DNA of 64,000 bases from IMG/VR virus record IMGVR_UViG_3300009093_000035, positions 184,580 to 248,579 of that record; one strand, given 5' to 3'. This DNA comes from a virus. Shown one piece after another: positions 1 through 64,000 of the stretch. Every line of letters begins with the position of its first letter. Position 1 is the first letter of the stretch. A program made the translations under genes and the position numbers. The notes beneath the pieces are model-generated. The model did not search any database, was not told the DNA's origin, and saw only the letters and a list, made by a program, of their open reading frames with translations.

Positions 1-153
1 GACGTTCTTCCCGCGGAAGATGAAGTTGACGTAGCGTGACACCGTCTCCGGCCACGACTCCCTACGTCTCTCTTCCTCCAGCCACCTACTGTAGGTGCGC
101 GTGTAGACGAACTCACTCAGTAGATTCGGGAAAGAGAAACCCGCTTCGAGCAT
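1..153 (-). CDS. nrdJ: Class II ribonucleotide reductase, N-terminal fragment
   Basis: Partial gene running off the left edge; only the first 51 codons are present. The translation contains FVYTRTYSRWLEE followed by ESWPETVSRYVNF. This pattern is typical of the start of adenosylcobalamin-dependent ribonucleotide reductases, which reduce ribonucleotides to deoxyribonucleotides without a second subunit. The ATG at 153 follows a GGGG-rich stretch. The identification rests on this short signature only, so the class II assignment is likely but not certain. It would fit the ThyX and dCTP deaminase genes further right as part of a viral dNTP supply. Confidence 0.7.
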   Translation of the reverse strand, partial: MLEAGFSFPNLLSEFVYTRTYSRWLEEERRRESWPETVSRYVNFIFRGKNV

Positions 154-177
154 GTGTCAACCCCGTGGTTTGAAGAA

Positions 178-211
178 CGAAAAAAAGGGACGAGTCTGGG
201 GATCCCGTCCT
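178..211 (-). terminator. Intrinsic terminator after clamp-loader operon
   Basis: On the minus strand a GGACG...CGTCC hairpin is followed directly by a run of seven T residues. It lies about 100 bases beyond the stop of the delta-like gene and before the RNR gene. Confidence 0.65.
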
Positions 212-314
212 TCTTGAGAATCAAGAGGCAGGTCCTCAGTCTACCAACTCCACACTCATCGAATGGAGGCGAAGTAGGTAAAGACCGAGGCACATTTACC
301 AAGAAACCGAGACA

Positions 315-1268
315 TCACCCCGCCAGCAGATTCAGCAACGCGGACTCTAGGTACGAGAAGGGGGAGATGGAACCCTGGAACACGAGTGTCTGAGATTCCG
401 CTACGACACGAATCAACTTCGCACACCCGGATACCTTCCACTGAAGAGCGCACGGGAGAATCTTGTTCTCCCAGTACCAGGGATTCGCCCCCACACTTCT
501 CGCCGCCGACTCGGGAGACATCTTCAGTTCGGAGAGGTGTGCTGCCTGTAGCCATCGAGTCAGCGCCGGGGTTAGAACCCTACCGCACAACTCGATCGTT
601 GAGTCACCACCGCGAGAATTTTTGTACTTGGTCATCTCCAACACGAAACGGCGACGATCTCTTGATCCGAGCGCGTCCGCGATCGCGTTCCCGTCCGTCT
701 CGGCGATTGGTGCCATCGTCTCTCGAAGATGAGCCGCTGTGATCGTCGCGGCGGAGCCCGCGAGTAGACTCGCCTTCTGGACTTCGAAGGAGATCATGCC
801 CAGGTCGATCCCGACTCTCTTCACCAGGGAGAGCGCGAGGTCGAAGTCCAGAGGGTTCCCTCGGGTCCGAGCTTCACTCACGGCGAAGTTCGCCGCGTAC
901 TCGTCCATCTTGTAGAAGGCAGGGAGGGTGAAGATCTTCGTCTTCGCCTTCGGCACGAGATCGAAGACCGGGCCGGAAGGCTTGTCTTCCTCCGAGACGA
1001 GAAGGAAAGTGATCGAGGGGTCTTCGGACGCGATGTGCTGGGTGAGCGTAGGTAGCGGGAGCTTCTCCGGACTCCTCACCACCACTAGGTTCTGAGAGGT
1101 GAACATCACCGACATGGAGAACACGGTCTCCAAGGCATCCTTGTCGCCCCCCTCTATCTCGGTGACCGCCCATCCCTCCGAGGCGCGAGTTGAGCTGATC
1201 TTCGAGATCAGTCTTCGCCTCTGGTACTCGTCGGACCCAGCCACCAGCAATACAGGTTCGGCTTTCAC
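315..1268 (-). CDS. DNA polymerase clamp-loader delta-like subunit
   Basis: A 317-residue protein resembling DNA polymerase III delta (HolA). It starts with LLVAGSDEYQRRRLISKI, matching the N-terminal strand and helix of delta proteins. The C-terminus (PWYWENKILPCALQW ... SPFSYLESALLNLL) matches the collar domain that holds the clamp-loader ring together. The GTG start overlaps the stop of the delta'-like gene by one base (TAGTG), so the two are translationally coupled. Its role would be opening the sliding clamp during viral replication. Family similarity is remote, and the pairing with the next gene is the best support. Confidence 0.7.
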   Translation of the reverse strand: MKAEPVLLVAGSDEYQRRRLISKISSTRASEGWAVTEIEGGDKDALETVFSMSVMFTSQNLVVVRSPEKLPLPTLTQHIASEDPSITFLLVSEEDKPSGPVFDLVPKAKTKIFTLPAFYKMDEYAANFAVSEARTRGNPLDFDLALSLVKRVGIDLGMISFEVQKASLLAGSAATITAAHLRETMAPIAETDGNAIADALGSRDRRRFVLEMTKYKNSRGGDSTIELCGRVLTPALTRWLQAAHLSELKMSPESAARSVGANPWYWENKILPCALQWKVSGCAKLIRVVAESQTLVFQGSISPFSYLESALLNLLAG

Positions 1269-1897
1269 TAGACCCCCACCAAGAAAGCCGCGAGGACTCG
1301 GGCCGGGGTAAGGGCCGTCCGCCGCGTGTGTAGATCACGTACGGAGCCCCAGAGAGCTAGGAGGTCGTTCCGTAGGTTCGGATCCGAAAGACCCTCCTGG
1401 ATGGCTTCTACGAGCGCGAGGAGCACAAACTCCTCGTCCCCCTTCGACTCCTTCAGCTCGGAGACGATCTCGGACCAGTTCTTCCCCAGGTAGGCCTTCA
1501 GGAGCCGGTCGGCCTGGGTACGGCTAAGCGAGACCCGCTCGTCCACCCCCGGAACGAACGTGTGGAGGGTCCGAGACCGAAGAGTGGGGATCACCCCACC
1601 GAAGTCCCACGCCCAGAGGAAGGGTCGAATCTTCCCCGGTACGAACTCCTCGATCGTCTTGAGAAGGACGTCCCCCACCTCGGGAGTGATCTCGTCCAGA
1701 GGACCGACCACTACACCCCAAGGCTTCTCTCCGATCGGAGTCTGACTCAGAAGAGACACCAACTCTCGGGCGTCCCCCTTCTTCATAGCCTCCCCAGAAG
1801 TACCGAAAGGAAGAACTAGCCCATATTCCTTGGCCTCATTCTTCGCTGCGGCTTCTGACCCCGGGCCGTGATAGAGTGATACGGATCCGATCTCCAT
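1268..1897 (-). CDS. DNA polymerase clamp-loader delta'-like subunit
   Basis: A 209-residue protein. The segment DVLLKTIEEFVPGK ... GGVIPTLRSRTLHTF matches the delta'/gamma signature in which a lysine-threonine-glutamate-glutamate helix is followed by IPTIRSR, the sensor 1 region of clamp-loader AAA+ subunits. No Walker A is visible, as expected for delta', which does not hydrolyse ATP. It is shorter than host HolB (about 330 residues), so it may be a reduced form. Directly upstream of, and coupled to, the delta-like gene. Confidence 0.7.
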   Translation of the reverse strand: MEIGSVSLYHGPGSEAAAKNEAKEYGLVLPFGTSGEAMKKGDARELVSLLSQTPIGEKPWGVVVGPLDEITPEVGDVLLKTIEEFVPGKIRPFLWAWDFGGVIPTLRSRTLHTFVPGVDERVSLSRTQADRLLKAYLGKNWSEIVSELKESKGDEEFVLLALVEAIQEGLSDPNLRNDLLALWGSVRDLHTRRTALTPARVLAAFLVGV

Positions 1898-1916
1898 GAG
1901 AACGGAACCTTACGCC

Positions 1917-3536
1917 CTAGAGCTTACCTTTCGACTCCAACGCCTGGTACACAGTCGGGTAGTTGGTCTTCATCTCCCCTCGACCAATACCACCAAGGTA
2001 CGAAGCGACCTGCTGAAAGCTTCTACCGTCCTCGACCATTTCCATGGCCTTGTCTTCCTGGTCTCGACGGAAGGAATCGAGCTTCCCCTTAGCACCGGCT
2101 TGCCTCGACGACTCCCAGACCCTCGTCCCCAGGCCGCTGCTGTTCAGGGTGGCGACCTCGATCTTCACCCCGTTCTTCGAAAGCTTGTAGTTGGCGCGAA
2201 ACCCGCCGTGTTCCACGTTGGCGTGGTCCATCTTCCAACCGGCCTTCTCCAAGGCGTCGGTCACGTCGGTGTCGTTCTTCTTCTTCGAGGTCCAGGCCAA
2301 GGCCCCCGCGACCGGAGGAGTGAGACGGATCCCCGCCTTCTTCAGATCCGCTACGAAGGCCGGAACATCGGCCGCCTCCTTCAAGACCGGAAGAAGCGTC
2401 GACCGGAGTTCAGGCTTCGAGTGAGCGAGACGAATCAGTTGGGAGCGGAGGGCCATACGAGGTTGAGTTGATAGGCTTCCTACTTTCGTAGGTTCCCACT
2501 TCACCGTCCCGCGAGTCTTCTCCAAGGCATCCTGATACTCCTGATCGGAGGGTTCCTTCTTGGTCATCCGGGCGGGCTTGAAGGTTTCGAACACGCGGAG
2601 GTTCGAGGCTGGGATACGACCTTCGTAGGCGACCGTCCCCTTCGCTCGAAGGGTCGAGAGCATCTTCTGTTCGAACTTCCGGGCGATCTCGTCCGCGTTC
2701 GGCTTACCCCTCCAGTTCCCCTTGAAGTGAACATCCTGTTGATCGGAGGGCATCTCTGGCATGACGCTACTCAGCCATCCGCCGTTGTCTTCGTCGAGAC
2801 GAAACTTCGTGAAGTCGTTCACCTCGACTTCGAGGACTACGGCGATCGACCTATCGATCGAAGCCGCCCGCGCCGCGTACTTCTCGGCTTCGGAGACCTT
2901 CGTGGTCAGATAGACCATGCGATCCGAATAGCCCTTGATCACGTCGTTGGAGTAGGCGTCCTCATCAATCCCTGTAGGACTCCCGGGACGCAGACCCTTG
3001 ATCTTGATCACCTTCCAACGGACCGCCGACGTTCCGTGATACATCTTCACGGAACCGAAGCTCTTCGAGGAGACCTCGTCGACCGTGTCGACTTCGCTCG
3101 ACCCGAGGATCTCTCCGACTGTCTTGTTCCTCCAGACAGGAGACTTGAAGATCCGGTAATCGCTCTGGACGAACCCGCCCTGTAGGAGCGCCTTCAGAAT
3201 CTTCCGAACCTTCCGAGGATCGTCCTCCAGCTCTGTGTCGGCGTGAGGGTACGCGTACGAGCCGTTCCCCTTGATCGCGGGATACCGAGACTGGGTCTTC
3301 GACTCAAACGGGCTGAGGTCGAGCGTTCCCGTGCTCGGGTCTACTCCGATGATCGGAGAGTAGTAGAACTTGTCGTCCTCTCGATACGAGAGACGGGCGC
3401 TGACGCCAGTTAGAAAGAGAACTCCGGTCGGGTTGTAGCTGTACGTCCCCGTCATTTCCGTCCGCGTCTGTTCCCAGACGAGAAACGGAGCCCCAGGGGA
3501 ATGCTTGTCCTGAATCCGGTAGGCGACTCGAAGCAT
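1917..3536 (-). CDS. ADP-ribosyltransferase-like protein with internal LIRLAH module
   Basis: A 539-residue protein. Residues about 163-250 hold MYHGTS, then MVYLTTKVSEAEKYAARA, then VVLEVEV and a DED motif. This order resembles the H-Y-E type ADP-ribosyltransferase fold. From residue 361 the sequence reads MALRSQLIRLAHSKPELR, a module that stands at the N-terminus of the proteins at 3541-3837 and 21297-21968. The ORF may therefore be a fusion, or a second protein may start at the internal ATG at 2456. The substrate is unknown. Some phage ADP-ribosyltransferases (for example T4 Alt) are packaged and injected, which could fit if the LIRLAH module is a targeting element; that is inference. Confidence 0.55.
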   Translation of the reverse strand: MLRVAYRIQDKHSPGAPFLVWEQTRTEMTGTYSYNPTGVLFLTGVSARLSYREDDKFYYSPIIGVDPSTGTLDLSPFESKTQSRYPAIKGNGSYAYPHADTELEDDPRKVRKILKALLQGGFVQSDYRIFKSPVWRNKTVGEILGSSEVDTVDEVSSKSFGSVKMYHGTSAVRWKVIKIKGLRPGSPTGIDEDAYSNDVIKGYSDRMVYLTTKVSEAEKYAARAASIDRSIAVVLEVEVNDFTKFRLDEDNGGWLSSVMPEMPSDQQDVHFKGNWRGKPNADEIARKFEQKMLSTLRAKGTVAYEGRIPASNLRVFETFKPARMTKKEPSDQEYQDALEKTRGTVKWEPTKVGSLSTQPRMALRSQLIRLAHSKPELRSTLLPVLKEAADVPAFVADLKKAGIRLTPPVAGALAWTSKKKNDTDVTDALEKAGWKMDHANVEHGGFRANYKLSKNGVKIEVATLNSSGLGTRVWESSRQAGAKGKLDSFRRDQEDKAMEMVEDGRSFQQVASYLGGIGRGEMKTNYPTVYQALESKGKL

Positions 3537-3540
3537 GGAC

Positions 3541-3837
3541 CTACGAGGCGCTTTCAGGGAAGTGCTTCTTGATCCACCCCTCTGGATCCTTCTTGTACTC
3601 TTCCTTCTCGCTCCTCACGTCGGCCCGCGCCCTATCCTTTGCGGCTCCTCCCTCATAGTCCCCGAAGTCAACCCGCTTGTGGTTGTAGAGAGCGAAGGAT
3701 ACCCAGCGCTTCCCGCCCAGGTACGACATGGCCTTGAACGTTGGGGTTTCCTCCGCCGTCAAGATGGGTAGAAGGTGTTCTCGAAGCTCGGGCTTCTCGT
3801 GAGCGAGTCGAATCAGCCTCGTACGCAGAGGAGTCAT
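3541..3837 (-). CDS. Small protein with N-terminal LIRLAH module
   Basis: A 98-residue protein beginning MTPLRTRLIRLAHEKPELR and then LLPILTA, the same N-terminal module as two other proteins in this window. The remainder (SYLGGKRWVSFALYNHKRVDF ...) is short and matches no family I recognise. ATG at 3837 was chosen over an in-frame GTG at 3843 because it places the module at the same distance from the start as in the relatives. It lies five bases downstream of the ADP-ribosyltransferase-like gene's start region and next to the first tRNA. Confidence 0.65.
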   Translation of the reverse strand: MTPLRTRLIRLAHEKPELREHLLPILTAEETPTFKAMSYLGGKRWVSFALYNHKRVDFGDYEGGAAKDRARADVRSEKEEYKKDPEGWIKKHFPESAS

Positions 3838-3862
3838 ACCCACAGAACGAGCGATAGCGAAA

Positions 3863-3933
3863 TTCTCGGCCGTGGGATCGAACCACGATTCGCGGATTCA
3901 AAGTCCGCTGTCCTGCCGTTGGACGAGCCGAGA
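3863..3933 (-). tRNA. tRNA-Gln(TTG)
   Basis: Seven-pair acceptor TCTCGGC/GCCGAGA, T-loop TTCGATC, anticodon loop CTTTGAA. No CCA is encoded. Confidence 0.92.
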
Positions 3934-3937
3934 TCAA

Positions 3938-4013
3938 TTCGGGAGGAAGGGGTCGAACCTTCTTCTGCGGATTCAAAGTCCGCGGTCCTAGCCAGCGCGT
4001 AGACGACTCCCGA
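3938..4013 (-). tRNA. tRNA-Gln(TTG), second copy
   Basis: Acceptor TCGGGAG/CTCCCGA and anticodon loop CTTTGAA. The body differs from the first Gln(TTG) gene, so it is not a recent duplicate. No CCA. Confidence 0.9.
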
Positions 4014-4190
4014 TCAACGCTCGAAGGAGCGTCGTTGCAGGAGAGCCGGAAGCTGGCGCTTGAATTCGGGCCGCAAGATGGAGAACCTTCGCGAGAAGAT
4101 ACCCCACTCGGACGCGGACGTCTCCTCGAAAAGCGGGATGTACACATACCCGCCTTCAGTTCGGAGCCCGTCCTTCTTCGTCTCGCTCAT
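4014..4190 (-). CDS. Small unknown protein between tRNA genes
   Basis: A 58-residue ORF starting MSETKKDGLRTEGG that exactly fills the gap between tRNA-Gln and tRNA-Glu. Its C-terminus, ILRPEFKRQLPALLQRRS, weakly recalls the PELRxxLLPLL half of the LIRLAH module. No other family is recognised. The ribosome site is weak, so translation is plausible rather than shown. Confidence 0.45.
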   Translation of the reverse strand: MSETKKDGLRTEGGYVYIPLFEETSASEWGIFSRRFSILRPEFKRQLPALLQRRSFER

Positions 4191-4196
4191 CTTACA

Positions 4197-4269
4197 TGAC
4201 CCCACGGGGAATTGAACCCACGTTCCGGAGGGTGAAAATCTCCGATCCTAACCAATAGACGATGGGGCC
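4197..4269 (-). tRNA. tRNA-Glu(TTC)
   Basis: Acceptor GGCCCCA/TGGGGTC; the D-arm begins TCGTCTA as in bacterial tRNA-Glu; anticodon TTC. No CCA. Confidence 0.9.
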
Positions 4270-4289
4270 AAGAGGAAACCAGAAACCAG

Positions 4290-4362
4290 AGCCCTCAGTC
4301 GGGATCGAACCGACGACATCCGCATTACAAGGGCGGTGCTCTTCCAACTGAGCTATGAGGGC
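4290..4362 (-). tRNA. tRNA-Thr(TGT)
   Basis: Acceptor GCCCTCA/TGAGGGC, T-loop TTCGATC, anticodon loop CTTGTAA. No CCA. Confidence 0.92.
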
Positions 4363-4393
4363 GAAGGAAGGGGCGGCGAACCGCCCCTCTCAC

Positions 4394-6028
4394 TCACAGT
4401 GCCGCAGCCGCCTCCTGAGCGGCGACCGGGGCCGGGGCCTTCTCTTCGAGAGAGACGGCCTCGATCTTCTTCACCCAGTGATCCTTGCCCGAGCCCTTGA
4501 CGAACTCGGTCATGAGGGTGAAGACCTCGTCGGAGAAGCCGCCGACGTTGAGGATGTCCTCACGCGTCGGAGCCTGGCGAGAACCGTTCGGCGCGAGGTC
4601 GATGCAGACCATCTTCGCCTTCGGGTTCCGAGCGCGGAGAGCCTCCCACTCGACCATCGCCGCCGTCGGAGACGACGTGTGGCCAGAGGTGTAGGCGTTG
4701 TGGACGACCTTCGTGTCCATCCACGACTCGTTGTCCGAGGCGTAGGTGACGGCGTCCACCTTCTCCTTGTTGTGGTTGAGCGCCCTCATCGGCGCCGAGC
4801 AGTTCGTCCCGCCCGGCGGGCAAGACGCGATCTGGTTCGCGATCGTCATGATCGAGTCCCGCGGGTTGAACCGAAGGTTGATCACGTTCTCCGTGAACGG
4901 GAGAACGATCGCGTCCGGGTTCCGACGCATGAGCGTCGCAGCGATCAGGGCCGCCACGTCACGGCAGGTGACCTTCGTCGCCATCTCGCGCTTCCCCGTG
5001 ACCGGAGACGCCATCGACCCGGAGACGTCCGGGAAGACTGCGATTCGACCCTCGAAGGCCGGAACGTTCTTCGTCGCGATCTCCATCGCGTCCTGGAGAG
5101 CGTTCTGGACCTCCATCGGGACACCCGAGGTGTTCCGGTAGGCGATCAGGAGCTGGTACGGGAAGACCCGAGCCTTCGCGATCGACTCCTCGTCGCGGAG
5201 CTTCGCAGCGATGATCTTCACCATCGCCTTGTCCTCGAAGACGCCGTGGCGGAGGAACGTGTTGAGGTTCATCCGCACCGTCTGCCACGAGGCCGAACGT
5301 GCCAGCTCGATCCACTGGGCCTTCGTCAGCTTCGTGTTCGTGAGCATCAGGAACGGCACGTCCGGGATCGGACGCGACGGATCCTTCTTCCACGCCTCGA
5401 ACTCACGAAGCAGCGGGTCCGCCTTCTCCAGGTCGAACTTCTTCCCCACGAGCCACGCGTAGGTCTCCTTCCGAGCGTCCGTCGCCGGCTTCGGGTGGAC
5501 CATCTTGATCACGTCCGCGATCGACGGCTTGTCGCCCGTCGCCCGGATCAGCTGAGCATCGGTGCGCGCAGCGAACCACGCCTCGACCATCTTCTTCGGA
5601 GCCGTCCCGAGGGACTTCCGGCCGACCTTCCCGGAGCGGATGATCTGGACGAAGTTCCGGACCATCTTCGGGTTGTCGAGGATCCGCGAGAACGACGCCC
5701 GAAGGGCCGCGATACCTGCCGGTCCCCGAGTCGTGAGGTGAGCCGCGAGGAGCGCCGGAGCGTCCTTCATGAAGGCGGACTTCCGCCCGTAGACGGCCGT
5801 CTTCGCGACGAACTCCGGAGAGACCTCGGCCGCAAGCTTCAGGATCGCGTCCAGCTGCTCCTCGTCCGACGTGTAGAACGTCGACCCGAGACAGCCGGTT
5901 GCGGTGTACTGAGCGAGGGCCTCCTTCGGGCCCGCCTTGTAGGCGAGACCGCCGGCCGCGTTGAACATGTCGGCGATCGGCGCGACGCGACCCGCCGGAG
6001 CGGACTTGAAAAGCTTCTTGTTTGCCAC
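4394..6028 (-). CDS. rsr: Ro60/Rsr ortholog (TROVE domain RNA-binding protein)
   Basis: A 544-residue protein of the Ro60 family. Ro proteins form a HEAT-repeat ring that binds Y RNAs on its outer face and misfolded RNA ends in its cavity. The start ANKKLFKS ... DMFNAAGGLAYK and YTATGCLGSTFY match the TROVE N-terminus. Residues 334-338 (DVSGS) form the metal-binding motif of the C-terminal von Willebrand A domain, with PGGTN downstream. The GTG at 6028 has a GAAGGGG site seven bases upstream and gives the family-like start; an in-frame codon at 6160 would add 44 residues including the PEGTPIQL repeat. It sits inside the tRNA array with six Y-like RNAs within 8 kb. Confidence 0.93.
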   Translation of the reverse strand: MANKKLFKSAPAGRVAPIADMFNAAGGLAYKAGPKEALAQYTATGCLGSTFYTSDEEQLDAILKLAAEVSPEFVAKTAVYGRKSAFMKDAPALLAAHLTTRGPAGIAALRASFSRILDNPKMVRNFVQIIRSGKVGRKSLGTAPKKMVEAWFAARTDAQLIRATGDKPSIADVIKMVHPKPATDARKETYAWLVGKKFDLEKADPLLREFEAWKKDPSRPIPDVPFLMLTNTKLTKAQWIELARSASWQTVRMNLNTFLRHGVFEDKAMVKIIAAKLRDEESIAKARVFPYQLLIAYRNTSGVPMEVQNALQDAMEIATKNVPAFEGRIAVFPDVSGSMASPVTGKREMATKVTCRDVAALIAATLMRRNPDAIVLPFTENVINLRFNPRDSIMTIANQIASCPPGGTNCSAPMRALNHNKEKVDAVTYASDNESWMDTKVVHNAYTSGHTSSPTAAMVEWEALRARNPKAKMVCIDLAPNGSRQAPTREDILNVGGFSDEVFTLMTEFVKGSGKDHWVKKIEAVSLEEKAPAPVAAQEAAAAL

Positions 6029-6052
6029 GGTAACACCCCTTCGAACAAAGGA

Positions 6053-6085
6053 GGGCTCTGGCAACTGGATAGGAGTTCCTTCAGG
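6053..6085 (-). repeat. 33-bp repeat, copy A
   Basis: Thirty of 33 bases match a plus-strand copy at 14426-14458. On its own strand it can encode PEGTPIQLPEP and lies just upstream of the GTG start of the Ro gene. Confidence 0.75.
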
Positions 6086-6229
6086 AAGATTGAACGTGAG
6101 GTCGTTGACGACGAACGCTTGCGTAGAGCGTTGTCCGCGGAGGTTCAGGAGGCTGATCAATTCCTCCCGTAGGCAAGCCTACTTAGCACCAACGTAGAGC
6201 GTCGCCGACAACTCGGCCTGACCTCACGA

Positions 6230-6301
6230 AGCGGGTGGTGGGAATCGAACCCACGATCTTCGCGTTGGCAACGCGCTGCTCTACCGCTGAGCTACACCCG
6301 C
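6230..6301 (-). tRNA. tRNA-Gly(GCC)
   Basis: Acceptor GCGGGTG/CACCCGC, T-loop TTCGATT, anticodon loop TTGCCAA. It lies upstream of the Ro gene on the same strand. Confidence 0.92.
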
Positions 6302-6367
6302 AAAAGAAACTGAGACCCATAGCGACCCGACGTCCCGCGATTACCTCCTCCCCAAGGAGAAACGACC

Positions 6368-6772
6368 ATGGGACTTGATATGCAGCAGCCGTCCGTTGTT
6401 ACCGTCGATGACACCAGCATCGACGCCCTCTACGATGGGATCCCCGAGGATTGCGTCGTGGGGTACGTTCTGAGGGTAATCGCCGCCTCGGACGCTGGAT
6501 ACGCCCACTGGGAGAAACGATTCCTCGCTCGTCGCGTGGGGGAAAGCGAAGTGATCATCGACGGGATCTGCGACGTCTTCCCGCCCATCCTGAACGCCGG
6601 AGCTTCAGCCTGGGCGGTCGAGGTATGCGTCGACAACGGATACGTCTGTGTAGACGTCCAAGGCTCGGCTGATACCCAGGTCTTCTGGTTGGTCGATCTC
6701 CACGGAGACGAGATCCCCACGGTCTCCAACGACCGCATGAACCTGAGGACCTCTCGGCGACTCGCGAGATAG
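6368..6772 (+). CDS. Unknown protein, relative of the protein at 36891-37277
   Basis: A 134-residue protein on the plus strand within a minus-strand array. It has a good AAGGAG ribosome site seven bases before the ATG. It begins MGLDMQQPSVVTVDDTS and ends with WAVEVCVDNGYVCVDVQGS ... FWLVDLHGDEI. The minus-strand protein at 36891-37277 starts MGVDARSPTVVTTDS and has WDVSFDF ... IVTGADGVTVNWLVNV at the same place, so the two look homologous. The VTG...NW pattern resembles beta-rich domains of phage tail and fibre proteins; a virion role is inference. Confidence 0.7.
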   Translation: MGLDMQQPSVVTVDDTSIDALYDGIPEDCVVGYVLRVIAASDAGYAHWEKRFLARRVGESEVIIDGICDVFPPILNAGASAWAVEVCVDNGYVCVDVQGSADTQVFWLVDLHGDEIPTVSNDRMNLRTSRRLAR

Positions 6773-6786
6773 ACCCTCGAAGAATC

Positions 6787-6903
6787 TGTCGAGCGAAGCC
6801 GAGGTCTGGAATCGAACCAGAGGGTAGCTCCGCGGAAGCTGGGGACCACCCCACAACGGAATCGAACCGTCTCCCTGCCAATGTCTCCCGATCTCGCTCG
6901 ACA
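6787..6903 (-). ncRNA. Structured tRNA-like RNA with two T-arm hairpins
   Basis: A 117-base element closed by a perfect 10-pair stem (TGTCGAGCGA/TCGCTCGACA). Inside are a T-arm with loop TTCGATT, hairpins GGGG-TGGT-CCCC and AGCT-TCCGCGG-AGCT, and a second T-arm TCTGG-TTCGATT-CCAGA. Its 5' end is one base after the 3' end of tRNA-Ser(GCT). No standard anticodon arm can be drawn, so it is not a normal tRNA. The order T-arm, capped stem, D-like arm resembles the Y-RNA-like genes further along. Function unknown. Confidence 0.55.
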
Positions 6904-6988
6904 CGGAGAGTTGAGGTCCCGCCCCTCATGCCCTTACGGGCACCCATTGTTTAGCAAACAAGGCTGGTCCTCGACCAGGTAACCCTCC
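6904..6988 (-). tRNA. tRNA-Ser(GCT) with aberrant T-loop
   Basis: Type II tRNA with acceptor GGAGGGT/ACTCTCC, discriminator G, anticodon loop containing TGCTAAA and a long variable arm. The T-loop reads GGCGGGA instead of TTCRANN, although its five-pair stem is intact. Confidence 0.85.
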
Positions 6989-7023
6989 AAACACGTTACT
7001 AACGGACGCTCACGCGAACCGGA

Positions 7024-7110
7024 CGGAGAGTGAGGGACTCGAACCCCCGAGGGCCTCTCGACCCATGCCGGTGTTCAAAGCCGGTGCCTTAGCCGCTAGG
7101 CTAACCCTCC
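7024..7110 (-). tRNA. tRNA-Ser(TGA)
   Basis: Type II tRNA, acceptor GGAGGGT/ACTCTCC, normal T-loop TTCGAGT, anticodon loop TTTGAAC, discriminator G. Confidence 0.88.
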
Positions 7111-7114
7111 AGGA

Positions 7115-7190
7115 GTCTGAGAAACCCGCGCTAATCGAAGACGCCCTTGCCTCTTCGGAGGCATGCTCGCCAGAGCTAGGTTTCCCAGAC
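7115..7190 (-). ncRNA. tRNA-sized RNA without a decoding loop
   Basis: 76 bases closed by a 12-pair stem (GTCTGGGAAACC/GGTTTCTCAGAC). It has a D-like hairpin GCTC-TGGC-GAGC, a central hairpin TGCCTC-CGAA-GAGGCA capped by a tetraloop where an anticodon loop would be, and a T-like loop TTCGATT. It lies five bases from tRNA-Ser(TGA) and two from tRNA-Ser(CGA), so it occupies one tRNA slot of the array but cannot read codons. Confidence 0.6.
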
Positions 7191-7191
7191 A

Positions 7192-7276
7192 CGGAAGCTG
7201 GAGGTCCCGACCCTCAGAGCCTTTCGACTCCCAACCGCTTTCGAGACGGTGCCGATCCCTGATCGGTTCAACTTCC
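7192..7276 (-). tRNA. tRNA-Ser(CGA) with aberrant T-loop
   Basis: Type II tRNA, acceptor GGAAGTT/AGCTTCC, anticodon loop CTCGAAA, discriminator G. The T-loop reads GTCGGGA rather than TTCRANN. Confidence 0.85.
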
Positions 7277-7284
7277 AATTCTAC

Positions 7285-7378
7285 GTTCTGGCCCCGCCAC
7301 GGAGCCTAGACGACCAGGCAAACTGGCGGGTCGATTGGATGGAGACCTTTGCGTCTCGGATCCGTCGCAGGCCAGAAC
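7285..7378 (-). ncRNA. Structured RNA lacking tRNA arms
   Basis: 94 bases between two tRNA-Ser genes, closed by GTTCTGGCC/GGCCAGAAC. Internal helices are GGAT..GAGAC-GCAAAG-GTCTC..ATCC and CCCGCCA/TGGCGGG enclosing GCCT/AGGC. No T-arm or D-arm is present. The strand is inferred from the surrounding tRNA genes. Confidence 0.5.
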
Positions 7379-7384
7379 CTAGAG

Positions 7385-7469
7385 CGGAAAGGAAGGGTCC
7401 CGACCCCCAGACCCTTTCGAGTCCCAACCGCTTTCCAAGCGGTGCCGGCCCCTGGCCAGTTCCCTTTCC
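7385..7469 (-). tRNA. tRNA-Ser(GGA) with aberrant T-loop
   Basis: Type II tRNA, acceptor GGAAAGG/CCTTTCC, anticodon loop CTTGGAA, discriminator G. The T-arm contains GTCGGGACC, as in Ser(CGA), instead of TTCRANN. Confidence 0.85.
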
Positions 7470-7507
7470 AAACAGCTCGCTCGTCTCAGCGTGTATAGCC
7501 ATCACAC

Positions 7508-7772
7508 TTCATCATCGTCGTCGCTACTCGGATTCGAACCGAGTCTCCTGGGCTCTACCATAGCGTGGCGCCAGCCACTCTCGCTCCGATTCTGATGCAC
7601 GGATTCGAACCGTGAACTCTGAGACTCACGAACCTTCGGGCTGCAGCCCTACCCGGAACGCGGGATTCGAACCCGCCTGAAGGGAAGGGTTGCTAGACCT
7701 CCCCACCGCCGCCTTTCCCTGTCCTCTAGCGAACAGGTACAGACAGCCGCTCACCATCTGGCGTACTTCCGA
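7508..7772 (-). other. Region with three T-arm hairpins but no complete tRNA
   Basis: Three T-arms are plain (loops TTCGAAT inside GCGGG/CCCGC, CACGG/CCGTG and CTCGG/CCGAG), yet none can be joined to matching acceptor and anticodon arms. Other helices include GTGGC-TGGC-GCCAC, GGGC-TGCA-GCCC, CCTGT/ACAGG and a weak outer pairing CATCA/TGATG. It may be one or more tRNA-like RNAs or decayed tRNA genes. No protein gene is evident. Confidence 0.45.
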
Positions 7773-7844
7773 TCGGGGTGACAGGGATCGAACCTGCGAT
7801 TTCTCGACCCCCAGCCGAGCGCGATACCACTTCGCTACACCCCG
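7773..7844 (-). tRNA. tRNA-Pro(GGG)
   Basis: Acceptor CGGGGTG/CACCCCG, T-loop TTCGATC, anticodon loop CTGGGGG, discriminator A. Confidence 0.9.
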
Positions 7845-7862
7845 AAGAAACTAGAAGACCGA

Positions 7863-7890
7863 GGTCCTGGAGCCTTTCAACTCCAGGACC
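7863..7890. terminator. Hairpin between HNH gene and tRNA-Pro
   Basis: Perfect 10-pair inverted repeat (GGTCCTGGAG/CTCCAGGACC) with an eight-base loop just past the HNH stop. There is no clear T-run, so it may be a weak terminator or an RNA-processing hairpin. Confidence 0.4.
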
Positions 7891-7897
7891 GATCAGG

Positions 7898-8446
7898 TCA
7901 GGACCCCTCTTCGATCGGAGCATTCCAGTACACGTAGGAGGCCCACGCGTCCGGGATGTTCGTCAACGAAAACCGCATGGTGACTACCGGGAGATACGCG
8001 GGCTTCACGGGCTGCTTGCGCAGCTTCATCCCCGCGCGCTCCGGAGTCCGGTCGGCCTTCTTCTCGTTGCACGAGTAGCAGGCCATCACGATGTTCTCCC
8101 AGGTCGTCCTACCGCCGTGAGAGCGGGGGGTGACGTGGTCGTACGTGAGCTTCGAGAGCGGGAGCTTCCCGGTACCCGGAGGGCAGTACTGACAGGTGAA
8201 GTTGTCCCGCGTCGCTACGTTCACCCGAGAGAACTTCACGGCCTGCTTCTTGCCGCGGATCCTCCCGAGGAGACGAACGACGGCCGGCATCTTGAAGGAG
8301 AGGGTCACGTGGATTTCCTCGTTGTACTCCTCCACTACCTCGGCGACGTTGTCGAGGACCATACACACGGCCCTCTGCCAGTCCACGATCCTGTGGGGTA
8401 CCCACCCCTGATCCAATACGAGAGTTGTTTGCACGGCCTTACCCAC
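7898..8446 (-). CDS. HNH endonuclease
   Basis: A 182-residue protein with a textbook HNH fold. CQYC forms the first zinc knuckle, then LTYDHVTPRSHGG carries the catalytic DH, then TTWENIVMACYSCNEKKADRTPE gives the asparagine and second CxxC-type knuckle. HNH nucleases in phages nick or cut DNA; many are homing enzymes that move between sites such as tRNA clusters. There is no intron around it. Start uncertain: GTG at 8446 or a second GTG four codons later with AAGG before it. Confidence 0.9.
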   Translation of the reverse strand: MGKAVQTTLVLDQGWVPHRIVDWQRAVCMVLDNVAEVVEEYNEEIHVTLSFKMPAVVRLLGRIRGKKQAVKFSRVNVATRDNFTCQYCPPGTGKLPLSKLTYDHVTPRSHGGRTTWENIVMACYSCNEKKADRTPERAGMKLRKQPVKPAYLPVVTMRFSLTNIPDAWASYVYWNAPIEEGS

Positions 8447-8469
8447 CTTTCCTGAGCTGTTGTTTTGGT

Positions 8470-8552
8470 TGCGAGAGGAGGGAGTCGAACCCTCACGCCC
8501 CGAAGGGCACCGATTTTTGAGACCGGCGCGTCTGCCATTCCGCCACTCTCGC
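8470..8552 (-). tRNA. tRNA-Leu(CAA)
   Basis: Type II, acceptor GCGAGAG/CTCTCGC, anticodon loop CTCAAAA, T-loop TTCGACT. Confidence 0.9.
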
Positions 8553-8578
8553 GTCTACTGAAACTTACTCGAAAGGGA

Positions 8579-8664
8579 TGCCCGGGGGGAGAGTCGAACT
8601 CCCACGACCGCTAGGATCGCCGCCTTCTGAGGACGGTGTGTCTACCAAGTTCCACCACCCGGGC
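8579..8664 (-). tRNA. tRNA-Leu(CAG)
   Basis: Type II, acceptor GCCCGGG/CCCGGGC type pairing, anticodon loop CTCAGAA, T-loop TTCGACT. Confidence 0.9.
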
Positions 8665-8680
8665 TCAAAAACCTACTCAC

Positions 8681-8762
8681 TGCGGAAGAGGGGACTTGAA
8701 CCCCTACGCCACAAGGACACTGGAACCTAAACCCAGCGCGTCTGCCATTCCGCCACTTCCGC
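8681..8762 (-). tRNA. tRNA-Leu(TAG)
   Basis: Type II, acceptor GCGGAAG/CTTCCGC, anticodon loop TTTAGGT, T-loop TTCAAGT. Confidence 0.9.
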
Positions 8763-8768
8763 TCTACA

Positions 8769-8851
8769 TGGGGACGGGGGGACTTGAACCCCCACGTCAC
8801 GAAGGACACTAGCACCTCAAGCTAGCGCGTCTGCCTTTCCGCCACGTCCCC
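8769..8851 (-). tRNA. tRNA-Leu(GAG)
   Basis: Type II, acceptor GGGGACG/CGTCCCC, anticodon loop TTGAGGT, T-loop TTCAAGT. Confidence 0.9.
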
Positions 8852-8868
8852 ATTACGAATCGAACCAG

Positions 8869-8954
8869 TGCTCGGGGGGAGAGTCGAACTCCCATGACCG
8901 CGAAGGATCGTTGGATTCTTAGTCCAGTGTGTCTGCCAGTTCCACCACCCGAGC
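8869..8954 (-). tRNA. tRNA-Leu(AAG), rare A34 anticodon
   Basis: Type II, acceptor GCTCGGG/CCCGAGC. The anticodon loop reads CTAAGAA, giving anticodon AAG with A at the wobble position. The anticodon stem has one mismatch (outer C-A). Confidence 0.8.
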
Positions 8955-9030
8955 GTACGAACCGAAGATTGTCCAAGATCGAGAGGGGCCCTCCGAGGAA
9001 TCCCTCGGGGGCTGATCCTCCCGTCCGGTA

Positions 9031-9102
9031 TGCGCGAAGAGGGGATTGAACCCCCGACCGTCGCCGTGTAAAGGCGCTGCTCTTCCGCTGAGCTATCCGC
9101 GC
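9031..9102 (-). tRNA. tRNA-Val(TAC)
   Basis: Acceptor GCGCGGA/TTCGCGC, anticodon loop TTTACAC, T-loop TTCAATC. Confidence 0.9.
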
Positions 9103-9105
9103 GTT

Positions 9106-9203
9106 GATGGACCTACCTGGACTCGAACCAGGTCAATCGCCGCTCGACCACCCCAGGTTTTCCTTGCTGTGAGGCGATTACGTCACTGAGGTTAGGCCCA
9201 TCG
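9106..9203 (-). ncRNA. tRNA-like RNA with extended terminal stem
   Basis: 98 bases closed by GATGGGCCT/AGGTCCATC (nine pairs, one wobble). Inside are a long arm AATCGCC/GGCGATT and, right before the 3' strand, a T-arm ACCTGG-TTCGAGT-CCAGGT. It contains TGGGGTGGTC, also found in the RNA at 6787-6903. There is no normal anticodon arm. It starts three bases after tRNA-Val(TAC) in genome order. Confidence 0.55.
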
Positions 9204-9302
9204 AATTGGTTCTCCATGCGCGCTATTCGGAGGAGAAGCCCGAAATGTACGGCGACCGGACTACGTGGCCCACACCACCCGTTATGTCGCTGCGCTTTGG
9301 TC
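9204..9302. other. 99-base gap in the array, weakly structured
   Basis: Contains GGTTCTCC/GGAGAAGCC pairing and GC-rich stretches but no T-arm, and no ORF that reads like a protein. I cannot assign it. Confidence 0.3.
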
Positions 9303-9375
9303 TGCACGACCGGAGGATCGAACTCCGCTAGAACGGCTTGTGATACCGTCGCCCTCTCCAGATGGCTCGCCGTGC
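9303..9375 (-). tRNA. tRNA-Val(CAC)
   Basis: Acceptor GCACGGC/GTCGTGC, anticodon loop ATCACAA, T-arm CGGAG-TTCGATC-CTCCG. The D-stem is short (GCC/GGC). Confidence 0.8.
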
Positions 9376-9382
9376 GTCAGGC

Positions 9383-9476
9383 TCGTCTCGACCCGCGGCC
9401 CCCGAGAGGGCGGAACCCCATCAGGACCATCACTACCGCCACCGGGGGCCAGAGGATGGACTCGACTGCGAGACGA
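9383..9476 (-). ncRNA. Structured RNA lacking tRNA arms
   Basis: 94 bases closed by TCGTCTCG/CGAGACGA. Inside, GGCCCCCG pairs with CGGGGGCC and encloses GGCGG/CCGCC. It has no T-arm. Size and nested-helix layout match the element at 7285-7378. Strand inferred from neighbours. Confidence 0.5.
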
Positions 9477-9521
9477 ACACGTACTTTGAAGGGCATCCCC
9501 TACCCTACTCGAAGAAACCAA

Positions 9522-9593
9522 TCGGGGTGACAGGGATCGAACCTGCGATCTCACCGTCCCGAACGGTGCGCGATACCACTTCGCTACACCCCG
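9522..9593 (-). tRNA. tRNA-Pro(CGG)
   Basis: Acceptor CGGGGTG/CACCCCG, anticodon loop TTCGGGA, T-loop TTCGATC. It shares its acceptor and D-arm with tRNA-Pro(GGG). Confidence 0.9.
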
Positions 9594-9769
9594 ATAAATC
9601 GTACTTCGGCGGGTCTCTCACCCCGCATCCTTCCAGGTCCGGATTCCCGTCCGTCTACGCGGCCTTGTACCGCTCCCTCGCTGCTTGTCGTCAGCGGCCC
9701 TGTACGATCGTTCACGAGAAGGGTTCGCCCCGACGCTGCAGACGCCGAGACTACTTTTCCGACTCGCTA
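9594..9769. other. 176-base gap, several hairpins, no gene seen
   Basis: Contains GCGGG/CCCGC and an outer TTCGGCG/CGCCGAG pairing. No canonical tRNA, Y-like RNA or convincing ORF was found. Confidence 0.3.
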
Positions 9770-9838
9770 TCCCTCCCGACGGAATCGAACCGCCTCGTAC
9801 GCCCGTATGAAAGGCATCGCCTCGCCAGAAAGAGAGGG
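9770..9838 (-). tRNA. tRNA with anticodon CAT, short D-arm
   Basis: Acceptor CCCTCTC/GGGAGGG, anticodon loop TTCATAC, T-arm GGCGG-TTCGATT-CCGTC. The D-arm is about four bases short and does not pair well. CAT could mean elongator Met, or Ile if C34 is lysidinylated; no tRNA reading ATA is otherwise present. Confidence 0.6.
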
Positions 9839-9845
9839 GTGGACA

Positions 9846-9918
9846 CGTCTCCAGTAGGATTCGAACCTACAATGGACCCTTCGGAGGGGTCAGTGATATC
9901 CAGTTTCACCATGGAGAC
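9846..9918 (-). tRNA. tRNA-Arg(CCG)
   Basis: Acceptor GTCTCCA/TGGAGAC, anticodon loop CTCCGAA, discriminator G. Confidence 0.9.
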
Positions 9919-9941
9919 ATTGGCCTTCTACCAAACCAGAG

Positions 9942-10013
9942 CGTCTTCGGAAGGATTCGAACCTTCAATAAGCGGTTCGTAGCCGCTCGTGATATCCATT
10001 TCACCACGAAGAC
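9942..10013 (-). tRNA. tRNA-Arg(ACG)
   Basis: Acceptor GTCTTCG/CGAAGAC, anticodon loop CTACGAA. A34 is normal for this isoacceptor. Confidence 0.9.
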
Positions 10014-10031
10014 ATGAGTCAGAAACAGGAG

Positions 10032-10103
10032 CGTCCACGGAGGGAGTTGAACCCACGACCTGTCGCTTCGTAGGCGACCGCTCTTCCTCTGAGCTACGCG
10101 GAC
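10032..10103 (-). tRNA. tRNA-Arg(ACG), second copy
   Basis: Acceptor GTCCGCG/CGTGGAC, anticodon loop CTACGAA; body distinct from the other Arg(ACG). Confidence 0.9.
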
Positions 10104-10115
10104 ATGAACCGAGAG

Positions 10116-10187
10116 CGTCCCCGGAGGGATTCGAACCCCCGACCGACCGCTTAGAAGGCGATCGCTCTTCCTCTGAGCTACGAGGAC
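10116..10187 (-). tRNA. tRNA-Arg(TCT)
   Basis: Acceptor GTCCTCG/CGGGGAC, anticodon loop CTTCTAA. Confidence 0.9.
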
Positions 10188-10214
10188 ATTGGCTTGCACG
10201 GAAACCCCTACGAA

Positions 10215-10286
10215 AGGTGCGGGTGAGAATCGAACTCACCTCAACCAGGGTTGCAATCTGATGCCCTCAGCCAGAGGGACCGCACC
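10215..10286 (-). tRNA. tRNA-Cys(GCA)
   Basis: Acceptor GGTGCGG/CCGCACC, anticodon loop TTGCAAC, discriminator T as expected for Cys. Confidence 0.88.
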
Positions 10287-10299
10287 AAAGAGAACTAGA

Positions 10300-10363
10300 G
10301 GCCGACAAGTAGCGCCGAGAGGGGGTTACCGTGCAAAGGTGTACTCCCGGCAAGTATTCGGCC
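10300..10363 (-). ncRNA. Y-RNA-like RNA, minimal form (Y-f)
   Basis: 64 bases. Ends pair GGCCGA/TCGGCC; the 5' side continues GAATACTTG and GGAGTACA; the 3' side carries CTACTTGTC. An inner GCCGGGAG/CTCTCGGC helix closes a loop, with no tRNA-like module. Head and tail motifs match the five other Y-like RNAs at 12-14 kb. It starts three bases after the 3' end of tRNA-Gly(CCC). Confidence 0.6.
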
Positions 10364-10365
10364 AG

Positions 10366-10437
10366 AGCGGGTGGCGGGGATCGAACCCGCGACGTCCTGG
10401 ATGGGAACCAAGCGCTCTACCGCTGAGCCACACCCGC
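10366..10437 (-). tRNA. tRNA-Gly(CCC)
   Basis: Acceptor GCGGGTG/CACCCGC, anticodon loop TTCCCAT. Confidence 0.92.
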
Positions 10438-10523
10438 TTGTATTAGATCGAAGTTACGGAAGTTACCAGACCTTATCGAACCTCATGGTAACTCTCGGCT
10501 ACATGGACGGAACCAGAAACCAG

Positions 10524-10594
10524 AGCGGGCAGCGAGAATCGAACTCGCGTCTTCGGCTTGGAAGGCCGAGGCCAAGCCACTTGACCATGCCCGC
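10524..10594 (-). tRNA. tRNA-Gly(TCC)
   Basis: Acceptor GCGGGCA/TGCCCGC, anticodon loop CTTCCAA. Confidence 0.92.
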
Positions 10595-10606
10595 ATACGA
10601 ACCGGA

Positions 10607-11012
10607 TGGACTCGTCCGGAATTGAACCGGAGTCCACGAAGTCTACTACGATCGAGTACCACGCGCGTCTTCAACTCTTACGCCTGTCTTTCTAACGAGG
10701 AAGGCGCGAGGCTTGACAACCTCTCTTTCGGAACTCCCCGCGAAGTCTGCTCGGTTCCCCGCCTCGACTTCGATCGTCCCTCAGATCGCCTTTCGGCTCC
10801 CGCTGAGGTACAGCCGGGATTCCCCTAGCTCGATTACGCCAACGAGGAGAGTGCTAGGGACTCTCCTCGCCGACGGATCAGGCCGCCTGAGCGAGCTGAT
10901 CGTAGCTGCTGTCGTTCGCAGTTACTGTTGGTTGGCTTGATAACCCGGCCTGCCTACCACCCGGAGCGCGCACTCTCTCGTTTCGAACCCCATGTCGAAA
11001 CCTGTCGAGCCC
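10607..11012 (-). ncRNA. ssrA: tmRNA (transfer-messenger RNA)
   Basis: A complete one-piece tmRNA of about 406 bases. The 5' end GGGCTCG pairs with the 3' CGAGTCC, with a G3-U70 pair that marks alanyl-tRNA synthetase substrates. The start continues ACAGGTTTCGACATGGGG, like bacterial tmRNA. Near the 3' end is a T-arm TCCGG-TTCAATT-CCGGA. The tag ORF at 10878-10919 reads ANDSSYDQLAQAA then TGA, with TAACT just before the GCG resume codon. No CCA is encoded. tmRNA with SmpB rescues stalled ribosomes and tags the product for proteolysis; no smpB gene is seen here, so host SmpB would be needed. Confidence 0.93.
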
Positions 11013-11028
11013 GAAGACACTAGACCAG

Positions 11029-11101
11029 AGCCATCGGCGGGAGTTGAACCCGCGACCTCTCGCATACCAAGCGAGCGCTCTTCCAACTGAGCTACGAAGG
11101 C
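11029..11101 (-). tRNA. tRNA-Thr(GGT)
   Basis: Acceptor GCCTTCG/CGATGGC with one T-T mismatch, anticodon loop TTGGTAT, T-loop TTCAACT. Confidence 0.87.
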
Positions 11102-11106
11102 AAAAG

Positions 11107-11179
11107 AGCCGGCAGGGGCGCTCGAATCCCCCATCTCCCGCTTACGAAACGGGCGCATCGCCATCTATGCTTTACCGGC
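11107..11179 (-). tRNA. tRNA-Thr(CGT)
   Basis: Acceptor GCCGGTA/TGCCGGC, anticodon loop TTCGTAA, T-loop TTCGAGC with one T-stem mismatch. Confidence 0.87.
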
Positions 11180-11276
11180 AAGTTCCCAAGGTGTCCCGAG
11201 AGGACCACTCTCGTTCTTCCGAGGGCGCTTGGACGTTTTTCAAGGGTTGCTGGTTAGGCTCCTCTCACCGTCCTAG
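11180..11276. other. 97-base gap with hairpins
   Basis: GAGAGGA/TCCTCTC and GTCC/GGAC pairings can form on the minus strand. No T-arm, Y-RNA motif or ORF was recognised. Confidence 0.3.
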
Positions 11277-11348
11277 TGGATCCTACAGGGATTGAACCTG
11301 CGGCCTCTCGGGTGCAAACCGAGCGCTCTCCCGCTGAGCTAAGGACCC
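11277..11348 (-). tRNA. tRNA-Ala(TGC)
   Basis: Acceptor GGGTCCT/AGGATCC with the G3-U70 pair typical of alanine, anticodon loop TTTGCAC. Confidence 0.92.
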
Positions 11349-11352
11349 AAAG

Positions 11353-11420
11353 TGGACCGAGCGGATTCGAACCGCTTCCTTCCGTGTTCCACGGACGCTC
11401 TTCCTTTTGAGCTACGATCC
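11353..11420 (-). tRNA. tRNA-like gene, anticodon unclear
   Basis: Good D-arm and T-arm (GCGG-TTCGAAT-CCGC) and a six-pair acceptor GGATCG/CGGTCC. The anticodon arm is TCCGT-GGAAC-ACGGA, a five-base loop instead of seven, so no anticodon can be read with confidence. Confidence 0.55.
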
Positions 11421-11478
11421 TCTGTCTCGCCCCGGAAGCGAAACAGTTCGTCAATCGTCCGCGCGAACGACCAACTAG

Positions 11479-11551
11479 TGGACAAGAGGGGGATCGAACC
11501 CCTGACCTACGCCATGCCATGGCGTCGCTCTCCCAGCTGAGCTACTCGCCC
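11479..11551 (-). tRNA. tRNA-Ala(GGC)
   Basis: Acceptor GGGCGAG/CTTGTCC with G3-U70, anticodon loop ATGGCAT. Confidence 0.9.
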
Positions 11552-11757
11552 AAAACGACCCTCGGTAATACAGGCCGCCAACGAAGGAACAAGGCTACTC
11601 TCGTCCGACTCCCGAAGGAATCGTTCTCGTACGTGTCTCCGACCCGGGGCTCCTAGAAGCGCGGAACCGGAACCGACGCGAGATGATCCTCACCGACAAG
11701 GATCGACAGGTACTGCACGGTCTGCTTGCGCCTACCGTTTCCCTCCTTGAGTTTGGA
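11552..11757. other. Gap of about 200 bases, no firm gene
   Basis: A minus-strand reading frame ending at 11653 (LKEGNGRRKQTVQYLSILVG ...) has coding-like composition, but it has no convincing start and runs back into the next tRNA. No tRNA or Y-like RNA was seen. Confidence 0.3.
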
Positions 11758-11816
11758 GCCGGACCCGCCTAGGGTTTCTCGCCACCACAGCGTCCTAGGT
11801 CGGGTTGGTGTCCGGC
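11758..11816. ncRNA. Strong nested hairpin, function unknown
   Basis: GCCGGAC/GTCCGGC encloses a second helix CCTAGG/CCTAGG. It lies four bases from tRNA-Met in the array. It could be a processing or termination structure. Confidence 0.4.
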
Positions 11817-11820
11817 GTGA

Positions 11821-11890
11821 TCGCGGCCCCAAGAGTTGAACTTGGCATCCCTGGGTTATGAGCCCTGGGCAGCGTCCCCGCTGCACCGCA
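11821..11890 (-). tRNA. tRNA-Met(CAT), initiator-like
   Basis: Anticodon loop CTCATAA flanked by GGG/CCC pairs, the hallmark of initiator tRNA. T-arm CCAAG-TTCAACT-CTTGG. The acceptor is irregular (TGCGGTG/GGCCGCG), so this may be a diverged copy of the next gene. Confidence 0.7.
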
Positions 11891-11897
11891 TCTACAA

Positions 11898-11971
11898 GAG
11901 CGCGAGAAGGATTTGAACCTCCGACCTACGGGTTATGAGCCCGTCGAGCTGCCAGACTGCTCCACCGCGCA
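11898..11971 (-). tRNA. Initiator tRNA-fMet(CAT)
   Basis: Body GGTGGAGCAG ... CTCGACGGGCTCATAACCCG matches bacterial initiator tRNA, with three GC pairs under the anticodon loop and an unpaired first position (T1-T72) in place of C1-A72. Confidence 0.88.
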
Positions 11972-12043
11972 TCGTCCAGGTGGGGATCGAACCCACGACC
12001 TTCCGCGTGTCGAGCGGATGCTCTTCCTCTGAGCCACTGGACG
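11972..12043 (-). tRNA. tRNA-Val(GAC)
   Basis: Acceptor CGTCCAG/CTGGACG, anticodon stem TCCGC/GCGGA, loop TCGACAC. Position 33 is C instead of the near-universal T, so the anticodon reading is slightly uncertain. Confidence 0.78.
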
Positions 12044-12061
12044 GTCTCGATCTAAGAACCA

Positions 12062-12134
12062 TGGAGCAGATGGGATTCGAACCCAACGCACCTCGTGTAT
12101 CAGACGAAGTAGTGCGACCAGCAACTTCCGCTCC
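12062..12134 (-). tRNA. tRNA-Ile(GAT)
   Basis: Acceptor GGAGCGG/CTGCTCC, anticodon loop CTGATAC, T-loop TTCGAAT; D-arm somewhat irregular. Confidence 0.82.
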
Positions 12135-12154
12135 GTTTTCGAGCCAGACACTAG

Positions 12155-12228
12155 GGTGATCGGGGGGAGTTGAACCCACCGTACCTCGGGTCACAGCCGA
12201 GTGCCTTAACCGTTAGGCTACGACCACC
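12155..12228 (-). tRNA. tRNA-His(GTG) with encoded G-1
   Basis: Eight-pair acceptor GGTGGTCG/CGATCACC that includes the extra 5' G paired to C73, anticodon loop CTGTGAC. The extra G required by histidyl-tRNA synthetase is therefore in the gene, although a Thg1-like enzyme is also encoded at 50628-51443. Confidence 0.9.
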
Positions 12229-12239
12229 ATGAAGAGATT

Positions 12240-12371
12240 CGGGTGACAAGAGCGGAGAAGACGTTTTTTGGACTGCCGCTCTACCATCTGAGCTACCACC
12301 CCCTTTCGGAGACGGGCGGGACTCGAACCCGCGACCCGCAGTGTTGTTGTAGTCCTATTCCAATTCACCCG
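12240..12371 (-). ncRNA. Y-RNA-like RNA (Y-a)
   Basis: 132 bases. The ends pair CGGGTGA/TCACCCG; the 5' strand continues to GGACTACA and the 3' strand carries CTCTTGTC. Inside is a circularly permuted tRNA-like module: T-arm GCGGG-TTCGAGT-CCCGC, then CCGTCTC, a CGAAAG-type loop, GGGGTGG, a D-arm GCTC/GAGC, and GCAGT pairing back to ACTGC. This is the layout described for bacterial YrlA-type Y RNAs, which bind Ro through the terminal stem. The 5' end is one base past tRNA-Arg(CCT). Confidence 0.72.
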
Positions 12372-12372
12372 A

Positions 12373-12445
12373 CGTTCCCGGGAGGACTCGAACCTCCGAC
12401 CTGCCGTTTAGGAAACGGCCCCTCTATCCACTGAGGTACGGGAAC
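12373..12445 (-). tRNA. tRNA-Arg(CCT)
   Basis: Acceptor GTTCCCG/CGGGAAC, anticodon loop TTCCTAA. Confidence 0.92.
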
Positions 12446-12450
12446 ACGAT

Positions 12451-12587
12451 TGCGAGAGAGGGACTTGAACCCCCACGAGCGCTTCCGTTACTTCCCTGGG
12501 AAGCGCTTCCCGTACGGGTTTCACGGATGGGCCTAGGACCCTGTCTCTCCGAGTCGCCTCGGCGCGTCTGCCATTTCGCCATCTCGC
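12451..12587 (-). tRNA. Oversized tRNA-Leu-like gene (137 bases)
   Basis: The acceptor (GCGAGA/TCTCGC), a Leu/Ser-type D-arm and the T-arm (loop TTCAAGT) are present. The anticodon stem CCGAG/CTCGG is capped by GCGA, leaving no anticodon. About 50 extra bases form GGG-TCCTAGG-CCC, CCCGTACGGG and a nine-pair AGCGCTTCC/GGAAGCGCT helix. Either a non-decoding tRNA-like RNA or a tRNA with an unusual insertion. Confidence 0.5.
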
Positions 12588-12597
12588 ATCGAACACT

Positions 12598-12747
12598 AGG
12601 GAGAAGGGGAATCGAACCCCCACCGGGCTCTACAGGACTCTCCGCGGTTCGCGACCCTCGGATCCTCCCGTTGGCTCGGGGTGCGCACCCCTTACCGTCC
12701 CTGCCGGAACTTTCATCCCGGTGCGTCTACCAGTTCCGCCATCTCCC
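12598..12747 (-). tRNA. Oversized tRNA-Leu-like gene (150 bases)
   Basis: Acceptor GGGAGA/TCTCCC, Leu-type D-arm and T-arm with loop TTCGATT. The centre is replaced by an ACCGGG/CCCGGT helix enclosing several hairpins (GGGGTGCGCACCCC, and GGATCC near the loop). No anticodon can be read with confidence. It follows the other oversized gene in the array. Confidence 0.5.
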
Positions 12748-12769
12748 GTCAACGAACGGAAGGAAAAGT

Positions 12770-12904
12770 TTGGGCGACAAGTGTTGGCGAAGATCTTTTC
12801 GTCGCTCTACCAACTGAGCTACCGCCCCGTGAAAGTGGGGCGGGCTGGACTCGAACCAGCGGCCTCCGGCTTGAAATGCTGTAATCCTCTCCGAATTCAC
12901 CCAA
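12770..12904 (-). ncRNA. Y-RNA-like RNA (Y-b)
   Basis: 135 bases with ends TTGGGTGA/TCGCCCAA, 5' motif GGATTACA and 3' motif CACTTGTC. The permuted tRNA-like module is the clearest of the set: T-arm GCTGG-TTCGAGT-CCAGC, CCGCCCC, a short CACTTTCAC-type loop, GGGGCGG (seven perfect pairs), then TA and a D-arm GCTC-AGTTGGTA-GAGC. The 5' end is one base from tRNA-Arg(TCG). Confidence 0.72.
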
Positions 12905-12977
12905 CGTTCCCGGAGGGGATCGAACCCCCGACCTGCGGTTTCGAAGACCGCCGCTCTTCCGGCTGAGCTACGAGAAC
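12905..12977 (-). tRNA. tRNA-Arg(TCG)
   Basis: Acceptor GTTCTCG/CGGGAAC, anticodon loop CTTCGAA. Confidence 0.9.
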
Positions 12978-13019
12978 CCTCGATTTATGGCTTCGAGGTA
13001 CCTTTGCGCGCGAAGGAAG

Positions 13020-13094
13020 CGTCCCGTGGGGGATTTGAACCCGCCGTCGCCAGATTGAGAGTCTAGCATCCTAGGCCAACTAGAAGAACGGGAC
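13020..13094 (-). tRNA. tRNA-Glu(CTC)
   Basis: Acceptor GTCCCGT/ACGGGAC, anticodon loop CTCTCAA, T-loop TTCAAAT. Confidence 0.88.
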
Positions 13095-13099
13095 ATAGA

Positions 13100-13175
13100 G
13101 GCGAGACAAGAGAGACCGAGACGAGGGGCTTTCGCCCCACATTACCCAAAATGTAGTCCCGATCGAATTCTCACC
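13100..13175 (-). ncRNA. Y-RNA-like RNA, short form (Y-c)
   Basis: 76 bases with ends GGTGAGA/TCTCGCC, 5' motif GAATTC then GGGACTACA, and 3' motif CTCTTGTC. The tRNA-like module is replaced by ACATT/AATGT and a GGGGC-GAAA-GCCCC hairpin. The 5' end is two bases from tRNA-Ala(CGC). Confidence 0.65.
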
Positions 13176-13176
13176 A

Positions 13177-13249
13177 TGGACAGGAGGGGGATTGAACCCC
13201 TGACCTCTGCATTGCGAACGCAGCGCTCTCCCAGCTGAGCTACCCGCCC
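13177..13249 (-). tRNA. tRNA-Ala(CGC)
   Basis: Acceptor GGGCGGG/CCTGTCC with G3-U70, anticodon loop TTCGCAA. Confidence 0.9.
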
Positions 13250-13390
13250 AAACGAAAACCAGGTTCTCGAATCGGACTCGGGTAGGTCGATTCCCTTTCG
13301 GGAGGTGGCCTACCCTATCCCTAGCTCCTCGGGCCTGGCGCTACCGAGAAGATCCGAGCCAGCGAGGACCGAGGTCCCCGCGAAGATAGC
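13250..13390. other. 141-base gap with a strong hairpin
   Basis: On the minus strand GGGTAGG/CCTACCC encloses TCCC-GAAA-GGGA, and GGACC/GGTCC lies beside it. It lacks Y-RNA head and tail motifs. Unassigned. Confidence 0.35.
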
Positions 13391-13514
13391 CGTGCGACAA
13401 GAGTGACAGCGACGTTTTCTAGGCCCGAGCCTCGCTCCCTTTCGGGAACGACCAGGATTCGAACCTGGCTCGATTGTTGTTCATACAATGTAGTCCCCAT
13501 CGAGTATTCGCACG
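13391..13514 (-). ncRNA. Y-RNA-like RNA (Y-d)
   Basis: 124 bases with ends CGTGCGA/TCGCACG, 5' motif GAATACTCG then GGGGACTACA, and 3' motif CTCTTGTC. It carries a hairpin ATTGT-ATGAACA-ACAAT that mimics a Phe anticodon arm, a T-arm CCAGG-TTCGAAT-CCTGG, and CGTTCCC-GAAA-GGGAGCG as a capped acceptor. The D-like arm is reduced to AGGC-TCGG-GCCT. The 5' end lies three bases from tRNA-Pro(TGG). Confidence 0.7.
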
Positions 13515-13516
13515 AG

Positions 13517-20702: not shown

Positions 20703-21295
20703 AGGTCGCCCGGACCCTGTCCGATCTCCTTCAGCGCGTTCTCGATCATCATCTCGATCCCGGTCTTCGTCCGCCCCAGAAGGTCCGAAAGGTCCTTCAT
20801 CTCTCGGAGCGGACGAAGCATCAGGGACGGAGCTTCGGTTCGTCCGACGCCCATCGACTTGTGCTTCGCGAGAACGCGCGCGGCGTCCTTGAACTCGCCC
20901 TCGACCTTCGCCGCCATGGCGTTGAGGTCGGCGACCCTCCGGTTCAGCACCTTCGTGACTTCACCAGCCGCTCCGCCAAGGATCAGCTTCTCGGCCTTCT
21001 CCCACTGCTCGGGGGTATTCGCCCTCTTCGAGAGCGCGCGACCCGCTACGCGAGCCGGAGAGGCCTTCTTGCTGGCCTTCTCGTAGTCATCGGCGACGTT
21101 CTGGGCGAGGTCCCAAACCCAGTGGGTCTCGTCGTCGAGCCAGCCACCGAGGTCCTTCTTGTCGAACTCGCTGGCCGCCGCCTCGGCCAGCTCGGTCATG
21201 TTGACCTCGCCGGTCTTCGGGTCGACGTAGTCCTCGACCATCTTCTTCATCCACGTCTTCACAGACGCCTTTGAAGGATCTGCTGCGGTTCTCAT
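20699..21295 (-). CDS. Unknown protein
   Basis: A 198-residue helical protein (MRTAADPSKASVKTWMKKM ... GIEMMIENALKEIGQG). It directly follows the LIRLAH protein at 21297-21968 with one base between. It converges on the sigma-like gene and overlaps its end by four bases. No motif recognised. Confidence 0.7.
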   Translation of the reverse strand: MRTAADPSKASVKTWMKKMVEDYVDPKTGEVNMTELAEAAASEFDKKDLGGWLDDETHWVWDLAQNVADDYEKASKKASPARVAGRALSKRANTPEQWEKAEKLILGGAAGEVTKVLNRRVADLNAMAAKVEGEFKDAARVLAKHKSMGVGRTEAPSLMLRPLREMKDLSDLLGRTKTGIEMMIENALKEIGQGPGDL

Positions 21296-21296
21296 C

Positions 21297-21968
21297 TCAG
21301 TGTCCTCCGAAGCCTGAGGTCTGATACAGCGGCTTCCCGTCCCACTTGTAGGCGGTCTGGGAGTCGGTGACCTTCACGTACATCCGATTTCCGCCGGACG
21401 TCTGAGGGATCTTCTTGATCTCGGGTCCGGAGAAGTGGTTGGGCTGGGCCACGACGTAGTCCGCCCCGCGCTCCTCGCGAACGACCTTCCCATCGACTGG
21501 TCGGATACCGACCTGCTTCCCCTTCAGAGAAGTGACCTGGTAGAAATTGATGTTCGTCTGGTCATAGCCCCAAGACGAGTACAGCAGATCTCCGACCTGG
21601 AGTCCATGCTGGAAGTTCTTCTTCTCTTCGAGGCGCTTTCGCTTCTCGGCGACCTGGGCCTCGTAGCTGATGACCTGGTCCACGATCGATCGGGAACGAG
21701 CGGCGTCGTCTCGGAAGCGTCGGTACCAGAGGGGCTTGTCGGCCTTCCCCGCCCAAGCCGCTGCCATGATCGCGCCTTCCATCTCCCAGGACCAGATCTC
21801 CAGCCCTTCCGGAGTATCCTCCCGCTTCAGCGTCGGGTTGTCCTTCGGGATGAAGCTCGCGCGTGGGAACGTGAAGCTTGCGGCTTCCTTCAAGAGCGGA
21901 AGGAGCGCCGACCGAAGCTCGGGCTTCGAGTGGGCGAGGCGGATGAGAGATCGGCGGAGAGTGTTCAT
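21297..21968 (-). CDS. Protein with N-terminal LIRLAH module and SSWGYDQTN domain
   Basis: A 223-residue protein. Residues 1-31 read MNTLRRSLIRLAHSKPELR then LLPLLKEAA, the module shared with proteins at 1917-3536 and 3541-3837. Residues about 120-160 contain GDLLYSSWGYDQTNINFYQV, a pattern I associate with a conserved phage protein family of unknown function. The module followed by KEAASF looks like a removable or targeting leader; that is inference. Confidence 0.7.
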   Translation of the reverse strand: MNTLRRSLIRLAHSKPELRSALLPLLKEAASFTFPRASFIPKDNPTLKREDTPEGLEIWSWEMEGAIMAAAWAGKADKPLWYRRFRDDAARSRSIVDQVISYEAQVAEKRKRLEEKKNFQHGLQVGDLLYSSWGYDQTNINFYQVTSLKGKQVGIRPVDGKVVREERGADYVVAQPNHFSGPEIKKIPQTSGGNRMYVKVTDSQTAYKWDGKPLYQTSGFGGH

Positions 21969-22023
21969 GTCGCTCTTCGTGGGTAGCTCTCATTGCGGGC
22001 GTATAGGTCCCGAAACGACGAGA

Positions 22024-22051
22024 GTGTAAGAGTCAGGCCTTCGCCCGTTAC
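22024..22051 (+). promoter_or_regulatory. Promoter-like motif before SprT-like gene
   Basis: GTGTA, 13 bases, CGCCCGTTAC; ends six bases before the ATG at 22058. Confidence 0.65.
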
Positions 22052-22057
22052 TAGGTC

Positions 22058-22480
22058 ATGGACACGGCCCTCGCTCCACGTCGACCCCTTCGCCGTTCTT
22101 TCCTCTCGCGGGAGAAAGTGAAGGAGATCCAAGATCTTACGTTGAAGATCGCGGGAGAGGTCCTTCCGAGCGGGGTCGTTCCGCTCGTTCGCTGGAACTA
22201 CTCGCGGGAGTCGTTGGGCCTCGCCTTCACGAGCTTCCTGTGCTTCCGAGATCCTCGGATCACCTACTCGCGCCGTCTCATGAAGTACGCCTCGGAGGCG
22301 GAACAGATCGAAACCGTCTACCACGAGATCTCCCACCTCATCGTCTTCTACGATCTCTCGGCGAACCATGACACAAGCGGGGTCTGGGAGGCGATGCGAG
22401 CGGAAGGAGACCACGGACCCCTCTTCCGCGCTGCGATGGCAAAGTTCGGATACCCGAACCCGACGGGTTGCGGCCGCTAG
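22058..22480 (+). CDS. SprT-like zinc metallopeptidase
   Basis: A 140-residue protein with HEISH in VYHEISHLIVFY (residues about 88-99), the HExxH zinc and catalytic motif, and a downstream HGPLFRAAMAKFGYP, matching the H-G-x-x-F segment of SprT/Spartan proteases. Such enzymes cut proteins bound or crosslinked to DNA. It starts a short plus-strand operon with two small genes and has the recurrent promoter motif upstream. Confidence 0.8.
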   Translation: MDTALAPRRPLRRSFLSREKVKEIQDLTLKIAGEVLPSGVVPLVRWNYSRESLGLAFTSFLCFRDPRITYSRRLMKYASEAEQIETVYHEISHLIVFYDLSANHDTSGVWEAMRAEGDHGPLFRAAMAKFGYPNPTGCGR

Positions 22481-22494
22481 AGCGTAAGTCAGGG

Positions 22495-22716
22495 ATGAGC
22501 CGATTCGCTTCAGAAGGAGAAGCGCGTTACCCTCGCCAGGGAATGAGTCAACGCGTCCACTCTTCGAGATTCAACCCCGATCAGACCGAGAGGGTCATCC
22601 TCAACATCCGAGACGAGAAAGACCCGAAGAAGAAGCTCATGGAGCTGGATCTTCCTTCTCGTCTCTCGGTTCCGTTTGGCTGGTGGCTGAAGACTCGGGG
22701 AATCCTGAAGACGTGA
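22495..22716 (+). CDS. Small unknown protein
   Basis: A 73-residue protein (MSRFASEGEARYPRQG ... FGWWLKTRGILKT) following the SprT-like gene. An alternative start lies at a second ATG 16 codons in. Its stop overlaps the next start (TGATG). Confidence 0.6.
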   Translation: MSRFASEGEARYPRQGMSQRVHSSRFNPDQTERVILNIRDEKDPKKKLMELDLPSRLSVPFGWWLKTRGILKT

Positions 22717-22967
22717 TGGAGACGTACTCCAACGGGGACGTCACCACCGAACACGGAGTGGATCCGTCGACCGGGAAGTACCGTCTCCGCCAGAGCGTTC
22801 GTGGAACCCTCGTCCTCGACGTCTCGGCCCCCACGAAAGAGGAAGTCCTCTCGGCGGGTCGGATCTTCGTACTACACGAACTCGTTCGGCGCGACGACCT
22901 GAGGGCCACCGGGGTCCACGAACCGTGCGAAGGGTGCGAGTTCGAAGATTCGTTCCCGAAGCCCTAG
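22716..22967 (+). CDS. Small unknown protein with C-terminal CxxC
   Basis: An 83-residue protein (METYSNGDVTTEHGVDPSTG ...) ending in HEPCEGCEFEDSF; the CxxC could bind a metal. Translationally coupled to the preceding gene through TGATG. No family recognised. Confidence 0.65.
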   Translation: METYSNGDVTTEHGVDPSTGKYRLRQSVRGTLVLDVSAPTKEEVLSAGRIFVLHELVRRDDLRATGVHEPCEGCEFEDSFPKP

Positions 22968-22968
22968 G

Positions 22969-25059
22969 TCAGGCCTTCTTCGAAGCGGTCTCGACGACTT
23001 CCTCGTCCTCGTCGTCCTCATCGGCCGCCAAGAACGTACTCGCGACGCGAGAAGCGCTCTTCCCGCCGTCCCAAGCGAGGATCTCCGAGACCGACGGGCT
23101 CGCCGAGGCGATGATGGGAGCCGGCAGAGGCGGGTAGGCCTCCTGGATCATCTCGCTCCACCCGCACTTCGCTTTCTTCGCGTGCTTCGAGAGGAAGCCC
23201 GTGATCACGTCGTGCTTCGAGCCCATGCGGGCGTTGAGGTCGCAGGCGATCACGCCCGCCTCGTGGTCGACGTCCGAGCAAGCCTGGAGGGCGAGCTTCG
23301 AGGTCTTCCCCGAGAAGCCGTAGCGGCCCCCCTCGCGCTTCCCGGCCGTCTTCTCAGGCTTCCCCGGTCCGATGTCCGCCATGCAGGCCCGGAGCATCCT
23401 CGCGCTGCGGGAGCCCGTCCGCTTCTGGTGCTCTTCGAGGAAGCCCGGGGTCTCCGAGTCCTTCTCGTAGATCGCCTTCGCGAGCTTCTGGGTGAACTTC
23501 TGGAGGCGGTTCGTCGCCGATCCGCAGACGCGCTCCGCTTCCTTCGTGTACCCATAGAGGCCCGAGGCCGCGGTCTTGTCGGAAGCCGTCTTGTCCTCGT
23601 CTTCGGAGACGGGAGCGAGGTCCATGAGGAGAGCGCTGTCCTCTCCGCAGGCGTCCTTTTCGGAGGCGCCCTTCTCCAGCTTGTTCTTCAGCTTCTCGAC
23701 GGCCGGAGGCGGGTTCTCGACGTTCTCCTTGAACTCGGGGCCGACGACCTTCGAGACCTGCTCGGGGGTCATCGACTTCCCCTTCTCGAACTTCGACTCC
23801 TTCAGGCCCTCTTCGTAGTCGTCCGCCGAGAGTTCCCCCGCCTGCTTCTTCAGGTAGTCGGAAGTCGGCTTCTGACACGAGGGGGAACCGGGGTTCTTGT
23901 TCTTGCAGTAGATCGACCAGGCCGTAGCCCATGCCTGATCGTCGGAGTAGTCCGGGTTTCCCTCGGAGACCTCCTTGAAGTAGCGGTCCACGTCCTTCGG
24001 GACGTCGACTGCGTAGTGTTCGACGCTGGCGCGCTTCGACTCGAAGCGGACCTCGATGATGTCCCCCCACTTTTCGACCATCTTGTCGTACCACGTGTCG
24101 AAGGCCTTTTGGCTCTTGAAGGACTTCTCCTTCCAGCTTTCGCCTCGGACTTGGTACATGATGCTGTTGGGCCAGTCCCCGTCCCCTTCAGCAGCGGACT
24201 TGAACTCATCCTTGTGTTCGTCCTTCTGCTCGTTCCATTCCTTCTTGTCCGCCGGGTCCATGTTCTTCGTCGGGTCAGCGGGCTTCCCCTTCTCGAACTT
24301 GGCATCCTTCAGCTCTGCTTCGTAGTCGGCGACCCGAAGAGAGACGACCTCGAACGAACCTTCCTTCGAGGTGGACTTCAGCTTCTTCTGAGCCTTCTGG
24401 GCTTCCATCTGAGCCGTTCCGCTGGAGGTGTACTCACCGAGGAGCTTCGGCTGCTTCGCCTTTTGGGAAAAGGACCCCTTCTGGACTTGCCAGATCACGA
24501 TCTCTCCCTTGTCCTGGCGAACTTGCCAGACGCTCCCCTCGTCGAACTTGTCTCCCGGATATGAGTCGGCAGCGGACTTGAACTCGTCCTCGTGCTCGTC
24601 TTTCTGCTTCTTCCATTCCTTCGCATCCGCGTCGGACATGTTCTTCGTCGGGTCGGCCGGCTTCCCCTTCTCGAACTTCGAATCCTTCAGGGCTTCAGCG
24701 AACGCGTCCGTGGAAAGCTTCATGTCCTCGTCTCCTGAAGGAACCTGTTCGATGTCCGTTACCGTCGTGTCCGCATCCGGACCCGACAGATAGATAGTGA
24801 GCTTCTTGTCCCGAGCCGGGTCGAGGACGTAGAGAGTGTCCTTACTGACGCGGACGATCTCGTACTCCCGAGAGGGCTTCCCCTTGTAGGAGACTTCGAC
24901 GACGTCCCCCTTCTTCAGACCTGAGGGGATCTTCACCGTCATCGGGGCGGCCTTCTTCGGGAGGTAGGATCCACCAGCAGTGACCGGAACGGAGCTATCC
25001 GCAGCCGCGCCGCCGTAGTCCCGACGTGTTCGTAGAGGTTGGGTCACGATCACATCCAC
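22969..25059 (-). CDS. Large protein with internal repeats, probably virion-associated
   Basis: A 696-residue acidic-basic protein. A block beginning LKDSKFEKGKPADPTKNM and ending DEHEDEFKSAA (about residues 120-165) recurs near 245-290, and a shorter form (LKESKFEKGKSMTPEQ) occurs near 415. Between them lies YFKEVSEGNPDYSDDQAWATA followed by WSIYCKNKNPGSPSC, a domain I recall from other large phages. The tail is very acidic. The GTG start overlaps the C39-like gene's end by ten bases. A structural or packaged protein is likely but not shown. Confidence 0.6.
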   Translation of the reverse strand: MDVIVTQPLRTRRDYGGAAADSSVPVTAGGSYLPKKAAPMTVKIPSGLKKGDVVEVSYKGKPSREYEIVRVSKDTLYVLDPARDKKLTIYLSGPDADTTVTDIEQVPSGDEDMKLSTDAFAEALKDSKFEKGKPADPTKNMSDADAKEWKKQKDEHEDEFKSAADSYPGDKFDEGSVWQVRQDKGEIVIWQVQKGSFSQKAKQPKLLGEYTSSGTAQMEAQKAQKKLKSTSKEGSFEVVSLRVADYEAELKDAKFEKGKPADPTKNMDPADKKEWNEQKDEHKDEFKSAAEGDGDWPNSIMYQVRGESWKEKSFKSQKAFDTWYDKMVEKWGDIIEVRFESKRASVEHYAVDVPKDVDRYFKEVSEGNPDYSDDQAWATAWSIYCKNKNPGSPSCQKPTSDYLKKQAGELSADDYEEGLKESKFEKGKSMTPEQVSKVVGPEFKENVENPPPAVEKLKNKLEKGASEKDACGEDSALLMDLAPVSEDEDKTASDKTAASGLYGYTKEAERVCGSATNRLQKFTQKLAKAIYEKDSETPGFLEEHQKRTGSRSARMLRACMADIGPGKPEKTAGKREGGRYGFSGKTSKLALQACSDVDHEAGVIACDLNARMGSKHDVITGFLSKHAKKAKCGWSEMIQEAYPPLPAPIIASASPSVSEILAWDGGKSASRVASTFLAADEDDEDEEVVETASKKA

Positions 25060-25949
25060 TTGAACATCGGGGTGAGGGTACCCCGGTTCTTGAAATTGTA
25101 GGCGACGTACTTCAGCCGCTTGTATCCGTCGCGCTGGTAGCGAAGAGTCTGGGTGTCTTGGGCGATCGCCTCGTCACCCTGAAGATTCGTGAAGTACGCC
25201 TTGACCCCTTCCGGGAAGGAGATGAAGGAGACGTGGGTGAAGACCTTGCCATCCTTTCGGAACCCGTCAGGGAACCGGTCCGTGATCTCGAAGTCCACGA
25301 TCAACGGAGGGCCGTCCTCGAAGTCCTCGGCACCCGCGAAAGTAGACCAATCCCCGCTGTCGAACGGACGGATCTTGCCTTCCATCGCCTTCTTCAGGAA
25401 GCGAGCGGCAACCCGTGTTGCCATAACGACTCGACCCGCTTGAACCTGGCGACCGTCCATGGTGATCTCTCTTTCGACAGCTAGGGCGGGTCGACGGACG
25501 AGGTAGTCCGGCCACGCCTCGAACCACTTCTTCAAGAACTCTTCCCTCGGGAGAGTTCGAACAGTTTGCTCCGGATCGGGGATGTTCGGATCCGCGACGG
25601 ACACCTCGGTGTCGGTTACGTCGAACACGACCGAGGCGTGAGACCAATCCCGACCTTCCGGGTTCCAGGCGATCATCACGGCGACTCCGCGATCCGTCCA
25701 CTCCCTCAGCTGCTTCATGGAGCAGGGAGTGATCAGGGTCGCGCGCATCCCGAAGTGCTGACAAGCCGCGAGGGCCTGTTCCCAGGAAGCTCCCTTCATG
25801 GGCTTCGCGCCCATGACCTTGTTGACGGTGTCCTCGTCGTGGAAGGACCCCTGGGCCCCGAGCGCCATGCTGAGCGACGCCGCCATACAGCTGTACTGAG
25901 TACGCTGACGAATCGGAACGATGTCCGCTTTGGCTGACTTCGACGTCAT
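25050..25949 (-). CDS. C39-like cysteine peptidase domain protein
   Basis: A 299-residue protein. The N-terminal half has QRTQYSCMAASLSMALG (catalytic Cys after a Gln), then WSHASVVFDV (His) and VADPN (Asp) in the order and spacing of C39/papain-like peptidases that trim leader peptides. The C-terminal half (residues about 170-299) is of unknown fold. Just upstream of, and overlapping, the repeat protein, which could be a substrate. Confidence 0.65.
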   Translation of the reverse strand: MTSKSAKADIVPIRQRTQYSCMAASLSMALGAQGSFHDEDTVNKVMGAKPMKGASWEQALAACQHFGMRATLITPCSMKQLREWTDRGVAVMIAWNPEGRDWSHASVVFDVTDTEVSVADPNIPDPEQTVRTLPREEFLKKWFEAWPDYLVRRPALAVEREITMDGRQVQAGRVVMATRVAARFLKKAMEGKIRPFDSGDWSTFAGAEDFEDGPPLIVDFEITDRFPDGFRKDGKVFTHVSFISFPEGVKAYFTNLQGDEAIAQDTQTLRYQRDGYKRLKYVAYNFKNRGTLTPMFKWM

Positions 25950-25989
25950 GAGGGTCGTCCAAGAGAACGGAATAGGCTTTCCAAAAGGC

Positions 25990-27663
25990 TCACGGCTTTC
26001 CTAGCGAGGACGCTACGAACTTCGCGGCCAGGCGGTCGAGCGCTTCGAACACCGTTGTAGGAGCGGGAGACGTCCAGTCCGAGGCGTTCCCGGGGATGTA
26101 GACGGGATTCTCCAACTGGCGGATCAGCGTCCCGAAGACGTAGAACTGATCCAGGTACACGCTGCTGGAGTCCTGGACTAGAGTGAGGGTCGTTCCGATC
26201 GCCGACGAGAAGCTGTTGAGCGCGACCGTCGTCCCGTCGTAGAGACGGACCGTACAGGCCGGAGCGGACGGCTGCATGTCGAACATGAGCTGGGTCGTCG
26301 GGAAGACGGCCATGTGGCGGAACGTGACGCCCATCGCCGAGGTGACTGTGCGGATGAACGGCTGGGCGCCTCCGCTCATGATCACTGCGCAGTCGTTGAA
26401 CTCGATCGTCTCGGGGAAGTTCCCGAATGGAACGGTAGTGACGTTCAACTCGATGAAGTTGATCCTCGACCATCTCCAGACGTTCCGGAAGCGCGACTCG
26501 TTCAAGGTGACGTCGGTGAGAGGTCCTACGGGAGATCCGATGAACTCGACCGGAGGAGTGAACGTCCAGAGACCCGGGTCGACCGAGAGCGCCCCGTAGC
26601 TCGAATCGAGGAAGACGTGCTTCGAACCGGGAGCCGCTTGGATCCAGGCGAAGAGGGACGCCCACGTGTTGAAGATCCCCGGGGCCGTAGGCGCTCCTAC
26701 GCCACGCCAGATCGCTGCCGACCCACCCCCAGAGACCACGAGTCCCTTCAAGGCATCGAGGGCCGCCTGCACGTCCGTAGCGTTCAGGGGAGGGGTTACC
26801 GCGCTGTCGTTGTAGGCGAGGTAGGCGGCCTGTCCTACGAGCGTCTTCGTAACCGTCCCGGCGAACCCGGGATTCGAAAGGGAGATCGCCTGTACGTTCG
26901 GAGAGGCGATCGCGTAACCCGCGACCGAGCCCGGGTCCGAGCCCTTCAAGATCTGAGCGCTGATCCCGCCGAATCCTTCGACAGTGATCGAGAGAACCGA
27001 TCCCGCCCCTAGGCCGAACACGGGATGGGAGTTCCCGCCAAGGTGACCACTCATGAACAGTGCGAGAGTGGAGCCGTTCGCGATCTGGAAGAGGGGGAAG
27101 GTACCGCCAGAGGTGAGCTGGCACGATTGATCGATGATCACTTCATCGATCGTCGCCGAGACCGAAAGCGGGGAAGGACCAACCAAACCCTGGGCCGCCA
27201 GGTTGAGGCTCGAACCGATGTAGGAGATCCCTACCTGACCGGAAGGCCCGACGAGAAAGAACCCGTCGTCCAAGACAACAGTCGTAGAGGTTCCGAGGTG
27301 CTTACCCTCCCACCTCATCGCATAGGAGACGGTCCAGGGGAGAGTGAGGTGAATGGGAGAGACGAACGAGTCGTCGAACAGAATCGTGAGAGGACCCGCG
27401 AAAGCGGCTACTGCAGCCTGGAGATCCGCCTCAGTCGTTACGACCCCAAACGTCGGGGTCCCTCCCGGTCGATAGATCAGGCCCCCGTTTTCCCCGAGCC
27501 CGAGACCGGGCATCGGCACCCAGGCCGATCCGTCCCACGTCAGTACATCGCCTAGGGTAGGCGGCGGACCACCCAGGAGATCGGGGCCGATCGCAAGGAT
27601 CTGCTCCCGAGCGCTTTCCTGGGTAGCGCCGATCGCGGCGAAGAGGGGTCTAGGTCCGGACAT
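25990..27663 (-). CDS. Tail-fibre-like protein (beta-rich)
   Basis: A 557-residue protein rich in Gly, Ser, Thr and Val with the repeating small-residue pattern of beta-helix fibres. Its first 50 residues (AAIGATQESAREQILAIGP ... LTWDGSAWVP) resemble those of the 431-residue protein at 28357-29652 (AAISSTKENARAQIDAVGP ... LVWDGAAWVP), so both probably attach to the same virion structure through this domain. The rest diverges, as expected for host-binding parts. Confidence 0.65.
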   Translation of the reverse strand: MSGPRPLFAAIGATQESAREQILAIGPDLLGGPPPTLGDVLTWDGSAWVPMPGLGLGENGGLIYRPGGTPTFGVVTTEADLQAAVAAFAGPLTILFDDSFVSPIHLTLPWTVSYAMRWEGKHLGTSTTVVLDDGFFLVGPSGQVGISYIGSSLNLAAQGLVGPSPLSVSATIDEVIIDQSCQLTSGGTFPLFQIANGSTLALFMSGHLGGNSHPVFGLGAGSVLSITVEGFGGISAQILKGSDPGSVAGYAIASPNVQAISLSNPGFAGTVTKTLVGQAAYLAYNDSAVTPPLNATDVQAALDALKGLVVSGGGSAAIWRGVGAPTAPGIFNTWASLFAWIQAAPGSKHVFLDSSYGALSVDPGLWTFTPPVEFIGSPVGPLTDVTLNESRFRNVWRWSRINFIELNVTTVPFGNFPETIEFNDCAVIMSGGAQPFIRTVTSAMGVTFRHMAVFPTTQLMFDMQPSAPACTVRLYDGTTVALNSFSSAIGTTLTLVQDSSSVYLDQFYVFGTLIRQLENPVYIPGNASDWTSPAPTTVFEALDRLAAKFVASSLGKP

Positions 27664-27711
27664 GGTTCTCCCCTATGGGAGCCCATTGTCTCCTCAACGG
27701 GGGACCTCCGA

Positions 27712-28347
27712 TCAGCGCCTTCGGACGGCGCGCTTCGGCTTCTCGGGGACGGGGGCCACCTCCGGCTCGGAGGCCGCCGCCTTCAGCGCCGCGTGGACCT
27801 CTTCGGTCACACGAGCGAGCATCTGGTCGTAGGGTTCGCTCGTGAGAGCCTCGTACTCGGCGACCTGAACTTCGGCGCGCTGGCGATTCTCGTGGACGCT
27901 GATCTTCACGGTCTCGACGTGACGATCCACGTACGCGATCTGATCTTCGAGCGCGGCCTTCTCAGACTTCGAACCCTTGAAGCCTTTCAGCTTCTTTTTC
28001 AGCTCCTCCTTCGCTTCCTCGTGAGAGGCCCCGAAGAGACGAAGAGCTTCGTCCGAGAGGACCTGACTCTCGTGATCCTTCGTAGGAACCGAGAGGATCT
28101 GCTGAGCCTTCTCCAGTTGGAGGGCTCGATCCTGAAGAGTCAACTGGATGTTCTGATCGATCCAGAACTTCACCCAGCTCGTCATCTTGTACCCGGGGCC
28201 CGGGGGGTTCCCCGGAGAAGTCTCCGGGTCGACCATCTGATGAGCACGACCTTCCTTCAAGGCGAGGAGGTCGAGTTCGTAGCGCTGTCGGATAGCCGAG
28301 GCCCACGTCTCGTGGTTGAGGATCTGAGAAGCTGTTCGTACCTTCAT
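27712..28347 (-). CDS. Coiled-coil protein between fibre genes
   Basis: A 211-residue protein with long charged helices (HEEAKEELKKKLKGFKG ... EKAALEDQIAYVDRH) and a basic C-terminus ending PKRAVRRR. It sits between the two fibre-like genes. A role as a fibre connector or chaperone is a guess from position only. Confidence 0.65.
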   Translation of the reverse strand: MKVRTASQILNHETWASAIRQRYELDLLALKEGRAHQMVDPETSPGNPPGPGYKMTSWVKFWIDQNIQLTLQDRALQLEKAQQILSVPTKDHESQVLSDEALRLFGASHEEAKEELKKKLKGFKGSKSEKAALEDQIAYVDRHVETVKISVHENRQRAEVQVAEYEALTSEPYDQMLARVTEEVHAALKAAASEPEVAPVPEKPKRAVRRR

Positions 28348-28356
28348 GATGTAACC

Positions 28357-29652
28357 CTATCCCTCCAACCACTCTACAATTACGTTCAATTCCGTTACTG
28401 TGATGGCTGTCGTTGCTGAACCGTTTGTGATCCACACCTCAACGAAATCGGTACCCGAATCGGTAAGCTGGACTATCGCCTGGACTTTCATGTTCTCGCT
28501 TCTACCCGCGCTACTGGTGGTAGTTTGAGATTCGCTGGAGGCTAGGGTGACGCCGTTCACCGCCACGCGAGCCAGAACGAGCTGGTTGTTTCCGCTGTTT
28601 AGCGAGAGGGTGACCGAGACCTTGAAGAAACCAGTCCTCGCGCCGATGTAGGTTGCTCTGTTGTTAGAGAGCGAGAAGCGCTCTACGAAAGGTCCGCTCG
28701 TCGTAGTTCCCAAGACTTTTACGAAGGTGCTTTGTACCGACACCGGCGTAGAAGTAACGTTGTTGGTCGTGTAGTACTGAGCGATTACCGTCGAGTTTGG
28801 AATCCCTCTACAATCCGTAAATTGGGACTTGTTGTCCGTAGAAAGAACTCCGGTCAGGTAAGTCCCGCCGCCCAAGAAGGCCACGCTCTGTAGGACGTAC
28901 CCCTCCTCGGGGATTGTAGCGCCTACATTTACGTTGATTCCGGTTTGTCCAGGGAGAACCACCAAAGCCGCCTCGGTGATTCGAAACCTCCCTGAGAAAG
29001 ACGAAGGAAGAACCAACAACGTACCTCCTGCCTGGGCGGTAAATTGACACTGGTTCAACCCCACGGATTGGATGGTTCCGTCGAAGGTCAGAGCGTTCGA
29101 GTTCCGTAGCTCCGAGTTGGTTAGAAGAACCGTCTCATAGTCAGCTATTCTGCCCACTGTTTGGCAGTTGATGAAGCGAACATCGATCCAATTTAGGTCC
29201 TGAGTTCCGTCCCCGTCCAAGCTCAAAGCCACGTTCGCTTCAAGAGAAACGAAGTTGAGGTTGAGAGTTAGGGCGGAGGTGATGAGAGCGGTCCCTACCA
29301 GACCCGTGCTTTTGATTCGGCTGATGTCACTCCCGTAACCAAAGATAGAGGAGTTGACTCCGCCTACGATTCGATTCCCTACCAGATCCACTGTCGTCGG
29401 GAAAATGTATGTCGTGGAATCGGCGAGCGTGTGAACTCCGCCTACTGGGGTTGGGAGATCCGAAGCGCTGTTAACCACTACTACGTGAGGGGAGGACGAG
29501 GGAGCGGATCCTGGCACCCAAGCAGCCCCATCCCAAACAAGAGTTTGTCCGATGGACGGCGCTAGAGAAGAGCTGGGCCCTACTGCGTCGATTTGAGCCC
29601 GCGCGTTTTCCTTGGTGGACGAAATAGCCGCCACCAAGTTTCGAGTCTTCAT
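28357..29652 (-). CDS. Tail-fibre-like protein, second copy
   Basis: A 431-residue protein sharing the N-terminal attachment domain of the gene at 25990-27663. The body is beta-rich (for example LNLNFVSLEANVALSL) and ends in a TNF-like or jelly-roll pattern (VTLSLNSGNNQLVLARVAVNG). The DNA is visibly less GC-rich than its neighbours, with codons such as GTT, ACT and TTT used more often, suggesting a different origin for the variable part. Confidence 0.65.
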   Translation of the reverse strand: MKTRNLVAAISSTKENARAQIDAVGPSSSLAPSIGQTLVWDGAAWVPGSAPSSSPHVVVVNSASDLPTPVGGVHTLADSTTYIFPTTVDLVGNRIVGGVNSSIFGYGSDISRIKSTGLVGTALITSALTLNLNFVSLEANVALSLDGDGTQDLNWIDVRFINCQTVGRIADYETVLLTNSELRNSNALTFDGTIQSVGLNQCQFTAQAGGTLLVLPSSFSGRFRITEAALVVLPGQTGINVNVGATIPEEGYVLQSVAFLGGGTYLTGVLSTDNKSQFTDCRGIPNSTVIAQYYTTNNVTSTPVSVQSTFVKVLGTTTSGPFVERFSLSNNRATYIGARTGFFKVSVTLSLNSGNNQLVLARVAVNGVTLASSESQTTTSSAGRSENMKVQAIVQLTDSGTDFVEVWITNGSATTAITVTELNVIVEWLEG

Positions 29653-29831
29653 CGCTCGTCTACCAGAGCTTCACAACCCTCTGGAACCGTCACGACCGGT
29701 AGCCCAGAGCATCCGCGACCCATGGAAGGATCTCTCGGAGCGCACCGCTCGCACCACACGCAAGCCCGAGTCGACGTACACACGCCGCACTCGTTGTGGA
29801 CGTCGTCGAGGCAGGCTCGCCCCGTCTCTAC

Positions 29832-29888
29832 CTAAGGCGGTGGGCATCCAGGAAGGAGAAAGAACGCGAGTAGCAGAAGACGCTTCAT
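29832..29888 (-). CDS. 18-residue lipoprotein-like peptide
   Basis: The ORF reads MKRLLLLAFFLLPGCPPP: a basic start, a hydrophobic stretch and a lipobox-like LPGC, and nothing more. Its ATG overlaps the stop of the preceding gene as ATGA. Proline after a lipidated cysteine recalls Rz1-type spanin lipoproteins, but those are longer. Expression is unproven. Confidence 0.35.
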   Translation of the reverse strand: MKRLLLLAFFLLPGCPPP

Positions 29889-30859
29889 GGCTTCGCTCCG
29901 GGCTTCGTGATCCACGGGTACATCTCTCTCCCGAGGTGGGCGAAGAGGGGCGTCAGAGGACCCAGGTCGGGGAAGGGGACTCCGGACGCTTCGGCGATCG
30001 CCGCTACTCGACACGCCGCCTGAAGGGTCAGGGTAGCCGGGAAGACGTTCACGGCGAAGGCCTCAGGGACGAGGGAGTAGGCGATGTCGACCCTCATGTG
30101 GGGTTCGGACTTCGGGTCGTTCAGTACTTCGACGGTCAGGGTCGAAGGGTCTGCGCCCTGGAGCTTCACGAGGCCGCGGTAGTAGAAGCTCGCCTCGGAG
30201 AATGGAGTGGGGTGGTAGTGACTTCGACGAAGGATCGGATTCACGAAGTCCGGTCCGAAGTAGAGGACCCGACTCTCCCCCGTCGCCATTCCCGCTTCGA
30301 GAACGTAGGCGAAGGGGATTCGCTCGTGGTGAGCGAAGAAGAGGTAGACGCCGATCGCTCCGAAGCGAGAGCCTCCGGATCGAACGGGCGAGATGACATG
30401 GACCCGGTCGAGGGCCGGGAACTTCATGTTCAGCGTCGTCGCCATGTCTGCGAGGTACTCGCGAGCGAGCGTCATCGAGTAGAGCTTGTGGTCTCCCGCG
30501 TACATCGTTCCGATCGGAGTCTCGATCGGGGAAGTCTCCCACCCGTCGAGAACCGAGACGCGAGCGAAGTAGAGCTGAACCGGGAAGCGAGACTCGATCG
30601 GGGAAGTTCGGTGGTGGGTTCCCGTTCCGACCCAGTAGTCCACGATCCGCGGATCCGCGCGCGGATCGCGCGGCGGAGGAGCCGGATCGGTCGCGTGGAA
30701 CGAATCGATCCCGTGGCCCTGGAAGAGCTGGGGGTGCTTCGCCGCCGCGTCCTGGAGACAACGGAGACTCGCCTCGACGGCCTCGGGGGTGATGATCACT
30801 TCAGGGTCCGGGAACGCGGTCCGAAGAAGCGAGGACACGGTCTGGTTGAGGTCAGTCAT
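29885..30859 (-). CDS. Unknown protein downstream of the GroEL-like gene
   Basis: A 324-residue protein (MTDLNQTVSSLLRTAFPDPE ...) with an AAGGTGAG ribosome site. Its ATG overlaps the GroEL-like stop as ATGA, so the two are made together. Segments such as GVYLFFAHHERIPFAYVLEAG suggest a globular alpha/beta protein. No family recognised. It might be a client of the chaperonin. Confidence 0.7.
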   Translation of the reverse strand: MTDLNQTVSSLLRTAFPDPEVIITPEAVEASLRCLQDAAAKHPQLFQGHGIDSFHATDPAPPPRDPRADPRIVDYWVGTGTHHRTSPIESRFPVQLYFARVSVLDGWETSPIETPIGTMYAGDHKLYSMTLAREYLADMATTLNMKFPALDRVHVISPVRSGGSRFGAIGVYLFFAHHERIPFAYVLEAGMATGESRVLYFGPDFVNPILRRSHYHPTPFSEASFYYRGLVKLQGADPSTLTVEVLNDPKSEPHMRVDIAYSLVPEAFAVNVFPATLTLQAACRVAAIAEASGVPFPDLGPLTPLFAHLGREMYPWITKPGAKP

Positions 30860-32424
30860 CGTCTCACCTTGGCGATAAGGACTCCACCGCAAAGTGCGAT
30901 CTGGCAAGCGACCGAAACCGCATTCCGAACTGACGATCGGACCACTTCTGTAGGGTCGACGATCTTCGGAGCTTTTCGGAGGTCCCTCCAGTTCTTCTTC
31001 ACGAGGTCGTACCCGAGCCAACCGGTGGTATCTTTCGAGAGACGAGCTTCAGCCTGACCTATCAGGACCGGGGCTTCTTCCCCCGCTCTCTTCGCGAGAG
31101 ACCCGAAAATCGAGCGAAGTCCGGACCTCAAGATCGAAGCTCCGACCGTCTCCGGGAGGTCGAAGGAAGCCGCGAAGTACGTCCGACCCGCCCCGGGGAC
31201 GATTCCACCTCGTAGGGCCGTCTCCGCAGCCCGTAGGGCATCCTCCACCCGAGACCGACGGTCCTGTGCCTCTTGCTTCGTAAGGCCGCCTACGCGAAGC
31301 GTAGCCAGGCCCCCGTCCAAGGTGCTCGCTCGTTCGGTGAGCTGGTCGCGTTCGAACGGGTACTCGGAGGATTCCGCCCGGGCTCGAAGGGAGGAGACTC
31401 GGCGATCGATCGCGGACAAGATCTCCTCGTCCATGTACGAGACGAGGAGGGTTCGGTCTTTCGAGATCGTAGCTCGTCGGGCGTACCCCAACCAGGAACC
31501 TTTGAACTGATCTGCGGGACGACCGGCGTCAGGATCTACAAGCGTCGAGTTCGTGACGGTCGTGAGATCCTCCAACCAGTCGAGAAGATCTCCAGGAGAC
31601 CCGCTGTAGTCCACCGCGACGCAAGAGAGGACCCCCTTCTTGTCGTTCACGAGGATCGTAGCGAGGGCCTCCCCGGAAACGCTCGGGGCGAAGATCAGAA
31701 GACCGCGTCCGGGCCATTGGGTGGCCGCCTCCATCGCAGCGGCTACGTCCTCGGACTTCCGAAGCGGCCGGCGGAAGACCGCGACGAGAGGCCCGTCCAT
31801 CTCTCGTTCGTTCGCTCCTTCCGGAGCCATCGCGTACGAGACCCAACCCGAACGAAGAAGGAGCCCCTCCTTCTGTTCGAGGACGATGCCGGTCCCCTCG
31901 TGGGCGGCGATCACAACGGAGCCTTGTTCCCCAACTCCTAGGACGGCTTCCACGACCTTCTCCGCTACGAGCGGGTCCTCGTGGGACGCCATGTGGGCGA
32001 TCCGCGAAAGACTTTCCTCGTCCGGGGGCGCCGAGAGCTTCGAGATCGAGGCGTCCGCGATTTCCGCGGCTGATCGGATCTCTTGAACCACTCGAACGGG
32101 ATCCCAATCTGGAGCTACGGCGAGCTTTCCGATCTCTCGAAGTAGAGCGCTCGTCAGAAGAACCGTCGTCGAAGTCCCGTCCCCTACTTCAGCCTCGGTC
32201 TTCAGGGCCGCCGTTCGAACCAACGTCGCCCCCAGACGTCGCTTCCCTCCGAGTTGGCTTTCTCGGGTGAGGGCGGCCCCGTCGGTCGTGACGAGAACGG
32301 ATCCGTTCTTCGCGACCATGACCTTCCCGCCCGCGGGCCCGTAGGTCTTCTCCACCACACGTGCGACTTCGTGGACCCCCTCGGAGAGCAGGACCCACAC
32401 CTTCCGTTGATCCAAGACCGGCAC
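30856..32424 (-). CDS. GroEL-like chaperonin
   Basis: A 522-residue group I chaperonin relative. Diagnostic pieces in order: KTYGPAGGKVMV, VTTDGAAL, VGDGTSTTVLLTSALLR (ATP-binding GDGT), EQKEGLLLRSGWVSY (apical region) and ALRGGIVPGAGRTYF. Bacterial GroEL is about 545 residues, so this is near full length. The divergence is large (VGDGTST for the usual GDGTTT). Phages that encode GroEL use it to fold their own proteins. No groES gene is seen nearby. The GTG at 32424 is the only start compatible with the family N-terminus; its ribosome site is weak. Confidence 0.88.
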   Translation of the reverse strand: MPVLDQRKVWVLLSEGVHEVARVVEKTYGPAGGKVMVAKNGSVLVTTDGAALTRESQLGGKRRLGATLVRTAALKTEAEVGDGTSTTVLLTSALLREIGKLAVAPDWDPVRVVQEIRSAAEIADASISKLSAPPDEESLSRIAHMASHEDPLVAEKVVEAVLGVGEQGSVVIAAHEGTGIVLEQKEGLLLRSGWVSYAMAPEGANEREMDGPLVAVFRRPLRKSEDVAAAMEAATQWPGRGLLIFAPSVSGEALATILVNDKKGVLSCVAVDYSGSPGDLLDWLEDLTTVTNSTLVDPDAGRPADQFKGSWLGYARRATISKDRTLLVSYMDEEILSAIDRRVSSLRARAESSEYPFERDQLTERASTLDGGLATLRVGGLTKQEAQDRRSRVEDALRAAETALRGGIVPGAGRTYFAASFDLPETVGASILRSGLRSIFGSLAKRAGEEAPVLIGQAEARLSKDTTGWLGYDLVKKNWRDLRKAPKIVDPTEVVRSSVRNAVSVACQIALCGGVLIAKVRR

Positions 32425-32451
32425 TGACGACTCTACGCGTAACGTCTGAAG

Positions 32452-33084
32452 ATGACGAAGAAGAACCAGTCCAAGAAGGCGGGGATCCGCGCGAAGAAAG
32501 CCGGAGAGAAAGCCAAGGCTCGCCAGACCGAGAAGATCCGAAAGGCGACCCTCTTCAAGAAGAAGCTCGCCACCTCTCTGGAGAACTTCTCCTCGAACCT
32601 CGGTCCGGGAGGATACGAGTACTGGCTCCTTCACGGAATGAACTTCATCCTGTCCTCCTACGAGGAAGGGATCTGGCAGCCGATCTTCCCCGAGGTCTAC
32701 GAAGGGAAGGCGATCACTCGAACTGATCTGTTCGCGCGGATCATGGACAAGCAGTTCGACGGGAAGGACCTCACCCCAGCCGGTTCGAAGGCCGTGATCT
32801 GGGCGTCGCTGAAGCCGAAGGAGATGTTCGCTCTCGTGACCCGAGCGCGTCAGTTCTCCTGGGCTGTGCAGAAGGATCCGCTCTCGCCTGGAGCCCCGGA
32901 GGTTTGGGGCTTCATCCACGAAGTGATGAACAAGTTCGTCGAGAAGCTCGACGACGACCAGAAGACCTCGGACGGGAAGATCAACCTACCGGCCGATCAG
33001 TACGGGAAGATCTTGCCCTCGGCCGTCGCCCAGACCGTCGCGATGCTCTCGGGAGTCGAGGACCCTTCGGTCCAGACCTCCTAA
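32452..33084 (+). CDS. Unknown protein with very basic N-terminus
   Basis: A 210-residue protein whose first 35 residues are mostly Lys and Arg (MTKKNQSKKAGIRAKKAGEK ...), followed by a globular part (GYEYWLLHGMNFILSSYEEG ... PEVWGFIHEVMNKFVEKL). It could bind nucleic acid. Divergent from the GroEL-like gene by 27 bases and converging on the Dps-like gene, with a four-base overlap. Confidence 0.7.
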   Translation: MTKKNQSKKAGIRAKKAGEKAKARQTEKIRKATLFKKKLATSLENFSSNLGPGGYEYWLLHGMNFILSSYEEGIWQPIFPEVYEGKAITRTDLFARIMDKQFDGKDLTPAGSKAVIWASLKPKEMFALVTRARQFSWAVQKDPLSPGAPEVWGFIHEVMNKFVEKLDDDQKTSDGKINLPADQYGKILPSAVAQTVAMLSGVEDPSVQTS

Positions 33085-33887
33085 GCGCTGAGGTGGTCGA
33101 CCGCGTCCGCGAGTAGCTTCTTCGAGACCGACTCGTAGTCCTTCCCGCGGAAGGTCGAGATCATGCCGTAGGGGGCGTCTCCCTGTACGTATCCGGAGGC
33201 CTCGGCGCCTTCCTTCACGCTGATTGATACGGCGATTCGAACGGGGTTCGTTCCCATCGCGACCTCGACGAGCGTGTAGAGGGAGTAGTCCCACCCGGGG
33301 ACAGATCCCGGAACCGACTTCACGAGCGTCACTGACGCCGGCTTCGGCTTGATCTTCTTCAGCCCGGACACCCAAGCGGTTCCGGCTTTCTTCGCCGCCT
33401 TCTTCAGATCGTCGTAGGTGAGCGAAGCGACACGACCCGGACGAAGCCTCTGGCGAAGGAGGTACTGGTGGGTCTCGTGGGTGTTGGCGATCGACATGAT
33501 GTAGTCGTCGAGCCCGAGGGTCATCTCGTCCATGCCCTTCAGCGTCTCGTAGACCTTCTTCGCCGCGTTCTGGAAGTGGGTCTCCATGAGGAGGGCGCGC
33601 TTGTAGACGTCGGTCGTTTCGTCATAGAGCGCGAGGAAGTCCTCGGAGAACTCCATGCTCGGGAGAGCGGAGACGGCTTCCGCTCCGTAGTACGAGACGA
33701 TCTTCTCCGCGAGCGCGTCGATCTCATCCGTGATCGCGGTGTAGAGACGCTCGAAGAGGAGGTGGTCCCCGTAAGAGGTATCGCCTCGAACCTGCCAGTG
33801 AGAGGTCCAGTGGCTCCAGTGAAGAGCGCGGAGGATCCCCAACAGCTGTTTAAGGAGGACCTTGTTGTCGGGGTTGGCGGGTTCCAT
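33081..33887 (-). CDS. Dps/ferritin-like protein with C-terminal extension
   Basis: A 268-residue protein. Residues 9-55 read LLGILRALHWSHWTSHWQVRG followed by HLLFERLYTAITDEIDALAEKI, closely matching the first two helices of Dps, including the His that bind iron at the subunit interface (HW...HW). About 150 residues form the ferritin-like part, and the last 110 (LTYDDLKKAAKKAGTAW ...) are an extension not found in ordinary Dps. Dps proteins store iron and shield DNA from oxidants. Confidence 0.65.
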   Translation of the reverse strand: MEPANPDNKVLLKQLLGILRALHWSHWTSHWQVRGDTSYGDHLLFERLYTAITDEIDALAEKIVSYYGAEAVSALPSMEFSEDFLALYDETTDVYKRALLMETHFQNAAKKVYETLKGMDEMTLGLDDYIMSIANTHETHQYLLRQRLRPGRVASLTYDDLKKAAKKAGTAWVSGLKKIKPKPASVTLVKSVPGSVPGWDYSLYTLVEVAMGTNPVRIAVSISVKEGAEASGYVQGDAPYGMISTFRGKDYESVSKKLLADAVDHLSA

Positions 33888-33911
33888 CGTCTCCCCGTCT
33901 CTATAGCCGCG

Positions 33912-34295
33912 CTACCCGGGCTTTCGATACGAAGTCCGAGACTCGTCCTCGACACCGCGCCAGGGCTCGGCTTCTAGGAGGTTCCCCTCCAGATCGAAGA
34001 CGCCCCATTGGTTGTAGCGCCTTCCGTGAAGGAAGAGCGTCCAGACGGGTCCGAAGGGAAGGCTCACTCGATGGGGGACGTCCCCTTTCAGAAGGTTCAG
34101 CCCTACCTTCCATCGCGGGGCCTTTCCGACTTTCGTCTCCTGGTAAGCCCCGAAGATCAGACTCACCCCGTCCCACGGGTGGGAGTGTAGTGTGTCTTCA
34201 GGATCGGCCTTCTTGATACGGTGAAGAAAGAGACCGAACCCTCTGAAGGAGAGGAGGTAGTACCGGTCCAGAGACTCTCTACGCGAGACCCTCAT
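33912..34295 (-). CDS. Cupin-like protein, copy 1
   Basis: A 127-residue protein with LHSHPWDGVSLIFGAYQE and HRVSLPFGPVWTLFLHGRR. These match LHSHPWKWALSIVLKGGYIE and HRVDLLEGEAWTLFIAG in the gene at 34936-35376, so the two are paralogs. The spaced HSH and HRV histidines and beta-rich pattern suggest a small cupin barrel that holds a metal. Its ATG overlaps the SET-domain gene's stop (ATGA). Substrate unknown. Confidence 0.65.
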   Translation of the reverse strand: MRVSRRESLDRYYLLSFRGFGLFLHRIKKADPEDTLHSHPWDGVSLIFGAYQETKVGKAPRWKVGLNLLKGDVPHRVSLPFGPVWTLFLHGRRYNQWGVFDLEGNLLEAEPWRGVEDESRTSYRKPG

Positions 34296-34783
34296 ACCTT
34301 CCGGATGACAGCCTTCTTGTAGTTCCAGGTCAGCTCTTCGTTCGCGCGGATATCCCGAAGCGCTCGGAACTCGATCGCGGAGATCCCCCTTCGAAGGACA
34401 CACTCAGTGTTCGGCGCGCGCTTCGTAGACTCCAACGAGTCCATGTTGTAGAGGAGCCCGTCCCCCGAGATGATTGCCCTCATTCCGTTGACCCACGGGA
34501 AGAGGTAGCGATTGATCGTGGGGATCGTGAGGGTCGCCTTCGACTCGTCGGGAGGGATCGGCATCACCCAGCACCGCTCGACGGTCTCCCCCTTGAGAAT
34601 GTCTCGGATGGCGAAGACCCCCCGCCCTCGGTTGTCGCTCACCCACCTAGGTTCCGTGGGCCACCCTTCCGGAGGACGCGGCGGAGTCTTCTTGAGACAT
34701 GACTTGCACACGAAGGGAGCGTTCTGCTCCGAGACGTTCTTCGGATCCTTGTAGATCAGACCGCAGTCGGGGCAGGCTCTCAC
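34292..34783 (-). CDS. SET-domain protein with N-terminal zinc ribbon
   Basis: A 163-residue protein. Residues 4-31 contain CPDCG and CKSC, a zinc ribbon. The rest follows the SET lysine-methyltransferase pattern: GRGVFAIRDILKGETVE at the start, LLYNMDSLESTKRAPNTECV in place of the NHSCxPN pseudoknot strand, and EFRALRDIRANEELTWNYKK (the ELTWNY motif) at the end. The GTG at 34783 has AAGG seven bases upstream. The asparagine-histidine pair is altered (NMDS), so activity is uncertain. Known SET enzymes methylate lysines on proteins. Confidence 0.75.
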   Translation of the reverse strand: MRACPDCGLIYKDPKNVSEQNAPFVCKSCLKKTPPRPPEGWPTEPRWVSDNRGRGVFAIRDILKGETVERCWVMPIPPDESKATLTIPTINRYLFPWVNGMRAIISGDGLLYNMDSLESTKRAPNTECVLRRGISAIEFRALRDIRANEELTWNYKKAVIRKV

Positions 34784-34935
34784 TGGTCGCCTTCTTCCAT
34801 CGGAGGTGCCGTCACCTCATGAAGCCAATCCCCGGCTCGTTCCGCTCCCAAAGCCCAAAGCACTCCGCACACAGGATGTACGAAGACATTGTGGAGGAAG
34901 AACACGAAGCGCGAACGGCGGGTCACGGCTCTTGA

Positions 34936-35376
34936 CTATACCGGGAGGCCCTTCCGAGCGACGAAGGCTCTCCATGGCGTGTAGGTTCGGGTCTTCGGGT
35001 CCAGAAAGAACCAACTGTTCGTCTCAGGACCCGCAATGAACAACGTCCACGCCTCTCCTTCGAGGAGGTCAACTCGGTGATAGTCGATGTCGCGGATGAA
35101 GTTGAACGACCCCGGGCGCAGGGTCCGCGTCACGAGAGTCGAAGTGGAGTCGGTCTCAGGCTTCTCGCGGAACTCGATGTAGCCGCCCTTCAGCACGATC
35201 GAGAGCGCCCACTTCCAGGGATGGGAGTGGAGTTCCTCGTCCTCGTCGGAGCGGTGGAACTGGTGGATGTAGATCCGAACGAACTTCTTCCCCAGATTGA
35301 GGAGTCGGTACTTCGTGAGGTAGGGGCCGTCGAGACCGGAGATCGTTCGGTGGAAGAGGAAGTCGAGAAGTCTCAC
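34936..35376 (-). CDS. Cupin-like protein, copy 2
   Basis: A 146-residue paralog of the protein at 33912-34295, with the same HSHPW and HRV motifs and a longer N-terminus (MRLLDFLFHRTISGLDGPYL). Its stop-start overlap with the next gene (35373) places it in one operon with the zinc-knuckle and GNAT genes. Confidence 0.65.
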   Translation of the reverse strand: MRLLDFLFHRTISGLDGPYLTKYRLLNLGKKFVRIYIHQFHRSDEDEELHSHPWKWALSIVLKGGYIEFREKPETDSTSTLVTRTLRPGSFNFIRDIDYHRVDLLEGEAWTLFIAGPETNSWFFLDPKTRTYTPWRAFVARKGLPV

Positions 35377-35591
35377 GGGCCCTCCGGAGGATACTCGGCG
35401 AGGCCTGCCCTCACAGCCACCTCGGCTACAGCCTCATCCATGAACGTCTCGATCGTGTGAGTCGCGTCCCCGTCCGAAACCCGGACGAGAAGACCGCAAG
35501 TATCACAGACCCCGGAGAAGTTCGGGGGGATGGTCACGGAGGCCGCGGTTCCCGATACAGAACCCGTACAACGAAGACGGACGGCTACCAT
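35373..35591 (-). CDS. Small protein with CxxC
   Basis: A 72-residue protein (MVAVRLRCTGSVSGTAASVT ...) with GVCDTCGLLVRV, a likely half zinc knuckle. The ATG lies inside the last codons of the gene at 35585-35926 (ATATGGTAG), giving tight coupling. Confidence 0.6.
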   Translation of the reverse strand: MVAVRLRCTGSVSGTAASVTIPPNFSGVCDTCGLLVRVSDGDATHTIETFMDEAVAEVAVRAGLAEYPPEGP

Positions 35592-35926
35592 ATCGATTCC
35601 ACTTGTCCCTTCAGGACGGTTCGATACTGGTTGAGCTTCCACTCGAAGTCGGCTCGGAATTCGGCGATCTCCTCGCTGACCGTCTTCCCCTCTCGGATCT
35701 CCCCGAAGTCTCGAAGGGCGTGCCACCACGTATGGCGGTACCCGCCCCAGGGGTACTTCTGGGCTTCCTCCATACAAAGGAAGTACCAGTTGCCGTTCTC
35801 GTCGGTTCCGCGGGGAACGAAGAGGAACATGAAGAAGAGAGCCAGCTCACAACCGATACGAACACGCTCCTCGGTCAGAGGTTCGGTTCCGTTCAGGTAG
35901 AGGCGGCGTCGGCGGGCTTCACCCAT
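35585..35926 (-). CDS. Unknown protein
   Basis: A 113-residue protein (MGEARRRRLYLNGTEP ... GRHTWWHALRDFG-like segment YRHTWWHALRDFGEIREGK). Aromatic-rich, no catalytic motif seen. It overlaps the GNAT gene's end by 34 bases. Confidence 0.6.
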   Translation of the reverse strand: MGEARRRRLYLNGTEPLTEERVRIGCELALFFMFLFVPRGTDENGNWYFLCMEEAQKYPWGGYRHTWWHALRDFGEIREGKTVSEEIAEFRADFEWKLNQYRTVLKGQVESIW

Positions 35927-36249
35927 TCGTACAATCCTTCGGTCTCTGTTACGGCGAACCCGTTCTTGACGTAGAACCGGGCTTGGGATTCTGGGTCTTC
36001 GTCGTATCCCCCCGGAGTCACTAGGACGCGTCGGGCTCCCTGATCCGCCGCTACCTTCAGCGCTGCCTGAAGAAGTCGGGAGCCCAGCCCCTGGCTCCTC
36101 GTATTGGGTCCCTGGACCAGAGCGCGATTCACCCACCACACTCCCGGCTCGTGGGTTGAAAGGTCGACGGTTCCTCGGCGAAGAAGATTGCTGGGATCTC
36201 TCCAAGAGACCGTGATGCACCCGAAGGAGGCTTGAATCGAGAGGTCCAA
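35893..36249 (-). CDS. GNAT-family acetyltransferase
   Basis: A 118-residue protein with NTRSQGLGSRLLQAALKVA, the acetyl-CoA-binding motif A (Q/RxxGxG/A) of GNAT enzymes, then RRVLVTPGG and RFYVKNGFAVTE near the C-terminus. The family transfers acetyl groups to amines on proteins, antibiotics or small molecules; the target here is unknown. Shorter than usual (about 140-160). Confidence 0.75.
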   Translation of the reverse strand: MDLSIQASFGCITVSWRDPSNLLRRGTVDLSTHEPGVWWVNRALVQGPNTRSQGLGSRLLQAALKVAADQGARRVLVTPGGYDEDPESQARFYVKNGFAVTETEGLYEWVKPADAAST

Positions 36250-36252
36250 AGA

Positions 36253-36537
36253 TCAGCGCTTCCCGAGTTCTTCGGTGAGCCGCTCGACCTCGGAGATCAG
36301 CCAGGCGAGATCTTGGGGGGCGTTCGCGATCAGGTCCGCGTTCGCCCTCACCGGCAAGCAACACGTCCACACCGTGGCGATCTCCTCGGAGTTCGACGGA
36401 CTTCGGATCGTGAGTGGAGGAGTCCCGTCTGGATGATTCTTCTGCCCCATGCGGAGATAGAAAGGAGTAGGTCCTGCCCACCAAGGCTGAGGGGTAGCGG
36501 CCTTCAATCGAGACTTGATCTCGTCGATTCTACTCAT
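36253..36537 (-). CDS. Ea22-like phage protein
   Basis: A 94-residue protein (MSRIDEIKSRLKAATPQPWW ...) with ANADLIANAPQDLAWLISEVE near the end. The RxxATPxPW start and NAxxIAxAPxDLxxLxxEVExL end are typical of a widespread small phage protein family (Ea22/ead-like) of unknown function. Confidence 0.7.
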   Translation of the reverse strand: MSRIDEIKSRLKAATPQPWWAGPTPFYLRMGQKNHPDGTPPLTIRSPSNSEEIATVWTCCLPVRANADLIANAPQDLAWLISEVERLTEELGKR

Positions 36538-36872
36538 TGAGAGCTTACGCCTTGGCGGAGCTTCGCTTGAAGCTCGCGGTACCGGAGAAGCCCCACCACA
36601 TCGACCGGGCCAATACGACCCTCCAAGCACGAGGCGGAGAACTCGGGGATCGTGTAGGGGAGGTAGAGCTGGTCCCACTTCGGATCACGGGTTTCCACAT
36701 TCACCGCGATCAAGGCGTAGCCTTCCCCGTCCTGGGTCTCTACCTCGACCGCCGAAGCTCCCTTCCGAAGAGCCGCGTCGCAAGCGTCTCGAAGAGCTAC
36801 CAGCCCCTCGGCGTCGGCCACGATGTAGGCGTCATCGTGATGGGCCCCTTGGGCGTAGAGGTGGATCTTCAT
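36534..36872 (-). CDS. Unknown phage protein
   Basis: A 112-residue protein (MKIHLYAQGAHHDDAYIVAD then EGLVALRDACDAAL). Its stop overlaps the start of the Ea22-like gene. The pattern of a metabolite-binding or regulatory alpha/beta protein is suggested only by composition. Confidence 0.6.
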   Translation of the reverse strand: MKIHLYAQGAHHDDAYIVADAEGLVALRDACDAALRKGASAVEVETQDGEGYALIAVNVETRDPKWDQLYLPYTIPEFSASCLEGRIGPVDVVGLLRYRELQAKLRQGVSSQ

Positions 36873-36890
36873 CCGAAACCGTACCGGGGT

Positions 36891-37277
36891 TCACTCCCCG
36901 AGGTCGATCACGGTGGTTTGGGTCTGGACCCCGAAGACGTTGACGAGCCAGTTCACGGTGACCCCGTCCGCTCCCGTCACGATCACGAGAAGGTTCCCCT
37001 CCCCATCGAAGTCGAAGGAGACGTCCCAGAGGGAGGCCGCCGTGTTCTTCATCGGGGCGTAGACGTCGATCGACGAGATCAGGTCAGGCAGCCCATCCGA
37101 CTCGCGACGAAGAAACACGCGCTTCTGAACGTGGTAGGCACCGTTGTTCGAGGAAGACCCCGCGACCACTTCCACGTCGAACGCGGTGACCGTGGAGTGA
37201 TCCACGGTATCCCGGGTCGCCATCGTAGGCACGCTGTCCGTAGTGACCACCGTCGGAGATCGAGCGTCTACACCCAT
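36891..37277 (-). CDS. Beta-rich protein, relative of the protein at 6368-6772
   Basis: A 128-residue protein starting MGVDARSPTVVTTDSVPT. The C-terminal half (WDVSFDFDGEGNLLVIVTG then VTVNWLVNVFGV) has the VTGxxxxTVNW pattern seen in C-terminal domains of phage tail proteins. ATG at 37277 is preferred because AGGAGG lies nine bases upstream. A virion or receptor-binding role is inference. Confidence 0.65.
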   Translation of the reverse strand: MGVDARSPTVVTTDSVPTMATRDTVDHSTVTAFDVEVVAGSSSNNGAYHVQKRVFLRRESDGLPDLISSIDVYAPMKNTAASLWDVSFDFDGEGNLLVIVTGADGVTVNWLVNVFGVQTQTTVIDLGE

Positions 37278-37294
37278 GATGAGAACCCTCCTGA

Positions 37295-38287
37295 TCACCC
37301 ATTACTCCTTCGCCAGAAGGACTCTTGGACTTGGACGCAGAGATCGTTGATCTTGGCGTAGTTCGGATCCTTCGGGAGCGGAGCCGTAACCTTCTTGGCT
37401 TCGGCCTGAAGCTTCGTCGCCTGTTCCATGAGGTGATCGTAGGACCACTCGCCCCGGCGGATCGCGAGAAGCTCCTCCGCGTCGTCGCGATAGACGAGCA
37501 CCCCCTTCCCGGAGCAGATCTCCAGGCACATTCTCATGAGACGAACGAGGTGCATCGCGTGCTTCGTGTCGTAGCCGTACTTCGCTTCGAGCGCGGCACG
37601 CTTCTCGTTCCGATTCTTCTGCCAGTCCAGGAACTGGTTCCAGTGCTTCAGATCGGTGCGGTAGCGCTTCTCCGCCGCGAGAAGCTCCATGACGTTCGGG
37701 TCGACCTCGATCTCCCCTCCGCTCTCTCGGGTCTTCTCGATCGTGGCCTCGTAGGCTCCGATCATCTCGGGGGAGATCTTCACCTTCTCCAGTCCGTAGT
37801 CCTTCCGGTCGGGCTGAACCTTCGGCGGGTTGAGGAGCCACTTGCGGTGGGTCTCGATCCGTCCGAGCTGGGAGTAGGCGTACCCCGAGAACGTCGCGCG
37901 GATCGCCTGGGAGAGGAAGATCTCCCGAGCCTCCCGGAGCATCCCTCCCTCCTCCGACATGAAGAGGACGTCCGCGTCCCGGACGAAGAGGACCTCGATG
38001 ATGTTGGGGTTGCAAGCCGCCGCGAGGAGGCAGAACTTCCGGACGTCGAAGAGGACGCGATCGATCACATCCTCAGGCTTCGTTCCTGGAGGTGCGTCCT
38101 CGGGCTTGATCTCGAACTGTTCGAACTCGTAGGCGAATCCGAGGACGATCTCCTTCGGAGCCACCACGATCCCCTTCGTGTCGACGTCCGAGTCCGGAAG
38201 GTTCGTCCCGTAGGCGTGACTTCCGTGGTTCGCGAGGAAGATCGTGTGGGCCGCGTAGTTGAAGGGAGGATGGAGGTTCTTGGACAT
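37295..38287 (-). CDS. RlaP-like nucleotidyltransferase
   Basis: A 330-residue protein with GSHAYGTNLPDSDVDTKGIV at residues about 22-42, the GS-x(n)-DxD signature of polymerase-beta-type nucleotidyltransferases. The following VLFDVRKFCLLAAACNPNIIE matches the RlaP (predicted RNA-repair nucleotidyltransferase) branch. The reaction is unproven for the family. It has the recurrent promoter motif nine bases before its ATG. With Cca, Thg1-like and the protein at 62733 it gives the virus four nucleotide-transferring enzymes. Confidence 0.8.
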   Translation of the reverse strand: MSKNLHPPFNYAAHTIFLANHGSHAYGTNLPDSDVDTKGIVVAPKEIVLGFAYEFEQFEIKPEDAPPGTKPEDVIDRVLFDVRKFCLLAAACNPNIIEVLFVRDADVLFMSEEGGMLREAREIFLSQAIRATFSGYAYSQLGRIETHRKWLLNPPKVQPDRKDYGLEKVKISPEMIGAYEATIEKTRESGGEIEVDPNVMELLAAEKRYRTDLKHWNQFLDWQKNRNEKRAALEAKYGYDTKHAMHLVRLMRMCLEICSGKGVLVYRDDAEELLAIRRGEWSYDHLMEQATKLQAEAKKVTAPLPKDPNYAKINDLCVQVQESFWRRSNG

Positions 38288-38296
38288 AGCCGACCT

Positions 38297-38324
38297 GTAA
38301 CGAAGGAGAGACGGGTACTTACAC
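38297..38324 (-). promoter_or_regulatory. Promoter-like motif before RlaP-like gene
   Basis: GTGTA, 13 bases, CCTTCGTTAC; ends nine bases before the start at 38287. Confidence 0.65.
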
Positions 38325-38395
38325 CTCGGAAAGGCGAACGCCTTCGCCGGTGGTTGGCCGGGAAGGCGTTCGGGGAACTTCGAGGTCTGGAGGAA

Positions 38396-39199
38396 TCAGG
38401 CCGCCTGGGCCACCGGAGCCGTCGGGGGCACGAGTCGGAGATTCGGACGGGTCCGAGGCTGGGAGGCGTTCGCGAGCCTCAGGAGCGACTCCTCGTCGAA
38501 GCGAAGCATCAGCGCCTGGGCCAGCATCGTGTCAGCATCCGGAACGTCATCGCGAGGATGGACGCAAAGACTCTTGAGAGCCTTCCCGGTCTCGTCGATG
38601 AGGTCGATGTTCCCGGCGCGACCGCGGAAGATCCGGTACTTCTTCCCCGACTTCGAGACGATGAGAAACCAGTCCTCGCGAGCGAGCTGTTCCTGTTGGT
38701 CGGGGGTGAGGTGGGCTCGAAGAAGGGCTTCGGCCTTCGCGTCGGCTTCCTTCCGAGTAGCGAGACGAGCGAGGCGCTCTTCTTCTTGGACTCGGCGTTG
38801 CTCGGCGTACCGGGCCTCTCGCGCGATCCTCTGGTCGGGCGTCTCCACCGGAGCAACGACGCAGTTCCGATTGTAAATCGTCGCGGTTCCCGCGTTCCAG
38901 TTCGCCCACGTGTTGTCGATCGTGTAGACCGAACCAGACGCAGTGACAGCCAGGGTGCTGTTGTTCCAGGCGGACCACGTAGCCGAGTTCGTCGTGTAGG
39001 ACGTAATCGAGCTTGCGGTCGCGTTCAACCACGTCTGATCCGTGTTCCAACGGACCCAGATGTTGTTCATGGCCGCCATGTTGGCCTGAGTCGCGGGGAG
39101 CCCCACGAACCTCTGGAGATCTCTTTCGAGGCTCGGAGCCTCGGTAGCCGTTGAGGTGACGACCTCCGAAGCCACCGAAAGCGCAGACCCAACGGGCAT
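38396..39199 (-). CDS. Protein with Trp-spaced repeats
   Basis: A 267-residue protein. Residues about 45-110 repeat a W-xx-W theme (IWVRWN, WLNAT, WSAWNN, WANWNA). The middle is a charged coiled coil (EQRRVQEEERLARLATRKE), and the C-terminal part (WFLIVSKSGKKYRIFRGRAG) is globular. Family unknown; the repeats suggest a beta solenoid or fibre-like surface. Confidence 0.6.
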   Translation of the reverse strand: MPVGSALSVASEVVTSTATEAPSLERDLQRFVGLPATQANMAAMNNIWVRWNTDQTWLNATASSITSYTTNSATWSAWNNSTLAVTASGSVYTIDNTWANWNAGTATIYNRNCVVAPVETPDQRIAREARYAEQRRVQEEERLARLATRKEADAKAEALLRAHLTPDQQEQLAREDWFLIVSKSGKKYRIFRGRAGNIDLIDETGKALKSLCVHPRDDVPDADTMLAQALMLRFDEESLLRLANASQPRTRPNLRLVPPTAPVAQAA

Positions 39200-39203
39200 C
39201 GAC

Positions 39204-39524
39204 TCAGCCCCCGACCATCGGGGAGATGAAGATCACTCGACCCGCCTTCGGATCGAACTCCTTCATCTGGTCCCCCTGATCGCCCTTCTCGTTCGAGCAG
39301 TGGAAGGCCTTGTAGCCCTTCTTCGTGAGGTCCTCGAACGAACGGCGAGCATCGTCGACCTCGACGGCCTTCGCCGGGTCCCAGATCTTCTTCACGTCGC
39401 CGCTTCGGTCCATGATCTCGAAGAGGAGCTTCCCTCCGCGGACCTGAGTCCGAAGATCGGCCTCCGTGAGCTTCTCGACCGAACCATCGTGGCGCTTCAC
39501 GTCGAACTGGGAGGCGATTTCCAT
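39204..39524 (-). CDS. Unknown protein
   Basis: A 106-residue protein (MEIASQFDVKRHDGSVEKL ... KEFDPKAGRVIFISPMVGG). The closing pattern FDPxxGRxIFxxPMxGG feels like a conserved small family, but I cannot name it. Four bases separate it from the preceding gene. Confidence 0.65.
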   Translation of the reverse strand: MEIASQFDVKRHDGSVEKLTEADLRTQVRGGKLLFEIMDRSGDVKKIWDPAKAVEVDDARRSFEDLTKKGYKAFHCSNEKGDQGDQMKEFDPKAGRVIFISPMVGG

Positions 39525-39594
39525 GAGTCTGTATCTCCGACCGGGACTTGGGCGTAGGCGTCCGGAAGCCTGCGGACCTTACGCCTTCGCCCGG

Positions 39595-39732
39595 TCAGGG
39601 CTTCTTCAGATTCTTCATGGCCCGCTCGCTGAACTGAATCCCCTTCGCTTCGGAGTCGTTCGTACGACGCCACCGACCGAGGAAGAAACCGCAGGCGAAG
39701 ACCGCCCAGAACAAGAAGAAGTTTCCGATCAC
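39595..39732 (-). CDS. Small single-span membrane protein
   Basis: A 45-residue ORF starting at GTG 39732 (IGNFFLFWAVFACGFFLGRW) with one clear transmembrane helix followed by a charged tail ending KNLKKP. Longer in-frame versions run into the tRNA-Met gene and are unlikely. The start is uncertain. Confidence 0.5.
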   Translation of the reverse strand: MIGNFFLFWAVFACGFFLGRWRRTNDSEAKGIQFSERAMKNLKKP

Positions 39733-39757
39733 GAGCCGGTTACGCCGGGAGATCGAT

Positions 39758-39833
39758 TGGGTCCGACCGGATTCGAACCGGTACATGTCCGTTTATGAGA
39801 CGGGGGTTCTGGAACCTGTTGAACTACGGACCC
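39758..39833 (-). tRNA. tRNA-Met(CAT), outside the main array
   Basis: Acceptor GGGTCCG/CGGACCC, anticodon loop CTCATAA, T-loop TTCGAAT. It lacks the initiator features, so it is probably elongator Met (or Ile with modified C34). No CCA. It lies 25 kb from the array. Confidence 0.9.
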
Positions 39834-39982
39834 GGTAGGACTTACGATCCGGGGACGAGGAAATAGAACCTCCTCTCGATTGCCGCTTTGCGCCAGGGGT
39901 TTTGGCGGGACACATCGGGAGGAGGCAATCCTCTGCGTTTATAGGTCGCGAAATAGCCTTTACGGAACCGGGGGTCCCGAGG

Positions 39983-40306
39983 CTACTGAGAGTCCCCGCA
40001 CGTGTCGAACTTCCCGCCCCGTATGAAGCCGTGCCACTGACAGCTATCCTCCCCTCCGAGGATGTGGATAGAGGGGCTGACGGTGATGTTGGGAAGGTCT
40101 CCAAAGTGGTCCCAGGCTTGCTTCCCGTTCAACCAACTCGCCGGAGGTCCTCCATCGAGAGGTCTCAGGAAGGGAACGGCCAAGCGACAGTTGTCGTGGA
40201 TCGGACAGTCGAAAGAGAATCCGATTCCCTGACGACCGTCCATGCTCACCAGCTCAGGATCGGCCTCTGAGAGGAAGACGAGGTCCTTCAGTCGACGGGG
40301 CTTCAT
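39983..40306 (-). CDS. Unknown protein with CxWHGFI motif
   Basis: A 107-residue protein with FSFDCPIHDNCRLAVPF, ITVSPSIHIL and CQWHGFIRGG. The combination of paired Cys and His and PSI...CxWHGFI marks a small phage family of unknown function (I recall it as DUF6527-like). It overlaps the phosphatase gene by four bases. Confidence 0.65.
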   Translation of the reverse strand: MKPRRLKDLVFLSEADPELVSMDGRQGIGFSFDCPIHDNCRLAVPFLRPLDGGPPASWLNGKQAWDHFGDLPNITVSPSIHILGGEDSCQWHGFIRGGKFDTCGDSQ

Positions 40307-40983
40307 TCGACCACCCGACTGGCTGCGTAGGCTCGGACGAGCCTCAAGTAGTCGGAGTTGGGGGCTCCTGCGGGAGTAGCGCTCGCTACGATCTTCAAGG
40401 CCTCCTCGACGTCGACTCCGGATCGAATCAGTAGGCCGGCATGGAGCGCTCCGGTTCGATCCGCGCCCAGCATACAGTGGACGTAGTAGACCGTGGCGGG
40501 TTCCTTCAGATTGAGGTAGAGCCCGTGGATGTACTCCACGACTCCCGCGAAGTCCCAGCCGGGGGAGTGGAGGAAGACCTTCGGGTCGTCATTCGGCGCC
40601 ATCCCTTCAAAGGGCCACCAGATCATGTGGGACTTCGGACGAACGAGACTTCCGTAGACGAGATGGCCGTTCCCCAAGAGCTTCTTCGGGTCCCAGCCAG
40701 GCTGGCGAACGTATGGGGGCCAGCTGTCGGCGGGGAAGTTTCCCGGATCTTCTCCGAACGCCTTCAGTTCATCCGACCAGGACGAGCGTTCACCGGTGTT
40801 GTCGATGAAGGAGATACTGACGAAGCGATCAGCCGAGAAGTCGAGGGAGAGAGCCGACTCGATCTCGGGATAGGCGAAGTCCTTTCCGACGAGAGGCATG
40901 TTCCCTCGAACGAGAAGGTGGTGAGACCTCGTTCGAGGAAGATCGATCACGGCTACCCGCTTGGGATCGAAGGTCGTGCTCAC
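40303..40983 (-). CDS. Tyrosine/dual-specificity phosphatase
   Basis: A 226-residue protein with VYYVHCMLGADRTGALHAGL, the cysteine-based phosphatase loop HCxxGxDRTG (residues about 168-178). Such enzymes remove phosphate from tyrosine, other residues or small molecules. A general-acid Asp may be in the SPGWDFAG segment. Unusual among phage genes. It follows the 104-residue gene by four bases. Confidence 0.85.
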   Translation of the reverse strand: MSTTFDPKRVAVIDLPRTRSHHLLVRGNMPLVGKDFAYPEIESALSLDFSADRFVSISFIDNTGERSSWSDELKAFGEDPGNFPADSWPPYVRQPGWDPKKLLGNGHLVYGSLVRPKSHMIWWPFEGMAPNDDPKVFLHSPGWDFAGVVEYIHGLYLNLKEPATVYYVHCMLGADRTGALHAGLLIRSGVDVEEALKIVASATPAGAPNSDYLRLVRAYAASRVVE

Positions 40984-40987
40984 GTCT

Positions 40988-41302
40988 TCACTCCTCGGAC
41001 TCGTTCTCTCGGTCGTTGTATCGAATCACCTCTCGGGTCGAGAGAAGCTCGAAGCTGAGAGGGATACAGAGACTCTCGAACTGAGAGACTTTCGTGGTCT
41101 TCAACCAAACAATCGCTTTCCACTTCTTCACCGAGAAGCGGTCCACATGAGAGACGCGAGCGTCGGCTCGGAAAACAGCGTTCCCGAACCGTCCCAACGG
41201 TACCGCGTTAGGCGATACCGTAACTTGGTACGCGACGCGTCCTTCAGTAGAGAAAGCGAGACCCATGTTACTCCCGTCGGGGGAGATAGCCGAGTCACCC
41301 AT
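40988..41302 (-). CDS. Unknown protein
   Basis: A 104-residue protein (MGDSAISPDGSNMGLAFSTE ... ENESEE). Beta-rich, no motif recognised. It follows the terminator at 41321, so it probably has its own promoter; TTGACA occurs 20 bases before its ATG. Confidence 0.65.
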   Translation of the reverse strand: MGDSAISPDGSNMGLAFSTEGRVAYQVTVSPNAVPLGRFGNAVFRADARVSHVDRFSVKKWKAIVWLKTTKVSQFESLCIPLSFELLSTREVIRYNDRENESEE

Positions 41303-41320
41303 CTACAAAGGTGTCAAATG

Positions 41321-41350
41321 AAAACGACCGCGTTTCTCACGCGGTCGTTT
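41321..41350 (-). terminator. Intrinsic terminator
   Basis: Perfect 11-pair stem (AAACGACCGCG/CGCGGTCGTTT) with a seven-base loop; on the minus strand the stem ends in TTTTC. It closes the operon 41931-41372. Confidence 0.75.
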
Positions 41351-41371
41351 GGTCGGCAGAGACTCGGATCT

Positions 41372-41674
41372 CTATCGGCGGAGGGGGAGTCTCTGGTCCA
41401 GGGCGATCAGGTACGCGACGCGAATCGCGCGGATCGTACGGTTCAGGTCCTTCGAGTTTTCGCGGCAACGCTTCTCGGCGCCGACCGCGAACTCGACTCC
41501 GCTCGTGTAGTCGGGGCCTTCGGATCCCCAACGCGCGATCAGGGTCGGCCCTCCGATCACCTTGTCGCAGAAGTAGAGGTCGTGACGCTCGAAGGTGCCG
41601 AGGAACAGGCAGCTTCCACAGTCGTGCTTGTGGATGGGGCTCTCGACGCCCGCGATCTTCGCGTTCTGGTTCAT
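41372..41674 (-). CDS. Conserved phage protein with CGSC knuckle
   Basis: A 100-residue protein (MNQNAKIAGVESPIHKHDCG ...) with HDCGSCLFLGTFERHDLYFC and PTLIARWGSEGPDYTSGVEF. The HxCxxCxFLG...DLYFC pattern is a small phage family of unknown function, probably zinc-binding. ATGA overlap with the preceding gene. Confidence 0.7.
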   Translation of the reverse strand: MNQNAKIAGVESPIHKHDCGSCLFLGTFERHDLYFCDKVIGGPTLIARWGSEGPDYTSGVEFAVGAEKRCRENSKDLNRTIRAIRVAYLIALDQRLPLRR

Positions 41675-41931
41675 GCTTCGCTCTCTTCCTTGTACTGACG
41701 GGCCGGGGGGTCGATCGGGGGGGCCAGGATGGCCATCCCCTGGAAGCGTTCCGCAATCTCGACCGCCTTCTCTTCGGTGTACGGGATCGCGAGGTACTGC
41801 TGCTTCGTCCAGCCTCCGCCGCGCTTCGTCGTGTCGTTGAGGAACTCGCAACGCCCCGTCGCGTCCCCTCGGACGACGATGTGGGTGTGGGTCTTCAATC
41901 GCTCCCGAAGGGTCTCTCGTCGGTTGGTCAC
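41671..41931 (-). CDS. Small unknown protein
   Basis: An 86-residue protein (MTNRRETLRERLKTHTHIVV ...). The GTG start lies six bases after the recurrent promoter motif, leaving almost no leader. Confidence 0.6.
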   Translation of the reverse strand: MTNRRETLRERLKTHTHIVVRGDATGRCEFLNDTTKRGGGWTKQQYLAIPYTEEKAVEIAERFQGMAILAPPIDPPARQYKEESEA

Positions 41932-41937
41932 GCTCTA

Positions 41938-41965
41938 GTAACGAACGAGACCGCGACGTCTACAC
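41938..41965 (-). promoter_or_regulatory. Promoter-like motif
   Basis: GTGTA, 13 bases, CGTTCGTTAC, ending six bases before the GTG at 41931. Confidence 0.7.
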
Positions 41966-41971
41966 TCCGAT

Positions 41972-42154
41972 CTAGTAGCCGTCCTTCGCCCAGCCGCCGC
42001 CCTTCAGAACGAAGGCCGAACCCCCAGAAATCAGGCGCTTTACCTTCCCCTTGCACTTCTTCTTCGTGCAGTTCTCCAGAGGAGGGTCGGACATCTTCTG
42101 CTCCGCCTCGAAGGTCTTCCCGCACTTCTCGCACTTGTACTCGTACGTCGCCAC
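41972..42154 (-). CDS. FmdB-type zinc ribbon protein
   Basis: A 60-residue protein starting MATYEYKCEKCGKTFEAEQK with a second pair CTKKKC. This is the FmdB/regulatory zinc-ribbon family, small proteins often encoded by phages and bacteria; the function is unproven. Confidence 0.8.
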   Translation of the reverse strand: MATYEYKCEKCGKTFEAEQKMSDPPLENCTKKKCKGKVKRLISGGSAFVLKGGGWAKDGY

Positions 42155-42163
42155 GAGGGAACT

Positions 42164-42451
42164 CTACTTTCCGAGAAGCTCCTTCGCTTCCCTTTCGACC
42201 CATTCCTCGACGGTCATGCGAGCCTCGGCGTCCGAAACACCATTCGCGGCCCAGGGGAGGCTCTCCCTCTCCTCCGTCGAGAGCGTGGAGGTAACTTTGA
42301 GGGGGAAGGCGAAGACTTCCGCCACCGGTTCCCCTGACCACGTTGAGACATGGTCTTCCACCCAACGCTCGGCCTCCTGATCGTCGAAGGCGGAGACCAG
42401 GAGCTTGTGGGTAACCAAGACCTCGAAGACCCGACGCCTTTTCTCCTTCAT
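42164..42451 (-). CDS. Small unknown protein
   Basis: A 95-residue protein (MKEKRRRVFEVLVTHKLLVS ... TVEEWVEREAKELLGK). Start at 42451 overlaps the ThyX stop. No family recognised. Confidence 0.6.
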   Translation of the reverse strand: MKEKRRRVFEVLVTHKLLVSAFDDQEAERWVEDHVSTWSGEPVAEVFAFPLKVTSTLSTEERESLPWAANGVSDAEARMTVEEWVEREAKELLGK

Positions 42452-43917
42452 CAGGCCTTCTCCTCGATCGTCTGAGTCCCTCGGCGCAACGTCCAGGAGT
42501 CCTCGTCCATGTCGACGTGGAGAGTGATGTCGGGGAAGTTCGCCTTGAAGGTTCGGATCTCCTCGTGGGTGACGGCGCGGAGAGTCGGGTGAACGGTCTT
42601 CGAGGATCGAAGTTCCAAGCGGTAGACGAACGCCGGAAGGGACTGAGTGATTCGGCAGGGGACTCGGAATCCCATGGAGACGTAGTTCTGAGCGACGACG
42701 GGATCCGCGTTCAGGTTCGCGATGGCCCATCTCTGTACGTTGATCAGCCCCACCGCCTCAATCACGAGTTCGGGCGGGATCGCCTCCAGGTACCACGGAT
42801 GGAACCCTAGCCCTGTGGTGAGCAAGGGCATCCTCATCGTACCAGCCCGATGACGCTGGAGATCGCGGAAGCTCCCGAAGTCGAGGTGGAACTGGGTCTG
42901 GATCGTTCCGATCTCCGAGAGCCAGTAGGGAAGCTCGACGCCTCTCGGCCGGTCTCGCAAGATCCCCTCGCACCGAGAAAGGGCCGCCTTGTCGAGAAGA
43001 GAACGGAAATCCGAGGGGCCGACGAAGTCCTCCGATTCCAGGAAGTAGTCGTGGAGCATGGAGGCGCTCCGATAGGTGATGTACTCGTCCTTGTCTTCCT
43101 TGAAGGAACTCTTGTACTTCGCGCTCAATGCGGAACGGATGTCAGAGCCCATGGCCGAGATACTCGGATCAGGATGACACGCGAGCCAGTTCAACTTGTC
43201 CCCTGCCTGACGGAGGTTCGTCGTCCACGAGAGGTTCGTGTGAGCGCCCGCGGGAAGAAACGCACGAAGAATGTCGAAAGCTCGGGCCGAGATCGCCCTC
43301 TGGTGAGTCTTCGCGTCGTCCCCTTCCTTTCGAGGGTACTTTTTCGCGAGGAAGTCCTTCACCACAGGCATCGACTTCATGTAGAAGCTCCGCCACCTCT
43401 CTTGGATCGCCTCTCCTTCGGGGGTGCCGAGGGGGTTCTCGAAGATGGACGTGGAGAAGTCCATGTACCTCGTACTCGCCTCTTGGCCAGAGTAGAGGGG
43501 CCAATCCTGGATCGCCTTCGCCGCGAGCATCGAGACCCCCTCGACGAAGACCGTGGTTGTCCCGCAGTCTCCGATCGAGGCGTGTCCGTATCCTCGGAAG
43601 TACTGATCGATGAACTTCCCGGAGCCTACCTGGCGAACCTTCTCCAAGTGGGAAGCGACGAGCGCGGGGCTCCGACTGTAGAGCGCCTGGATCATCGCCA
43701 GGTCTTCCGGAGACATCGAGTTCCGCGAGACGGCCTCGTTGATGATCTGCCTCCAGGCTTCGATGACCGAAGCTTGGATGTCCGGCTCGATACCCTCCCA
43801 GGACCCTTTGAGGCCTCGACGATCCGATAGATCTTCGACGATCTTCTGAGCCGCTTCCGCCCCGACGTTGGTGAGAGACTCCAAACCGTCGAGGATCGTA
43901 ATGCTGGCTCTGGTCAT
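42451..43917 (-). CDS. thyX: ThyX-like flavin-dependent thymidylate synthase, long form
   Basis: A 488-residue protein of the ThyX family, which makes dTMP from dUMP using FAD. Residues about 110-150 hold GYGHASIGDCGTTTVFVEG and SGQEASTRYMDF, and residues about 345-365 hold FRDLQRHRAGTMRMPLLTT, the RHR motif; the motif Ser is replaced (RHRAGT). Ordinary ThyX is about 220-250 residues, so this is a double-length version of two ThyX-like halves. It may be a divergent, pseudo-dimeric enzyme. Confidence 0.8.
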   Translation of the reverse strand: MTRASITILDGLESLTNVGAEAAQKIVEDLSDRRGLKGSWEGIEPDIQASVIEAWRQIINEAVSRNSMSPEDLAMIQALYSRSPALVASHLEKVRQVGSGKFIDQYFRGYGHASIGDCGTTTVFVEGVSMLAAKAIQDWPLYSGQEASTRYMDFSTSIFENPLGTPEGEAIQERWRSFYMKSMPVVKDFLAKKYPRKEGDDAKTHQRAISARAFDILRAFLPAGAHTNLSWTTNLRQAGDKLNWLACHPDPSISAMGSDIRSALSAKYKSSFKEDKDEYITYRSASMLHDYFLESEDFVGPSDFRSLLDKAALSRCEGILRDRPRGVELPYWLSEIGTIQTQFHLDFGSFRDLQRHRAGTMRMPLLTTGLGFHPWYLEAIPPELVIEAVGLINVQRWAIANLNADPVVAQNYVSMGFRVPCRITQSLPAFVYRLELRSSKTVHPTLRAVTHEEIRTFKANFPDITLHVDMDEDSWTLRRGTQTIEEKA

Positions 43918-43956
43918 GGCGAGACGTTACCCCCTTAGGGTGTCTCGTAGACGGGG

Positions 43957-44184
43957 CTAGCTTTCGATCTCCGGGAGCGGGAGGTTCCCGTACCGGGAGT
44001 AGTGATCGAGGAGGGGAATCAGCTCTTGGGTGAACTCCGGGGCGAGAACGATGGACTTCTCGTCTCCTCGTCGGAAGGACAACGACCCCTCGGCTTCTTC
44101 GAGGGAGAGCTTCTCGCCTTCGTCGTTCTCCAGGTCGTAAGCGCGGAGACCGCGCTCAGTACGAAACGTCCGACGGATCGTCAT
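43957..44184 (-). CDS. Small unknown protein
   Basis: A 75-residue acidic protein (MTIRRTFRTERGLRAYDLEN ...). It overlaps the next upstream gene by 28 bases. Confidence 0.55.
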   Translation of the reverse strand: MTIRRTFRTERGLRAYDLENDEGEKLSLEEAEGSLSFRRGDEKSIVLAPEFTQELIPLLDHYSRYGNLPLPEIES

Positions 44185-44392
44185 GGTGGATACACTTCGC
44201 CTTCCGGTCAGCGTCTCTCCCCAACGATAGCGCGACAACGACTTTGATACGAGCCCTCGCGGCTTCCGCGTAGACGGGAGGCCAATTCATGATCATGTCG
44301 ACCAGAGTGGCCTCGTTCGCTTCCTCCGCGATCTCGAAGGCGTGGATCCGGTACGCTTCGAAGGAAACGGCCGGGGTTCGGTACGGGGACAC
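44156..44392 (-). CDS. Small unknown protein
   Basis: A 78-residue protein starting at GTG 44392 (SPYRTPAVSFEAYRIHAFEI ...), six bases after the stop of the next upstream gene. Start inferred from coupling. Confidence 0.5.
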   Translation of the reverse strand: MSPYRTPAVSFEAYRIHAFEIAEEANEATLVDMIMNWPPVYAEAARARIKVVVALSLGRDADRKAKCIHHDDPSDVSY

Positions 44393-44397
44393 CTCGA

Positions 44398-44844
44398 TTA
44401 CTCTTGGGTGGCTCCGCGAACGAGAGCGAGAACGGACTCTCGGAGGTACATGAACTCGCCGTGGGTTCGGACGACGTCTCCCTTCGATCCGTAGATCACG
44501 ACGGGGTTCCGGTTCGAAACTCGGATCGCCTCCACGCCTCCGGATTGACCGTGGAGGCGGATCTCCAGATCTTCGTCCGCGTAGACCTGTCCGTAGACGG
44601 AGCTGGGCTTCCCGTAGACTTCGAGGACGAACTCGAAAAGGCGCCGCCACGCGCTCATGTTCGTCTTCTTCCACTCCGGTACGCCCTCGACCGACTCGAA
44701 GTGTCGATCGACGATCTGATCGAGGTCGACTCGACCGACGACGTCCTCCGGACGCTCCTCATGGAGGGGGGCGACGACCACCGCGACCCTGCAGGACTCC
44801 CGGACGTCTTCGGCCAGACTGTGCAACGAGGCGCGACTCGACAT
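44398..44844 (-). CDS. Unknown protein
   Basis: A 148-residue protein (MSSRASLHSLAEDVRESCRV ... FMYLRESVLALVRGATQE), alpha/beta in pattern. No family recognised. Confidence 0.6.
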   Translation of the reverse strand: MSSRASLHSLAEDVRESCRVAVVVAPLHEERPEDVVGRVDLDQIVDRHFESVEGVPEWKKTNMSAWRRLFEFVLEVYGKPSSVYGQVYADEDLEIRLHGQSGGVEAIRVSNRNPVVIYGSKGDVVRTHGEFMYLRESVLALVRGATQE

Positions 44845-44938
44845 TCTCAACTCCTCACGGGTGGAAGAACCCGTATGCGATCAAGAGCATTACGCCCCAG
44901 ATCAAAATCGAGGGGATCCCGTCCCCCGAAGCCCGATG

Positions 44939-44970
44939 GAAGGAAGGGCCCCTTCGAGGTCCCTTCCTTC
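44939..44970 (-). terminator. Hairpin after acidic zinc protein
   Basis: About ten pairs (GAAGGAAGGG/CCCTTCCTTC) just past the stop at 44982. No T-run, so a weak terminator at best. Confidence 0.45.
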
Positions 44971-44981
44971 GCGAGCGTCGC

Positions 44982-45338
44982 TCAGAAATCGAAGTCGCTG
45001 GCCCCACCGTAGTCCTCGTCCGTTCCGAAGCCCGCCGAGGCGAGCGCCGACTCCGCGTCCCCGTCCATCGAATCGTCGATGTCGTCGGACTCGAACTCGT
45101 CCGGGCCGTCGCTGAAGTCCGGGTCCTGGCCGTCGTCCTCGATCTCGAAGAGGTCGGAATCCGGGACGATCTCTTCCCCGCGACAGACCTCACACTCCTC
45201 CAAGATCTCTTCGGAGGGGCGACCGCCGTCGTGGTTCGTGTACGACGGGGCGGTACAGCCAACCGTGACACTACCGAAGCCCTTACAGCCGGGGCAGAGC
45301 TGGAAACCATTGGGGATTTTCCGGGTCGAGTTCGTCAT
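44982..45338 (-). CDS. Acidic zinc-finger protein
   Basis: A 118-residue protein. The first half has CPGCKGFG and CEVCRGEE, the paired CxxCxGxG zinc site known from DnaJ. The second half is almost all Asp, Glu, Ser and Gly (DDGQDPDFSDGPDEFESDD). This could be a nucleic-acid mimic or a protein-binding tail. Confidence 0.65.
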   Translation of the reverse strand: MTNSTRKIPNGFQLCPGCKGFGSVTVGCTAPSYTNHDGGRPSEEILEECEVCRGEEIVPDSDLFEIEDDGQDPDFSDGPDEFESDDIDDSMDGDAESALASAGFGTDEDYGGASDFDF

Positions 45339-45355
45339 CGTCGTTCTCCGCCTGT

Positions 45356-45383
45356 GTAACGAACGAGGTCCGGATCTTTACAC
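45356..45383 (-). promoter_or_regulatory. Promoter-like motif, divergent pair (minus)
   Basis: GTGTA, 13 bases, CGTTCGTTAC; ends 18 bases before the ATG at 45338. A plus-strand copy lies 14 bases away. Confidence 0.72.
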
Positions 45384-45397
45384 TCCGATCTTCGGAA

Positions 45398-45425
45398 GTG
45401 TAAACGAGACCCCGTCGCTCGTTAC
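45398..45425 (+). promoter_or_regulatory. Promoter-like motif, divergent pair (plus)
   Basis: GTGTA, 13 bases, CGCTCGTTAC; ends 16 bases before the ATG at 45442. Confidence 0.72.
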
Positions 45426-45441
45426 ATAGGCGGAGAGAACG

Positions 45442-46119
45442 ATGGCTACTTCGAAAGGTACCTGTGGGGCGTGTTTCCGGCCGGTCAGCCTCAACAAGGA
45501 GGGGCTACTCGTTCGCCACGGATGGTCTGAGGCCGGCGGGCAGCGCCAGGTCGGAACCTACGGGAACGTCTACCACGACGGCGCGTGCTTCGGGGTCGGA
45601 TGGAAGCCTTACGAGGTTTCCTCGGATTGCACGAAGGCCTTCTTGGCGGAGGTCTTGTTTCCGATGGGTCTGTCGACCCAGGGCGACCTCGAACGCCTCG
45701 CGACCTTCCCGGACCACATCTTCTCCGGGAAGACCCGGTTGACCCGACAGACCACCAACGAGTGGGACGGGTACGCCTATTGGCAGGCGCTCCTTCGCCA
45801 CGGAGATATGTACTCGATGGACGTCCCGAGCTACGAGACCTACCACTCGATGATCGTGTCCAAGACTCAGACGAGGTGGACCGAGATTCTTACGGACGCC
45901 CTCTATTGCTGCAAGATGATCCAGGAGTGGGCCCCGTCGGAGGTGAAGACCGTCGCGAAGAAGGCCCCTCTGGTTCACTTCCGGAGTCCGCACATCACGT
46001 ACTCCCCGTGGTGCCGCATGTCTCGGTGGGGGAACAACGGCGGATACCACCTCACCGATCAGAAGGGTGAAGTGACCTGCGCGAAGTGCCAGAAGCTCCT
46101 CGCGCGAGCGGAGCCCTAG
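45442..46119 (+). CDS. Zinc-binding protein of unknown function
   Basis: A 225-residue protein starting MATSKGTCGACFRPVSL with VRHGW and HDGACFGVGWKPYEVS, and CAKCQKLL at the C-terminus. The four Cys-x-x-Cys type sites suggest zinc binding at both ends. I recall similar proteins in phages but no function. Confidence 0.65.
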   Translation: MATSKGTCGACFRPVSLNKEGLLVRHGWSEAGGQRQVGTYGNVYHDGACFGVGWKPYEVSSDCTKAFLAEVLFPMGLSTQGDLERLATFPDHIFSGKTRLTRQTTNEWDGYAYWQALLRHGDMYSMDVPSYETYHSMIVSKTQTRWTEILTDALYCCKMIQEWAPSEVKTVAKKAPLVHFRSPHITYSPWCRMSRWGNNGGYHLTDQKGEVTCAKCQKLLARAEP

Positions 46120-46325
46120 TCTATCCCGAAGTGAATGAAAATCACTTGGCCGGCGATCAGGGCGAGCGCCGCGATCAAAGCGACTCCCGAGACTTCGAGG
46201 GCGAGGTACGCGAACTCGGGGACGAGAGCGCCGACGACCATGACCCCGGAGAAGAGAAACGCCACGCTCGAAGCGACCGTCAGGGCGCAGCCCATGCCGG
46301 TGGAGCGGATCTCCCTCACCTTCAT
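46116..46325 (-). CDS. Two-span membrane protein
   Basis: A 69-residue protein with two hydrophobic helices (ALTVASSVAFLFSGVMVVGA and ALEVSGVALIAALALIAGQV) joined by a short turn. A holin is possible but nothing beyond topology supports it. Confidence 0.6.
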   Translation of the reverse strand: MKVREIRSTGMGCALTVASSVAFLFSGVMVVGALVPEFAYLALEVSGVALIAALALIAGQVIFIHFGID

Positions 46326-46504
46326 ACGACCGCTTCAGCTTCGAGGCGTGCGCAGATGTGGCAGAGGTATTCTCCGGGTCGGCCGATGTAGACCGACCCG
46401 TCGGGTCGCTTGCCATCCGCCGGGATACGCTGACCTCGGTAATGGCAGTCGCTCAACTCCGCGTTGAGTCGCTCACGTTCCGGAGTCATGAGTCGCTCGT
46501 TCAC
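46322..46504 (-). CDS. Small protein with CHIC site
   Basis: A 60-residue protein starting at GTG (NERLMTPERERLNAELSDCH ... YLCHICARLEAEAVV). The GTGA overlap with the upstream gene and ATGA with the downstream one fix its place in the operon. Confidence 0.55.
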   Translation of the reverse strand: MNERLMTPERERLNAELSDCHYRGQRIPADGKRPDGSVYIGRPGEYLCHICARLEAEAVV

Positions 46505-46755
46505 TTCTTCGGATCCTTCTCTTCCTTCGACATGTCGAGGAAGGCCGCCCCGAGATTCTCCAGTCCGTCGAGGACTCCGTTGATGTCTCTCCGAGCGACA
46601 CCGGTCTCCTCGTGAAGGAGGACGACCAGCGCCTTCCGGTTCAAGCCGGACTCGACGAGGGTCTTCACCGCCTTGTCGATCTTCCGGATCGCTTCGGCGA
46701 GGGACTTCGCGTCGTTGGGTGTGATCTCGGGGAGTTGGGCTTCCGTCTTTGCCAT
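46501..46755 (-). CDS. Small helical protein
   Basis: An 84-residue protein (MAKTEAQLPEITPNDAKSLA ... AAFLDMSKEEKDPKK). Charged helices, no motif. Confidence 0.6.
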   Translation of the reverse strand: MAKTEAQLPEITPNDAKSLAEAIRKIDKAVKTLVESGLNRKALVVLLHEETGVARRDINGVLDGLENLGAAFLDMSKEEKDPKK

Positions 46756-46762
46756 GGTGACC

Positions 46763-47245
46763 TCAGGCGAAACGTTCGGGCCGACGTCCCATGAGGTTCA
46801 TCGGTCGGGGGAAGGTACGTTGAAGCTTCTGGAGGAGGAGGTTGTCCACGACGACGATGTCGGGATCGTCCATGAGAGAGTCCGCGACGTCAGCGACCTC
46901 CCTCTCGGAGAGGGCCGCGTCGGGATCCGCCGCCTGAATGATCCGAGCCCGTTCTTGGGCCCAGTCCATCGCGCGACCTCGCGTCATGTCGACGAAGATT
47001 CGATCTCCGACCTTCAGTCCGACGTGAGGCCAGTAGGGCTCGTATCGGTCCGAACCGAAGTCGATGTGAGACAGTTCCGTTCGAGCCCACCGATCTCCCA
47101 GCGTGGGGTTCGCGAGGATCCCGAACGGTGTCACGCCGTCGCGGCTGTTCCAGACGTACTCGATCAGAGGGTCCGGACCGGTCCCTGCCCTCGAAGCGTA
47201 CTTCATGAGGGCGAAGGCCTCGGCGTGAACGTACTGAGGCTTCAA
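46763..47245 (-). CDS. Unknown protein
   Basis: A 160-residue protein (MKPQYVHAEAFALMKYASRA ... FPRPMNLMGRRPERFA). Alpha/beta composition; coupled to the dCTP deaminase gene by a four-base overlap. Confidence 0.65.
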   Translation of the reverse strand: MKPQYVHAEAFALMKYASRAGTGPDPLIEYVWNSRDGVTPFGILANPTLGDRWARTELSHIDFGSDRYEPYWPHVGLKVGDRIFVDMTRGRAMDWAQERARIIQAADPDAALSEREVADVADSLMDDPDIVVVDNLLLQKLQRTFPRPMNLMGRRPERFA

Positions 47246-47811
47246 GGGGCCTCCTCCCCGGACCGAGAAGCCGTCACCCCGGTCTGGTTCTGGTACTTCG
47301 AGCCCTTCGACCCGTAGGGGTACTTCGCGGGCCCGAGGAGCTTCTGGAAGCTGACCTGACAGATCGAGTCTCCCTCGCGAAGCTCGACCGGCGGGCCGGC
47401 GACGTCCAGCTCCAAGGTGATGTACCCGGAAAAGCCCGGGTCGAGGAAGCCGGCCGTCGCATGACAGCGAAGCCCGACCCGAGCCCAGGACGACCGGCCG
47501 TCGAGGCGAGCCAGGAGGTCGTCAGGGACGGCGATCTTCTCCCTCGTGCTGAGGAGGTAGAGAATCCCCGGACGGAGAACCCATCTCACGCCCGAGGCGT
47601 CCCCGGAGATCGGCGCGACCTCTCTCATCTCGGAGGTCCCCGGTCGAATCGGCTCGGCTCCGAAGCCCGGAGCCGAGACCTGCATCAACGGCCCCTGGAC
47701 GTGAAGATCCACGGAGGCGGGCTGGACCTTCCCCTTCTCGCGAAGCTCCTGCCAGTGGTCGGGGAAGAGCTTCTTCAACTCGTGGTTGATCAAGACGTCG
47801 TTGAGCATCAT
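47242..47811 (-). CDS. dcd: dCTP deaminase
   Basis: A 189-residue protein matching the Dcd/DUT family: VQPASVDLHV, LARLDGRSSWARVGLRCHATA, then GFLDPGFSGYITLELDV with the catalytic Glu. It converts dCTP to dUTP, a precursor for dTMP, and so supports the ThyX-like enzyme. Close in length to bacterial Dcd. Confidence 0.9.
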   Translation of the reverse strand: MMLNDVLINHELKKLFPDHWQELREKGKVQPASVDLHVQGPLMQVSAPGFGAEPIRPGTSEMREVAPISGDASGVRWVLRPGILYLLSTREKIAVPDDLLARLDGRSSWARVGLRCHATAGFLDPGFSGYITLELDVAGPPVELREGDSICQVSFQKLLGPAKYPYGSKGSKYQNQTGVTASRSGEEAP

Positions 47812-47838
47812 TCGAACGGTACCTCCGAAGAGGGACCC

Positions 47839-48315
47839 TTACGCCGCCGAGGATTCCTTGTCGGTGAGCTTCAGAGGAATTCCTCGGCGGAATAGCTCGT
47901 TGAGAGCCGCTTGAGGGATGGCGAGCGCGATGTCCCGCTTCTTCGGATCGGAGAAGAACCCATGGAGGCGACCCTTCGCAAACTCCTGGAGGTCATCCGA
48001 GTGGCGTTGCCTACACCACATGAGGGCCCAGATCTCGTGGACGTCGTTATCGTCGTCCTCGTTCTTCGCCGACGTCCGGTAAGGGCCGTCTTGGATCGTC
48101 TCCGGGTCCTCTTGAACCGTCGGCGGAGCTTCCTCTTGGGTCGTCTCCGGGTCCTCGCAGCAGGTCGAGTGGTCGTGGGTCGGAACGGTCTTCCCGAAGT
48201 ACGCGAAAACGGCTCGCTTCGCGGCTTGGTATCGACTTCGAGCCCAGATCAACCCGACCCCCAAGAAGGGGACCACGCTCATGATCGCAATCAACTCGTC
48301 CTGACAGAAGTGCAT
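47839..48315 (-). CDS. Membrane-anchored acidic protein
   Basis: A 158-residue protein starting MHFCQDELIAIMSVVPFLGV followed by GLIWARSRY: one N-terminal membrane helix, then an acidic linker with a doubled motif (EDPETTQEEAPPTVQEDPETIQ) and a helical C-terminus. The start is set by the promoter motif at 48331 and a GGAGGGGAG ribosome site. Confidence 0.65.
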   Translation of the reverse strand: MHFCQDELIAIMSVVPFLGVGLIWARSRYQAAKRAVFAYFGKTVPTHDHSTCCEDPETTQEEAPPTVQEDPETIQDGPYRTSAKNEDDDNDVHEIWALMWCRQRHSDDLQEFAKGRLHGFFSDPKKRDIALAIPQAALNELFRRGIPLKLTDKESSAA

Positions 48316-48330
48316 ATCGTCTCCCCTCCT

Positions 48331-48358
48331 GTAACGAACGGGGTCCCGGTCTTTACAC
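48331..48358 (-). promoter_or_regulatory. Promoter-like motif
   Basis: GTGTA, 13 bases, CGTTCGTTAC; ends 16 bases before the ATG at 48315. Confidence 0.7.
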
Positions 48359-48376
48359 TCTCGGCACCCCTTAGGT

Positions 48377-48886
48377 ATGACCTCGATTTTCCTCGCCGGA
48401 GACAGCCAGTCCGTGAACCCGGGCGGAGCCGCCGAGCGGGCTCTGAGGGGGTTCGGGTACGCGACGAGCCGAGTCTCGAACATCGGCATGGGACCCTACG
48501 ACTACGTTCGGATCTCCGACCTCTGGAGACAGTACACGAACGGAGTCGCGAAGGCGAAGCCGGCTCTGATCGTTCTGATCTTCGGGACGAACGACGCTCC
48601 GAACCAGCACCTCGAAGACGCACTCGCGAAGCTGAAGAACTCCGTGAAGCCGAAAGTGATCCTCTCCGGACCCCCTCAGTACCCGAACGCTGAGCATCAG
48701 GTCCTGGGGGCTTCAATCAAAGCCGTCTACGCGAAGGTCTTCGGCGTCGACTACTTCGACAGCTACCCCTTCACCGATCCCTCGCTCCCCCGAGCCGCCG
48801 ACGGGCTCCACCTCACCGTGAGCGGAGCGACTCCATGGGGGAATGCTATCGCGGCGGAAGTGGTTCGGCGGGTCCCTCCACGTTGA
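48377..48886 (+). CDS. SGNH/GDSL-type hydrolase
   Basis: A 169-residue protein. The SGNH blocks are visible in order: FLAGDSQS (nucleophile Ser), GMGPYDY (Gly), FGTNDAPNQ (Asn) and DGLHLT (Asp-His). The family removes acyl or acetyl groups from sugars and lipids. In a phage it could deacetylate surface glycans or act on small substrates. Confidence 0.82.
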   Translation: MTSIFLAGDSQSVNPGGAAERALRGFGYATSRVSNIGMGPYDYVRISDLWRQYTNGVAKAKPALIVLIFGTNDAPNQHLEDALAKLKNSVKPKVILSGPPQYPNAEHQVLGASIKAVYAKVFGVDYFDSYPFTDPSLPRAADGLHLTVSGATPWGNAIAAEVVRRVPPR

Positions 48887-48901
48887 GGAACATCCCTTCT
48901 C

Positions 48902-49537
48902 TTACCCTCCGAGGAGATCGAGGATGTCGATCTCCTCGGCCTCTTCGATCCCCTTCTTCTCGAAGGTTTGGATCGGACGGTGATGGGGGGTCAACCCGTA
49001 CTTCTTGATCGCCTCGCGGTGGACCTTGGATCCGCCGTACCCCGCGTTCACTTCCCACTCGTAGTGAGGGAAGTCTTTTGCGAGCGCGATCATGTCGTTG
49101 TTCCGATACGTCTTCGCAACGATCGAGGCAGCCATGACCGACGGGTACTTGTCGTCCGCCTTCTTCTCCCAAGTCACCGAGAGGTTCGAGGGGACGACCA
49201 CTTTCCGGTCACACGGGCCGTCGATGAAGACGTCGGGTAGCTCCTTCCAGAAATGACGGAGGGTTGCGGAGATCCCTTCTCTCCACGTCTCCCTCATCCC
49301 GATCGTTCGGATCGCGTCCACAGTTCCGACGAACCGGAAGACCCCTAGGGCGTGTTTCTCGATCAGGACCAGGGCCGCCCGTCGCTTCCCGTCTGAAAGC
49401 TTCTTCGAGTCGCGTAGGAGCCCCTCGCACTTTTTCGCGAAGTCCTCCTCGTCTTCGACCAGGACGCCTGCGACGTAGAAGGGACCGGCCCAAGCTCCGG
49501 TCCCGCTCTCGTCGATCCCTAGGATTCGATCTGCCAT
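48902..49537 (-). CDS. rnhB: Ribonuclease HII
   Basis: A 211-residue RNase HII. GIDESGTGAWAGPFYVAG carries the first catalytic Asp and Glu, FIDGPCDRK the next Asp, and SIVAKTYRN then GYGGSKVHREAIKKYGLTPHH complete the signature. It removes RNA primers or single ribonucleotides from DNA. Length fits bacterial enzymes. Confidence 0.93.
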   Translation of the reverse strand: MADRILGIDESGTGAWAGPFYVAGVLVEDEEDFAKKCEGLLRDSKKLSDGKRRAALVLIEKHALGVFRFVGTVDAIRTIGMRETWREGISATLRHFWKELPDVFIDGPCDRKVVVPSNLSVTWEKKADDKYPSVMAASIVAKTYRNNDMIALAKDFPHYEWEVNAGYGGSKVHREAIKKYGLTPHHRPIQTFEKKGIEEAEEIDILDLLGG

Positions 49538-49555
49538 CTCAGGCTCTACGACGCT

Positions 49556-49840
49556 TCACGAACCTTCGGCCGCTTTTCGCGCGATCGCCCGACGCGTTAC
49601 CTCGGAGAGCATGACGCGTCGTCTCTCGTCTCGCTCCTCTTTCGTACCGGTGTTGTCGGTAGCCGACAACAGGGCCTGGTCGTCCCACTCGGTGTTGTCG
49701 CGTACGTCGACCTGGAGCGAGTCGTGACCTGCGTTCAAGTCGAAGCCGTACTTCCTCTGAAGCTCGGCGACTTCCTGTAGAAAGGCCGCGACTCGCTCTG
49801 TGTGGACTTCTCCCGTTTTCTCGTTGATCAGATACTTCAT
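49556..49840 (-). CDS. Small unknown protein
   Basis: A 94-residue protein (MKYLINEKTGEVHTERVAAF ... RRAIARKAAEGS). ATGA overlap with the next upstream gene. No motif. Confidence 0.6.
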   Translation of the reverse strand: MKYLINEKTGEVHTERVAAFLQEVAELQRKYGFDLNAGHDSLQVDVRDNTEWDDQALLSATDNTGTKEERDERRRVMLSEVTRRAIARKAAEGS

Positions 49841-49995
49841 GGCTTCCTCCTAGATTCGGACTCCGCCTCATGCCGGGGAGGTCGACCATGCTCTTCTTCG
49901 AACTTCTTCGCCGCGTACTCCGAGCGGGTAGCGCGGCGTTCTTTCCATCCTTCGATCCGTTCCTTGCGGCGGATCTTTCGCTTCACCCGACTCAT
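49837..49995 (-). CDS. 52-residue basic protein
   Basis: Reads MSRVKRKIRRKERIEGWKER ... ESESRRKP. Strongly basic and helical, with coding-like composition; its stop overlaps the next start (ATGA). Confidence 0.55.
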   Translation of the reverse strand: MSRVKRKIRRKERIEGWKERRATRSEYAAKKFEEEHGRPPRHEAESESRRKP

Positions 49996-50008
49996 CCTCA
50001 AGAAGCAG

Positions 50009-50239
50009 TTACGCCCCGAGGAGGAAATCGAGCGCCCGATCGTACTGATCGAAAGTCTCGACGGTCTTGCTCTTGTTGGAGCTGTCGTACCGCGTCGCGC
50101 GGAACTTGACCTTCGGCGTCTCGGTGAGATTCGAGATCAGAGCGTCGACTCCGCCGACGTTCGTCTGGTAGAAGAGGGTCGTCTCGGAGACGTAGTCCTT
50201 CGTACCTTCGAGCACTTCTTCCTTCGTGGGCTTCCTCAT
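50009..50239 (-). CDS. Small unknown protein
   Basis: A 76-residue protein (MRKPTKEEVLEGTKDYVSET ... DQYDRALDFLLGA). Preceded by the promoter motif at 50263. Confidence 0.65.
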   Translation of the reverse strand: MRKPTKEEVLEGTKDYVSETTLFYQTNVGGVDALISNLTETPKVKFRATRYDSSNKSKTVETFDQYDRALDFLLGA

Positions 50240-50262
50240 TGTTCGAGATCCTTTCGATCCTG

Positions 50263-50290
50263 GTAACGGGCGAGGAGAGCTTCTCTACAC
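50263..50290 (-). promoter_or_regulatory. Promoter-like motif
   Basis: GTGTA, 13 bases, CGCCCGTTAC; ends 24 bases before the ATG at 50239. Confidence 0.68.
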
Positions 50291-50623
50291 TCGCTTCTTG
50301 CGCTGAGGCTTCTTCTTGGGGAAGAGGCCGCGAGGAACCAACGGCGGAGGCGGGATCGAGGACGGGAGAGGAGCGAGGGCGACCGGGCTCAGGCAGGCGT
50401 TCTCGTGGACCCACTCCTTCCCCGAACCCCACCCCATCGACCGGAAGACGAAACCCTTCGGAGGGTTGACGATCCGAAGAGTATGACCTGTCGTGGAGAA
50501 GGTTTGCTCCCCGTCGTCCCAACTCGGACGTTCGTGCTCGACCTCGACCCGTGACCAGAACTCCACCGTCTGGTCGCACAGACCACAAGTCACTCGAAGA
50601 TGGAAGTCGACATTCTCATACAT
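50285..50623 (-). CDS. Unknown protein with proline-rich basic tail
   Basis: A 112-residue protein (MYENVDFHLRVTCGLCDQTV ...) with a CGLC knuckle and a C-terminal PPPPLVPRGLFPKKKPQRKK segment. The tail resembles a nucleic-acid or protein docking peptide. Confidence 0.6.
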   Translation of the reverse strand: MYENVDFHLRVTCGLCDQTVEFWSRVEVEHERPSWDDGEQTFSTTGHTLRIVNPPKGFVFRSMGWGSGKEWVHENACLSPVALAPLPSSIPPPPLVPRGLFPKKKPQRKKRV

Positions 50624-50627
50624 GACG

Positions 50628-51443
50628 TCAGGTCACGTTCTCGGGGACGATCCCGAAGAGAGCCTCCACACGCTCCGGAGTCGACATGTCGTGAAGCGGC
50701 TTCGGATGGAAGGGCCGAAGCTCGTTGCGGACGTACCGGAGGGTCCCCCCGTTTCGACCGTGATGCTTCGGGGGAAGTTGTTCGGCTTCCTCGGGCGTGT
50801 ACTTCCGTTCGACCTCGACCTCGACCCGAGTGACGAAGGCTCCGCGCCGGAAGTGTTCCGGGTAGGCGTCGAAGTCGACCCCGACGCTCCGGAGCATCTC
50901 TCGCTTCTCCTCGCTCGTTTTGTTGAGAAGTTCCTTGTGATGGAAGCACGTCGAGGCCGCCATCGTGTAGGAGTTCTTCCGCGCATCCAGCTCGCGCCAG
51001 AGCAGCGTAGCTGCCGCGTCCGCGATCGTCGGGACCGACCACGCCCGCGAATCGAAGAGAGGAGACTGGCCCGCCTTCTCCGGGATCCGAGCGTCGAGAT
51101 TCCGAGCGAACCACGACGAGGCGAAGGCCGCCGTCATGGACGCGATCTTCTGAGCCCGAAGTCCGAAGTAGCCGTCCGAGTCTTCGTTCGGCTGAAGCAG
51201 CACGAGGGAGATCTCGTCCGACTGAGTGTAGCCGACGCGAGCCCCGGTCTCGGCGACGAGCGCGCAGGTCAGATCGTACATCATCGACGACAATCGGACG
51301 TCGTACGGACGTTCGAGGTCGCGGGTGAACGCGGAGAACGCGCGCCCGTCGAGACGGATGCAGATCGGGTACGTCAGGCGCCGAGCGCTCTCGACGCCTT
51401 CAAGCTGCTTCATGTGATCGCCCAGAGTGTCCATCATTCCCAT
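50628..51443 (-). CDS. Thg1-like 3'-5' RNA polymerase (tRNA-His guanylyltransferase family)
   Basis: A 271-residue protein. ICIRLDGRAFSAFTRDLERP carries the first metal-binding Asp, GYTQSDEISLVL the second site, and FDSRAWSVPT then LLWRELDARKNSYTMAA the palm signature of Thg1. Thg1 adds G-1 to tRNA-His; bacterial and phage relatives (TLPs) repair truncated tRNA 5' ends. The viral tRNA-His already encodes G-1, which favours a repair role. No acceptor substrate can be read from sequence. Confidence 0.9.
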   Translation of the reverse strand: MGMMDTLGDHMKQLEGVESARRLTYPICIRLDGRAFSAFTRDLERPYDVRLSSMMYDLTCALVAETGARVGYTQSDEISLVLLQPNEDSDGYFGLRAQKIASMTAAFASSWFARNLDARIPEKAGQSPLFDSRAWSVPTIADAAATLLWRELDARKNSYTMAASTCFHHKELLNKTSEEKREMLRSVGVDFDAYPEHFRRGAFVTRVEVEVERKYTPEEAEQLPPKHHGRNGGTLRYVRNELRPFHPKPLHDMSTPERVEALFGIVPENVT

Positions 51444-51444
51444 C

Positions 51445-51699
51445 TTACTCTCCGCTCTTGAAGTTCAGAGGATCCGGGTAGACCAGGAGCGTCACCGGGA
51501 AGACGAAGAGATCCTCAGGACGACGACCCGACGCCAGAAGACGATCGCGGTGCCAGTTGACGTCCCCCATGTCCTCCATGAAGGTCGCCCCCTCGATCAT
51601 GGGTACCTCGCCCGGGGTCGCCTCCGCGTCGGAGAAGCGGTACCAAGACGAATCCGGCTCGGAGCCGAGTCGGATCGCGTAGACCGTCGGCATGCTCAT
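51445..51699 (-). CDS. Small unknown protein
   Basis: An 84-residue protein (MSMPTVYAIRLGSEPDSSWY ... YPDPLNFKSGE). The start overlaps the GHKL gene stop (TGATG). Confidence 0.6.
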   Translation of the reverse strand: MSMPTVYAIRLGSEPDSSWYRFSDAEATPGEVPMIEGATFMEDMGDVNWHRDRLLASGRRPEDLFVFPVTLLVYPDPLNFKSGE

Positions 51700-53168
51700 C
51701 AGCACTCCAGCTTGAAGAACCCGGGCTCTTCGAGGGCGACGCGCGCGAGCCGAGCGCCGAGCCTGCAGATCGCCTCGTGGAACTCGCTACTGAGATGGTC
51801 CGCCGCGTAGTGGTGGGCGAACTCATGGAGGAGGAGGCGGTTGATCGCTTCGAGGTTCGGCTTCTCGAACCAGTCACGCCCGAGACGCCCCATGTTGAGG
51901 GTCAGCTCGTAGCCTCCGAAGGTCGCCGCGAAAGGCCAGGTCGCTTCGCTCGCGATCGTGATGTGGAGACGTCCGGCGCCGAGGAGTGCTCCCGCGAGGC
52001 GTTCGGCGTAGCTCACGACGGCCCGCATCCCTTTCGTGTAGTCCTCGGGCTTCACGATCTTCAGGTCTCGACCGTCCTCCGAGTAGGGCTTCGGGCTCGG
52101 GGTGACCTTCCCGCTCGGGAGCGCGGCCCCCGAAGAGCGGATGTTGTCCCAGACCGCGCGCGAGAACGTCCCGGCCTCGATCACGGCGTAGCCCTGAGAA
52201 ACGGCGATCTTCGTGCTCTCCGGATCGCTCGGGTCGCGGATCACGCGCTTGTCGCCGTACCGATGGGTGAGGATCGTGTTCACGACCTCGGGGGCGACCT
52301 TGTCGTCCGAGAGGACGTCGTTCGTCCAGGACGCTCGCGCTTCCTCGGGAGTGATCTGGTCGACGCAGGCGTTCAGGACCTCGGTCCGGATCTTCCGGAG
52401 GTAGCTCGGGGTGACGTTGTCGCGGTCCGTGTTGAGGGGGACCTTCTGGAGGACGTTGATGTGCCAGGCGTCATCGGTCTCGACGACGGGGATCCCCATC
52501 TCGTAGAGCGTCGCCTTCTCACCCTCCCGCGGCTTGTAGACTTCGATCGTCGTCTTCCGCGCCGTCGGACGGAGGTAGCCCTCTTCGTCAGCGATCTCGG
52601 TCGGGAGCGTCGCTTCGAAGCTCTTCATCATCTCCCTCGCCCCGATCAGCGCGAAGGGCTCTTCTCCGACCTGGAGAGTGAGGCGGATCGACGGAGGGAC
52701 GATCAGTGAGTGGATCGCCGCGATCATTCGCTCCACATCGGCGCGACTCATCTTCAGCAGTGTCTCGACCCGAGTCCCTTCGACGCGCTGGTACCCCGCG
52801 TTGCGTCGACCGTTCTTGTTGAAGACGATCGTGCCGGTGGTCGTGGAGATCGTCGTCTCCTTCGAGAGAGCGATCACGAGCTTCTCGCCGAGGTTGAAGC
52901 GACCGCGTTTCTCGGCGTTTCCCTTCTTCTTCGACTCGGCGAAGAGGGTGTACGCGTGGGAGAGATCCGCGAAGCCCTCGGGGTTGTCGTCCTCGACGAG
53001 GAGCGTCCAGTAGCCCCCCGAACTCGGTTCGAGATGGACGCTGACGGTTCGGACGTTCTCGTCGAGAGCGTTCTGGATCAGCTCCAGCGCCGCGAACTCG
53101 ATCCCGCGTCGGGCGAGGAGCTTCGCGAGCCCCTCCTTGTCCACGTCGAACATCTGGGTCTTGGTCAT
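51699..53168 (-). CDS. GHKL ATPase fused to an HExxH metallopeptidase-like domain
   Basis: A 489-residue protein. The N-terminal third is an HSP90/histidine-kinase-type ATPase: ALELIQNALDE (N box), LLVEDDNPEGF (G1) and KRGRFNLGEKLVIAL (G2 lid). The C-terminal part has LLLHEFAHHYAADHLSSEFHEA, a zinc HExxH site. The arrangement recalls rIIA-like GHKL proteins of large phages, but the linked metallopeptidase is unusual. ATP-driven protein remodelling followed by cleavage is one possibility. The start at 53168 is chosen because it overlaps the membrane protein's stop. Confidence 0.8.
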   Translation of the reverse strand: MTKTQMFDVDKEGLAKLLARRGIEFAALELIQNALDENVRTVSVHLEPSSGGYWTLLVEDDNPEGFADLSHAYTLFAESKKKGNAEKRGRFNLGEKLVIALSKETTISTTTGTIVFNKNGRRNAGYQRVEGTRVETLLKMSRADVERMIAAIHSLIVPPSIRLTLQVGEEPFALIGAREMMKSFEATLPTEIADEEGYLRPTARKTTIEVYKPREGEKATLYEMGIPVVETDDAWHINVLQKVPLNTDRDNVTPSYLRKIRTEVLNACVDQITPEEARASWTNDVLSDDKVAPEVVNTILTHRYGDKRVIRDPSDPESTKIAVSQGYAVIEAGTFSRAVWDNIRSSGAALPSGKVTPSPKPYSEDGRDLKIVKPEDYTKGMRAVVSYAERLAGALLGAGRLHITIASEATWPFAATFGGYELTLNMGRLGRDWFEKPNLEAINRLLLHEFAHHYAADHLSSEFHEAICRLGARLARVALEEPGFFKLEC

Positions 53169-53419
53169 CAGAAAACTCCGAGGTAGTGGAGGGTGAGAGC
53201 GACAACGGTTGCCGCGAAGATCCAAGGCAGGGCCCAGATCAGAATGAAGCAGCCGATCCCGAAGGCGCCCGCCCCGAGGAGAGATCCCGTCGCGAAGACG
53301 GTGAAGAGGGCATCAGCGATGCCCGCAAGCCATCGCTGGACTCGACCCTTCTTCCCCAAGGCTCGGAGGTTCCGGCGGATCTTCTCGTCGCGCTCGCGCT
53401 CTGCCGTTGACTTGATCAC
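53168..53419 (-). CDS. Membrane protein, two helices
   Basis: An 83-residue protein with a basic N-terminus (MIKSTAERERDEKIRRNLRA) and two hydrophobic helices (GIADALFTVFATGSLLGAGA and IGCFILIWALPWIFAATVVA). In an operon with the GHKL protein; a membrane anchor for that protein is a guess. Confidence 0.6.
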   Translation of the reverse strand: MIKSTAERERDEKIRRNLRALGKKGRVQRWLAGIADALFTVFATGSLLGAGAFGIGCFILIWALPWIFAATVVALTLHYLGVF

Positions 53420-53625
53420 AGACCCGCCGTCTTTCTGAGAGCGCGTAGCGCCTCGACTTGCATACGAATCGTCTGACGTTCGAACTTCCGGAGGTCGATC
53501 GCGTCCCGCTTCCGCTGAGAGCGAGTCCCTCGACAGTCGCGGAATTCCTTCCGGAAGCGGAAGCCGTGGTTCACTTCGAGTTCGAAGTGCTCGATCGCGT
53601 TTCGGCGTTTGTCAGAGATAGCCAT
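53416..53625 (-). CDS. Small basic protein
   Basis: A 69-residue protein (MAISDKRRNAIEHFELEVNH ... VEALRALRKTAGL). First gene after the promoter motif at 53641. Confidence 0.6.
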   Translation of the reverse strand: MAISDKRRNAIEHFELEVNHGFRFRKEFRDCRGTRSQRKRDAIDLRKFERQTIRMQVEALRALRKTAGL

Positions 53626-53640
53626 CTCGTCCTCCCCTGT

Positions 53641-53668
53641 GTAACGAACGAGGCGCGCTCCGCTACAC
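53641..53668 (-). promoter_or_regulatory. Promoter-like motif
   Basis: GTGTA, 13 bases, CGTTCGTTAC; ends 16 bases before the ATG at 53625. Confidence 0.72.
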
Positions 53669-53703
53669 TCTATTTTTCACAGGGACGGGATCAGGATGAC
53701 CTG

Positions 53704-54267
53704 CTACCACCAGCGTCGAAGGGGACGCCCGTTGATGTCGTAGCCGAGCGAAGCGAGCTGGGCTTCGTGGCGCCAGTTGCTCAACTCCATCTCCCGACGG
53801 TACTCGTTGATCTCGTCGGGGTCCATCTGGATCTTCTCGCCGAGCGCGCGGAGGAAGTCGTTCCTCATGATGCGCGTCTCGCGAAGATCGGCCTGAGGAT
53901 CCGAGCGTTGGGAGGTCATGAGACCCGCCATGAGAACGAACCCGTCTGCGATCTGACCGCGTTCCGGATTCCGATCCACGTGGATGTTCGAGGGAGTCGG
54001 GCTGGCGTTGTAGACGTACCCCCTCGCGTCGAGTTCGTAGAGGGCGAGGAGGAACGTCGTCGCGGCGAGGCTCCGAAGTCCCTTCACCATCTTCACGAAG
54101 GACTTCGCGGCGTCTTCGCCGAAGGACTCCTGGATCCCCTTGTGGATGGCGAGAAGGCGCTCGGACCCCACGTCATTCCGATTCGCTCCGTAGCCGCTGT
54201 AGTATTCAGCGGTGGAGGCCATGCCGGTGGAAGAGATGATTTCGCGGAGAGTACGGGGTCGGGTCAC
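53704..54267 (-). CDS. Unknown protein
   Basis: A 187-residue protein starting at GTG 54267 (TRPRTLREIISSTGMASTAE ...), overlapping the preceding gene as GTGA. C-terminus is Arg- and Trp-rich (GYDINGRPLRRWW). No family recognised. Confidence 0.6.
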   Translation of the reverse strand: MTRPRTLREIISSTGMASTAEYYSGYGANRNDVGSERLLAIHKGIQESFGEDAAKSFVKMVKGLRSLAATTFLLALYELDARGYVYNASPTPSNIHVDRNPERGQIADGFVLMAGLMTSQRSDPQADLRETRIMRNDFLRALGEKIQMDPDEINEYRREMELSNWRHEAQLASLGYDINGRPLRRWW

Positions 54268-54515
54268 TTTCGGTTGATTCCTTTCTCGATGAGCTTGTGG
54301 ACCATGACAGCGAGCTTCTCCCAGTCCCGAGGGTCGAGATCTCCCGCGCACTCCTCGATCGCTTCGACGAGAGGAGTCGTAAGCTCCCCCACCGCGTGAT
54401 CGTAGGCCTCGCGGGCTTGCTCCTTCTCGAAGCCGCGATTCTGAGCGATACAAGACCGCGCCTGCTCCGCGAGGTCGATCGCCTCGCGGAGCTTACCCAG
54501 GGTCACTCTGATCAT
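54264..54515 (-). CDS. Small helical protein
   Basis: An 83-residue protein (MIRVTLGKLREAIDLAEQAR ... VMVHKLIEKGINRK), acidic helices. Follows the promoter motif at 54534. Confidence 0.65.
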   Translation of the reverse strand: MIRVTLGKLREAIDLAEQARSCIAQNRGFEKEQAREAYDHAVGELTTPLVEAIEECAGDLDPRDWEKLAVMVHKLIEKGINRK

Positions 54516-54533
54516 TCGAGTCCTTCCAAGTCC

Positions 54534-54561
54534 GTAACGAACGCCGCGCCTGACTTTACAC
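54534..54561 (-). promoter_or_regulatory. Promoter-like motif
   Basis: GTGTA, 13 bases, CGTTCGTTAC; ends 18 bases before the ATG at 54515. Confidence 0.72.
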
Positions 54562-56592
54562 TCATTCGTTCGAGACTGTCTTTCCGCGGCGAGTCGTTCC
54601 GAATTGGGAGACCATCCACTCCAATTTCTTCACGAGGAGCTTCGGCATGTCCTTCAGTTCCGAGGCGTAGACATGATCCTCGAAGAGCGTCTGAACGGAC
54701 TTGGATCCCTCCCCCAAGCCGACGCCCACGAGATGAATCCCGGCTTCCTTCGCTCGACGGATCTGACCCTTGATGACCTCTTCGTGTTCCGGGTCTGGTT
54801 CCCCGTCAGTGACGATGAAAAGGGTTCGGTGTCCCTCCTTCCGGGTCGAAAGAGCTTTCAACCCGAACTCGATCCCGTCCGCCATCGGCGTCCCACCCTG
54901 GGCGACCAGGTTCCCCAGCCTCCAGGCCACGTCCTGGTATCTCTCCTCGAAACCCTTGAAGACGTCGTAGGTGATGGGATAAACGCGGTGGTACTTCGCT
55001 GCCTCGGACCAAGATATGGTTTTCACCAAATCCTTCCAAGATTCCATGTCAACTCGGAACCCCGCGATCGCGAACTTCGCGCCGATCGAAGAGAGACCGT
55101 CGCTCAAGATGTAGAGGGCCCGTTTGGTGTTGATCGGCTTCGTCCCCTCTTTCATTGAACTGGACTCGTCCAGTACGATGATGGCGGAGAGGGAGGTGTC
55201 GATCACTTCGGTCTCTTCGATGAACGCGCGGCTCGGCTCTCGCCCCCCGAGGACCGTGACATACGAGTCCACCAGGTAGCGCTCGCTGAGGCGAGTTCCT
55301 TTTCGAACACCGTGGATGTGGTCGCCGTTCTCTAGGGCTCGGAACATGTTGCGGAGCTTCGAACGAAGGTACGACGTCTCGGACTTCGTAGAGGCGACGA
55401 TCTCCTTCAGGACTCGACGGGCTTCCTTCTCGTTCCCTCCGACCATGACAACCCGGTCGTCGGTCGTGGAGTAGGGTCGGTAGGGCTTCTCCCCCTCTTC
55501 CATCTTCGAGTCTTCGTCCTCGAAGGTCTGACTGAGGACGCTCTCCAAGGCGCTCGCGTAGTCCTTCAACCCGCTCGGGTCGGAGGTGATGATCTCGGCC
55601 GCCGCCTTCTTCTCGTCCTGAGGCTTCGAAGGTTCGGGCTTCGCCGGTTCCGGAGCCCAAGCCAGTTCATGTAGAACGCTCAGGAGTCGAAACGCTAGTT
55701 CGGTGCTGATTCCGAACTGGAGCTTCGCTATTCGGATCTCTCGTTCGGAGCCTACGTTGGGGATGGCGTCCTTCAGAAGAGGGGCGAGTGCTCCAGTTCG
55801 GATCATCTCCACGACCTCGGGACAAACGCTCTTGTAGTGGGCGAGGGCCTCTCGCGTCTTCTCCGTGGAGTATCCGAGCCCAACTTCGCGGAAGACCGCG
55901 AGAGCGATTCGAGCTGGAGAGGGAGGGATCTTCCGGTCTCGTTCGCGGGTCGGTTCTTCCTGGTCCAAGATGAAGTCGGCCAGGTCGGCCATCTTCGTGT
56001 ACACCCCAGGAAACTCGGCGCACCCTATCCGCTCGATGCGAATGTCTTCGAAGATGTTCTGGCTCTCCATCAGAAGCGAGAGCGTCTCCGGGTCGGAGTA
56101 CGGGATCCGCGAGTTGTAGTAGGGGGCGATCGCCTTTTCGAGGTCGTTCCCTCGGATCGGACACTGGCCCGAGTAGAGGCGGTGGAACCCTTCGTGGTTC
56201 GCTCCGCCGATCAGGGCCATGAACGTTCGGACGTTGATGTTGTCGTCGGTCGCCGCGATCTGAATCGTAGGCTTCACCCGACCCTGGTTGAACTCGTCCG
56301 CCCACTCTCGATAGTTCTCTCGGGTTGGGGCACGATCCGCCCCGTCGGCGATCTTCGAGAAGTGAGCGACCTTCTCGATCGCAGAGCGATACGGGAAGCT
56401 GCCGATCATGAAGAAGCGCCTCCCGGCGCTCCGGATCGGAACCATGTAGCGTTCCCCGAGAATCCCGAAGAGCGTCGCACGATGTCCGGCGCGGACGCGT
56501 CCTCCATGGAGGGATCCCTCCATGGACTTCTTCGCCTTCACCTCGTGGTGAGTCGGCTTCGGCTTCGAAGGAGGCTCGGAGGTCTCGGACAC
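54562..56592 (-). CDS. CobT-like protein with C-terminal von Willebrand A domain
   Basis: A 676-residue protein. The last 200 residues are a von Willebrand A domain with LSAIIVLDESSSMKEGTKPI (metal site DxSxS) and TLFIVTDGEPDPEHEEV. The N-terminal part has HEGFHRLYSGQCPIRGNDLE and a long linker. CobT-type proteins pair with a CobS AAA+ ATPase to insert metals or remodel complexes, and such pairs occur in large phages; no CobS gene lies in this window. Start at GTG 56592 rather than 56646, as it lies just past the upstream stop. Confidence 0.72.
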   Translation of the reverse strand: MSETSEPPSKPKPTHHEVKAKKSMEGSLHGGRVRAGHRATLFGILGERYMVPIRSAGRRFFMIGSFPYRSAIEKVAHFSKIADGADRAPTRENYREWADEFNQGRVKPTIQIAATDDNINVRTFMALIGGANHEGFHRLYSGQCPIRGNDLEKAIAPYYNSRIPYSDPETLSLLMESQNIFEDIRIERIGCAEFPGVYTKMADLADFILDQEEPTRERDRKIPPSPARIALAVFREVGLGYSTEKTREALAHYKSVCPEVVEMIRTGALAPLLKDAIPNVGSEREIRIAKLQFGISTELAFRLLSVLHELAWAPEPAKPEPSKPQDEKKAAAEIITSDPSGLKDYASALESVLSQTFEDEDSKMEEGEKPYRPYSTTDDRVVMVGGNEKEARRVLKEIVASTKSETSYLRSKLRNMFRALENGDHIHGVRKGTRLSERYLVDSYVTVLGGREPSRAFIEETEVIDTSLSAIIVLDESSSMKEGTKPINTKRALYILSDGLSSIGAKFAIAGFRVDMESWKDLVKTISWSEAAKYHRVYPITYDVFKGFEERYQDVAWRLGNLVAQGGTPMADGIEFGLKALSTRKEGHRTLFIVTDGEPDPEHEEVIKGQIRRAKEAGIHLVGVGLGEGSKSVQTLFEDHVYASELKDMPKLLVKKLEWMVSQFGTTRRGKTVSNE

Positions 56593-56602
56593 TACGAGAG
56601 AC

Positions 56603-57097
56603 TTACTCCCAAATCCCTCGCCGGTAGCCGATCCGTTCCGCCCCATCGTGGCACTCGATGTGGAGCGTCGAGAGATCCGAGACCGCCCCGATCTTCAGCT
56701 CATCGAGACCGCTGAGCGGGAGGTAGTCGCGCCCGGGGAACTTCTCCTTCCAGTCGCTCAGGAACTTCGGGACCGCGAGCACCAGCTCGTACTGGAGACG
56801 ACGGAAGAAGTCCGCGTCGTACATGTCCGCGAAATCGGGGGCGAAGTCCCGCATCGCCGCCTCGGCGGCCAGACTCGCCTCGACCATCTCGATCGGATCC
56901 TTCCGCTCGTAGTCGGCCGGGGTCCGAGGGCGACGGTAGGCGAACTGATCTTCGGCCTCGTTGTGGAGGCGTTGACGATCGAGGGCCTCGATGAACCCAG
57001 GGTAGGTGAGGAGGAACAAGCGCTCTTCGTCGGAGCCGCTGTGTTCGGACGACCAACCGCCCCCGTAGCAGGGGCTGTAGAGGATTGCGACGCTCAT
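56603..57097 (-). CDS. Unknown protein
   Basis: A 164-residue protein beginning MSVAILYSPCYGGGWSSEHS. The start pattern occurs in small phage proteins I have seen before, without a function. Coupled to the next gene by ATGA. Confidence 0.65.
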   Translation of the reverse strand: MSVAILYSPCYGGGWSSEHSGSDEERLFLLTYPGFIEALDRQRLHNEAEDQFAYRRPRTPADYERKDPIEMVEASLAAEAAMRDFAPDFADMYDADFFRRLQYELVLAVPKFLSDWKEKFPGRDYLPLSGLDELKIGAVSDLSTLHIECHDGAERIGYRRGIWE

Positions 57098-57477
57098 GCT
57101 GCCTTCTTCGAGCCCTCGTACCGGGCCCTCTCGTTATCACGGGCGGTCGCCCACTCCGCGCAGTCGTCTTCGTAGGAGCGGAGTTTCTCCGGACTCTCCC
57201 ACCAAACCTTCAACTCGACGCCGCCCTGACGAGGGCACGTCCAGAGGACCGGGATCTCTCGAAGGAGACCCTCCGCCCGACAACGGGCGACGTGGGCCTT
57301 CACCTTCGCTCGGTTCGGCTTCGCGACGGGGAACGCGATCGAGCCGGCCCACACGCGAGGGTCGTCCTGCTGGAGGACGACGCCCTGGAGCGGCTTCTGC
57401 CAGCAGTCGGGATGGGCCGCCTGGTACGGCCATCGCTTCGAACCCACCACATCGCCCGGCTGGAACGTCTTCGTCAT
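57094..57477 (-). CDS. Unknown protein
   Basis: A 127-residue protein (MTKTFQPGDVVGSKRWPYQA ...), beta-rich near the N-terminus (PGDVVGSK). Its start lies just past the motif at 57484. Confidence 0.65.
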   Translation of the reverse strand: MTKTFQPGDVVGSKRWPYQAAHPDCWQKPLQGVVLQQDDPRVWAGSIAFPVAKPNRAKVKAHVARCRAEGLLREIPVLWTCPRQGGVELKVWWESPEKLRSYEDDCAEWATARDNERARYEGSKKAA

Positions 57478-57483
57478 GACCTA

Positions 57484-57511
57484 GTAACGAACGAGACCTC
57501 GAAGGCTACAC
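57484..57511 (-). promoter_or_regulatory. Promoter-like motif
   Basis: GTGTA, 13 bases, CGTTCGTTAC; ends six bases before the ATG at 57477. Confidence 0.72.
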
Positions 57512-58000
57512 CTTCGATTTCCGTTTCCGTTCCTGAAGGAATCTCATGAGGGCGACCTGGCAGTGCGGAGCGTTCGAGAGGATCTCCATCGTCATCCGGT
57601 TCGTCGCCCACCGAGAGTCGTCGAGCGCGACCCTGTCCCAGGTCTTCCCTCGAACCTTCCATCTTTTCTCGGACATTCCTTCAGGTAGGTCCGTGTTGTT
57701 CCAGTAGGCGTAGTCCTGGATCCATCGAGGGAGACGACCGATCTTCTCGATCAGACGCGGAAGTCCGTAGGGGATCACGTAGACATACTTCGTGTATCCG
57801 CGGTCCGGATCGACGAAGACATGGAGCCCCGCGTCTCCGTAGGCCCTCACGAAGTTCTCGCTCCCGGTCACTGAGTCCACGAAGTCGTACTCGGAAGCGA
57901 GCTTCATGACGCCGTTCCAGATCCGAGAACGGAGGAACTCGACGCCGCGAGAGAAGTCCTGGAACCGGAATCGGAACCCGTAGTAGATCTTCGTACTCAT
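57506..58000 (-). CDS. Unknown protein
   Basis: A 164-residue protein (MSTKIYYGFRFRFQDFSRGV ...). Alpha/beta pattern, no motif. Confidence 0.65.
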   Translation of the reverse strand: MSTKIYYGFRFRFQDFSRGVEFLRSRIWNGVMKLASEYDFVDSVTGSENFVRAYGDAGLHVFVDPDRGYTKYVYVIPYGLPRLIEKIGRLPRWIQDYAYWNNTDLPEGMSEKRWKVRGKTWDRVALDDSRWATNRMTMEILSNAPHCQVALMRFLQERKRKSKV

Positions 58001-58003
58001 GGA

Positions 58004-58285
58004 TCACTTACCCTCCGAGAAGGTTCCGATGAAGCCGAGGCGCTCTCGACCTTTCCCGGGACAGTCATGACACGGCGTCTCGACGTAGGGGTGGAGCGGG
58101 CCCGGCTCTGGGAGAGAGGGAAGGCGGGCCTTCACGCACCGCTTCCAGAAGCACCCCGTCGCGTCCGGATAGGCGTCCTGGAACTCGCAGTAGCGTCGAG
58201 CGGCCTCGACCTGGTCTGGGGTGGCGGAAGGGCTCCCGGGGCCTCCTAGGCAGCCGGAAAGACCCTCCTCAGGAGTCTTCCTCAC
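58004..58285 (-). CDS. Cysteine-rich small protein
   Basis: A 93-residue protein starting at GTG (RKTPEEGLSGCLGG ...) with CFWKRC and CHDCPGKG, consistent with zinc binding. The start is inferred from the overlap with the upstream stop. Confidence 0.5.
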   Translation of the reverse strand: MRKTPEEGLSGCLGGPGSPSATPDQVEAARRYCEFQDAYPDATGCFWKRCVKARLPSLPEPGPLHPYVETPCHDCPGKGRERLGFIGTFSEGK

Positions 58286-58484
58286 CGACCAGCTCCAGGA
58301 TCCCTCGGGCCAGCTCCCGAGCCGTCTCGCGGTCGATCTTGAGGAACGAGGTTACTCGTCCCGGGGTTCCGCTGGGACGGGTGAGGAGAACGTCTCCCGT
58401 CCCCGTGATCATCACACCCACCGTCCGCGAAGAGTCGTCTTCGACGAAGAGGTAGCCCTTGGTCTTGTTGATCTCGATCATCAT
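58269..58484 (-). CDS. Small unknown protein
   Basis: A 71-residue protein (MMIEINKTKGYLFVEDDSSR ...). ATG overlaps the preceding stop (CGATGATG). Confidence 0.6.
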   Translation of the reverse strand: MMIEINKTKGYLFVEDDSSRTVGVMITGTGDVLLTRPSGTPGRVTSFLKIDRETARELARGILELVGEEDS

Positions 58485-58948
58485 CGCTGGAAGTTCCTCG
58501 TCTGTCCATACTCCTTCGTCACCGTCACGGACGAGGGGGAGACATCGATGGTCAGCCCACCGCAGCCGCCTTCGAGGACGAAGTCGAGCGCCTGCTGATA
58601 GGTCGGGAGGGGCTCCCGACGAAGCCAATCGGTCTTCTGATGCCAGAGGTCCCCGACCGTCGAGAGGTACTTCGCGAGGGCTTCCGCCGTCGGGAAGACG
58701 GGAGTGACCGGAGAGCCCTCGCTCACTTTCTCCCAGACCTGCCATCCTTCCCCGGAGGGCGGATCGACGTCGACTAGGCCGTACCCGAAGCACTCCTGGC
58801 AGTCCTCTCTCCGAACGAAGTTGGAACCGGCCTTCGGTCGGGCGCGGCACTTCGCGCACTTCGCCATTCCCGAATCGAGGAACCCGGGCCAGGTCTCTTC
58901 GAGCGGATGGTTGAAGTCGAGGGGGACGCGGTAGATCTGTCGGCTCAT
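58481..58948 (-). CDS. Conserved unknown protein with CxxC pairs
   Basis: A 155-residue protein (MSRQIYRVPLDFNHPLEETW ...) with CAKCRARP, CQECFGYG, and WQVWEKVSEGSPVTPVFPTAE. The RKVPLDFxxPL ... SEGSPxxPVF pattern marks a conserved protein of phages and actinobacteria with no known function. Confidence 0.7.
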   Translation of the reverse strand: MSRQIYRVPLDFNHPLEETWPGFLDSGMAKCAKCRARPKAGSNFVRREDCQECFGYGLVDVDPPSGEGWQVWEKVSEGSPVTPVFPTAEALAKYLSTVGDLWHQKTDWLRREPLPTYQQALDFVLEGGCGGLTIDVSPSSVTVTKEYGQTRNFQR

Positions 58949-59154
58949 GTTGCGGGCTCCACGTTCTGGACGCAGGCGGCGACCAGATGGTCACACATCT
59001 GTTCGTAGCCGAAGGTCTCGTTCAGATCTTCGCGCGAGATCTCGTTCCAGCCACAGTGACCGACGAGGGGTTGCTCGGCCGCGACCGATCCGCACTTCTC
59101 GCACTTCACCCTCGGCATGATCGCCGGTCGGGTCTGCATAACGAAGACCCTCAT
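58945..59154 (-). CDS. Small zinc-site protein
   Basis: A 69-residue protein (MRVFVMQTRPAIMPRVKCEK ...) with CEKCGS and HCGW; likely zinc-binding. Coupled to the next gene. Confidence 0.6.
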   Translation of the reverse strand: MRVFVMQTRPAIMPRVKCEKCGSVAAEQPLVGHCGWNEISREDLNETFGYEQMCDHLVAACVQNVEPAT

Positions 59155-59423
59155 GGCGTCGACCTCGTTCCGAAGTCGACGACGAGTTCCGTCTCGGTGA
59201 AGACGCGCCAGACCTTGAACTCGTGAGAGACCTTCCGCGCTTCCACCAGCGCGAGTTCCGAGGTCCCGAACAAGAAGGCTTCCTCGCGCTTCGAGGTCGT
59301 CCCCGAATAGGGAGCCTCGGGATTCTTCCCAGAGTAGGTGAGGTAGAGGGGTCCGGGACTTCCGACCGCGTCCACGGCGACGTTGTTGAGGGACACGACG
59401 TAGTAGATGGCTGAAGCCTTCAT
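59151..59423 (-). CDS. Small unknown protein
   Basis: A 90-residue protein (MKASAIYYVVSLNNVAVDAV ...), beta-rich. The start is inside a chain of overlapping genes (59151-59874). Confidence 0.6.
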   Translation of the reverse strand: MKASAIYYVVSLNNVAVDAVGSPGPLYLTYSGKNPEAPYSGTTSKREEAFLFGTSELALVEARKVSHEFKVWRVFTETELVVDFGTRSTP

Positions 59424-59425
59424 GT

Positions 59426-59665
59426 TCAACCTCCCACCACGAAGGCCGGAGCTGGCTTTTCGCCGGGGCTCGCGTTCTCCGGGCCCGCCCATTCGGCGAA
59501 GCTCTCGCGACCGCGATTCTGTGAGACCGCGACGGTGGTGACACCGGAGCCGGTCATCGTTCGGTACGAGTGATCCGGGCCTCCCGCCACGAGGACGGGG
59601 AGATCGTCGGACGCGCCTTCGAGCGCCTTCCGGAGCGCCCCCACGGTGAGGTACCGACGGATCAC
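59426..59665 (-). CDS. Small unknown protein
   Basis: A 79-residue protein starting at GTG 59665 (IRRYLTVGALRKALEGASDD ...). The phrase LPVLVAGG recalls a small phage protein family; not identified. Confidence 0.55.
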   Translation of the reverse strand: MIRRYLTVGALRKALEGASDDLPVLVAGGPDHSYRTMTGSGVTTVAVSQNRGRESFAEWAGPENASPGEKPAPAFVVGG

Positions 59666-59874
59666 CGGGGTACCGCTCCGATCCCGAGGTCGACCGCATC
59701 GCGCTCGACCTTCACGGGCGGATCCTGGATCCGAATCCCGAGTCGAGGGCCGTGGGTGCGGACGAGACGGCCGATCGCCTCGTCCGAGGTCTTCCCACAG
59801 TCCCACATCTCTCGCTTCCCCTCGATGTAGGCCATCGTGTCGGTCGCCCGCTTCTCCAGAATGATCGTCGTCAT
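59662..59874 (-). CDS. Small unknown protein
   Basis: A 70-residue protein (MTTIILEKRATDTMAYIEGK ...). Overlaps both neighbours by four bases. Confidence 0.6.
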   Translation of the reverse strand: MTTIILEKRATDTMAYIEGKREMWDCGKTSDEAIGRLVRTHGPRLGIRIQDPPVKVERDAVDLGIGAVPR

Positions 59875-60206
59875 GAGTTCCTCGCTCTAGCCACTCTCTC
59901 GGCGTGAGCGGCGCGAGCCGCTTCCCGAACCCGACCGTAGAGCGACCGTCGCTCTTCGACCGGAAGATCCCGAGCCTTCACGCATCGGACTCGCTCGCAC
60001 AGGAAGAACCCGGGGCCGTCCGTCGCGCCGCAGACTTCATCGTCCGTGTAGTAGGCCGTTCCGATCGGCTTCCCGCACGCGTCGCACGGAGTGCTTTCCC
60101 GAAAGCGTCCCGAGCCGGTGTGTCGATCGGTGTAGGCGAAACGGCGGAGCACGTTGCTCACGACGAGACCCTCACGAACCGGCGCTGACGAATCGTTCCC
60201 ATACAC
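59871..60206 (-). CDS. Zinc-site protein behind a motif with almost no leader
   Basis: A 111-residue protein with CDACGKPIG and CERVRC zinc-type sites. The ATG at 60206 is two bases after the promoter motif, so the mRNA may be near-leaderless; a GTG 17 codons in is an alternative. Confidence 0.6.
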   Translation of the reverse strand: MYGNDSSAPVREGLVVSNVLRRFAYTDRHTGSGRFRESTPCDACGKPIGTAYYTDDEVCGATDGPGFFLCERVRCVKARDLPVEERRSLYGRVREAARAAHAERVARARNS

Positions 60207-60208
60207 GC

Positions 60209-60236
60209 CTAACGAACGAGGAAGCTCCCGTTACAC
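60209..60236 (-). promoter_or_regulatory. Promoter-like motif
   Basis: GTGTA, 13 bases, CGTTCGTTAG (last base G not C); two bases before the ATG at 60206. Confidence 0.65.
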
Positions 60237-60539
60237 TGTTCGGAAAGCGAACGTGGGGATCGGATTCTCCGAGACTCGGCCTCCGTCGTCCGCCCACCGA
60301 TCGAGCGCCAGAGCCTCTTCGGAATACCCACGCGATTTCAGGATCTTCAGAACGAAGTTCTGCGGGTCCCGACTCTGGGGAATCTTGAGGAAGATCCGAA
60401 CGACAGGATCGTACTTCATGGAGGCCCCTCCCGCCGGACTCTCCGGCCGGAGATTCTCCCGGGTGCGGCGAAGAATGAGATCCGGGTCGAGGTTCGTCCT
60501 CCGAACGAGGTCCTTCACTTCTTGGATGAGATCCTTCAT
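60231..60539 (-). CDS. Unknown protein
   Basis: A 102-residue protein (MKDLIQEVKDLVRRTNLDPD ...). Its end runs into the next motif. No family recognised. Confidence 0.6.
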   Translation of the reverse strand: MKDLIQEVKDLVRRTNLDPDLILRRTRENLRPESPAGGASMKYDPVVRIFLKIPQSRDPQNFVLKILKSRGYSEEALALDRWADDGGRVSENPIPTFAFRTV

Positions 60540-60549
60540 CGCTTCTCTC

Positions 60550-60789
60550 CTACCTTCGGGAAGACCCGTAGAAGCACTGGGTGCAGTTGTAGTTCACCGG
60601 AGCCGAGAGGAAGATCGCCTTGTAGGTCTTCCCGCACTTCGGGCACACGTAGGACTCCTCGGGGAGCGAGGGACCTACGAAGAGAGGGGTGGCCTCCTCG
60701 GGGGGCGTAGCGGGCTCGGATGGAGCCGGGGAGGGCTCCTTCGGGGGCTCAGGCTCCGCAGCCCCGAGAAGCGCGAGGATGTCGTTCAT
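60550..60789 (-). CDS. Proline-rich zinc-ribbon protein
   Basis: A 79-residue protein with a PEPPKEPSPAPSEPATPPEE linker and a C-terminal zinc ribbon (CPKCGKTYKA ... CTQC). Confidence 0.65.
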   Translation of the reverse strand: MNDILALLGAAEPEPPKEPSPAPSEPATPPEEATPLFVGPSLPEESYVCPKCGKTYKAIFLSAPVNYNCTQCFYGSSRR

Positions 60790-61157
60790 GACTTCTTCAT
60801 TCGCTCGCGAAACAGGACGAAGGCCTTCTCGACGGCTCTGAGAACGCGAATGAGGTTTCGGTCCTTCCGCTTCGAGAGGGCGTCGTAGAGAACCTGGTCC
60901 ATCCCGTAGAGCCGACCGTAACAACTAGCCGTTCGGAGAAGGATGTCAGAGGCGAATTTCCGAACCTCCTCAGCGAGGTAGATCTCATTCTCCCACGCGA
61001 TGCGAGTGCGGTTGAACTCGCCCAGCTTCCGAAGTTCGACGTCTCGTGGCTCCCACTTCAGGATGACCCGACGTTCGTACTCGACCGCGAGCCGATAAGC
61101 GCGAAACGCTGCTTCCAGGGTTTCCGAATCGGGCTCGGGGATCTTGTAGAGGCTCAT
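60786..61157 (-). CDS. Unknown helical protein
   Basis: A 123-residue protein (MSLYKIPEPDSETLEAAFRA ... RAVEKAFVLFRERMKKS). ATGA coupling to neighbours. Confidence 0.6.
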   Translation of the reverse strand: MSLYKIPEPDSETLEAAFRAYRLAVEYERRVILKWEPRDVELRKLGEFNRTRIAWENEIYLAEEVRKFASDILLRTASCYGRLYGMDQVLYDALSKRKDRNLIRVLRAVEKAFVLFRERMKKS

Positions 61158-61891
61158 CCCTCTTCCTCGTCCGGAGCGACGATCCCCGGAAGGGCCGGAA
61201 CGGAGGGTCCGCTCCCGAGACGGTTCTGGAGCGACTCGACGCCGAGCTTGTGGAGGGAGAGGGCCATGAAGGCTTCAATCTCCGCCTTCACGGTCGCCGA
61301 GACCTTCTCCGAAGCCTCCTGGAACGACTCCAGAACGAAGGGGGCGTTCGACTGGATCTCCTGGAGAGCCTTCTCCACGGCCCAGATGATCTCCTTCTTG
61401 TCGTCCTTCGAGAGCGTCTTCTTGTCGAGGAGCGTCCGCGTCGTCTCGACCTTCTCCTTCAGGAACCCCACGAGGGTCTTCATCTTCAGACGGAAGGTCT
61501 TCTGGATCTTCTCCGCCTCGGTACGCTCACCGGGAGGCGGGTCCTCCATCCTCTCGTGAAGGATGGAGTTGATCGTGCAGGGGACTCCTCCGCCCATGTT
61601 GAGGCTCGTGATCATCTCTGCGAACTGGGCCGGCGAGAGATCGATCTCGATCAGCGTCTTCAGGTTCCCGTGGTACCAGTCCCGGCTGAGGCTGTGCTTC
61701 ACGGAGGCCTGGGTGATCGAGAGCCGGAAGAACGTCCCGTGTTGCTCGATGCTCGAACCGAAGAGGTGGCGACCTCCCTGGATTCGTCCGATCGAGACCA
61801 TCCCGAAGGACTCGTGCTCCTCCTCGAACTCGGTGTCGAGGGACGAGTTCACGGTCTCGGTGCGCTTGTAGGGGCGGCGGAAGTCGAACAT
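61154..61891 (-). CDS. Conserved protein of unknown function
   Basis: A 245-residue protein with HGTFFRLSITQASVKHSLSR, IEIDLSPAQFAEMITSLNMG and GVPCTINSILHERM. I recall this pattern in phage and bacterial proteins without a known activity. The C-terminal half is helical. First gene of its operon, 38 bases after a promoter motif. Confidence 0.7.
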   Translation of the reverse strand: MFDFRRPYKRTETVNSSLDTEFEEEHESFGMVSIGRIQGGRHLFGSSIEQHGTFFRLSITQASVKHSLSRDWYHGNLKTLIEIDLSPAQFAEMITSLNMGGGVPCTINSILHERMEDPPPGERTEAEKIQKTFRLKMKTLVGFLKEKVETTRTLLDKKTLSKDDKKEIIWAVEKALQEIQSNAPFVLESFQEASEKVSATVKAEIEAFMALSLHKLGVESLQNRLGSGPSVPALPGIVAPDEEEG

Positions 61892-61929
61892 GGGGGACGC
61901 CTTTCTTGACGCGAAGGTCTCGCATTCAA

Positions 61930-61957
61930 GTAACGAACGGGGCGCCTCCCTTTACAC
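61930..61957 (-). promoter_or_regulatory. Promoter-like motif
   Basis: GTGTA, 13 bases, CGTTCGTTAC; ends 38 bases before the ATG at 61891, the longest leader in the strong set. Confidence 0.7.
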
Positions 61958-62239
61958 TCCAGGCTCGCACTTACAATCTTCCGGATGCTTCCCACATCCG
62001 CGGCAGACGATCCGGTTCACGCACGAGCTACAGATGTAGTGACCGTCCGACTCGCATTCGCCCGCCGGTTTCCCCCTCTTGAAGTCTGGGCAGGGGAACT
62101 TCGGGTCTCGGACCCCGTCCATCCACATCCCCTCGCCCGTCAATTGGGCGAGGCGGATCTTCTTCTTGGACAGTTCCTTCTCAGTGGATTCGATCTCGTC
62201 TCGAAGAGACCGGACCTCTTCCAAGAACTCGGCGCTCAT
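61952..62239 (-). CDS. Coiled-coil zinc protein
   Basis: A 95-residue protein: N-terminal coiled coil (SLRDEIESTEKELSKKKIRL), then CESDGHYICSSC and CRGCGKHPEDCKC, a cluster of cysteine pairs. Confidence 0.65.
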   Translation of the reverse strand: MSAEFLEEVRSLRDEIESTEKELSKKKIRLAQLTGEGMWMDGVRDPKFPCPDFKRGKPAGECESDGHYICSSCVNRIVCRGCGKHPEDCKCEPGV

Positions 62240-62242
62240 GCC

Positions 62243-62446
62243 CTACTTCGTTCGGGCGCGGAGGAGCTTCTCGATCCGGGCCTCCTCGGCGAACGCTTCC
62301 CGAAGGTAGTTCATGAGGTGGGGCTCGGGGCCGTCCCCCGGCGGGGGAAGGTCGATACGTCCCAGGGTCCGACTCTCCCAGACCCGAGGGCCTAGAATTT
62401 TCCGGACTTGGGTGATTTCCACGGGCGCTTCTCTCGGCTCGTGCAT
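62243..62446 (-). CDS. Small unknown protein
   Basis: A 67-residue protein (MHEPREAPVEITQVRKILGP ...). An upstream in-frame ATG at 62491 would add 15 residues. Confidence 0.5.
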   Translation of the reverse strand: MHEPREAPVEITQVRKILGPRVWESRTLGRIDLPPPGDGPEPHLMNYLREAFAEEARIEKLLRARTK

Positions 62447-62552
62447 TTGCTTTGTCCCTACCCTAGGCCGGCGAATAGTCGGATCCTTCACCCTCCCTTT
62501 ACGCTCTTTCGTTCTTGATACTAGCCCAAAAATCCCTGGGGATCTTGGACGG

Positions 62553-62723
62553 TCAAGCGAGGGGCTCGGGGAGGATTTTCTTGCGGTGTCTCTCGATCAC
62601 CAAGTCCATTCCCTCGCGAACGTAAATCGCTACCGGGACCCGAGTCTTCTCGGAGAGGAGCTTCAGGGCGTCGTACTGATCTTGGTGGAGGTAGACCGTG
62701 GTGCTGATCTTTTTTCGGGACAC
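62553..62723 (-). CDS. Ribbon-helix-helix DNA-binding regulator
   Basis: A 56-residue protein starting at GTG 62723 with AGGAG seven bases upstream. It reads KKISTTVYLHQDQYDALKLL then SEKTRVPVAIYVREGMDLVIE, the strand-helix-helix pattern of CopG/Arc/MetJ proteins, which dimerise and insert a beta-strand into DNA. It could regulate nearby operons, possibly through the motif that recurs here. Confidence 0.75.
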   Translation of the reverse strand: MSRKKISTTVYLHQDQYDALKLLSEKTRVPVAIYVREGMDLVIERHRKKILPEPLA

Positions 62724-62732
62724 GAGCGACTC

Positions 62733-64000: not shown

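Follow-up and report, generated by a model that had tools for sequence, protein, structure and literature searches.

Genes for tmRNA (ssrA) are found in about 2% of phage genomes (402/18,146; PMC9004378), and are known from Bxz1, Wildcat and phage G (PMC4131195); in huge phages both tmRNA and SmpB are on record (PMC7162821). The first-pass annotation of the DNA described here had called phage tmRNA rare: it is indeed uncommon, but as an already known kind of gene it was given too much weight by that word. Published ideas on why phages carry it include the upkeep of the hijacked machinery and the degradation of host proteins. In E. coli the AANDENY part of the tag is bound by SspB, the box motif being AANDxxY, and the ALAA end is directed to ClpX (PMC8512704); for ClpXP, the Ala-Ala at the very end matters most (PMC7652416).

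The closest described systems resemble the present locus in different respects. Streptomyces cluster BE1 phages (PMC5764925) also carry a single tmRNA alongside 43-48 phage tRNAs, but they are ~130-kb phages of Streptomyces hosts and their tmRNA has no nucleotide similarity to ours at blastn sensitivity. Mycobacteriophages Bxz1, Wildcat and others and Bacillus phage G (PMC4131195) share the possession of a phage ssrA, although hosts and lineages differ. The huge phages of Al-Shayeb et al. (PMC7162821) are alike in genomes above 200 kb and in translation genes including tmRNA; SmpB was reported there, whereas none was found in the present virus record with Pfam models, nor in 50 related records, many of them fragments. 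Methylophage Melnitz (PMC9004378) also has a complete ssrA, for which a role in maintaining or redirecting the host machinery was proposed, but its tmRNA is a two-piece molecule with a glutamine riboswitch, while the one described here consists of one piece and gave no riboswitch match. Finally, Pseudomonas phage pf16 (PMC5587285) encodes SspB, as does one relative of our phage (G003); pf16 was reported without tmRNA, whereas this relative has both, and the record studied here has no detectable SspB of its own.

The tmRNA gene and its conservation

The analysed window (64,000 nucleotides) makes up the final 64 kb of a virus contig of 248,579 bp (248.6 kb). Major head protein, portal, terminase and ribonucleotide reductase are encoded elsewhere in the record, which bears out the earlier description of the tmRNA as phage-encoded; family A DNA polymerase and RecA are encoded in the record as well. 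The DNA polymerase was considered as a link to cultured phages and was dropped, as the tblastn hit was absent. Relatives were gathered by an IMG/VR scan with the neighbouring Ro60-like protein, which yielded close relatives; among 50 related records, the tmRNA score exceeded the family cut-off in 16. Two relatives, G002 (252 kb) and G003 (199 kb), are syntenic with the window record and each has a tmRNA homologue; their major head proteins are 94-96% identical to that of the window record, and matched frames average ~55%.

ARAGORN and Rfam concordantly identified a full-length, one-piece tmRNA gene of 406 nt on the minus strand at 10607-11012. A complete tmRNA had been read from the letters in the first-pass annotation, and ARAGORN returned identical coordinates and the same tag, ANDSSYDQLAQAA, followed by a stop. 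The Rfam search proposed there did not reject the fold: the match to RF00023 covers positions 1-374 of the 374 of the model and scores 95.9 bits (E 4e-36; gathering score 47), and such an end-to-end match excludes chance. Most of the sampled bacterial tmRNAs score higher (130-215 bits), thus the pseudoknot domain is partly divergent; the alignment to the Rfam model has an accuracy of 0.77.

All landmarks claimed previously (tRNA-Ala-like ends with G3-U70, the 5' block, resume codon, in-frame tag and T-arm) could be located in the sequence. The 5' tRNA-like domain called by ARAGORN (10987-11012, minus strand) contains the acceptor strand GGGCUCG with G3, followed by the GGUUUCGAC block; the 3' domain (10607-10642, minus strand) contains the T-arm, the acceptor strand CGAGUCC with U70 and the discriminator A. 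The 3' CCA is not in the DNA, the Rfam match ending in ATCC. The GGTTTCGACATGGGG block, the T-arm and the resume codon GCG were all recognized in the tmRNA. The tag is encoded by an open frame, GCG..TGA, at 10878-10919 (minus strand), preceded by the frame-setting A at -4 of the resume codon (10923, minus strand) and by U at -5, the counterparts of A86 and U85 of E. coli; A86 is essential in E. coli (PMC2481249), and the -4 A is conserved in all three phages.

The three phage tmRNAs were aligned, and pairs were predicted from the same alignment with pseudoknots excluded. The seven pairs of the acceptor stem, including G3-U70, are invariant, so that the alanine-type G-U pair is present in 3/3 phages. 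Compensatory change, in which both sides vary and pairing is kept, was seen in 32 predicted pairs; four of the five T-stem pairs behave in this way, and a strong helix 3' of the tag also shows it. Comparison of the tag codons with those of G002 revealed five silent changes, every one at conserved residues, and five replacements, all in variable positions: the changes are silent in AND.SY and in the final AA, and alter amino acids in between. This pattern, from a tiny sample of three close homologues, fits selection acting on the encoded ends of the tag. The gene at 10607-11012 is a genuine, conserved phage tmRNA; it has no look of decay and is apparently maintained.

Position of the gene and the tRNA array

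The tmRNA sits among about 45 tRNA genes in an array that occupies 3.8-15 kb of the window, and it is placed exactly between tRNA-Thr(ggt) upstream (11028-11101, minus strand) and tRNA-Gly(tcc) downstream (10523-10594, minus strand). These two tRNAs are direct neighbours in the relatives G002, G003 and L116, being 10, 8 and 4 bases apart, respectively. In G002 and G003 the tmRNA gene stands downstream of the major head (capsid) gene, at a distance from the tRNA array. This is most simply explained by a move of the tmRNA into the array in the lineage of the window phage, and the two positions suggest different transcription units.

The 3' CCA is unencoded in every tRNA called in the array. A nucleotidyltransferase of the CCA-adding/poly(A) polymerase type adjoins the array (16647-17855, plus strand; Pfam PolyA_pol, E 1.5e-14), matching NCBIfam tRNA_CCA_actino with 84.6 bits, under the equivalog cut-off of 438.8; it is a candidate finisher of the CCA-less tRNAs and of the tmRNA. 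Four further tRNA-like Rfam matches had no ARAGORN call (3942-4010, 4197-4269, 11107-11179 and 14798-14879, minus strand), and are possibly degenerate tRNAs or tRNA mimics.

A Ro60/TROVE protein (4394-6160, minus strand) also adjoins the array, and two YrlA-like Y RNA matches lie within it (12252-12371 and 12768-12903, both minus strand), with 39.9 and 51.3 bits against an Rfam cut-off of 69. G002 and G003 likewise have a YrlA-like match next to tRNA-Arg(cct) (59.0 and 48.1 bits), which corresponds in site to 12252-12371 of the window, thus the window may contain a duplicate. From these matches it seems likely that the phage forms a Ro-Y RNA particle. Additionally, genes of RNA repair and tRNA upkeep were found at 34-64 kb of the window and in the rest of the record, namely Thg1, RlaP, an RNA ligase and a Swiss Army Knife RNA repair HAD domain; together with the tRNA array they suggest a defence against tRNA-cleaving host systems. 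A GroEL-like chaperonin (30856-32424, minus strand) shares 47% identity with one in a 485-kb uncultured phage, and less than 30% with the remaining matches listed.

The tag and its partners

With the charged alanine included the full tag reads AANDSSYDQLAQAA; the coded tags of G002 and G003 are ANDNSYALTAIAA and ANDNSYASAAIAA. When the charged alanine is counted, the SspB-binding box AANDxxY is present as AANDSSY in the window phage and as AANDNSY in both relatives. The terminal LAA is replaced by QAA in the window phage and by IAA in the relatives, the final AA being retained. The coded tag is 13 residues long in all three phages, compared with 9-11 in 81/89 bacterial tags, a sample in which Burkholderiales, Myxococcota and Ro60-bearing genomes are over-represented. 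In the same sample LAA ends 77 of the 89 tags, in agreement with the first-pass annotation, which had singled out the QAA terminus, and neither QAA nor IAA occurs in any. Phage tags are less uniform, LAA being the end of 43/77 distinct IMG/VR tags, therefore an odd tag end alone is weak evidence.

The same pattern was observed in a second pair of large phages, L189 (G006) and L184 (G043), with ANDNAFVPMAQAA versus ANDNAFAMAA: the tag is again three residues longer with a QAA end. No near-identical phage tmRNA was found by blastn among 50,697 phage records, and no identical tag in the IMG/VR search, the scope of which may leave out records very near the window.

How Q or I at the -3 position acts was not found in the literature searched. 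An engineered tag, AANDENYSENYADAS, combining a longer spacer with a weak end, was degraded in vitro only with SspB in the E. coli system (PMC8512704). Purely by analogy, the phage tags could likewise be adaptor-dependent, and their degradation has possibly been retuned. Protection of viral products by the tag, as proposed in the earlier annotation, is not implied, since the terminal Ala-Ala-COO-, the top ClpXP element (PMC7652416), is retained; the tag data would fit tuning of degradation better than protection.

As for the protein partners, no SmpB turned up in the record or in the 50 related records, many of which are fragments, therefore that of the host is presumably borrowed, and the tmRNA most likely needs it. 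SspB was undetected in the window record and in the searched G002 with Pfam models and an HMM built from fetched SspBs. G003 encodes a 131-residue SspB homologue (L298, 10222-10614, minus strand), adjoining a ThyX-like frame. It carries the SspB domain (PF04386, 42.2 bits against a cut-off of 27) and matches PDB SspB chains with E 2e-4, and it scores under the NCBIfam equivalog cut-offs. Its C-terminus, TPKVLKGGKS, bears a loose likeness to the LRVVK-type ClpX-docking motif, with an extension. An earlier report of SspB and tmRNA in one phage was not found in the part of the literature covered.

The SspB of G003 clusters, on a long branch, with Myxococcota SspBs and not with those of Burkholderiales or E. 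coli, and among cultured phages Myxococcus phage Mx1 has the closest full-length Ro60 (43%). Burkholderiales had been considered as host on the basis of the similar tags ANDNSYALAA and ANDSSYALAA; this was abandoned, there being no such kinship of the tmRNAs and the G003 SspB falling with Myxococcota. Our guess for the host is Myxococcota, somewhat short of an even chance. An SspB-family gene stands directly beside ssrA in three genomes of the phylum (L441, L442 and L444), and in L443 by a Pfam match; this linkage supports an SspB-tmRNA partnership in Myxococcota.

Discussion

The gene is probably an ordinary functional tmRNA of a large tailed phage of ~250 kb, which would rescue ribosomes with host SmpB during infection and possibly hand the tagged chains to host ClpXP. 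It would be transcribed together with the phage tRNA array, and its CCA end would be added by the phage nucleotidyltransferase or by a host enzyme. Host alanyl-tRNA synthetase might charge it through G3-U70, and host SmpB and EF-Tu would bind the charged molecule. During infection it would free ribosomes that have stalled on broken messages, and add AANDSSYDQLAQAA to the stalled chain. Delivery of the tagged chains to host ClpXP is what we infer from the retained SspB-type box AANDxxY and the terminal AA. The least certain step concerns the extended tag: having Q or I rather than L ahead of AA, it may be recognized less well by ClpX directly, and its degradation may depend more on SspB. It would be a reasonable idea, also put forward in the first-pass annotation, that the phage gene keeps rescue going after destruction of the host tmRNA, although the host would still need to supply SmpB.

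The phage tmRNA might simply do the work of the host tmRNA as a redundant dosage copy, with ribosome release outweighing the exact tag and the divergence of the tag being neutral drift. We give this even chances: tags vary widely among phages, the middle of the window tag is free to change, and tag function is not critical for the formation of phage plaques in E. coli (PMC2481249), but silent codon changes preserve both ends of the tag, and the shared length of 13 and the non-L residue before AA are not predicted by plain drift.

These same features could reflect selection for weak direct recognition by ClpX with SspB delivery kept, the fate of the chains hanging on the adaptor. The box and AA are kept, the spacer is longer and the -3 residue is changed in 3/3 phages; QAA and IAA were met in 0/89 bacterial tags, one relative (G003) has an SspB homologue, and the in vitro behaviour of AANDENYSENYADAS (PMC8512704) provides a precedent. 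Nevertheless we consider such selection unlikely, as the terminal AA matters most (PMC7652416), the window record and G002 are without SspB, and odd tag ends are common among phages.

It is highly improbable that the RNA serves mainly as an inhibitor or decoy sequestering host SmpB, as suggested for tRNA-like fragments, e.g. in phage DS6A. Strong inhibition of tmRNA by a tRNA-like molecule, perhaps by SmpB titration, is cited in PMC4131195, and no phage SmpB was found here; however, DS6A has little beyond the tRNA-like domain, while our gene has an intact resume sequence, tag frame and stop, and its tag is apparently conserved at both ends. Contamination by host DNA, or a host gene captured recently and now decaying, for which host ssrA pieces left in some phages by imprecise excision (PMC9004378) could be quoted, is already largely refuted and has a negligible chance, because the gene is flanked by phage tRNAs, has homologues in two syntenic phages and is at most 56% identical to the sampled bacterial tmRNAs, no lineage being favoured; recent host capture was dropped on these grounds, and the doubt of the first-pass annotation, that a host gene had been copied recently, goes with it.

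Beyond functional rescue with host SmpB, a bolder view, which we hold to be quite unlikely, would be a phage lineage with re-specified trans-translation, whose tag is gripped poorly by host ClpX alone and is still deliverable by SspB, making the fate of the chain adaptor-dependent; G003, with its own SspB, could then control both tag and delivery.

Phage tmRNA as a kind is already known, and what goes beyond the routine is the pattern of the tags, the altered location of the gene and the SspB of a relative. The family provides a handle in its tags, which have the adaptor box and the AA end together with a new length and -3 residue, and it also offers an SspB gene in a relative and a tmRNA repositioned between related genomes. 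The question at stake is whether phages merely add a rescue RNA, or alter the fate of the tagged protein.
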